From: a virus
Reading direction: 5' to 3' (one strand)
IMG/VR virus record: IMGVR_UViG_3300009418_000073
Span: 1-30,529 of that record
Length of the DNA stretch: 30,529 nucleotides
Both the position numbers and the translations under genes were made by a program. This document shows, one piece after another, positions 1 to 30,529 of the stretch. The notes under the pieces were generated by a model. It was not told where the DNA came from. It made no database searches and saw nothing but the letters and a program-made list of their open reading frames with translations. Within the stretch, counting starts at the first letter, position 1; every line of letters begins with the position of its first letter.

Positions 1-3000
1 ATGTCTGATGCTAAGGCCACCCTTGAGGATCCTAAACTCTGGAGAAAGGCCTTCGACAAGTTCTGGGATTGGTACGCACCCTTCACCAAGGACATCAACT
101 TTACCAATAATACTTTCAAAAAGAACTACCAACGATTTATGAATGTCGGTGGTCTTCTTGGTAAAGAGGCCTATACGGAACTTCAGATGAACCAGGGTCA
201 GGTCGAGTCTGATCTAATGTTGGTCTATCAAGCTCTGGCAGATCTTGACAGGTTGATCCTGTCAAGCGGGTGGGGTGCAAAGAAGAAGATCCTTGAGCAA
301 TATTCAGCCATGGAACGGCTGACGGAAAAACAGCGGAGTGATCTCGGTCGACTAGGCAGGACCCCGTTAAAAAACATCGATCGGGTGGCCAAAACCTATG
401 GTGTTCCTAGTGAACTTCTGGAACCGATCAAGAAAATTCGGAGATTGGTTGATTCGCTTGGCAAACGAATGATGGATCTCCTTGCTCCGGATATCGGTCC
501 TGAAGAGACCAAGGCACACATTGAATCTCGTGCGGATCAACTTAAGCAGTTACTTGCATCGGTTGAAGAGGGGGTAGAGATTCCGGATCTGGCGGAGAAG
601 CTCCCTGATTTGCTTCCGAAGGGTCTGCTTGACGATCCTGATTTTGAAGCTCGGTACGGAGGGAATGTCTTGGACATCATGCTGGAGCTGCATGGTTCGT
701 ATTTCACTCGTACCTTCCAGGTGTTCGACCGGAATGCCTGGGGGGAGATACTTCGTGAACAAGCTCCCATGATTCAGTGGACAGAGGAAGCCGAACCCGG
801 CAAGAGGGGTAAGCGACGTGAGATGCCCTTGCTGGATGCCTTCAAGAGGGAACTCAGGGACATTGACTATCAAGAGCGTCTCTTCCAGAAGCGGGACGAG
901 ATATACAGCGAATTAAAGTATGAGGTTAAGGACGCGTATGAGCGTTACAAGATGGGATATAGTGCGGCCGGGACGAGTCCTGGTCGAAAGGTCCCTCCTG
1001 GGGAGCCGATAACCAAGGAGGACATGACACAAATAAGGATCTGGATGAAGATACCTCCTCCTGGGCATATCAAGAGGGATCCAGATTTTCTGGAAGAACA
1101 TATACCGATACCAGTAGAGAAACAGACTCTTAAGAATGTTAGGTGGTTCATGGAAGAACAGGCTAGGCTAACCGCTACTGAGGACGCGAAAATATTTTTG
1201 GAAAAGGTGGGGAGGGAAAAGTATGGTCGAGTGGAGGGTAGGCTGACAGAAGAAGAATTAGAGGGTCGGATCGATCAGATCCTCCATCCAAAACGAAAGA
1301 AGGCGGGCTTGGTGCGGAAGACAATGGGGCGGGTTGATTACAACGTCTTCATTGCTCGGAAACTTCACAACAAGAAGTTCCACATACTACTTCGCAAGGT
1401 GATGGGTGAGTACCGTGACCGCCTGGATATCAATGCTGTTCGTACTGTGGAGCGTTTGTCTTCCGTGCTGGCCCAGACTCGGTCCCAGGAATACTTGATG
1501 GAGATAGCCAAGGAACGGAAGTGGGTTCACGTTGTAAAGGGTCGTGTCAGCAAGGTGGGGATTCGTACCAGGGACGAGCTTCCAATTCAGTACCGCAATC
1601 CGATTCCAGATGCCCCGGAATTTGGTCCCTTCCGGGGAGCTTACGTAACCGATACGTTTGAGCAGGCTTTGAAGGATGAATTTGGTACCGGTTATGGTGA
1701 GCCAAGTGTCCTTCAGGAAGTTATGACCTGGGGGATTTTCCGCATCTATGGAAAGATGATGGGTTCTGCCAGACTCTCCAAGACCTTGCTCTCAAGTACG
1801 GTCCAAGTAAGAAACTGGTCTGCTAATGCGGCCATTGCTATCGTTCATGGCCACATTCCCATGGACCGAACTGTTGGACAGGCTTTTGCCGATGCCTTTC
1901 GTACAACTAGGGAGCTGCATTGGCGGGCGGGTAAACATGAAGACAAGCCTTCAACCAAGATCGATGGCAAGACTATTCGTGAGTACGTTCGGGAACTTCT
2001 GAATTTTGGGGTTGTCTTCGACTCTCCGGCTGATGAATTGGCTAGCATGCTTGAGACAACCTGGGACATGCCGATATTGAGTGTTATGCAGGATGGCCCC
2101 AACATTGTAGATGCGGGAAAGATTGCGAATGTCCAACGTCAAGCCAAGCGTGGCGCATCAAAAGTACTTCATGGCTCTGCAAGTTTGTATCGTGCTGGTG
2201 ACGATTTCTGGAAGGTTCTTGGGTTCGGTATGGAGCTAAAGACCTTAAAGGAAGCCTTCCCTGATGAGTCGTCTATAGAGGATCTGCCCAAGAACCAGGG
2301 GTGGGAAAAGTTTACTGGTGATAGGACTCATTGGCTCAAGAAGACTGCTGCTCTTCGGATTCGGGATATCTACCCGACTTTCAGCAATGCTCCCAACTGG
2401 GTGCAGGTAATTAGGTGGTTCCCAATTATGGGTACCTTCCCAACTTACTTCGAAGAGCTTATCAGGACTCAGTACTACGAGTTCTGGAAGATGGCCAATA
2501 GGGATCTGAAGAGTGGCAATAGTGTCCTCATGAGACGCGCCCAGTGGCGTATTGCCCGATGGACGCTCGCTAATGTTGCTGCTGGTACTGTCATCAAGAG
2601 TCTCTTGCGCCTCGTTATGATGATGATTCCTGGGTGGAGTCCTCTCGACGGGGACGACGAAGAGAAGATGCGTGACCTGGAGGCTCCTTGGGCAGAGAAT
2701 AGTGTGCTGTTCGGGTTCAAGAATGACAAAACGGGAGCAGTTTATAGTGTGGATCTTAGCTACATGTTGCCTTACTCCCGGCCCAGTGGGTTCTACCAAG
2801 CGATTCGCCGGGGCAAGACCCTCGGTGCGAAGATTGGTGGTGCTGCTTATGAGGTTGGCGGTGATGTCCTGACAGCAGACATGGTCTACACCAAGTTGTT
2901 TGAGATGTGGTACGGAGAAACCAAAGAGGGACGTAAGATATTCGAGAAGGAGGACCCCGCCCGTGATCGATGGGTGCGGAGTATTCTCCATGCTTGGGGT

Positions 3001-3624
3001 GCCTGGGAACCGGGTCTTATGAACTCCAGTGTCCGGACTGTGATGGGAATAGCTGATGTGCCTTCTTTTACTGGCAGAAAATACCGCCCCGGTGTTGAGG
3101 TCCTGGCTGCTACTACTGGTTCACGTATCACCCAGATAAATGTCCCCCGGAGTTTTAGCTTCAAGGCGACGGAGTTTGCTAATAATCTCCGTACAGACAA
3201 GAGGATCCTTGAAGCGCAAGGCCGTTCTGCGTTCAAGCCATTCCTGGGAATCTTTAGTGGTTCGGTGAAGCAAGTTAGCCGGAGACTGCCTCTTGCTGAG
3301 AAGGTCCGAAGGCGACACTTTGTCTCGATGATCAATGACATTGATACCGCTTTGCACCTCGGTGCGACGGAAGAAGAGGTCGTAGCTGCCCTGAAGCGTA
3401 ACGGCATTAGCCGAGAGCTTATCTTTGCCTTGATGAACAGGGGCTATGTGCCTTATTTGCCCTCTGATAACATGGTTCGCCAGATCCGAGAGAGTTATGC
3501 TGGAGAAGAGAAACTCGCTATAATGGAAAAACACATTCTGGAAGAACAGAAAAAGGAGCGGGATCGAAGGGCCTCTGGCAAGTCGTTTCCGGGGTTAAGA
3601 CCTCCCTCCAAGGAGACAAAATGA
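1..3624 (+). CDS. Giant helical phage protein, likely virion/ejection (large polyvalent-type) protein
   Basis: This 1207-residue protein is predicted to be mostly alpha-helical and highly charged, with no signal peptide and no enzyme motif I can name. Around residues 590-625 it has a stretch (KTLLSSTVQVRNWSANAAI) that recalls the large polyvalent protein-associated domains found in huge phage proteins injected with or packed beside the DNA. A hydrophobic segment lies near residues 855-880 (tryptophan/alanine/valine-rich, ending in a double-methionine run), which could be membrane-interacting. Its size, its place upstream of a secreted protease, and the absence of other internal virion proteins fit an ejection or inner-capsid protein; this is inference. 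The first ATG is the first base of the window, so a longer N terminus and the ribosome binding site cannot be checked. The stop overlaps the next start as ATGA, which suggests translational coupling to the protease. Confidence 0.6.
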   Translation: MSDAKATLEDPKLWRKAFDKFWDWYAPFTKDINFTNNTFKKNYQRFMNVGGLLGKEAYTELQMNQGQVESDLMLVYQALADLDRLILSSGWGAKKKILEQYSAMERLTEKQRSDLGRLGRTPLKNIDRVAKTYGVPSELLEPIKKIRRLVDSLGKRMMDLLAPDIGPEETKAHIESRADQLKQLLASVEEGVEIPDLAEKLPDLLPKGLLDDPDFEARYGGNVLDIMLELHGSYFTRTFQVFDRNAWGEILREQAPMIQWTEEAEPGKRGKRREMPLLDAFKRELRDIDYQERLFQKRDEIYSELKYEVKDAYERYKMGYSAAGTSPGRKVPPGEPITKEDMTQIRIWMKIPPPGHIKRDPDFLEEHIPIPVEKQTLKNVRWFMEEQARLTATEDAKIFLEKVGREKYGRVEGRLTEEELEGRIDQILHPKRKKAGLVRKTMGRVDYNVFIARKLHNKKFHILLRKVMGEYRDRLDINAVRTVERLSSVLAQTRSQEYLMEIAKERKWVHVVKGRVSKVGIRTRDELPIQYRNPIPDAPEFGPFRGAYVTDTFEQALKDEFGTGYGEPSVLQEVMTWGIFRIYGKMMGSARLSKTLLSSTVQVRNWSANAAIAIVHGHIPMDRTVGQAFADAFRTTRELHWRAGKHEDKPSTKIDGKTIREYVRELLNFGVVFDSPADELASMLETTWDMPILSVMQDGPNIVDAGKIANVQRQAKRGASKVLHGSASLYRAGDDFWKVLGFGMELKTLKEAFPDESSIEDLPKNQGWEKFTGDRTHWLKKTAALRIRDIYPTFSNAPNWVQVIRWFPIMGTFPTYFEELIRTQYYEFWKMANRDLKSGNSVLMRRAQWRIARWTLANVAAGTVIKSLLRLVMMMIPGWSPLDGDDEEKMRDLEAPWAENSVLFGFKNDKTGAVYSVDLSYMLPYSRPSGFYQAIRRGKTLGAKIGGAAYEVGGDVLTADMVYTKLFEMWYGETKEGRKIFEKEDPARDRWVRSILHAWGAWEPGLMNSSVRTVMGIADVPSFTGRKYRPGVEVLAATTGSRITQINVPRSFSFKATEFANNLRTDKRILEAQGRSAFKPFLGIFSGSVKQVSRRLPLAEKVRRRHFVSMINDIDTALHLGATEEEVVAALKRNGISRELIFALMNRGYVPYLPSDNMVRQIRESYAGEEKLAIMEKHILEEQKKERDRRASGKSFPGLRPPSKETK

Positions 3625-4652
3625 CAGGATTAAAAACTATACTGGTATGGTTAGCTTTGTGCCTAGCACCCATTGGGGTGCAGGCACAAAGCTACACAAT
3701 TGCCAGAACGGCGTCTGAGGCGACCACCCAGTTGTGGGATTGGTCCCCAAAAGCAGAACATCAGAGAGCTGCCGTCAGAATCCGCTGTGGGGCCGCTGGT
3801 GGCTCCGGTGTGTGCATCTGGTCCAATGGCGATACTTTGGTCGTCCTGACCGCAGCACACGTTGTGGACGGTCCTGGGGCCGTCAGAATCTATTGGCAAG
3901 ATGGGAAGACTGCATCGGGTAGCGTGGTTGGAACCGATTCCGCCAACGATATTGCTGTAATACAGTGTAAATTCAAAGGTCGGGTGACTACGATACCTCT
4001 TGCCAGTAATCCGCCTCCTGAAGGGGCGAAAATAGAGATTCTCGGATTCGGGGGTCCACAAGACAACCTACGACGGTTTTACGGTAAGGTCATCCAGACC
4101 GGATCCAAGATTAGTGCTCAGGCTTACCTGCTCTCCGGGGACAGTGGTTCTAGTATGATTTACAAGGGAAGCGTGGTCGGGATCGCAAGGGGTGGTCCCT
4201 ACCTTTCAGCCGGTATTGTCGACGCGCGCGGGGGGCGCTGGTCACTGGTCCATCCAGCAGGTGGAGCCAGTTGCCGACCCATCGCAGCGCTGGTAGGGCG
4301 CTGCGCACCCTTTTGTGTTCGACCCACACCCACTCCACGAAGTGCGTATCCACCTATTGCTGATAACGTGCCTGGACCTGTTAGCAACAGCATTGATTAT
4401 GACTTGCTTGCAGAAAAAGTTGCGGAACTGCTTGCCGAAGACGGGCGTCTCAAAGGAGAACCCGGAAAAGATGGAGCCCCAGGAAAAGGAATAGAGCTTG
4501 ACCTGGACACGCTCAGTGAAGAAGTTGATAAACGATTACCCCCGTTGACGATCCAGATCGTGGATCGCAATGGGAAAGTCCTCTCTTCTGAGTCTCGTAG
4601 GCTTGGGGAGAAACTACAGATCCTTTTCCAACCCAAGGAGAAAAGACAATGA
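3621..4652 (+). CDS. Secreted trypsin-like serine protease with short collagen-like stretch
   Basis: The protein is 343 residues. Residues 1-23 form a signal peptide (lysine, hydrophobic core, cleavage near VQAQS). Residues about 50-200 are a chymotrypsin/trypsin-fold peptidase: the triad is His80 in LTAAHVV, Asp110 in ANDIAVI and Ser175 in SGDSGSS. A proline-rich linker follows, then four Gly-X-Y triplets (GEPGKDGAPGKG, near residues 275-286), then a short beta-rich tail. The triad is intact, so activity is expected. It starts on an ATGA overlap with the giant protein upstream and has an AAGGAG-type ribosome site inside that gene's end. Secreted trypsin-like enzymes are unusual in phages. 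It may process virion proteins, help lysis, or act on host envelope proteins; which of these cannot be told. Family assignment is firm, role is not. Confidence 0.85.
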   Translation: MTGLKTILVWLALCLAPIGVQAQSYTIARTASEATTQLWDWSPKAEHQRAAVRIRCGAAGGSGVCIWSNGDTLVVLTAAHVVDGPGAVRIYWQDGKTASGSVVGTDSANDIAVIQCKFKGRVTTIPLASNPPPEGAKIEILGFGGPQDNLRRFYGKVIQTGSKISAQAYLLSGDSGSSMIYKGSVVGIARGGPYLSAGIVDARGGRWSLVHPAGGASCRPIAALVGRCAPFCVRPTPTPRSAYPPIADNVPGPVSNSIDYDLLAEKVAELLAEDGRLKGEPGKDGAPGKGIELDLDTLSEEVDKRLPPLTIQIVDRNGKVLSSESRRLGEKLQILFQPKEKRQ

Positions 4653-4855
4653 TAGATGCTGCAACCTTAGCACTCCTGGAAGTGCATGCGGTCAACGGTG
4701 CGCAACGTGCCAGCGATGGTGCCAACAACGTCGCGGAAGCTAGCCGACTGCATCACTTGGCAAGCCTGAGCCAACTAAGTCAACGTGAAGCTCTGGCGAC
4801 ACGCTCGGCTGACGGTTACACGGTAGCTCGTGACTTGGCTAATTCGTCCTCCTAA
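4649..4855 (+). CDS. Small alanine-rich hypothetical protein (68 aa)
   Basis: I do not recognise this protein. It is 68 residues, helical and rich in Ala, Ser and Leu, with no cysteine and no membrane segment. The start lies on an ATGA overlap with the protease gene and is preceded by AAGGAGAAAAGAC, a strong ribosome site. The stop overlaps the next start as TAATG. These junctions are the main support for it being a real gene. Confidence 0.65.
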   Translation: MIDAATLALLEVHAVNGAQRASDGANNVAEASRLHHLASLSQLSQREALATRSADGYTVARDLANSSS

Positions 4856-5043
4856 TGGAAGATCCCCTAGAAGTCGCGCAACAGCAATCAGACGAGGCTC
4901 TTGAAAGAACCAACCGTCTGCGTTCAGTCTTCATTGAGAAGGGTGTGCGAGAGTACATCCGAGAGATTGCCAATGAGTACAGACGAAAAATCAGTGGCGG
5001 CTCTGGAGCACCTGAAGAGGGTCGGTCGTCTGAGAATAGCTGA
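4855..5043 (+). CDS. Small charged hypothetical protein (62 aa)
   Basis: This is an unrecognised 62-residue protein. Residues 1-45 look like a charged amphipathic helix with many Glu, Arg and Gln, followed by a Gly/Ser/Glu-rich tail. Its start is coupled to the preceding stop through TAATG. Its last 71 bases overlap the start of the next gene in another frame, a long overlap for this genome, so either this C terminus or the next start might be misjudged. Confidence 0.55.
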   Translation: MEDPLEVAQQQSDEALERTNRLRSVFIEKGVREYIREIANEYRRKISGGSGAPEEGRSSENS

Positions 5044-5392
5044 TGAGGCTGTTATGATGGCTGACAAGCAGGAACTTCTGGCGATGAACCGCGCGAAGGT
5101 GAGGGCTCATGATCGTAGATTCTTGGGTGATATCGAGGAGGAAGAAGTGGGCAACATCCATATCGGAGACTTGAACCAAGTTGCTCCTCAACAGTCGGCC
5201 CCCTCCGCGCGCAGCGGTCTGGCCAAATCGGCTGGCGTCGCTGCGTTGCTGGCTCTCGGCGGCGGTACGGGGGCAGGAGGCTTGGCACTCCTAGAGTACT
5301 TGACTTCTAAGCCTGTACCCGCCGTCGAGTCTTTTGAAGACACAGATACGAATACCGAGTACGAGATGAAACTCGTGCCAAGTGGAGGATAG
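4973..5392 (+). CDS. Hypothetical protein with one glycine-rich membrane segment
   Basis: The protein is about 140 residues from the chosen ATG (MSTDEKSVAALEHL). An acidic helical N-terminal part is followed by IHIGDLNQ and a Pro/Ser-rich linker, then a hydrophobic, glycine-rich segment (LAKSAGVAALLALGGGTGAGG) near residues 80-110, and a short acidic tail. The layout suggests a single transmembrane or membrane-inserting helix. I have an impression of similar small phage proteins with a 'GDxxxGD' strand before a glycine-rich membrane helix, but no assigned function. The start at 4973 was preferred over the longer in-frame start at 4901 because the extra 24 residues are arginine/cysteine-rich and lie fully within the preceding gene. 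A virion membrane or lysis-related role is possible but unproven. Confidence 0.6.
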   Translation: MSTDEKSVAALEHLKRVGRLRIADEAVMMADKQELLAMNRAKVRAHDRRFLGDIEEEEVGNIHIGDLNQVAPQQSAPSARSGLAKSAGVAALLALGGGTGAGGLALLEYLTSKPVPAVESFEDTDTNTEYEMKLVPSGG

Positions 5393-5393
5393 C

Positions 5394-5759
5394 TTGTACC
5401 AGTACCATGTCGCAGAGGTTGTAAGGTGCATTGACGGGGACACGATTCAGTTGGTGTTTGATCTGGGGTTTCACCTCAGACTGAATGCCACTTGTCGGTT
5501 GTACGGAATCAACTGCTTCGAAAAACGGGGTCCGGAACGAGAGAAGGGACTGGCTGCACAAGAGTGCCTGGAAGAGCTGATCGAAGGAAAGAGACTCTGG
5601 TGCGTAAGCAGAAAGAATCCAAAAAAACAGCAGGGCAAGTACGGTCGCTGGCTTGTCGATCTCTGGGTAGAAAGCGATGACAGCGAAAACGGAATGAATG
5701 TGAACCAGGAGCTGATTCGGAGGGGTCACGCTACCGTCTACATGGCAGACCTAAAATAG
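5394..5759 (+). CDS. SNase-like (thermonuclease-family) nuclease
   Basis: This is a staphylococcal nuclease-fold protein of about 121 residues. From the TTG start, residues 10-17 read VRCIDGDT, the family's calcium-binding signature. R35LYGINCFE43 supplies the catalytic Arg and Glu, and GKYGRW supplies Arg84 as the second catalytic arginine. Calcium-dependent cleavage of DNA or RNA is the known activity of the family. I chose TTG at 5394 because GGAGGA lies four bases upstream and the protein then begins MYQYHVAEVV, which matches how phage members of this family usually begin. A GTG at 5382 gives four more residues but lacks a ribosome site. It is shorter than secreted SNases and has no signal peptide, so it probably acts in the cytoplasm, perhaps on host DNA. 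The neighbours do not settle the substrate. Confidence 0.85.
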   Translation: MYQYHVAEVVRCIDGDTIQLVFDLGFHLRLNATCRLYGINCFEKRGPEREKGLAAQECLEELIEGKRLWCVSRKNPKKQQGKYGRWLVDLWVESDDSENGMNVNQELIRRGHATVYMADLK

Positions 5760-5775
5760 GTACGTACCCTCCGAC

Positions 5776-6081
5776 ATGACAATTGATCTCTGGACGACAC
5801 TCATCAGTAATGTTGGGTTGCCCGCTGCTTTTGTGCTGGTGATCCTCCTCTTTCTTTACCGCACCTTTCGATCTCTGGTGCCGTTCTTTCGAGCAGCCTT
5901 TGACCAGCATATTGAACTCGTCGAAGAGCTGAAGACTGCTCTCAAGAAACAGCATGACGAGACCTCTAAGACTAACCGCGCTCTGTCACACGGTGCCGAT
6001 GCCTTGGAGGCTCTGGCCTCCAAGGATCGGCGGGAAAAGGTAGGTGTTCATACCGAAGCTATGAGAAGGGAGCTGGAATGA
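5776..6081 (+). CDS. Holin-like small membrane protein with cytoplasmic coiled coil
   Basis: The protein is 101 residues with one strong transmembrane helix near residues 10-30 (LISNVGLPAAFVLVILLFLYRTF). A charged helix follows (about 40-95) with heptad-like spacing that could form a coiled coil. A single N-terminal helix with a charged C-terminal tail is a common layout for small phage holins and membrane anchors. It lies just upstream of an alpha/beta hydrolase and a metallopeptidase, which would fit a lysis cassette. The stop overlaps the next start as ATGA. No clear Shine-Dalgarno precedes the ATG. Holin function is inferred only from topology and context. Confidence 0.6.
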   Translation: MTIDLWTTLISNVGLPAAFVLVILLFLYRTFRSLVPFFRAAFDQHIELVEELKTALKKQHDETSKTNRALSHGADALEALASKDRREKVGVHTEAMRRELE

Positions 6082-6668
6082 AGTCTCTCCCTATTCACCG
6101 CTGGATTTATGTCATCCCAGGTTTTCTCCAGAACCGAGGAGGCGACAACGGGATGGTATCCTTGTGGAAATCCTTGCACATGCTGTACTCAAACTACAGC
6201 ACGAGGGTGGAACTAGCTCACTGGAATAGCGACTGGCGAGCACACGCAGAGTGCATCAACAGGATGTGTGCCGACCACCATGCCAGCGTTGTCATCGCAG
6301 GGTATTCCTGGGGAGGGTACAGCTCGACGTTGCTAGCACGAGAGCTGGCAAAACATGGACGGAAGGTTCAGCAGATGGTACTGTGTGACGCAGTTTACCG
6401 GCACAAATACTGGCTGGGAAACTGGCGTGCCTTGTGTCCTTTCAGCAAGATCAAGATCCCGGCCAATGTCGAAAAGGTTACTTGGTTCAGACAGAAACAG
6501 AACTTCCCAAGGGGACACAATCTTAAACCAGAAAGTGACACTACGATCATCCGAAACCCACAGGAGTTGAAAGACAAACATCAGCAATGTGATGACAGCT
6601 TCCTGTTCCAGAAGGAGACGTTCAAGTCGTGCCATCGCATTTTGGGAAGAGATTCGATAACGCCCTGA
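6078..6668 (+). CDS. Alpha/beta hydrolase-fold protein (lipase/esterase-like)
   Basis: The protein is 196 residues. An oxyanion-type strand-loop begins it (VIPGFLQNRGG, residues 12-22), followed by the nucleophile elbow GYSWGG with Ser77, an acid candidate Asp103 in LCDAVY, and a histidine candidate His168 in KHQQCDDS. This order and spacing are those of a compact alpha/beta hydrolase. There is no signal peptide. Known phage hydrolases of this fold include esterases that cleave envelope lipids (LysB type) and virion depolymerases; no substrate can be read from this sequence. It is coupled to the holin-like gene by ATGA and overlaps the following metallopeptidase by 40 bases, so the three are probably expressed together. 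Confidence 0.75.
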   Translation: MKSLPIHRWIYVIPGFLQNRGGDNGMVSLWKSLHMLYSNYSTRVELAHWNSDWRAHAECINRMCADHHASVVIAGYSWGGYSSTLLARELAKHGRKVQQMVLCDAVYRHKYWLGNWRALCPFSKIKIPANVEKVTWFRQKQNFPRGHNLKPESDTTIIRNPQELKDKHQQCDDSFLFQKETFKSCHRILGRDSITP

Positions 6669-6955
6669 GAAGATTGCGACAGGGCCTGCCACTGGGGGTA
6701 CCGTTGGAAGTCAAGACGGTACCACCGGAGAAGATTGCAGGACTATGTGGGTTGTGTTGGACATTCGAAGATCCTGACAAGTTTGAGGTTCAAGTTTCAA
6801 GGGAACTGAGCATACTTGCTGCGGTCGATACGTTGATTCACGAGTACGCACACTGCCTGGACCATGTAGTGAATGGAACCGACAGTCGCAAGGAGCACCG
6901 AAACAGCTGGGGGGTTGCGTATGCGAAATGTTACCGTGCCGTTCATAAGGAGTGA
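6629..6955 (+). CDS. Small HExxH zinc metallopeptidase-like protein
   Basis: The protein is 108 residues. LIHEYAHCLDH places the zinc ligands at His71 and His75 with catalytic Glu72. His90, in EHRNSWGVAYAKCY, is a plausible third ligand; that pattern recalls SprT-like and related minimal gluzincin-like phage proteins, where a conserved W/YG follows the third histidine. Start is GTG at 6629; AAGGAG lies about 11 bases upstream, a long spacing. It overlaps the end of the hydrolase gene. It could be a peptidase acting in lysis or in virion maturation, or a DNA-protein crosslink peptidase like SprT. The motif is clear, but the substrate is unknown. Confidence 0.7.
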   Translation: MPSHFGKRFDNALRRLRQGLPLGVPLEVKTVPPEKIAGLCGLCWTFEDPDKFEVQVSRELSILAAVDTLIHEYAHCLDHVVNGTDSRKEHRNSWGVAYAKCYRAVHKE

Positions 6956-6957
6956 CC

Positions 6958-7641
6958 ATGCGAATACTGGTAATTGGAGATACTCATTGCCCAGCACTTC
7001 ATCCGGATTATTTGGACTTCCTTCGGGATGTGGCCAAACAGTGGGGAATCAAGAACAACGATCCCGACTGCCATACCGTCCACATCGGTGACGTTTCTGA
7101 CTGGCATGCTATTCAATATCACGAGCGGAACCCTGCTTGCCCCAGCGCTGGTGATGAGTACAGCATTGCCTTGAAGCAGGTTCAAACACTTTACAAGGCC
7201 TTTAGGAATGTCACGGTGATGACGGGCAACCATGACGACTTGCCCGCCCGGCAAGCACGCACGGCAGGGATACCCACAGAACTGCTACGGGACTATGCCA
7301 AGATCTGGGAGACGCCAGACTGGGACTGGAGGCCCAGGTACAGTGTCTTTAAGATAGATAACATCACATTTGCCCACGGGGACCGGGGTAAGGGAGGCCA
7401 ATATGCAGCTCTCAGAAACGCCAAGGACAACTTTACCAACTGGGTGCAAGGACATGTCCATGGTCAGGCAGGCGTCCAGTACTTCGCCAACAGCAGCCAA
7501 CTGATCTGGGGCATGAATGTTGGCTGCGGGATTGGGAAGTCGGCAGCTATGGACTACGGACTCAAGTTCAACACAAAACCTGTGAGAGGCTGCGGTGTGA
7601 TTGTCGATGGGCAGGCCTACTTTGAGCCAATGATCTTATGA
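6958..7641 (+). CDS. Calcineurin-like metallophosphoesterase
   Basis: The protein is 227 residues, and all five motif blocks of the superfamily are present in order: G7DTH10, G44DVSD, GN91HDD, a histidine in TFAHGD, and GHVHG near residues 160-164. These residues bind two metal ions and cleave phosphomono- or diesters. Phage members act as nucleotide phosphatases, RNA-end phosphatases or nucleases; nothing here picks one. ATG at 6958 was chosen because AAGGAG sits at the right distance upstream. A GTG at 6952 would start two residues earlier but overlaps the ribosome site. The stop overlaps the next ATG as ATGA. Confidence 0.85.
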   Translation: MRILVIGDTHCPALHPDYLDFLRDVAKQWGIKNNDPDCHTVHIGDVSDWHAIQYHERNPACPSAGDEYSIALKQVQTLYKAFRNVTVMTGNHDDLPARQARTAGIPTELLRDYAKIWETPDWDWRPRYSVFKIDNITFAHGDRGKGGQYAALRNAKDNFTNWVQGHVHGQAGVQYFANSSQLIWGMNVGCGIGKSAAMDYGLKFNTKPVRGCGVIVDGQAYFEPMIL

Positions 7642-8009
7642 AGACGCTACTCCTGATCCTGATCTCCATCATCCGGTTCGACTCCGTCCTCGTGGAAGAT
7701 CACTTTGAGATCGTCGAGATCAACACCATCTACCAGACTGATGATGGGAAACGTCGCCTGAAACAATTTATCTGGTGGGATGAAGATCACGGTGCTGACA
7801 TAGCCCAAGGGTGGCTCGACTACCGGCGTGTCGGGAAGGATCCAGTTCGCGTGGGCGATCATTATGAACTCGTCTGGTGGGATGGAAAGATTTGCAGGAA
7901 GGTGACCTGTCGCGCTGTCATTGTAACGGAGACTTGGGGTCGTGATCCCGAGGTTGACAATCGTCTACTGGTTCCTTTGACTCATCGCCGGGGGCTGAGT
8001 GAGCCATAG
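7638..8009 (+). CDS. Hypothetical protein with N-terminal hydrophobic segment (123 aa)
   Basis: No family could be assigned. Residues 1-20 (MKTLLLILISIIRFDSVLVE) form a short basic-hydrophobic segment that could be a signal peptide or anchor. The remainder is rich in aromatic and acidic residues (IYQTDDGKRRLKQFIWWDE; LDYRRV; ELVWWDGK), as in small beta-barrel phage proteins. It is the last gene of the left plus-strand run, joined to the phosphoesterase by ATGA. Its last 92 bases are overlapped head-on by the end of the minus-strand gene at 7918-8292, and no terminator was seen between the two runs. Confidence 0.6.
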   Translation: MKTLLLILISIIRFDSVLVEDHFEIVEINTIYQTDDGKRRLKQFIWWDEDHGADIAQGWLDYRRVGKDPVRVGDHYELVWWDGKICRKVTCRAVIVTETWGRDPEVDNRLLVPLTHRRGLSEP

Positions 8010-8292
8010 CTTTGTTGTCTTGCCGCACCCACTTAACGAAGGAGGGGCTGAACTCGGTATCGCACCAGTCATCGCCCCCCTTGAGGGCCACCCAGATGTT
8101 TTTGACAGCGCAAGGGTCTCCAATTGCGTCGAACTCCCTGAACATCTCAAAGAGACTGTTGTAGGAAACGACAGCGGCATAGGTTCCGTTAGGCCACTCT
8201 CCCACGCAGATCACCTCTTCGTGACTCTCGTGGTCAGGTACCAGTAGTTCGTCTTTTCGGTTGAGTACATACTGAAGATAGGCGTCATTCAT
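7918..8292 (-). CDS. Hypothetical acidic protein (124 aa), convergent with the plus-strand run
   Basis: This 124-residue protein was not recognised. It has an ordered-looking, aromatic-rich first part (AYLQYVLNRKDELLV; EWPNGTYAAVVSYNSLFEMFREF; IWVALKGGDDWCD) and a low-complexity C terminus rich in Pro, Asp and Ser. The ATG at 8292 was chosen because it overlaps the stop of the upstream gene (ATGAATGA) and is preceded by AAGGAGAAAGAGG. Seven more residues are possible upstream but would sit on the ribosome site. The low-complexity tail lies in the antisense overlap with the gene ending at 8009 and may have arisen by stop-codon readthrough into that gene. Confidence 0.6.
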   Translation of the reverse strand: MNDAYLQYVLNRKDELLVPDHESHEEVICVGEWPNGTYAAVVSYNSLFEMFREFDAIGDPCAVKNIWVALKGGDDWCDTEFSPSFVKWVRQDNKAMAHSAPGDESKEPVDDCQPRDHDPKSPLQ

Positions 8293-8644
8293 CCTCTTTC
8301 TCCTTGTTATCATTTAACCGCTCCATGATTGGAGGCAGATCCTTGAGGTAACAAACAACGACCCAACCCTTCAGGTTCTGCCGGGTCAGCACCAGCGGGA
8401 TATCGCCGGGTTTCCTGTCGTTGTCTGCCTGTTCCAGAGCTTGGTGCATGTGGAAACGCTCCACTCGTTTGACCTCCAGGTGGATGCCGTCGATGCCGAT
8501 GATGTCGGCATCGCCAGCAACGCCACAGTACTGCTGGGCTCGCCTAGTGGATAGGTGTGGAAAGGTCTGGTTCAGCACAGCTGCTCCCTCCCTTTCCCCT
8601 CGTTTTCCCTTCTCCCTTGATGCACGTCCTTTGCCTTTGCTCAT
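8285..8644 (-). CDS. PD-(D/E)XK nuclease, Holliday-junction-resolvase-like
   Basis: The protein is 119 residues. A basic N terminus is followed by GKRGEREGAAVLNQ (Glu17), GDADIIGIDGIHLEVKR with Asp47 and the Glu57-x-Lys59 pair, then a helix and PLVLTRQN. This is the layout of the small phage/archaeal Holliday-junction resolvase group of the PD-(D/E)XK superfamily. Such enzymes cut branched DNA before packaging. It sits in an overlapping series downstream of the primase-helicase, so a role in processing replication or recombination intermediates fits well. The start overlaps the preceding stop as ATGA. The fold assignment is good, while the exact substrate is inferred. Confidence 0.75.
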   Translation of the reverse strand: MSKGKGRASREKGKRGEREGAAVLNQTFPHLSTRRAQQYCGVAGDADIIGIDGIHLEVKRVERFHMHQALEQADNDRKPGDIPLVLTRQNLKGWVVVCYLKDLPPIMERLNDNKEKEDE

Positions 8645-8925
8645 TTCCTGTTCTCCTCTGGTTTGAAGTGTATCTTATAACCACCACGATGGACAGCTCC
8701 GTGGTGGATTGACTGGTAACTCGGTGTAACGTAGTCCTCCCCTCTGAAGACCCTGCGCTGTCTCTCTTCCTTGGATGTCCACGTTGCTCGGATCCTCGCA
8801 GACTCTCGCGCAATGCGGTGATCCATTACCTGGGAGGCATTGGCATCGAGGTCGCAGTTTTTGATCGCCCATTTGTCAATGGCGTCAACGACGTTTCTGG
8901 GTAGCTCGTTTTTTCTCTTAGGCAT
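8641..8925 (-). CDS. Small basic hypothetical protein (94 aa) between primase-helicase and resolvase
   Basis: This is an unrecognised 94-residue protein, rich in Arg, Lys and His, with no cysteine pairs beyond a single Cys and no membrane segment. Possible helices occur at residues 10-25 and 35-55. The ATG at 8925 overlaps the stop of the primase-helicase gene, and its own stop overlaps the resolvase start (ATGA), so it belongs to the same transcript. A longer upstream reading would run into the primase gene and reads like out-of-frame primase sequence. The basic character and position suggest DNA binding, which remains a guess. Confidence 0.6.
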   Translation of the reverse strand: MPKRKNELPRNVVDAIDKWAIKNCDLDANASQVMDHRIARESARIRATWTSKEERQRRVFRGEDYVTPSYQSIHHGAVHRGGYKIHFKPEENRK

Positions 8926-10642
8926 CGCTAAATATCTGGGTCTCTGCGTCAAAGCGAAACACCATCTTCCTCTTGCGAATTGGACCGTTGCGTCTCTTGA
9001 TACAGTGGACTTCGAAATCGTCCTTGTCACCGCTCGACTTCTCACTTCGACCGTGCCAGAAGCAGGCGAGGATGGCATCTGCGTCCTGTTCAATGCTGCC
9101 GCTCTCTTTCATGTCCGACAGATTGAACTGGATGTTCTCCCTTCGATCTACATCCCTGCTGACCTGACAGAGGGCCAGGATCCCCACATTGTAATCTCGG
9201 GCAGCTGCCTTGATTCTACGGCTGATCTCACTGACTTCCTCGTAACGCCCTTCCTTTTCGCCTGCAATCAATTGCAAGTAGTCAATGGCCACGAGCTGGA
9301 CGGCGTGGGCCTGAACGCACTCCCGGATCGACTTCTCGATATCACCAATGGTGGTGACGCACCGGACGAATGGCCTTGCCTTGCCCTTGAAGTGCTTGTC
9401 GACTTTCTCAAGGGCCTTGTCCCTGTTCTTCTTCCACGACTCCTCGGAGCCGCCAACCAGTCTCTGGACCATCCTCCTGCCCAGCTCGTACTGACTCATC
9501 TCTGCTGAGAGAAGGAGAGTGGGTGTCCCCTGGCTGGCTTGGTGATCCAACCAGTGAAGCGCGAAGCTGCTTTTACCATGTCCGGGTCTGGCTGCGATAA
9601 TGCAGACCTCTCCCGGACCCACCCCGTCAATCGATTGGTCTACGGCCTTTACTCCACACCCAAAGTAGTTGTGAGTGCCTAGTTGGCTGAGGAACATCGT
9701 GGCACAGGAAGCAAGGTCTTCATGTACCTGCGACTGGTTCCGCTTCCCCATTAGCTCGTAGGCCTTGCGAACAGTGAGGTCGATCCAGCGGTCAGACTTC
9801 TTGTAGCCGATTTCGTCGCACCAATACCGTATGGCAGCTTTGATCTCGTTGTCTGGGATGCCTCGCTGATAGATCAGCTCTCTGGCGATACAGAAGGCGA
9901 TGGTGCTGCGGCTGGTGTCTCCTTTGAGTCCGGCGGTGTCACCCCGCCACCGACGTGCCAGGAGGCTGTCAGGCCACTTCAGAATCTCGTGAACACGCTC
10001 GCTGACGAAAGACCCGCTTTCCTTGGGGACCTTCTTCACAAGCGTCTCCCCCAACTTGGCAGCGATCTCGTCAAGATCGCTGCCAACCACAGGATGTACT
10101 TCGAGTTCGACTGTCTCCCAGTCGTTCTCCACATCCACAAACCTGGAGTTGTTCCATCCGGGGTACCGAACTAGGTTGCCCATTCCTTCGCCTGATAACT
10201 TGTCTTGCCGGGGGTATATTTCTCGTATCGGGATATCAACTTTCTTGGCCACAGACTTCCAGAACGACCTGACTTGCACAGCCGGGACTGGTTCCGAAAA
10301 GTGTAACCAGAGATGGGCTCCTGCTCCGCTGGAGCTAACTTCCATGACAGGCTTCAGGCCTTGTTCAGCCAGAAAGTGGTAGTAGCTCGTGGCTTTGGCT
10401 CTCCACTCTGGATCAGGGTCGTCGGAATGGTCGTCGAAGTCGAGACACGAGCAGTACACCTTGTTGTCTGGGGTCATGAGATAGAACCCGAAACAAATCT
10501 CTTGGCCCAAGTGACCCTTGCTGAACTTCTCGGGGTCAAGTGGGATAGTGTTCAGCTTGTGGGGGCGGAACCCCTTGCCGTTCTGGAGAGCGATGTACTC
10601 TTCCCGGCCTCTGAAATGTTCTAGGATCTTAGTCGAGTCCAT
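8918..10642 (-). CDS. Primase-helicase fusion: AEP-type primase, PriCT-like linker and DnaB/RecA-type helicase
   Basis: The protein is 574 residues. Residues 1-180 match an archaeo-eukaryotic primase (AEP) of the kind found in phage and TOTE-type proteins: C66LDFDDH with metal-binding Asp68 and Asp70, SSGAGAHLWLHF (105-114) and EIYPRQD (141-147). Residues about 240-300 (helical, ending DLTVRKAYELM) resemble a PriCT-like linker. From about 325 on is a DnaB/RecA helicase core: Walker A ARPGHGKSS (351-359), LLLSAEM (377-382), Walker B VAIDYLQLI with Asp454, LCQVSRDVD with Gln493, and the IKRRNG arginine region near 548-553. One polypeptide thus supplies priming and unwinding, analogous to T7 gp4 but with an unrelated primase fold. 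AGGAGGG precedes the start. The DnaB N-terminal domain is absent, presumably replaced by the primase. Confidence 0.9.
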   Translation of the reverse strand: MDSTKILEHFRGREEYIALQNGKGFRPHKLNTIPLDPEKFSKGHLGQEICFGFYLMTPDNKVYCSCLDFDDHSDDPDPEWRAKATSYYHFLAEQGLKPVMEVSSSGAGAHLWLHFSEPVPAVQVRSFWKSVAKKVDIPIREIYPRQDKLSGEGMGNLVRYPGWNNSRFVDVENDWETVELEVHPVVGSDLDEIAAKLGETLVKKVPKESGSFVSERVHEILKWPDSLLARRWRGDTAGLKGDTSRSTIAFCIARELIYQRGIPDNEIKAAIRYWCDEIGYKKSDRWIDLTVRKAYELMGKRNQSQVHEDLASCATMFLSQLGTHNYFGCGVKAVDQSIDGVGPGEVCIIAARPGHGKSSFALHWLDHQASQGTPTLLLSAEMSQYELGRRMVQRLVGGSEESWKKNRDKALEKVDKHFKGKARPFVRCVTTIGDIEKSIRECVQAHAVQLVAIDYLQLIAGEKEGRYEEVSEISRRIKAAARDYNVGILALCQVSRDVDRRENIQFNLSDMKESGSIEQDADAILACFWHGRSEKSSGDKDDFEVHCIKRRNGPIRKRKMVFRFDAETQIFSDA

Positions 10643-10763
10643 TTTGGTTTGCCCTCCTGTTTCCTTTTAGAAATTCTATGTACTGGAGTAACCAGCGTAA
10701 GTCCTGCTCAATCCTCTGAAGTCTCTTCTCTGCCCTCTTTCCGATAAACTCGTTGATATCCAT
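10629..10763 (-). CDS. Short charged ORF (44 aa) overlapping primase start
   Basis: The ORF reads MDINEFIGKRAEKRLQRIEQ and onward: one long charged helix with heptad-like spacing of Ile/Leu/Trp, ending in a basic tail. GGAGG lies seven bases before the ATG at 10763. Its end overlaps the primase start by 14 bases, and the primase's own AGGAGGG lies within it, suggesting coupling. Against it, the start overlaps the last 56 bases of the zinc-finger gene at 10708-10926. No homologue is recognised. Confidence 0.45.
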   Translation of the reverse strand: MDINEFIGKRAEKRLQRIEQDLRWLLQYIEFLKGNRRANQNGLD

Positions 10764-10926
10764 CTGCATTCCTCCGGTTGTAGTGCTTGTTACATTCCTT
10801 GCTTAGGCCGATGTGCATCAAGATCGCTTCCTTGGCGGAGCGACCGCCATTGTAGCCAAATAGCACGCCACAAGATTTACACCGGATGCGCTCTTTCCTT
10901 CTCTTCCGGTAATGCTCTCTCGCCAT
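10708..10926 (-). CDS. Small zinc-finger-like basic protein (72 aa)
   Basis: The protein is 72 residues, strongly basic. IRCKSCGVLFGYNGG gives a CxxC pair (Cys15, Cys18), and MHIGLSKECNKHYN gives His, Cys and His about 20 residues later, a plausible CCHC/CCHH-type zinc site. It resembles phage zinc-finger proteins that bind nucleic acid, but I cannot name a family. It is the first gene after a terminator in this direction, so it probably begins a transcript reaching through the primase-helicase to 7918. A short G-rich ribosome site (GGGGGT) precedes the ATG. Confidence 0.6.
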   Translation of the reverse strand: MAREHYRKRRKERIRCKSCGVLFGYNGGRSAKEAILMHIGLSKECNKHYNRRNADGYQRVYRKEGREETSED

Positions 10927-10935
10927 GGTACCCCC

Positions 10936-10995
10936 AAATAAAAAGAGAGGGTGACACGGCTGCCGTGAGTAGAAACAGCTAGCCGTGTCAACCCT
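10936..10995 (-). terminator. Rho-independent terminator (minus strand) after recombination genes
   Basis: Arms 10948-10961 and 10981-10995 pair (AGGGTGACACGGCT with AGCCGTGTCAACCCT, one unpaired base). Reading on the minus strand, the stem is followed by CTCTCTTTTTATTT. It would end the transcript carrying the nuclease, Sak4 and SSB-like genes and separate it from the replication genes. Confidence 0.7.
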
Positions 10996-10996
10996 C

Positions 10997-11021
10997 AGCT
11001 GGCCCCTGGCACGGGCCAGCT
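10997..11021 (-). repeat. Perfect 9-bp hairpin just past the SSB-like gene
   Basis: AGCTGGCCC (10997-11005) and GGGCCAGCT (11013-11021) pair perfectly around a 7-base loop, 11 bases past the stop at 11032. There is no T-run on either strand, so it is either an accessory to the terminator at 10936-10995 or an mRNA 3'-end protective hairpin. Confidence 0.6.
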
Positions 11022-11031
11022 CCCCCGCTAA

Positions 11032-11550
11032 TTACAGCTCGTTCCACTCGCCCTTGGTGGCCGTAGTGGCTCCAGCTTCGCTCGCCCAAGCCTCGCCATG
11101 AAGGGCGTTCACTTCGGCTAGGTCGCTCTCAGAAAGCTCCACAGCTGGCCCAGCAGAGGCTCTGGCCATGACTGGCCGCCACTTCTCGAAAGGGGTATCC
11201 CCTTCTTTCTTTGGCGGATCATAAGAGAGGGTCCACCAGCCTTCATTCCCCACGCAGTTGGAGTTTCCCTCTGCGATGTGAATGTCGGCAGGATGATCTC
11301 CCTTGAAACCAATCGTTTCCGATTCGAGTTCCCGCTTGACGAACGACACGCTCTTTTTGGTCAGAGGACCGTAGTAGGTACACTTGTTGTCAAACTCCTC
11401 GGTTTCAACGGGTACTGCATCCTCACCGGGAGTAACTTCGTGGAGCAGGACATTGAGGGTCAGGTAGACCGTCCAGTTGCCATTTCCACTTTTTCCGAGA
11501 CGCTGTGACGCTACGCTACAAAAATACTTTCCAGCTTCAAGTTTACTCAT
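11032..11550 (-). CDS. Putative ssDNA-binding / recombination-associated protein
   Basis: The protein is 172 residues. The first 120 look beta-rich with aromatic positions (KYFCSVASQRLGKSGNGNWTVYLTLNVL; GWWTLSYD), compatible with an OB-fold or similar small DNA-binding domain. The last 45 residues are low-complexity, Ala/Glu-rich and acidic, ending GEWNEL, reminiscent of the acidic tails of SSBs, although the usual DDIPF-like end is not present. Phage Sak4-type ATPase genes are often next to an SSB or a DUF669-like protein, and this gene is directly downstream of the Sak4-like gene with a 4-base overlap. The role is therefore inferred mostly from context. Confidence 0.5.
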   Translation of the reverse strand: MSKLEAGKYFCSVASQRLGKSGNGNWTVYLTLNVLLHEVTPGEDAVPVETEEFDNKCTYYGPLTKKSVSFVKRELESETIGFKGDHPADIHIAEGNSNCVGNEGWWTLSYDPPKKEGDTPFEKWRPVMARASAGPAVELSESDLAEVNALHGEAWASEAGATTATKGEWNEL

Positions 11551-12359
11551 TTCTTTTTCCTTTCGTTAAGGTGCTTCACTAGGTTCTTCCAGCCTTGTTT
11601 TCCATCCGGGCCAAGAGAGAACTTGGTCATCCCCAAACGGTTTCCAGCAATCCAAGCAGCAGAGCCTTCGCAGTACATGAAGCGTTCTGTACCACCCTTC
11701 CCCTTCGCTCGGTTGCCATCTTCATCAACCACGACGACGGTATTGATGAAACCAATCAGATCAGCACACTGATGCAGGGATCCCCACTGGCGTGGGTGCA
11801 TTTGCGGAGTGTACTGGTCGTAGTCCTGGCCAGCAGGATTCTTGAAGGGCTTGACCAATGTATGGCAGAGGCCAATCACCGACATGTCCTTTTCTTCCCG
11901 CAGCTTGTCCAGACCTCGCAACAACTGTTTCCAGTGGGGCGTGGCCGTCTGGTAACCTTGCATGTAAGAGAGGAACCCACGAGGCCCCCGGTCGCCGCCA
12001 TACTCTGTCTCACATACATGGTCATACAACATCTCTTCGAACCCGTTCAGCGTATCGAGAACCACGGTCTGGAAGTCGTGTTTGTGACTCCAGAGGGCTT
12101 CGATCGCTTCCAGTAATTCGGTCCAAGTCTTCAGTTCCGGCAGATGCGAAACAGGCGGTAGCTGGTCGTGGTCGATCAGGGTTTCTAGGCCTGTCTCTCC
12201 ACGAGACATCAGGACAACCGGCTTCTTTGCATTTGCAGCAAGCGTAGTCTTGCCAATCTTCTCCGGGCCGTGGAAAACCATAAATGGCTTTAGCCCACGA
12301 CCTGTTCCGGTTATCTGTGTCAGGATACCGGCGGGTGCCTCAGCTGTTGCGTTTGGCAT
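11547..12359 (-). CDS. Sak4-type RecA-like AAA ATPase (ssDNA annealing/recombination)
   Basis: The protein is 270 residues from the chosen start. Walker A is G31PEKIGKTT39; Walker B is TVVLDTL with Asp102. VIGLCHT near residue 160 fits the sensor strand, and the stretch after it (QYTPQMHPRQWGSL) is typical of the phage AAA_24/Sak4 group. Sak4 proteins are minimal RecA-fold annealing proteins used by phages for recombination, usually with an SSB. ATG at 12359 was chosen because AAAGGAAAGAG lies just before it; the ATG five codons upstream lacks a good site. The start overlaps the end of the nuclease gene by 20 bases, and the SSB-like gene follows with ATGA. Confidence 0.8.
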   Translation of the reverse strand: MPNATAEAPAGILTQITGTGRGLKPFMVFHGPEKIGKTTLAANAKKPVVLMSRGETGLETLIDHDQLPPVSHLPELKTWTELLEAIEALWSHKHDFQTVVLDTLNGFEEMLYDHVCETEYGGDRGPRGFLSYMQGYQTATPHWKQLLRGLDKLREEKDMSVIGLCHTLVKPFKNPAGQDYDQYTPQMHPRQWGSLHQCADLIGFINTVVVVDEDGNRAKGKGGTERFMYCEGSAAWIAGNRLGMTKFSLGPDGKQGWKNLVKHLNERKKK

Positions 12360-13332
12360 GCTCTTTCCTTTCATTCCAATACGCTTCTAGGGACGAATGA
12401 AACACTTTGCCGAAGCGCAAAGCAGGTGCTTCAGGTTTGATCGGTTCGATCTTCTCGTTGTATCTCCAGTAGGCCTTCCGGCGACAGGACTGGAAGCAAG
12501 TTGCCCGAGAGTGCGAGATGCAGCGATCTCCGGAGAGATCGCTGCCCCCACGCTCCTGCCACTTCTCTGTGTCTTCTGGGTACGAAACCCCTTGGCAGAG
12601 GTCAAAGTATTCGCACTTCTGGCCGTACGAGAGGCAGTTACTGGTGTTCTGGTAGTGGGCCTTGGTCTCTTCTGCCCGTTCCATGTCCCGGCACAGGGCA
12701 ACCAGCTGCTTGGAGTAGTCCACCATTTGCGCCTCGTTGCGATGAACGAGGGAGTATTGGTAGAAGAATCTGTCCGGGTCCTCTGCCACATCGGCGGCAA
12801 TTCTCATCTTGTAGAGCGGTGCGGTCTCCTGCGACAAAGGGGTCTCAGCGGCCTTCTGAGGGGCTTTGGTCCCATAGTAGGTTCCGAGGTCCTCTATCTC
12901 GCTGCGCGTCCCTACGGCCCCCTCAGAGCCTCTGGGGATGCGTTTGGGCTTTGTAGTGATTTTCTTCACCACATCGTAGACGGTTTTGCGGATCTTCTCA
13001 CCCATGAACCACTGGGCCATGTGGTAACCAGACAGCTGGGCATCGAACGAGAGCTTCTGGTAGTACGGATCCCACAGCTGCCGGATGTCGCTGGCCGACC
13101 GGGTCTTGTGTTCAACCAAGATCAAGCCCTGCTTGTCTCGCAGGAGCAGATCGATTTTGCCGACGTACCGCCAGCCGTTGGGGAACTTGAGCCGGAAATC
13201 CTTTTCGACCGCAACGATTTCACCAGTGAAGTTCTTCCACTGATCGTGGTAGGCCTGGGCCAGAACAGAGGCTCGGGCCTTGTCGATTGGAGAGAGGTCT
13301 GAGTCGTCAATTACCGATAGATGGGCGTCCAT
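12340..13332 (-). CDS. Cas4/RecB-like PD-(D/E)XK nuclease with apparently permuted motif order
   Basis: The protein is 330 residues from the ATG at 13332, which has AAGGAGG upstream. Residues 57-76 carry the core nuclease motifs (VGKIDLLL with Asp61; ILVEHKT with Glu74 and Lys76). C233LSYGQKC240EYFDLC246 matches the C-terminal iron-sulfur cysteines of the Cas4/AddB-like group. The last 60 residues read ISHSRATCFQSC283RRKAYWRY and then ALRFGKVFH312SSLEAYW; in this family that block (first cysteine, motif-I histidine) normally begins the protein, before the Asp and Glu-x-Lys motifs. All the expected parts are present but in a rotated order. It would be an exonuclease or flap nuclease acting with the Sak4 and SSB-like genes downstream. 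No cas1, cas2 or array is nearby, so a CRISPR role is unlikely. Confidence 0.8.
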   Translation of the reverse strand: MDAHLSVIDDSDLSPIDKARASVLAQAYHDQWKNFTGEIVAVEKDFRLKFPNGWRYVGKIDLLLRDKQGLILVEHKTRSASDIRQLWDPYYQKLSFDAQLSGYHMAQWFMGEKIRKTVYDVVKKITTKPKRIPRGSEGAVGTRSEIEDLGTYYGTKAPQKAAETPLSQETAPLYKMRIAADVAEDPDRFFYQYSLVHRNEAQMVDYSKQLVALCRDMERAEETKAHYQNTSNCLSYGQKCEYFDLCQGVSYPEDTEKWQERGGSDLSGDRCISHSRATCFQSCRRKAYWRYNEKIEPIKPEAPALRFGKVFHSSLEAYWNERKEHAKRNS

Positions 13333-13397
13333 GTTGTCCTCCTTGTGGCCATGGGTGGGCCAGTTGAACAAAATGGTTGGCTCAAGTCAATAGGGTT

Positions 13398-13439
13398 GGA
13401 AAAAGAATGTCGCCCGGAGTGGCCAAGCTCCGGGCGACA
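13398..13439 (-). terminator. Rho-independent terminator (minus strand)
   Basis: A perfect 12-bp stem (TGTCGCCCGGAG at 13408-13419 with CTCCGGGCGACA at 13428-13439, 8-base loop) is followed on the minus strand by TTCTTTTTCC. It would end transcription coming from the recombinase operon. If the promoter-like pair at 13483-13511 is real, it could instead act as an attenuator for the nuclease operon. Confidence 0.8.
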
Positions 13440-13482
13440 CAACCCTTGACCGCTTCGAATTGGAGGACAAAACGGCTCGCTG

Positions 13483-13511
13483 ATTCTACTGTCTGCTTGA
13501 CATCAGGACAA
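13483..13511 (-). promoter_or_regulatory. Sigma-70-like promoter candidate (minus strand)
   Basis: On the minus strand TTGTCC (13511-13506) is separated by 17 bases from TAGAAT (13488-13483). It points at the nuclease/Sak4 genes, but a terminator lies between it and the first start codon. The -35 box overlaps the hairpin at 13509-13531. Confidence 0.4.
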
Positions 13512-13531
13512 GCACTCCCAAAGAGTGCTTG
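13509..13531. repeat. 9-bp perfect inverted repeat
   Basis: CAAGCACTC (13509-13517) and GAGTGCTTG (13523-13531) flank a 5-base spacer. There is no T-run on either strand. It overlaps the promoter-like -35 box and could be an operator or a recombinase-binding arm. Confidence 0.5.
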
Positions 13532-13724
13532 GCCCGCTGGATGTCCTGTGGCCGTAACGGGCTTACTAACACTGATAGTGAAACCCTTAAAAATAAGCAC
13601 CAATTTTACTTGCTGGCCTCGGGTAGCGAGTCTTGTGTGTCCCCTGTCCGGGCCACCTTGGCCCGCAACTCGCCTTTCTACTGCCCGCAGCACCTTCACC
13701 TGTACCAGCTGCTTGTTGGCTATG

Positions 13725-14456
13725 TCATGGCATGGTAACTTCCTCGGGTTGTTCGGTCAACCCATAGCCATGACGCCGACAGAGCTTGGAGATTGCCGAT
13801 TCGGTAAATGGCTTACCAGCCCGGTTGAGGAGTCCCTCGATGGCAAGGAACTTGGAGATGTCATTCAGAGTGGTCCCCATTCCTCTCATGATCTTGATCT
13901 TTGTCAGGATCTCCTGCTCCTTTGGGCAGGGAATCAAGCGAGAGGAGTCCTCGGGGTCTACCATCAAGCCCGTGTTCGGATGGGCGTTGAATCGTTTGCC
14001 CTGGCTCTTGAGATGCGCGACCGTTCGTTTGCTGTGCTCTGACGTTCGCTCTCGTTCCCAGTTGGCGATGAGGCCAATCAGGTAGAGCATCATGCGGCCA
14101 ATCGGGGATGCCAGATCAATCTGCTCGCTAATGGAAATGAGGTTACGCTCTGGTCCCTTTTCAGGCCGCAGGTGGTCCTCGACGATGTGGATCAGGTTGG
14201 AGAGATTTCTGGTAAGGCGGTCCAGATCAACTACGACGATCCCCTGAATTCCCTCTTCCTGCATTCGGTGAAACAGGCGAAGGAGACCGGGCCTCTTCAT
14301 GTCCTTGGCACTGCCGATCTCCGATACAACGTCCACCAGCTCGGTGTCCGGATGGAGCTTGGCGTAGGCCCTGATCTGGGTGTCCTGTTCGTCCAAGCTG
14401 TGGCCCTCTTGCCCCTGTTCCTGTGTGCTGACCCTTGTGTATCCAATTAGTTTCAT
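13725..14456 (-). CDS. Serine recombinase (resolvase/invertase family)
   Basis: The protein is 243 residues. MKLIGYTRVS places the catalytic Ser at position 10 with the preceding conserved Arg8. Next come SLDEQDTQIRAYA, the VVVDLDRLTRNL helix-strand near residues 75-86 with catalytic arginines, and IGRMMLYLIGLIANWERE, the family's long E helix. The C-terminal part (DISKFLAIEGLLNRAGKPFTESAISKLCRRHGYG) is a helix-turn-helix-like DNA-binding unit. It is a small resolvase-type enzyme, not one of the large serine integrases. It may integrate, resolve multimers or invert a segment. ATG at 14456 has AAGGGGAG upstream. It follows three small genes on the same strand; the non-coding gap just downstream may hold its site. 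Confidence 0.9.
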   Translation of the reverse strand: MKLIGYTRVSTQEQGQEGHSLDEQDTQIRAYAKLHPDTELVDVVSEIGSAKDMKRPGLLRLFHRMQEEGIQGIVVVDLDRLTRNLSNLIHIVEDHLRPEKGPERNLISISEQIDLASPIGRMMLYLIGLIANWERERTSEHSKRTVAHLKSQGKRFNAHPNTGLMVDPEDSSRLIPCPKEQEILTKIKIMRGMGTTLNDISKFLAIEGLLNRAGKPFTESAISKLCRRHGYGLTEQPEEVTMP

Positions 14457-14503
14457 TGCTTGCTCCCCTTTCAATCGTCCCTAGTATCAGTGGTTAATAC
14501 GCA

Positions 14504-14734
14504 TTATTCAGCCCCCTGCCCCAGATACCTAGCCATTGCCTGTTGAATTTCACGAATCATGTCTGCCTGCTTCCTTGTTATGACAAGGCGTTTTGGCGGA
14601 TTAGGTTGTGATGACCGGACAGGTTGAGAGATGACGAAATTATCCGACCAAACCTCAATCTCAAGCTCATGTGGGTAGCCGCATGTCACCACCGCTCTGG
14701 TTAGGCACACTCTCTTCTTGGTCGTCTCACTCAT
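14504..14734 (-). CDS. Small hypothetical protein (76 aa), early-gene run
   Basis: This protein was not recognised. A beta-like first half (VCLTRAVVTCGYPHELEIEVWSD) is followed by a Pro-rich link and a helix (TRKQADMIREIQQAMARYL). AAGGAGAAGCGAC precedes the ATG, which overlaps the preceding stop as ATGA. The recombinase starts 47 bases downstream. Confidence 0.6.
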   Translation of the reverse strand: MSETTKKRVCLTRAVVTCGYPHELEIEVWSDNFVISQPVRSSQPNPPKRLVITRKQADMIREIQQAMARYLGQGAE

Positions 14735-15036
14735 GTCGCTTCTCCTTCGGAGTCATCTGGTTTACCGTCCTCGAGAGGATTGTTTGCGAGCGAGTCAGCC
14801 AAGTAAACAACCGCTCTCGCTACTCTAGCGGACGCATACATAATCTGCTCGCCAATGTACTGCTCTCCCGGCGGCAACTCGGCCAGTCGGGCATGGCGAG
14901 ATTTATCGTTATTAAGTGGCTGTTCTTTCGTAGCCATCCGCAAATACGGATGAGGCTCGCTACCGTATTGGACGACACAGCTAGAAATCTGAGTCATTGC
15001 ATTTGCAAGTTGCTCTAAGTGTTTGTCGTTACTCAT
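14731..15036 (-). CDS. Small hypothetical protein (101 aa), early-gene run
   Basis: This unrecognised 101-residue protein is helical at both ends with a basic centre and an acidic tail (LEDGKPDDSEGEAT). AGGAGGAGAAGCGAT precedes its ATG, an exceptionally strong ribosome site, and both of its ends overlap neighbours by ATGA. Confidence 0.6.
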   Translation of the reverse strand: MSNDKHLEQLANAMTQISSCVVQYGSEPHPYLRMATKEQPLNNDKSRHARLAELPPGEQYIGEQIMYASARVARAVVYLADSLANNPLEDGKPDDSEGEAT

Positions 15037-15443
15037 ATCGCTTCTCCTCCTACTGCTTGGGCAACTGATCCGAGGTAAACAACGTCAGCCTTTGTCAACT
15101 TGGCCTTGTCCAGCTCGCCCCAGTCCAGACAAAAGGCTCCACACAGATACGGATTGTACCTGAATTGGAGCCAGTCGGAGTCTGGGTAGCCTTCGACTGG
15201 AGGGGATATAAATCCCTTGACGTAAGCGTGTACATTCTTCCGGCCCTCTTTCAGGACTCGCTTTCGTCCAGCTTCGCTTACCCTGAATACACAGTCTTTC
15301 AGGTACACCTCCCAGCAGTGGCCGATGACTAGGCCACTTTGCCTGACGCTGTACCTTGCCCTGGATACACCACCAAGGTTGCGGTAAACGTGGACTGGTT
15401 TGCTTTCGTCCAGCGTTCGTTCCCGGTACGGAATAATTTCCAT
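15033..15443 (-). CDS. Conserved-looking phage hypothetical protein with VYRNL and GRKRVL motifs (136 aa)
   Basis: The protein is 136 residues: VHVYRNLGG, then YSVRQSGLVIGHCWEVYLKDCVFRVSEAGRKRVLKEGRKNVHAYVKG, then a tyrosine-rich part. I associate this VYRNL...SVRQ...GLVIGH...GR(K/Q)RVL...KNVHA pattern with a widespread small family in phages and mobile elements whose function is not known. It is the promoter-proximal gene of the minus-strand run; GGAGAAAG precedes the ATG. Confidence 0.65.
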   Translation of the reverse strand: MEIIPYRERTLDESKPVHVYRNLGGVSRARYSVRQSGLVIGHCWEVYLKDCVFRVSEAGRKRVLKEGRKNVHAYVKGFISPPVEGYPDSDWLQFRYNPYLCGAFCLDWGELDKAKLTKADVVYLGSVAQAVGGEAI

Positions 15444-15589
15444 GCTCTTTCTCCAATTAAAAGAGGGGCGGGTGTTTGACTCAGAAGGCCGTCACCTTAA
15501 TCCGGTCGGCCTCACCGGACGCCCCCAGTGCGTTGGTTACTTTCTCATCTATCATCGTACAGTGGGGCAGGCGTTCGTCAATACCCTAC

Positions 15590-15608
15590 GCGCTGGTTCG
15601 CGCCGGTT
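15590..15608 (+). repeat. 19-bp element, copy 1
   Basis: The sequence is GCGCTGGTTCGCGCCGGTT. Near-identical copies are at 16729-16747 (one mismatch) and 18391-18409 (two mismatches), all in the same orientation and all between genes. Confidence 0.7.
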
Positions 15609-15623
15609 CTCGCCGGAAAAAGT

Positions 15624-15652
15624 CCGGTTTGACATCCGGTTTGACATCCGGT
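15624..15652 (+). repeat. 12-bp tandem repeat carrying two TTGACA boxes
   Basis: CCGGTTTGACAT occurs twice in a row (15624-15635, 15636-15647) and CCGGT begins a third unit. Each unit holds a consensus -35 hexamer (15629-15634, 15641-15646). No good -10 box is at the right distance for either, so this may be an operator or an alternative-polymerase site instead of a standard promoter. Confidence 0.6.
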
Positions 15653-15701
15653 CTACGTTTCTCGGGTGTTCTTGGCCGGTAAAAAGTCCGCTTTACTGGG
15701 C

Positions 15702-15730
15702 TTGCCGTAGCTGGTTCCAGTAGCTAGGAT
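15702..15730 (+). promoter_or_regulatory. Promoter candidate for the plus-strand GC-rich block
   Basis: TTGCCG (15702-15707), a 17-base spacer and TAGGAT (15725-15730) lie about 45 bases before the ATG at 15776. Both boxes match the sigma-70 consensus at four of six positions. Confidence 0.4.
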
Positions 15731-15775
15731 TACCGGCATAGCAGCAACCATCAGACAACCGATAAGGGTAGAGCA

Positions 15776-16039
15776 ATGACAACACCACCACAAAACTTGC
15801 AACGGGACTTCTTTAGAGCCGTATCGGCTAAGCGGTTGAACGGCCGCGCGATACTATCTTGCCGGGAATTGCATACCTTCAGGATCCGGGAAATTAGCGG
15901 CCGGGAAGGTGAGAGAGCGCACCGGCAGAAAATGGTTCCGGTTTATCGTCGACGATTGGAATTAGGATTAGACCTTTTTAACCCTTGTAGAATTGGAGAA
16001 ACGAATGAGCGTAACGAAAGCCGAGTGGTTACTGATTAG
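15776..16039 (+). CDS. Small basic hypothetical protein (87 aa)
   Basis: I do not recognise this 87-residue protein. It is rich in arginine (several RRR/RE pairs) and has no clear domain. A weak AAGGG precedes its ATG, with a promoter candidate further upstream. Its last 35 bases overlap the start of the next gene. In such GC-rich sequence, arginine-rich frames arise by chance, so it could be spurious. Confidence 0.45.
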   Translation: MTTPPQNLQRDFFRAVSAKRLNGRAILSCRELHTFRIREISGREGERAHRQKMVPVYRRRLELGLDLFNPCRIGETNERNESRVVTD

Positions 16040-16727
16040 GCGGCCGGTTCTGGGAACGTCTGGGAAGTTTGTAGAGAATTCTCGCCAACTGAGCTGGGCG
16101 CGTTCAGCGACTGAGGATTGTGACAAAAGTTGCGTCATGCTCCGAAACGGGTGCTATAACGATCGGATCCAGCAGTTTCGCCAGAACGTGGCCGACAAGT
16201 TAAAACGGCATGAGAGCATCCCACCCGAAAATCTGTGCCAGTTGGCAGCCTACGAGATGAGCTTGTTTGCCGTTGCCTCGCTGGTTTGGTTTCGGTTCTG
16301 TGTTTTTGGCCCCGCGCCGGATCCGGATAAGGTGAGGAACAACGATCGATTCAAGCGCGCGTTGCGTGCGTTGGTCCAAGAGGTTAACCGGGTGACCGGC
16401 CAGGGCGCTATACATTTCCCGGTAGAATCACCCGGCAAGCGGGAATTCTACGGTGATATCCTTGCCGGCCTTGGCGTTGTTGTGCGTGAAACCTTGCAGC
16501 GATCGCGCCAGTTAAACGACATAAAACACCCGAGCGCAATTGTGATCGGCCGCAATACGGCCAAGGCCGATAGGCCCCGGCATTGTGAAAGGGTGGCCGC
16601 AACCGTTCGCGCGTCAGGCCAGTCGGCTGTTGTTTGCCCGGCCGTTATCCGGGAGAGCAAGTGCGGCCAGTGCCGCGCTTGCGCTAGTCCACTCGTGGAC
16701 CTTGTGATCTTCCCGTTTCATGCTTAG
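16005..16727 (+). CDS. Cysteine-rich gp88-like phage protein of unknown function
   Basis: The protein is 240 residues. Near the N terminus GTSGKFVENSRQLSW leads into EDC39DKSC43VMLRNGC50Y. The middle has FRFCVFG and a long helix. The end reads C211PAVIRESKC220GQC223RAC226, then LVIFPFHA with His239. A CPxxC/GCY-like set near the start and a C-x8-C-x2-C-x2-C set near the end followed by I-x-F-x-x-H is the signature I associate with gp88-like and related phage proteins, thought to bind a metal or iron-sulfur cluster; no activity is established. ATG at 16005 was chosen for its GGAGAA ribosome site; a TTG at 15993 is in frame. A 19-bp element copy follows the stop by two bases. Confidence 0.6.
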   Translation: MSVTKAEWLLIRRPVLGTSGKFVENSRQLSWARSATEDCDKSCVMLRNGCYNDRIQQFRQNVADKLKRHESIPPENLCQLAAYEMSLFAVASLVWFRFCVFGPAPDPDKVRNNDRFKRALRALVQEVNRVTGQGAIHFPVESPGKREFYGDILAGLGVVVRETLQRSRQLNDIKHPSAIVIGRNTAKADRPRHCERVAATVRASGQSAVVCPAVIRESKCGQCRACASPLVDLVIFPFHA

Positions 16728-16938
16728 CGCGCTGGTTCGCGCTGGTTTACCCCGGTTACAGGGCTTCCCTAGGTCGCTTTTTCGCTGATCTGGTCCCGGT
16801 ACCCCGGGTGCCGGGATATCCGGCCAACCCGAAAAATAGGCTCAAGTGGGATTGCCGGTACAACCGATAAAATGCTAAGGTACTAGTGATCGGGGGATTC
16901 CCTCCCGACGCAACAACCCTTTTTAGGAGGCCAAGAAA
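16728..16938 (+). promoter_or_regulatory. Intergenic control region with 19-bp element copy 2 and leader motif
   Basis: This 211-base gap has the second 19-bp element (16729-16747), an imperfect CCCGGTACCC/GGGTGCCGGG inverted repeat around 16795-16815, and TTGCCG (16852-16857) followed 18 bases later by an extended -10-like TGCTAAGGT. ACAACCGATAA at 16860-16870 matches exactly the motif at 15755-15765, so the two gaps share leader sequence. Confidence 0.5.
16729..16747 (+). repeat. 19-bp element, copy 2
   Basis: GCGCTGGTTCGCGCTGGTT, one mismatch from copy 1, begins two bases after the stop codon at 16727. Confidence 0.7.
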
Positions 16939-17220
16939 ATGGCTGACAGTAGAATGAGAGTGACCCAAGTAGTGAAGATGGGGCCGTTGTCCCTGTGTTG
17001 GATTAGTTTCGATTGTATCGAAATTACCGACGTGGGCGGCGATCGGGTAACAATCCCGAAAACACCAGAGGCCCTGCGACGGCTCCACAAGGAGACGGGC
17101 GAATGCATCGAGCAGATCGAACGGGATGAAGAGAAAAAGGTTCTGGCCCGTAAAGAGGTGCGGGAAGCAACCGCAAAACAGGAGGCCGCAATCCTGAAGG
17201 ATTACGCCGATAGTGAATAG
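16939..17220 (+). CDS. Small charged protein with helical C terminus (93 aa)
   Basis: This protein was not recognised. A short beta-rich N-terminal part (VTQVVKMGPLSLCWISFDCIEITDVGGDRVTI) is followed by a long, highly charged helix (residues 45-93, EKKVLARKEVREATAKQEAA) likely to form a coiled coil. AGGAGG precedes the ATG nine bases away. A perfect terminator starts eight bases after the stop, so the gene ends its transcript, or at least most of it. Confidence 0.65.
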   Translation: MADSRMRVTQVVKMGPLSLCWISFDCIEITDVGGDRVTIPKTPEALRRLHKETGECIEQIERDEEKKVLARKEVREATAKQEAAILKDYADSE

Positions 17221-17228
17221 CTTTCTAC

Positions 17229-17260
17229 CCCCGGCCGCAGTGTAGCGGCCGGGGTTTTTT
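17229..17260 (+). terminator. Rho-independent terminator
   Basis: CCCCGGCCGC (17229-17238) and GCGGCCGGGG (17245-17254) form a perfect 10-bp stem with a 6-base loop, followed by six T's. It is 31 bases before the start of the DUF932-like gene, leaving no room for an ordinary promoter in between. Confidence 0.9.
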
Positions 17261-17291
17261 GTGCCTTGTTTTTGAATTGGAGAACTGAGTT

Positions 17292-18386
17292 ATGACGAAC
17301 GAAAGAAACGACCGATCGCAATACCGACGACAATCCGGCCAGGATCAATGCGAAAACATTAGTGTTGTCTCCGAGGATTGGACAATTGGCGATCGGATCA
17401 ACGCAGCTTTCCCGTTTGACGTTGAGCCCCGGCCGTTGTTGACCCGCAACCCGTCCCTGGCTCCAGTTGTTGTTGATGGGGTGTTACGTAGTGGCATCAT
17501 GTCTAAAACCGGGTTGTATGGTTTATTCCGTACCGACAACCATGAAATGGTCAGCCGTAGCAGTGTTACAGCGGCTTATCATGTCCATACCAAGGACGAT
17601 GTTATTGCCTTGGTTGAGGCTGCTGGATCCACTTTTAACAAGGACCAGTTTGACATTCTGTGTGATTTTCACAACGGACATCGGGTTGTCATTCAACCCG
17701 GCATTGAGTATCGAAAGTCTATCTTTGGCACGGAAGATAATGTCTTTCCCCGGATCGTGATCGATGCGGGATATGACGGCCGTTCCTTCAAAGCCTTAAT
17801 GGGATATTGGAGAGACCTCTGCCGTAATATGGCGATGATCGGTTCGGTTGATTCGTGTTGCGTTAAGATTCGACACCTCAAGAGCCTACAGCCCCGCATG
17901 GATGAGCTAATCGGATCCATGCAAAATCTGTGGCAAGGGTGGGGTAATCTTACGGCCAGTCTCCAGCAAATGGAGAGAAACACGGTCCAGCTTGCTGACT
18001 TTCTACGCAAGGTCTACGGGTGGCAGCCAGGAGAGGAAGGTCCTAGCCGGACTAGCTACAACAACCGGCATGATTTGGTTGTCAAGACAATCAGGCAGGA
18101 GGCCCGGCTGGCTGGACGTCCAGAGGTGCCAGTGGTTCCGGTGGTAGCCTGCAATCAGGAACGCTGGCATTCTGCCGGATCCGGTGGTAGCGTCGAGGTG
18201 ACCGGTTATCAAGCCTTCCAAGGTGTCCAAGGATACGCCCAACACCATTCGCATCGGCAAGGGATGAGTGGAGTTGAAGGCACGGCCTTGGACATCAGAA
18301 GGGCAGTCCTGGCCTTTGGCAGTAAGCACGTAGCGAAGGCCGAACGATTGGCATTAGGTATGCCGGTCAACATCTTCAACAACTAG
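17292..18386 (+). CDS. DUF932-like phage/plasmid protein
   Basis: The protein is 364 residues. After a disordered, Arg/Gln-rich first 25 residues, residues about 45-240 resemble the DUF932 'phage/plasmid-like' family: PVVVDGVLRSGIMSKTGLYGLFRTDNHEMVS, HVHTKDDVIALVEAAGSTF, then VIDAGYDGRSFKALMGYWRDLCRNMAMI, which corresponds to the usual 'DGS...RVVC.N' block. A helical section follows (residues 200-245), then a Pro/Val/Gly/Gln-rich tail. DUF932 proteins are common on phages and plasmids; their molecular function is not established. GGAGAACTGAGTT precedes the ATG. It lies between two strong terminators, and the codon use is GC- and CGG-rich like its neighbours. Confidence 0.6.
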   Translation: MTNERNDRSQYRRQSGQDQCENISVVSEDWTIGDRINAAFPFDVEPRPLLTRNPSLAPVVVDGVLRSGIMSKTGLYGLFRTDNHEMVSRSSVTAAYHVHTKDDVIALVEAAGSTFNKDQFDILCDFHNGHRVVIQPGIEYRKSIFGTEDNVFPRIVIDAGYDGRSFKALMGYWRDLCRNMAMIGSVDSCCVKIRHLKSLQPRMDELIGSMQNLWQGWGNLTASLQQMERNTVQLADFLRKVYGWQPGEEGPSRTSYNNRHDLVVKTIRQEARLAGRPEVPVVPVVACNQERWHSAGSGGSVEVTGYQAFQGVQGYAQHHSHRQGMSGVEGTALDIRRAVLAFGSKHVAKAERLALGMPVNIFNN

Positions 18387-18390
18387 GCAA

Positions 18391-18409
18391 GCGATGGTTC
18401 GCGCCTGTT
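18391..18409 (+). repeat. 19-bp element, copy 3
   Basis: GCGATGGTTCGCGCCTGTT has 17 of 19 bases in common with copy 1 at 15590. It starts four bases after the DUF932-like stop codon and immediately precedes the terminator. Confidence 0.6.
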
Positions 18410-18415
18410 TCCCTG

Positions 18416-18446
18416 CCCCGGTGGCCTTCGGCCGCCGGGGTTTTTT
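18416..18446 (+). terminator. Rho-independent terminator after DUF932-like gene
   Basis: CCCCGGTGGCC (18416-18426) pairs with GGCCGCCGGGG (18430-18440), with one T-G wobble and a TTC loop, followed by six T's. Confidence 0.9.
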
Positions 18447-18822
18447 CGTTGGCATTGGGATCGGCCTGGGGGGCAGCTGCGGCACCGGCCTATCTGGATC
18501 GCGTCGGCCGGGACCACCAGCAGGTCCCCGGATCCGATACCCGGTTGGTGCCGTTGTGCTGGCCATCGCGTTGAGAGTCGAGAGAGAACGGCCGTATCAT
18601 TGGCCCGCTGGCCACCATGGCCATAGCGGGCTTGTCAGCCTGCCTGATCAGGCTGTTAGGGGGTGGGTGGGGTAGTCCAAAGGGCCAAGGCCTTGGCCTA
18701 CGGCCACCAGCCACCCGGCACACGCCCGCGCGCGTGGGTTTGGCTCATGGGGTGGCACCATACAGGGCTGAAAGCCCTGTATGGCCACAGGAAATACTGA
18801 TCGACCGAAGGGAGATTCAGTA
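18447..18822. other. Highly structured 376-bp non-coding region
   Basis: No gene was found. The stretch is GC-rich and dense in inverted repeats: GGGACC/GGTCCC near 18508-18531; CCCGCTGGCC with GGCC-at-AGCGGG (18604-18630); CAGCCTG/CAGGCTG (18636-18655); the 16-bp palindrome GGCCAAGGCCTTGGCC (18683-18698); and a 12-bp perfect stem plus a 4-bp extension at 18752-18788. None but the first terminator upstream has a T-run. An AT-rich tract follows at 18894-18916. An origin of replication, a packaging signal or a structured RNA are all possible. Confidence 0.55.
18752..18788. repeat. Very strong hairpin
   Basis: CCATACAGGGCT (18758-18769) pairs perfectly with AGCCCTGTATGG (18773-18784) across a GAA loop, and GTGG (18752-18755) with CCAC (18785-18788) extends it past a 2-base bulge. 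No T-run follows, so it is not a standard terminator. Confidence 0.8.
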
Positions 18823-18963
18823 ATGTGGAAAGTGAACCGCACCGGTGGGTGTTGCGCCAGTAACCGTATTAGATACCTCCGTACTCCCGCGAGAAAAAAA
18901 TATAATAATATATCTCAGGACGTACCTCAGCCCCCAGGTGACCCTGAGACGAGATCCCCCTAG
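18823..18963 (+). CDS. Possible small basic ORF (46 aa)
   Basis: The ORF reads MWKVNRTGGCCASNRIRYLRT and onward with a Pro-rich end. AAGGGAGA lies eight bases before the ATG. The codons run through the AT-rich tract at 18894-18916 (lysine/asparagine/isoleucine run). There is no homology I recognise. A ribosome site and start are all that support it; it may be chance. Confidence 0.3.
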   Translation: MWKVNRTGGCCASNRIRYLRTPARKKYNNISQDVPQPPGDPETRSP

Positions 18964-19083
18964 TTATGGTGTATTTGGGTTGGCTTGAATCCAGAGTCCT
19001 TAGAGGGGCTCTGAGGGCCTCTGAGAGGTCACTCACACACATTGGGGTGGATGATGGAGGATTGTTGGCTTATATTCGGATTT
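18964..19083. other. 120-bp gap before the structural module
   Basis: It holds a run of short direct repeats (GGGGCTCTGAGGGCCTCTGAGAGG at about 19005-19028, carrying two CTCTGAG units). No clear promoter boxes were found; this is nevertheless the likely place for the control of the structural genes. Confidence 0.3.
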
Positions 19084-19308
19084 ATGGACACACCAGATAA
19101 GAAACCTGAGCAGAAGCGCACGAAGATTGAGGTACACAGTGCCTGGATGTTTGATTGCGACGGCTGTGGAAGAGAGAACTTCATCCGTGGCGTGAGGAGG
19201 GAAACTGTAGAAAATGGGGGGGATCGGGTGGATCTATATGTTTTGTATCCCCGTGAGGTCTCTTGTAAGTTTTGTACAAAGAAGTTTGAAACGGAGTTGT
19301 CGTCATGA
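19084..19308 (+). CDS. Zinc-ribbon small phage protein (74 aa)
   Basis: After a lysine-rich start, VHSAWMFDCDGCGRENFIRG and VSCKFCTKKFETELSS supply two CxxC knuckles about 35 residues apart, a classic zinc ribbon. Such proteins are common in phages and usually bind nucleic acid or partner proteins. ATG at 19084 has a weak ribosome site (CGGA). In-frame ATGs at 19051/19054 would add about ten residues (MMEDCWLIFGF) and cannot be excluded. The stop overlaps the next start as ATGA. Confidence 0.65.
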   Translation: MDTPDKKPEQKRTKIEVHSAWMFDCDGCGRENFIRGVRRETVENGGDRVDLYVLYPREVSCKFCTKKFETELSS

Positions 19309-19421
19309 AGCGATTGGCGTTATTTGGTGTTTTCTTAGTAACATTACTCTTTATAGTTTACTTGACGCTTCAGACCATTGTGACATCGTTTCTCTTATAT
19401 AGGTTGCTTGCTTTGCTATGA
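19305..19421 (+). CDS. 38-residue single-pass membrane protein
   Basis: The ORF reads MKRLALFGVFLVTLLFIVYL and onward: a positively charged start and then one continuous hydrophobic helix. Both ends are ATGA overlaps (with the zinc-ribbon gene upstream and the gene at 19418 downstream). That double coupling, plus its clean membrane-helix composition, is good support for a real gene despite its size. Role unknown; small membrane proteins in phages include holins and superinfection-exclusion proteins. Confidence 0.6.
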   Translation: MKRLALFGVFLVTLLFIVYLTLQTIVTSFLLYRLLALL

Positions 19422-19675
19422 CAGTAGATTTTAGTAGTATGCCTGATGACACTATGACAGCGGATGGATTTGATCAGGCGATAATTGGAGTAGATTCTAA
19501 AGGTGAGCAGCCTGTTGTTAAGTATGATTACAATAAGTGTGTTGCTATCCTTGTAAAGGATAACAACATGTCCCACGAGTCTGCCATGGAGTGGATGGAC
19601 TTTAATGTGGTTGGTGCTAATGTGGGGCCGGGAACTCCTGTGTTCTGCTATCCTGACTGCGAGGAAGACGGATGA
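19418..19675 (+). CDS. Small phage hypothetical protein (85 aa)
   Basis: An 85-residue protein: GFDQAIIGVDSKGEQPVVKYDYNKCVAILVKDNNMSHESAMEWMDFNVVGANVGPGTPVF. I associate this pattern (YDY.KC..IL...MS...A.E...NV.GA.VG..TP.F) with a common uncharacterised phage family. Function unknown. It is joined to both neighbours by ATGA overlaps. Confidence 0.7.
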   Translation: MTVDFSSMPDDTMTADGFDQAIIGVDSKGEQPVVKYDYNKCVAILVKDNNMSHESAMEWMDFNVVGANVGPGTPVFCYPDCEEDG

Positions 19676-20259
19676 CCCAGTATGCACGTCCTACTGGGAC
19701 AACAAGCGACGGTAACTGGACGAACAACCATACCACCGTTGACAACACGAATGACCCAACTGGGACAGGTGCTGATGGCGACTTTGTTATTGGTGATGGG
19801 TCGACAGGGAGCGAGATCCAGTTGGACTTGGCACTTGGCAATACGATTACTGATCCCAGCACGGGGGCGGATCATAAATTATACTTCCGGTTCAAGGTAA
19901 GTGATGCCACAGATGGGTCGGGTGCGCAGAGTTCCGGTTCATCGACCCTGACGGTTAAGCTGATGGAAGGCGGTAGCACACGGGTGACCAGGACGATTAA
20001 CACCAGTACAACCCCAGCACTCGGTGATTCGTTCACCTACAACTCGGCCACCTCCGGTGCCACGGGTTTCAACTTGACGGCAGGTGAAGCCAACTCGATT
20101 AGTTCGTATGACGACGTATTCATTCGCATCCTCTACGAGGATTCGGAGGCAACAGATTACATATTTATTTCCCAGGTCGTGCTGGAGGCTCCTGACGCTT
20201 CTGCCGGGACTCCAATAGGTCCGATATCGATGAATACTTACCGACAATTAAGAAATTAG
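19672..20259 (+). CDS. Beta-rich probable virion protein (195 aa)
   Basis: The protein is 195 residues and very rich in Thr, Ser, Gly and Asp with alternating hydrophobic positions (STLTVKLMEGGSTRVTRTI; YDDVFIRILYEDSEATDYIFISQVVLEA), typical of a beta-sandwich phage surface or decoration protein. No family is recognised. It lies just before the basic small gene and the head module. ATGA links it to the preceding gene. Confidence 0.55.
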   Translation: MTQYARPTGTTSDGNWTNNHTTVDNTNDPTGTGADGDFVIGDGSTGSEIQLDLALGNTITDPSTGADHKLYFRFKVSDATDGSGAQSSGSSTLTVKLMEGGSTRVTRTINTSTTPALGDSFTYNSATSGATGFNLTAGEANSISSYDDVFIRILYEDSEATDYIFISQVVLEAPDASAGTPIGPISMNTYRQLRN

Positions 20260-20268
20260 GAGATTACG

Positions 20269-20412
20269 ATGCCAAAGGTAGGAAAGAAACAGTTCTCATA
20301 TTCGAAGGCTGGTAAGAAGAAGGCCAAGGCCCACGCCAAGAAGACTGGTAAAAAGGTTATATCGAAGAAACCTTCTGGTCAGCTGAGGTCTCTTTCACAG
20401 AGGGCGTACTAA
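20269..20412 (+). CDS. Lysine-rich small phage protein (47 aa)
   Basis: MPKVGKKQFSYSKAGKKKAK and onward: about a third of the residues are Lys or Arg. It is preceded by AGGAGATTACG at a good distance. Short Lys-rich proteins of the form 'MPKVGK-x-x-F-x-Y' are frequent near phage structural genes and may bind DNA inside the capsid; that role is inferred. The next gene starts at the base following its stop. Confidence 0.75.
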   Translation: MPKVGKKQFSYSKAGKKKAKAHAKKTGKKVISKKPSGQLRSLSQRAY

Positions 20413-21237
20413 ATGTTTATCAAGCAGTCCACTGCTTACACGTTCAGGTTAGGGCCATTTCTGGACGAGACTGATGGTAAGACGGCTGAGACAGGCCTGA
20501 CCATTAGTCAGGCTGATGTTCGTCTGTCCAAGGCTGGCGGTAACTTTGCCCAGAAGAATGAGAGTTCTTCCTCATCGCATGATGAGATTGGGTTCTATAT
20601 CTGTGTGCTGGATGCAACGGACACCAATACTTGTGGTGAACTGCTGGTGGCAGTTCACGAGTCAGGAGCATTGCCGGTATTCGTGACTTTCCAGGTTGTG
20701 GAAGAGGCCATCTATGCGTCTCTCTTTGCAGCCAGTGCGGATCTCATTACCAAGGTAGATGCGATTGATACGGTTGTGGATGCGATCCTGGTAGATACCG
20801 GGACCACGCTCGATGGCAAGCTCGATACGATTGACAACTTCCTGGATACGGAAGTCGCCGCCATCCTGGCTGACACTAATGAACTTCAGGGAGACTGGGT
20901 CAATGGTGGTCGGCTGGATCTGCTTATTGATTCGATCATCTCCAAGGTGGATGTGGTTGACGGCATTGTGGATTCGATACTCGTGGACACCGCAGAGATT
21001 GGTTCGGCAGGAGCAGGGTTAACCGCTGTGTGGACGACAGGGATTACCGAGTCTTATGCTGCCGATGGGTCGGCAGCAACGCCTGCCCAGTTGATGTATA
21101 TGATCTGGTGTGCTGTGCATGAGTTTAGCATCAGTAGTACCACGATTACCGGGAAGAAACTGGATGGTAGCACCACTGCCATGACATGGACGATCAACAG
21201 TGCGAGTGAACCGACTAGTAGAACAAGGGCGAGTTGA
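20413..21237 (+). CDS. Repeat-containing phage structural protein (274 aa)
   Basis: After a beta-rich region (residues 1-95: YTFRLGPFLDETDGKTAETGL; FYICVLDATDTNTCGELLVAVH), residues about 105-200 hold imperfect repeats of the form 'VD-x-I-D-x-V-V-D-x-I-L-V-D-T' (IDTVVDAILVDT; LDTIDNFLDTEVAAILADT; VDVVDGIVDSILVDT). This recalls helical segments in phage virion proteins. The C-terminal part ends in a Thr/Ser-rich beta section (KKLDGSTTAMTWTINSASEPTSRTRAS). It is probably a virion component, such as a tail- or decoration-type protein; no known family is named. The stop overlaps the following start (TGATG). Confidence 0.55.
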   Translation: MFIKQSTAYTFRLGPFLDETDGKTAETGLTISQADVRLSKAGGNFAQKNESSSSSHDEIGFYICVLDATDTNTCGELLVAVHESGALPVFVTFQVVEEAIYASLFAASADLITKVDAIDTVVDAILVDTGTTLDGKLDTIDNFLDTEVAAILADTNELQGDWVNGGRLDLLIDSIISKVDVVDGIVDSILVDTAEIGSAGAGLTAVWTTGITESYAADGSAATPAQLMYMIWCAVHEFSISSTTITGKKLDGSTTAMTWTINSASEPTSRTRAS

Positions 21238-21656
21238 TGGCGGTTAAAGATCTCATTGGGCCGGGCTTTGTCGGATCGGAAACGATCCAGTACATCGTTA
21301 CCCGTGGGATGTCATCGATTGACCCCCAGATGAATGTGGCAATCATCTTCCAGAGCAACGTGCTCATAGGAGATGCGTTGGAAGAAGAACACTTTTTGAA
21401 GGGTGTTGCGGTAACTGGATTTACCTTTCTCTTGTTAGATGCTGGTAATGGTACCACCATTACCAGCGGCACAGTGACAGGTAAGATCACCAAGGATGGT
21501 GGTACCCAAGGTGCAGTAGCTGGTTCCTTCGTTCACGAGGGTAATGGCCAGTGGTCGGTAAACTTGAGTGCCACTGAGATGGATGCTGATGTGATTGGAT
21601 TAACATTCCTACACAGTAGTGCCGTTCCGGTCTACAAGACGTTGAGGACTAAATGA
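21237..21656 (+). CDS. Structural-type protein with duplicated VTGFTF domain (139 aa)
   Basis: Residues 1-56 are unassigned (MAVKDLIGPGFVGSETIQYIVTRGM and onward). Residues about 57-139 are a beta-rich domain (AVTGFTFLLLDAGNGTT; KITKDGGTQGAVAGSFVHEGNGQWSVNLSATEMDADVIGLTF) that is clearly homologous to residues 8-90 of the adaptor protein at 29277: AVTGFTFALV, ITK, DGGTQASLSGTIAEEGNGQYSINLTAAEM, VIGLLF. A virion component is likely. ATG at 21237 was used; a TTG three bases earlier is possible. Confidence 0.6.
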   Translation: MAVKDLIGPGFVGSETIQYIVTRGMSSIDPQMNVAIIFQSNVLIGDALEEEHFLKGVAVTGFTFLLLDAGNGTTITSGTVTGKITKDGGTQGAVAGSFVHEGNGQWSVNLSATEMDADVIGLTFLHSSAVPVYKTLRTK

Positions 21657-22255
21657 CAGACAAACCTAAAAGGGATTCTCCACGTAAGCTGTTCGTCGAT
21701 CGCATGAGGCGAGAAGATCGTTTCAGCGAGTACCGAAAATCGTATCGTGCTTATATGGAGAAGGGTTTGCCTTTTTTGAAAGCCCAGTATCAGACGATGC
21801 TGGACATGGGGTACGAAGGACCTGAAAAGGAACGAGAGATTGTAGCCAACAAGGAGGAAGAGGCTAGAAAGATTCTCGATCAGGATGCTAGTAAGTTGCT
21901 TGCTGATTACGATATCAACGAGTCGGACTTACCAATAGAGATTGCGTTTGTCTTCCATAATTTGCACAAGGCTCGTGGTGAACGTCATGAGTGGGGTGTG
22001 AAGCCACAGGAAGCACCAACGCCGGGAGCCTGGAACATGCTCGTCTGGGCGACGGAGAATGAAGGGAAGTTCATGGAACTCGTCATCCGTGAACAACTCA
22101 AGGGCAAGGGTAAGCAGACTGACGAACAAGGTATGGGCGACACAGGTGAATCGATTTTGCAACTAGAAGAGATGCTATCGAGTGCGCTGATGCCAAATGA
22201 GTCTTTACAATCAAGTACCGAAGAACCTGAAAGACAACCTGAAGTATCGGCGTGA
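21653..22255 (+). CDS. Hypothetical helical protein just before large terminase (possible small terminase)
   Basis: The protein is 200 residues, highly charged and helical (SPRKLFVDRMRREDRFSEYRKSYRAYMEKGLPF at the start), with a Glu/Ser-rich, disordered C terminus. No helix-turn-helix is obvious. Its place directly before the large terminase is where small terminases are commonly found, but the sequence gives no direct support. It overlaps the terminase start by 59 bases. Confidence 0.5.
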   Translation: MTDKPKRDSPRKLFVDRMRREDRFSEYRKSYRAYMEKGLPFLKAQYQTMLDMGYEGPEKEREIVANKEEEARKILDQDASKLLADYDINESDLPIEIAFVFHNLHKARGERHEWGVKPQEAPTPGAWNMLVWATENEGKFMELVIREQLKGKGKQTDEQGMGDTGESILQLEEMLSSALMPNESLQSSTEEPERQPEVSA

Positions 22256-24029
22256 GCTACTGGCTTGGGCTGATACTCCTGCTCGTCGTCGCAGTCTCTG
22301 GACTGCGTGTAAGCACGATATCTTGTTTTTCATCAATGCCTTCTGCTGGCTCTATGAGCCACGTACAAGTCGGCTGCGCGGTACTACGTCTAATGTGATC
22401 CCGTTCATGACATACGGGTACCAGGATGACGCTTTTCTTGAGATGTACGAACATCTGGGTCGAGAGGACATAGGTGTCGAGAAGAGTCGTGACCTGGGTG
22501 CTACCTGGATGTTCTTAACATTGTTCTTCCATGGCTGGCTTTTTGAAGACTTCTCCAGCTTTGGAATCATGAGTCGGACAGCAGATCTTGTCGACAAGCC
22601 AGGAAAGAAGGACACGCTTTTCTGGAAATTAGATTTTCTGCTGCACGGCGAAGGCAGGAAGGGGGGCCTGCCGACGTGGATGCGCCCGAAGGATGTCTAC
22701 CGCTCCATAATGCTGATGGAGAATCGGGACAACGGTAGCACCTTCGAGGGCGCAACCACGACTGAAGATGCTTTCCGTGGTGGTCGTAAGAAGGCCATTG
22801 CCCTTGACGAGTTTGCTGCCTTTCCCAACGGTGCTGACTACGAGGCTCAGAATGCTACTCAGCATGCAACGGATTGCCGAGTCTTTGTGTCGACACCCAA
22901 AGGGGCTGCTGGAGCCTACTACGATGTGATGCACACCCCTTCGTCTATGGTAAAGATCATCATGGATTGGAAGAAACATCCGGATCGTCGGATAGGTCTT
23001 TATGATTCAGCTGAAGGTAAACTTGAAATCCTTGATAAGGATTTCAAGTTTCCTGCCGGGTATCCGTTTGTTCTGGATGGCAAGACTCGTAGTCCTTATT
23101 ACGATAACGAATGTAGTCGTCCTGGTGCTACACCCCAGAGCGTGGCCCAGGAACTCGATCGTGACTATGGTGGGTCCGATTACCAGATCTTTGGTAAGGA
23201 TCTCTACGAAGCCGGTCAGAGGAACGTGATGATCCCCTTCATGCGTGGCGTGTTTGGCTACGATTCAGATAGCCTGGATCCGATCTTCGACCGTTCGGAT
23301 GATGGACCATTGAGGCTGTGGGTCCATCTGGATAACTCTGAGCGACCTACCTCCATGTACTCTGAGTACGTCATCGGGTGCGATATCTCTGCGGGTCTTG
23401 GTGGCAGCTATACGAGTAACTCCGTGGCGACGGTGGTTAACGCCGTTTCCAAGACGCAGGTAGCAGAGTTTGCCTCTAACACAATGCGGCCCGAGGACTT
23501 TGCTGACTTCGTGATCGCACTATGTACCTTCTTCCATGATGCGTATCTCATCTGGGAATTCAATGGATCTCCGGGTGGTGCTTTTACGAAGCGGGTGCTC
23601 GATCAGCGGTATGCGAATATCTACTTTCGAGAAGTCGAACACAAGAACTTCAAGAAGAAAACAAAGAATCCTGGCTGGTGGAGTAACGAGAAGAACAAGT
23701 TGGCTGTCCTCTCCACTCTGGCCACGGCTATCAAGTCCGACGAGTTTATCATCCGAAGTACTGATCTCCTTGATGAGTGTCGGCAGTACGTCTACAAGGA
23801 CGGTCGTGTTGTTCACAGTCGGAGTGTCAGGACTATCGACGATTCCAGTAAGGGGCAGGCCCATGGGGATCGTGTCATCGCTGCTGCACTCGCTTGGCAT
23901 GCTGTCAAGGACAGACCCTCTCAGCCAAAAGAGGATCACCGCCAGGAGACTCCTGTTGGTTCGATGGCTTGGCGATTCAAAGAACGTAATGACAAGTTAG
24001 AAAAACTTAAAAGTGATGGGTGGGATTAA
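22197..24029 (+). CDS. terL: Terminase large subunit
   Basis: The protein is 610 residues. The ATPase part has a phage-variant Walker A, EKSRDLGATW (Lys96 to Trp104), Walker B IALDEFAAF (Asp204, Glu205) and coupling motif VFVSTPKG (232-236). The nuclease part, an RNase H-like fold, has VIGCDISAGLGG (Asp396), a second acid at LIWEFNGSP (Glu454) and AHGDRVIAAALAW (Asp558). The enzyme cuts concatemeric DNA and drives it into the prohead through the portal. The ATG at 22197 has no convincing ribosome site and lies inside the previous gene, so coupling is likely. The stop overlaps the portal start (TAATG). Confidence 0.9.
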   Translation: MSLYNQVPKNLKDNLKYRRELLAWADTPARRRSLWTACKHDILFFINAFCWLYEPRTSRLRGTTSNVIPFMTYGYQDDAFLEMYEHLGREDIGVEKSRDLGATWMFLTLFFHGWLFEDFSSFGIMSRTADLVDKPGKKDTLFWKLDFLLHGEGRKGGLPTWMRPKDVYRSIMLMENRDNGSTFEGATTTEDAFRGGRKKAIALDEFAAFPNGADYEAQNATQHATDCRVFVSTPKGAAGAYYDVMHTPSSMVKIIMDWKKHPDRRIGLYDSAEGKLEILDKDFKFPAGYPFVLDGKTRSPYYDNECSRPGATPQSVAQELDRDYGGSDYQIFGKDLYEAGQRNVMIPFMRGVFGYDSDSLDPIFDRSDDGPLRLWVHLDNSERPTSMYSEYVIGCDISAGLGGSYTSNSVATVVNAVSKTQVAEFASNTMRPEDFADFVIALCTFFHDAYLIWEFNGSPGGAFTKRVLDQRYANIYFREVEHKNFKKKTKNPGWWSNEKNKLAVLSTLATAIKSDEFIIRSTDLLDECRQYVYKDGRVVHSRSVRTIDDSSKGQAHGDRVIAAALAWHAVKDRPSQPKEDHRQETPVGSMAWRFKERNDKLEKLKSDGWD

Positions 24030-25801
24030 TGAATCCAGAAAATGCTAAAGAACGTGCTCGTCTCATGAAGGCGATCGAGCTGTCCACGAGAGCACTGCGA
24101 CCATTTCGCCAGAAGCGAGAGAAGTTGGTACGGGATTATGTCGGCTCTCATTACGGGAACAGTGGTACGGGTCGTGAGGTGCTCATGAACTTGATGTACC
24201 AGACCGCCGAGACTTACTCGCAGTCTCTTGCTGCTAACCGGCCGAGGATTCTGGTAACGAGTAAGCACAAAAAATATGTCTGGTTTGCGCATCACTTCCA
24301 GCTCGCTACCAATAATCTTATTAAAGAAATTCACCTTGAGGAGGTTCTGAGGCAGGCTGTTCTTGATGCCTTCTTTTGCCTCGGAGTTGTGAAGGTGTAC
24401 AACGCCGATGCCGGATTAGTCGAACTGGAAGGTGAGGACGAGTGGGTGGATCCTGGTAAACCTTTCGCTGAGAACATTAGTCTTGATGACTTTGTCTATG
24501 ACACTCAGGCAACCGACTGGCGCAAATCTAAGTTCGCTTTGAATAAGTATCGGATGAGTTTTGACAAGATGAAAGAGGACGTGGCTTTTGATCCAAAGGT
24601 GAAGGATGAGCTGCAACCTACCAGTAAGTTCAGTGACATGGATGGTGAGGATGGCAAGTCCGGGGTGCGGAACATGATGAACCCAGAAGGTGATCCGGAC
24701 GAGTACGAACCGATGATCGATCTGATGGATGTCTGGCTTCCCCAGGAAAACAAGATAGTTACGTGGCCTGTTCATAACGGAGAGAAGCCCCTTCGGGTTA
24801 TGGAGTGGCAGGGTCCAGAGCGTGGTCCGTTCCACATTCTCTCTTTTGGGGATGTTCCGGATCACATCATGGGTATCTCTCCTGCGATGAATTTGAAACC
24901 GCTTTCGGATCTCATTAATGGTTTGCTTCGCAAGCAGCGTCGTCAGGCCCAGCGACAGAAGGATATTCCGTTCTATCAGGCTGGTCATCACGATGATGCC
25001 AAGCGACTTGAGCAAGCTGCTGATGGGGAGTGGACTCGTGTCGACAACCCCGATTCTGTGAACGTGATGAAGATGGGTGGCGTCGACCAGAAGAATCAGG
25101 CCTTCGGAATGGCCATGACGGATGTCTACGATCGGATGGCTGGAAACTTACAGGCGATGGCGGGACTTGGTCCTCAAGCAGAAACTCTTGGCCAGGATCG
25201 GTTGATCCATGGTGCAGTGAGTAAGCGTGAGGCGAATATGCAGTACCGTGTTGTGAAGTTCACGAGTGATGTCTGTCGTGATCTTGGCTGGCTTTTGTGG
25301 ATCGATCAGATCAAAGAGATGCCTCTTGAGTTCGAATCTGAGGGGGGAACGGTACATCAGACATGGGATGGGGAACTTCGGGAAGGGGATTTTCTTGATT
25401 ACAACTTTGAGATTGAGCCTTTCTCGATGCAGTATAAGTCTCCTTCTGAAAGGATAAATGGCCTCACAACCTTTATTACTCAGGTCGCTTTGCCGATGCA
25501 ACAGAATTTGCAGGAGGCTGGTGGTCGTATCGATTTCCAAGAGCTTGTTGAGTTGTATTCAGACCTTATGGATCTCCCCCGTCTTCGTACCTTGATCACG
25601 TTCGAGGAACCCAAGGAAGGCCGTCCTGGTCCGTCTCCAGATATTCCACAAAAGGCTAATCATACTGTGCGGGAGACTGTCAGAAAGAATGTCCCAACTG
25701 GCGGAACTCAAACTAGTCGTAGCAATGTGATGCAGCAGATACTACAAGGTGGTCAACCGAATTCCGATCAGATGGCCCAGTTCGGGAGGGAGAAAGCGTA
25801 A
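24029..25801 (+). CDS. Portal protein
   Basis: The protein is 590 residues. It follows the large terminase, precedes the scaffold and capsid genes, and is mixed helical with long helices in the middle (residues 270-380, including KPLSDLINGLLRKQRRQAQRQKD) and a Gln/Ser-rich C-terminal tail, as in portal proteins of about this length. Twelve copies would form the DNA entry ring at one capsid vertex. No single catalytic motif exists for portals; the call rests on size, order and the overall pattern. The start lies in TAATG with the terminase stop; the next gene also begins in TAATG. Confidence 0.8.
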   Translation: MNPENAKERARLMKAIELSTRALRPFRQKREKLVRDYVGSHYGNSGTGREVLMNLMYQTAETYSQSLAANRPRILVTSKHKKYVWFAHHFQLATNNLIKEIHLEEVLRQAVLDAFFCLGVVKVYNADAGLVELEGEDEWVDPGKPFAENISLDDFVYDTQATDWRKSKFALNKYRMSFDKMKEDVAFDPKVKDELQPTSKFSDMDGEDGKSGVRNMMNPEGDPDEYEPMIDLMDVWLPQENKIVTWPVHNGEKPLRVMEWQGPERGPFHILSFGDVPDHIMGISPAMNLKPLSDLINGLLRKQRRQAQRQKDIPFYQAGHHDDAKRLEQAADGEWTRVDNPDSVNVMKMGGVDQKNQAFGMAMTDVYDRMAGNLQAMAGLGPQAETLGQDRLIHGAVSKREANMQYRVVKFTSDVCRDLGWLLWIDQIKEMPLEFESEGGTVHQTWDGELREGDFLDYNFEIEPFSMQYKSPSERINGLTTFITQVALPMQQNLQEAGGRIDFQELVELYSDLMDLPRLRTLITFEEPKEGRPGPSPDIPQKANHTVRETVRKNVPTGGTQTSRSNVMQQILQGGQPNSDQMAQFGREKA

Positions 25802-26139
25802 TGGCACTTAAAGAATACTTATACAAGGATCCTGATGGAAAACTTCGGTGGCATGATGATCCACAAGGGAGCCCGCAGCAGCGGAAAGCTGCTGGCGGGC
25901 GATACTTCGGAGCCAATGGTTGGTCCACTGGTCTGACTAGTGACGCTGCCGGGATCCCCCCACAACAGGTGAAAGAGTTTAACCAGGACGCAAAAAGTGC
26001 TGGCTTTACTGGAGTTAGCTTTGATAACGACGGAACAGCTCGTTTTACAAGTAGAAAGCAGCGTGCTGGCTACTTGAAGTATCGTGGTCTGTGCGACAGA
26101 AGTGCTGGTTACGGCGACTCTGCGCCACAAAATTACTAG
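25801..26139 (+). CDS. Small phage protein between portal and scaffold (112 aa)
   Basis: The protein is 112 residues, rich in Gly, Ser, Gln and aromatic residues (GGRYFGANGWSTGL; RAGYLKYRGLCDRSAGYGDS). I associate proteins with a 'TSR..R..YLKYRG..DR..GYGD' end with the gene directly after the portal in other phages; their function is not known. It is coupled to the portal by TAATG. Confidence 0.65.
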   Translation: MALKEYLYKDPDGKLRWHDDPQGSPQQRKAAGGRYFGANGWSTGLTSDAAGIPPQQVKEFNQDAKSAGFTGVSFDNDGTARFTSRKQRAGYLKYRGLCDRSAGYGDSAPQNY

Positions 26140-26148
26140 GGGGAAAAG

Positions 26149-27135
26149 ATGTCGACTGATATAACTGAAAGCCCAGAAGAATCTGTTGAATTGACAGAAA
26201 AAGATCTGGACGTTATTGATGAAGTGAACCGGGAAAACGAACCCGAAGAAACAAGTGTAGATGCCGATGGAACTTCCGGTGTCTCAACAGAGGTTGACGA
26301 ACCTCCAATTACTGAGGATACGTCGTCTGATGATTCTCCAGACGACGGTGAAGTCCTCAGAGAATGGGCTAATTATTACGGGTTAAACCCTGATGATTAC
26401 GCTGATGAAGGCTCTTTGCGCCGACATGTTCAATCTACTGCTCAATACTACCAACAGGTAGAGCAGCAGAGGCAGCAACAGGCTCAATGGCAGCAGCAAC
26501 AGCAAGTCCAACAGGCTCCTTTAGATATGGAGGGAGCTGCATCCGCTGCTAGGGAATTTGCAGTAGGTCTTGATGAGGATTACGACGAAGGTCTTCGTGA
26601 TGCCATTAATGGCTTGGCTGGCGAAATGCAAACGCATTACGACGGTCAGTTGGAAATCCTGGCCCAGGCATTCCTGGACCAACAGCAGTACATTGGTGGA
26701 TTGCAACAACAAGAGCAATCCGTGCAATATCGTCAGGAGCTTGACAGTTTTGATAATGCTGTCGGGGAACTGGGGAACAGTGGACTGTTTGGTGAGAGTG
26801 GATACGAGAGCTTAGCTCAGGGAAGTGCAGAGTCTCAGAATCGTGAGCATCTGTATGACCAAGTGCTGGTTCTTGCCAGTGGGTATCAGGCTCATGGGAA
26901 GGAAATCCCATCGATGGACGATCTCGTTGGACAGGCATATCGAACTGTTTTTTCAAAAGAAGTAGATAACCAAAGCCGGAAGTCGTTCAACAGTCGAGTT
27001 CGCAAGCAGGCCAAGAGGCGTTTAGGTTCTGGGTCGAGTGCGAAAAAGACTAGTGTTCCGACTGATGATCCTGTTGACAACCCTGTCCTGAAGGATGCCT
27101 TCGATGGCTACCTGAAAGACAACGGTGATCTGTAG
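26149..27135 (+). CDS. Scaffolding-type protein
   Basis: The protein is 328 residues, very acidic at the start (residues 1-70) and rich in Gln in the centre (QQVEQQRQQQAQWQQQQQVQQ near 103-122), with helical, coiled-coil-prone stretches, a basic region near residues 285-300 (VRKQAKRRLGSGSS) and an acidic end. This composition and its place directly before the major capsid gene are typical of internal capsid scaffolds, where a basic C-terminal part binds the capsid shell. Residue-level homology is not claimed. GGGGGAAAAG precedes the ATG. Confidence 0.65.
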   Translation: MSTDITESPEESVELTEKDLDVIDEVNRENEPEETSVDADGTSGVSTEVDEPPITEDTSSDDSPDDGEVLREWANYYGLNPDDYADEGSLRRHVQSTAQYYQQVEQQRQQQAQWQQQQQVQQAPLDMEGAASAAREFAVGLDEDYDEGLRDAINGLAGEMQTHYDGQLEILAQAFLDQQQYIGGLQQQEQSVQYRQELDSFDNAVGELGNSGLFGESGYESLAQGSAESQNREHLYDQVLVLASGYQAHGKEIPSMDDLVGQAYRTVFSKEVDNQSRKSFNSRVRKQAKRRLGSGSSAKKTSVPTDDPVDNPVLKDAFDGYLKDNGDL

Positions 27136-27163
27136 GGTTCGGCTGTAACATAGGAGTCAGGTT

Positions 27164-28216
27164 ATGCCGTTGCTTCCTGATCAATTAGACGATTTTGTAA
27201 ACCTAACGCTTGATAACTTCAAGAAGCGTCGATGGGTTGATATCTCTTTGGATAATCAACATCACATCTTTGCTTCGAAGATGTTCAAGTCCAAGGGTAA
27301 GGATCCCGAGAAGGGCGGCGTGCAGCTGAATTGGAAAGTCCAGGTAGTTAATACTGGGACTGCCAAGCACAGTGAACTGTACGCTGTGGACGCCACTGGA
27401 GTGAAGGACCTCACTCAGCAGGCTAAACAACAGTGGTCAAAGCAGACTGTCAACTTCAGTTATGATCTTGATGAAGACAGTATGCAAAGTGATCGTGAGA
27501 CCATCATCAGAGAAATCGAAGTACGAGAACACTCTATGTACAACGATTTCTTCGAATTGATGGAAGAGGCCATGTGGTCTGCTCCGAGTAGCAGTACCGT
27601 GTCGCCTCGACCTCCTAGCGGTGTGCCGTTTTGGATTCAAAAATCCACAACGACTCCCGGTGGTGGGTTCACGGGTGGAAACCCCAGTGGTTTCACCAGC
27701 GGTGCTGGTGGTCTCTCCAGTTCGACTTATTCGAACTGGAAGAACTGGGCATTTAACTACACCAGTGTGTCGAGAGACGACTGCCTCGCCAAGTGGCGCA
27801 AGGCTGTTGCTTTCACCAACTTCCAGGCACCTCGAAACTATGCGGAATTAGCGCGTGGTGGAGACAGTGATTGGGGCTTTTACACCAACTACGATGTGGT
27901 GGAAAAACTCGAAAAGCTGCTGGAAGGTCGTAACGACAACCTGGGTGTAGATCTCTCCAAGTACGCTGGTAGCGCAGTATTCAAAGGTAACCCGGTCGTT
28001 TGGGTACCTTACCTGCAAACCAACGACACCAGTGATCCGATCTACGGTATCAACTGGCGGACGTTCAAGTACTTCTTCCGCAAGGGGAAGCACATGATTC
28101 GTCATGCTGCCCAAAAAGCAGCGCGTCAACATACCGTGAGAGAAGTTCACATGGACAATTGGGGAAATTACGTAATGTATAACCGACGGCGTAACTTTAT
28201 TGGTTATGTCGCTTAA
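27164..28216 (+). CDS. Major capsid protein (HK97-fold likely)
   Basis: The protein is 350 residues. Its size, position after the scaffold-like gene, and content (beta and helix, a long mid-part helix, a Gly/Ser/Thr-rich loop around residues 155-190, aromatic-rich C terminus WRTFKYFFRKGKHMIRHAAQ and NWGNYVMYNRRRNFIGYV) fit an HK97-type shell protein. No cleaved N-terminal domain is evident, so assembly may rely on the separate scaffold. A good AGGAG site precedes the ATG. It is probably the most abundant product here. Fold not confirmed at structure level. Confidence 0.75.
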   Translation: MPLLPDQLDDFVNLTLDNFKKRRWVDISLDNQHHIFASKMFKSKGKDPEKGGVQLNWKVQVVNTGTAKHSELYAVDATGVKDLTQQAKQQWSKQTVNFSYDLDEDSMQSDRETIIREIEVREHSMYNDFFELMEEAMWSAPSSSTVSPRPPSGVPFWIQKSTTTPGGGFTGGNPSGFTSGAGGLSSSTYSNWKNWAFNYTSVSRDDCLAKWRKAVAFTNFQAPRNYAELARGGDSDWGFYTNYDVVEKLEKLLEGRNDNLGVDLSKYAGSAVFKGNPVVWVPYLQTNDTSDPIYGINWRTFKYFFRKGKHMIRHAAQKAARQHTVREVHMDNWGNYVMYNRRRNFIGYVA

Positions 28217-28237
28217 TTTTAGATAGGAGATTCTGTA

Positions 28238-29008
28238 ATGGCAGATTTATATACAAGACCGCAAGCCAAGTCCGGCTCGATCGGTCGTGGATTGAGTCCG
28301 AACTTATGGCACCAAGCCCCGTTGACCCAAGTGTTAACTGGTGGCCTGGGAGAAGGTTTTGGATTTATTGATGATTTCATGGCATTTGACGATGCCAGTT
28401 ATCGCTGGGTATTGACTCAGGCTACCGCCGGTACTGCTGCGAACGATACGGCTGCCAAGGGTGGCGTGTTGTTGTTGGATTCCAACAGCACCACGGACAA
28501 CCAGGGTATCCAGATCCAGATGGGCGGTGCCGTGGGTGCTTCGAGTTTTATTGCCACTGCTAGTTCAAAGATTTACTTTGAAGCCAGGGTAAAGATCGCT
28601 GACATTGGAACCAGCGGAAGTGATACCGGCAACTTGGTTGTTGGTCTCGCTGAGGTCGATACCACGGTGCTTAACTCGGGTGCTAACTCAACAGCAAATC
28701 ATATTGTTTTTGAGCATGTTGACGACGATGGTGCTGTGGACTTCCATAGTGAGAAGGCTGGTAGTCGAGATTCGTCTACCGGGCTTCACACCCTGACTGA
28801 TGATGAATATTTCAAGATCGGTTTCCTCGTGAATGGTACAAGCAAGATCACGCCGTTTGTAAACGGTGTTGCGAAGACTGCTCACACTACACAGATTCCG
28901 ATCGTGGCAATGACACCAACCTTGGTGTGCCATTCAGCAGGTACGACCGATCCAATCCTCCATGTGGACTGGGTTGCTTGTATTCAGGCTGAACAAATTG
29001 CCAACTAG
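28238..29008 (+). CDS. Capsid decoration-like beta protein (256 aa)
   Basis: The protein is 256 residues and mostly beta with Asn/Thr/Ser/Gly-rich turns (GIQIQMGG; KIYFEARVKIADIGTSGSDTGNLVVGLAEV; ITPFVNGVAKT). The pattern of paired strands with 'YFEARVKI' and 'FKIGFLVNG' recalls concanavalin-like jelly-roll phage proteins. It directly follows the major capsid gene and ends in a terminator, which fits a decoration or head-fibre protein. AGGAGATTCTGTA precedes the ATG. Fold is inferred. Confidence 0.6.
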   Translation: MADLYTRPQAKSGSIGRGLSPNLWHQAPLTQVLTGGLGEGFGFIDDFMAFDDASYRWVLTQATAGTAANDTAAKGGVLLLDSNSTTDNQGIQIQMGGAVGASSFIATASSKIYFEARVKIADIGTSGSDTGNLVVGLAEVDTTVLNSGANSTANHIVFEHVDDDGAVDFHSEKAGSRDSSTGLHTLTDDEYFKIGFLVNGTSKITPFVNGVAKTAHTTQIPIVAMTPTLVCHSAGTTDPILHVDWVACIQAEQIAN

Positions 29009-29024
29009 TTTACCTGTGTCGCTT

Positions 29025-29068
29025 GCCATGGTGCCGAGTATCCTTTCTCGGCACCATGGCTCCTTTTA
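29025..29068 (+). terminator. Terminator between capsid and connector genes
   Basis: A perfect 14-bp stem (GCCATGGTGCCGAG at 29025-29038 with CTCGGCACCATGGC at 29047-29060, 8-base loop) is followed by TCCTTTTAAGG. It would reduce transcription past the highly expressed capsid genes. Confidence 0.8.
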
Positions 29069-29082
29069 AGGAGGGGAATCAA

Positions 29083-29280
29083 ATGGACGAATTATTAGAA
29101 ATTTTTGGTGGGGAAGTGCCGGAACATATCATTGATCTTCATGATAAGGTGCTGAACTTGTTTCACAAGAAGACTAACGGGCCTCTGAGCCTGGAGGTTG
29201 CGTGCCTGATAGCCGTGCTTGCGGATGAGTTCTTATCGCCAACAAAGCCAACCAAGAAGACTGAGAAAGTGACTGCATGA
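29083..29280 (+). CDS. Small acidic hypothetical protein (65 aa)
   Basis: The protein begins MDELLEIFGGEVPEHIIDLH. It is helical and acidic, with a Leu/Val/Ala-rich second helix and a Lys/Thr-rich end. AAGGAGGGGAATCAA gives a strong ribosome site, so the ATG at 29083 was chosen over an upstream ATG inside the terminator stem. The stop overlaps the next start as ATGA. Confidence 0.6.
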   Translation: MDELLEIFGGEVPEHIIDLHDKVLNLFHKKTNGPLSLEVACLIAVLADEFLSPTKPTKKTEKVTA

Positions 29281-30380
29281 GCTTTGTTCAAAATCAAGCG
29301 GTAACCGGTTTTACGTTCGCCTTGGTGAACAAGGATACTGGTGCTGCTTTGACCGGGGTTGCCGGTGCTATTACCAAGTTCGAAACGATTGATGGTGGCA
29401 CCCAAGCGTCTTTGAGTGGGACCATTGCCGAGGAAGGCAATGGTCAATATTCCATTAATCTCACTGCTGCCGAGATGAACGGTTCGGTGATTGGTTTGCT
29501 GTTTGCTCATGCGAACAGTATCCCGGTACAGTTTACGATCAAGACTACTGGTGGTTCTACTGCCAGTACCACCGAGTCCTCCCTGTCTCAGACGTTAACA
29601 ACGCTGAGACAGGAGATCGGTTGGTACTGGTTGGGAGAGAGGACTGCTGCTAACTGGTCGGCTGACGAGATTACCCAGTTGGATGACATCATCCATGCTG
29701 GGCTACGTCAGTTCTACCATCCACCTCCAATCGGAGGTGGGGCATTGGCACACAAGTGGTCGTTTCTGGAGCCAACTACTACGCTTACAACGGTGGCTGC
29801 TACGTCTGACTACACACTTCCTGCCAGTTTTGGGGGGATGACTGGGCCGTTGACATATGCTGCTGCTGACAATCGGTGGTATCCAATTGAGATAACTAGC
29901 GAGCATCGTATCCGAATGCTTCGTCAGCGAGACTTTAATGTGATCAACACGTTCCCGTTGTCTGCTGCCGTAAGGGCCAGGACAAGTGATGGAAGCGATG
30001 GCCAACGGTTTGAAATCCTGCTTTGGCCGACACCCGACAAGGCTTATACATTGTCTTATCGGTATCATGCACTTCAGATCAAGCTCTCGGCTTCCAATCC
30101 TTATCCGTTGGGTGGGGAACCTCATGCGGAGACGATACTTGAAAGCTGCTTGGCGATTGCTGAACAAAGGCTTGAGAATAAGTCTGGTGTTCACAGCCAG
30201 AAGTTCCACGAGCGGTTAGCTGCTTCGGTATCGCACGATCGTCAGCAATTTACGCCAGATCGAATGGGTTACAACTCCGATAAGTCGGACGGCTCTGCAC
30301 CGGCAGAGGGTGAGTTTCGTCGATTCTTTGGAACCGATGTGGACTACGAAGGCACTGTTTTTTACGATACGAATCCATAA
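29277..30380 (+). CDS. Fusion of a VTGFTF beta domain and a head-tail adaptor-like domain
   Basis: The protein is 367 residues. Residues about 6-92 are the VTGFTF beta domain (AVTGFTFALVNKDTGAA; EEGNGQYSINLTAAEM; VIGLLFAHANSIPV) shared with the gene at 21237. A Thr/Ser linker leads to residues about 110-330, where the sequence TLTTLRQEIGWYWLGER, a helix at 130-150 (DEITQLDDIIHAGLRQFYHPP), a beta part (IEITSEHRIRMLRQRD; RFEILLWPTPDKAYTLSYRYHAL) and a helical end (AETILESCLAIAEQRLENKSG) fit the head-tail connector/adaptor proteins placed just after capsid genes in many phages. Adaptor role is inferred from this pattern and position. The extra N-terminal domain is unusual. Confidence 0.65.
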   Translation: MSFVQNQAVTGFTFALVNKDTGAALTGVAGAITKFETIDGGTQASLSGTIAEEGNGQYSINLTAAEMNGSVIGLLFAHANSIPVQFTIKTTGGSTASTTESSLSQTLTTLRQEIGWYWLGERTAANWSADEITQLDDIIHAGLRQFYHPPPIGGGALAHKWSFLEPTTTLTTVAATSDYTLPASFGGMTGPLTYAAADNRWYPIEITSEHRIRMLRQRDFNVINTFPLSAAVRARTSDGSDGQRFEILLWPTPDKAYTLSYRYHALQIKLSASNPYPLGGEPHAETILESCLAIAEQRLENKSGVHSQKFHERLAASVSHDRQQFTPDRMGYNSDKSDGSAPAEGEFRRFFGTDVDYEGTVFYDTNP

Positions 30381-30388
30381 GGTGAATT

Positions 30389-30529
30389 ATGAGTACAAGT
30401 TTTGCTAATGACTTAGTTGAATCGGTAACGATTTGCAACGGCTCTGGTAACATCGGTGATGCTACGGCAATTGATTTCCGTGGTTTTCGCTATGGGTATA
30501 TTTACATGCCTAGTAGCACTAGTGTCGGA
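30389..30529 (+). CDS. Partial structural-module ORF cut by the window end
   Basis: ATG at 30389 follows AAGGTGAATT. The 47 visible residues begin MSTSFANDLVESVTICNGSG, then GNIGDATAIDFRGFRYGYIYMP. The beta-like, Gly/Ser-rich start would fit a tail or connector protein; no further call is possible because the frame runs off the edge. Confidence 0.6.
   Translation, partial: MSTSFANDLVESVTICNGSGNIGDATAIDFRGFRYGYIYMPSSTSVG

Follow-up and report, generated by a model that had tools for sequence, protein, structure and literature searches.

The nucleases of the Cas4/AddB-like PD-(D/E)XK group present their motifs in the order of a block with the first cysteine and a histidine, then an aspartate, an ExK motif and three further cysteines. 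This order is not met in a nuclease gene carried by a viral DNA of 30,529 nucleotides (IMG/VR record IMGVR_UViG_3300009418_000073; the whole stretch is referred to here as the window), where the usual opening block comes last. The locus raises the question of whether this reflects a natural rotation of the domain, or whether the gene is truncated, misassembled or joined to a second domain. The rotated order marks the protein as a permuted relative and hence not as an ordinary Cas4/AddB member. An initial annotation, made from the sequence alone, had proposed a natural permutation of a Cas4/AddB-like nuclease, and this proposal is supported by profile matches, a family of relatives, alignments to doubled canonical sequences and structural models. 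It is very likely (a probability of about 0.9) that the gene encodes a natural circular permutant of such a nuclease with a four-cysteine, putative Fe-S, staple, although no activity, cluster or structure has been measured.

The gene and its two parts

The gene and the two parts into which it is divided are as follows.

12340..13332, minus strand: nuclease, very likely a circularly permuted Cas4/AddB-like PD-(D/E)XK exonuclease, 330 amino acids plus stop
12550..13332, minus strand: part A, amino acids 1-261, the core with Asp61, Glu74-x-Lys76 and Cys233/240/246
12343..12549, minus strand: part B, amino acids 262-330, with Cys283 and His312

Part A is equivalent to a canonical protein from about residue 54 up to its C-terminus, and part B is the block found N-terminally in canonical proteins. 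The translation confirms the motif positions and order that had been annotated, with G58-K59-I60-D61 and E74-H75-K76 followed by C233, C240 and C246, and with C283 and H312 last. All four putative cluster-ligand cysteines thereby lie inside 51 residues.

Swapped profile matches

The C-terminal 69 amino acids alone match positions 2-56 of the Pfam PDDEXK_1 profile (E 1.2e-8) and positions 5-65 of PHROG 1218 (E 4.5e-14), and the nuclease without them matches positions 93-247 (E 1.1e-6) and 104-342 (E 1.9e-18) of the same two profiles. The whole protein scores 57 bits against PDDEXK_1, for which the curated cut-off is 22, in two swapped stretches, and reaches an E of 6.8e-32 against the PHROG 1218 exonuclease. 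The canonical homologue L024 matches PHROG 1218 as a single stretch, residues 1-298 to positions 8-334. The two halves of the nuclease belong to one family with their order swapped, far beyond chance.

Such separate searches had been suggested by the initial annotation, and the expectation of the same families in swapped order held. The two outcomes that it named as refuting failed to appear: the C-terminal block is not a different domain, as it matches the start of the same family profiles, and there is no frame error with a normal N-terminal block upstream of position 13332. Moreover, no second copy was found in the window locus.

Rotation rather than loss

The permuted proteins were aligned to canonical homologues written twice in tandem. 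For the window protein, L004, L009, L156, L157 and L034, a full-length alignment is obtained only with the doubled canonical sequence. The window protein covers 70-381 of doubled L024 (length 327) with 91/331 identities, L157 covers 81-434 of doubled L133 (length 358) with 210/354 identities, and L034 covers 138-457 of doubled L023 (length 327) with 132/321 identities. The closest of these pairs is L156, which covers 67-388 of doubled L118 (length 321) with 191/326 identities, the permuted and the canonical protein being about 59% identical. In most members, the junction reads from the canonical tail '..HPEL' into the canonical start 'L(P)xLTxSR'. A short linker connects the original C-terminal tail with what was the N-terminal block, and the window nuclease now begins and ends in the loop that separates the His-bearing helix from the helix after it. 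The reading as a domain rotation and not a truncation therefore held, on these alignments together with the swapped profiles.

Predicted structure

A structure prediction, which had been proposed as a check, returned a confident AF2 model for the window protein (mean pLDDT 93.5, pTM 0.88), as it did for the canonical control L024 (pLDDT 93.6, pTM 0.87). The secondary-structure order of the permuted model is that of the control with the first four elements moved to the end: H5-13, H15-23, E26-28 and H33-50 of L024 correspond to H274-282, H284-292, E295-297 and H303-329, and the remaining elements keep the same order.

In VIA-align comparisons, the canonical model (1-296) matches AdnA 794-1039 with Z 15.9, rmsd 3.4 and 221 aligned residues, and as 1-298 it matches ACE1 Cas4 12-274 with Z 14.5, rmsd 3.4 and 226 aligned. 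The permuted model matches AdnA 843-1039 over residues 1-249 (Z 9.1, rmsd 3.2, 172 aligned) and ACE1 80-267 over residues 1-250 (Z 7.9, rmsd 3.3, 170 aligned). These alignments lack the first 50-80 residues of the targets, which is the stretch that moved. The structural alignments thus agree with the rotated element order, but the moved block was not superposed; that it keeps its canonical placement is predicted by the model, and rests on model confidence and on the stretch missing from the sequential alignments. Besides Cas4, the canonical model also matches AddB, RecE and MGME1 structures, among which the canonical order is general. A sequence search of solved structures gave no true relative.

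A family of permuted nucleases

Profile-guided scans found 53 distinct permuted ORFs and 96 distinct canonical ORFs. The permuted set includes the nucleases of Tunturi_1 and Tunturi_2, complete isolate phages infecting Tunturiibacter, which are annotated 'exonuclease', have the motif order of the window protein and share 29-32% identity with it. The check for the same order in related phages, also suggested at the outset, was in this way met. Three other IMG/VR contigs carry the window gene with 0-1 base differences over 990, and one permuted member sits in an Acidobacteriia MAG. The two final viral scans returned only permutants that were already known, and a search of plasmids with the Tunturi query found no permuted relatives.

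In an alignment of 47 permuted members, D61, K76, C233, C240, C246, C283 and H312 are invariant, and position 74 is D or E in permuted relatives. In the four close pairs for which the calculation could be made (NG86), dN is well below dS, as with L018/L020 (0.067/0.80) and the Tunturi pair (0.065/0.43), and purifying selection is therefore indicated in the tested pairs.

A separate observation concerns L109:3310-4059, a relative of the permuted type whose reading frame is interrupted past the core; a frameshift in that contig is the probable cause.

Number of origins and cut sites

What the initial annotation had missed is that the rotation is widespread, with more than one event and at least three cut sites. 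In a register-corrected tree, compared by AU tests, the window type and a large permuted group fall outside a canonical clade, and L156 and, at another place, L157/L160 fall inside it. A single clade of all permuted rows is rejected (AU p = 1.9e-5), and a grouping of L156 with L157/L160 is rejected more weakly (AU p = 0.026). L157/L160 and the canonical L133 have a long insert in common; L156 is without it and is a short form, like the canonical L118. Separate origins of L156 and L157/L160 are likely, resting on the weaker p value and the insert. For the window type and the large permuted group, union in one clade is not rejected (p = 0.29) but is not shown either, and remains a possibility.

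The cut site of the window clade lies just before the short helix that follows the His helix (in L009, at L118 residue 56/57), that of L156 and L157 just after this helix (in L156, at L118 residue 67), and that of L034 between the Asp strand and the ExK strand (L023 residue 130/138). L034 represents a further rotation type in the same family:

L034:4998-5864: permuted nuclease, known from a single contig

The L034 protein starts with MGRWLVEHKTTSEDI and ends with ..LRGKIDAIVEAE; a search for its relatives found only its own contig. Since the cut sites differ and a single clade is rejected, the family is likely to have been rotated at least three times and probably four, with the reservation that L034 and L156 are each represented by one contig.

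Alternative explanations

The rearrangement of a canonical gene by misassembly or a frame artefact has in its favour that the relatives are mostly from metagenomic contigs, and that L156 and L034 are single contigs. For the window family this explanation is refuted by the near-identical gene in other contigs, by the two complete isolates with the same order and by 53 distinct ORFs with conserved motifs. Moreover, L157 and L160 are separate records, each from another metagenome, that differ by 10 bases and 2 residues, and the L034 nuclease has clean junctions with its neighbour genes. An artefact is thus all but excluded. The C-terminal block could alternatively be a separate second domain, with the nuclease working without any N-terminal block, a reading to which its position after the core and past a linker lends some support. 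However, the block matches the first 60 profile positions of the same family, it supplies a cysteine and a histidine that the core lacks, both of them invariant, and no permuted ORF has two blocks, which makes this reading very unlikely.

It could also be argued that a single permutation took place and that the canonical forms nested alongside the permuted ones have reverted, as the window clade, L156 and L157 have their cuts in a similar region. Against this stand the rejection of one clade for all permuted rows, the different cut sites of L009, L156 and L034, and the generality of the canonical order in Cas4, AddB, RecE and MGME1 structures. Hence a single origin also appears very improbable, and the preferred reading remains that of repeated natural permutation.

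The operon and inferred function

Two genes accompany the nuclease gene.

11547..12374, minus strand: Sak4-like ssDNA-annealing ATPase (PHROG 124, E 1.2e-34; Pfam AAA_24)
11032..11550, minus strand: third gene of the module, for a putative protein of the single-strand-binding type, in the same position as the SSB-annotated gene of Tunturi

The Sak4-like gene overlaps the nuclease gene by 35 bases. Directly behind the nuclease, a Sak4-like gene is present in 52 of the 53 permuted loci and 84 of the 96 canonical ones, and likewise at L034. The annotation of the third gene is weak, its protein having no Pfam or PHROG match; a profile made with the SSB-type proteins of the window and of Tunturi finds the corresponding gene in L058/L059.

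The Cas4 protein Sso0001 is a 5'-3' exonuclease, and in AddB the same four cysteines act as a structural staple (PMC3466216). The Sak4 of HK620 anneals single strands and is stimulated by its SSB (PMC5928155). By inference, the nuclease, Sak4 and SSB-type genes would form a phage recombination/repair module, in which the nuclease would resect DNA ends 5'-3' and the resulting 3' single strands would be used by the Sak4 annealing protein with the SSB-type protein. It is likely, though inferred in the absence of measured activity, that the permuted enzyme performs the same resection as its canonical counterpart; the data here hold no evidence of a changed function.

Elsewhere in the window, 13725-14474 (minus strand), upstream of the nuclease, encodes a serine recombinase with a Resolvase N-terminal domain, which suggests that the phage is, or once was, temperate. 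At 8918-10642 (minus strand), a primase domain of the archaeo-eukaryotic type (Pfam AEP-TOTE) is fused to a DnaB-type helicase. On the plus strand are a trypsin-like protease (3621-4652), which has a short run of collagen-like Gly-X-Y close to its C-terminus, and a small staphylococcal-nuclease-type protein (Pfam SNase; 5382-5759).

How the rotation may have arisen and why it might be tolerated

Cys1 is close to the old N-terminus and Cys2-4 are close to the old C-terminus; they would meet at one cluster, and it is inferred that the old ends are for this reason held side by side. With the termini adjacent, a short linker would suffice and the fold would be kept, so that the Fe-S staple, by bringing the termini together, may be what allows them to be rejoined.

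Two textbook routes lead to permutation, one through duplication plus trimming and the other through fission and fusion (PMC3320104). As a possible third route, it is proposed here that a gene circle is excised and re-inserted at another point. In this family the gene may have been permuted in place, either through duplication followed by trimming or through excision with re-insertion. Neither two-block intermediates nor block remnants beside the gene were found in the permuted ORFs and loci scanned, and these two routes therefore cannot be distinguished.

A bolder reading, which could as readily prove wrong as right, is that the family is a natural hot spot in which working permutants arise repeatedly at several cut sites. 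The Fe-S staple would hold the termini, phage annealing recombination would duplicate or re-insert short gene circles in place, and some permutants would be recent enough for a canonical relative still to be about 59% identical.

Significance and comparison with known systems

Most known natural circular permutations are old events that took place once. In the present case, a single enzyme family shows several permutations at three cut sites, with catalytic and cluster residues and operon place kept and with close canonical relatives, and it allows the origin of permutation, and what permits it, to be tested. The window nuclease itself offers a naturally permuted nuclease of the Fe-S type, the cluster being inferred. 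The drop in structural Z from about 15 to about 9 also indicates that order-dependent searches and fold comparisons under-report permuted proteins. The literature searched yielded no account of a permuted phage nuclease of the Cas4/RecB type, and neither the Cas4 phylogenomics paper nor the Tunturi paper mentions permutation; coverage was partial and priority is unproven.

The nearest known proteins are the PHROG 1218 phage exonucleases (Cas4-like, pfam12705), which are like the permutants in all motifs, the four cysteines, length and the Sak4 gene behind. Unlike these, the permutants have a rotated motif order and no full-length colinear profile match. The Cas4 proteins (Sso0001, ACE1 and type I-C Cas4) have the PD-(D/E)XK core and four-Cys cluster motif in common with the window nuclease, whose residues 1-250 they match structurally, but they differ in order. 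The context also appears to differ: no CRISPR-like repeats were seen in the window, in that no direct-repeat family of >=20 bases within 120 bases was found, and the neighbours scanned are phage recombination and replication genes, the scan for Cas proteins covering only some of the ORFs. The nuclease domains of AddB/AdnA are alike in the RecB-type nuclease fold and, in AddB, the four-Cys staple, whereas the order differs and the window protein stands alone and is not part of a helicase. As with lambda Exo and Red beta, exonuclease and annealing genes are adjacent and the division of labour is inferred to be the same, but the window has a nuclease of the four-cysteine subfamily and Sak4 instead of Red beta.
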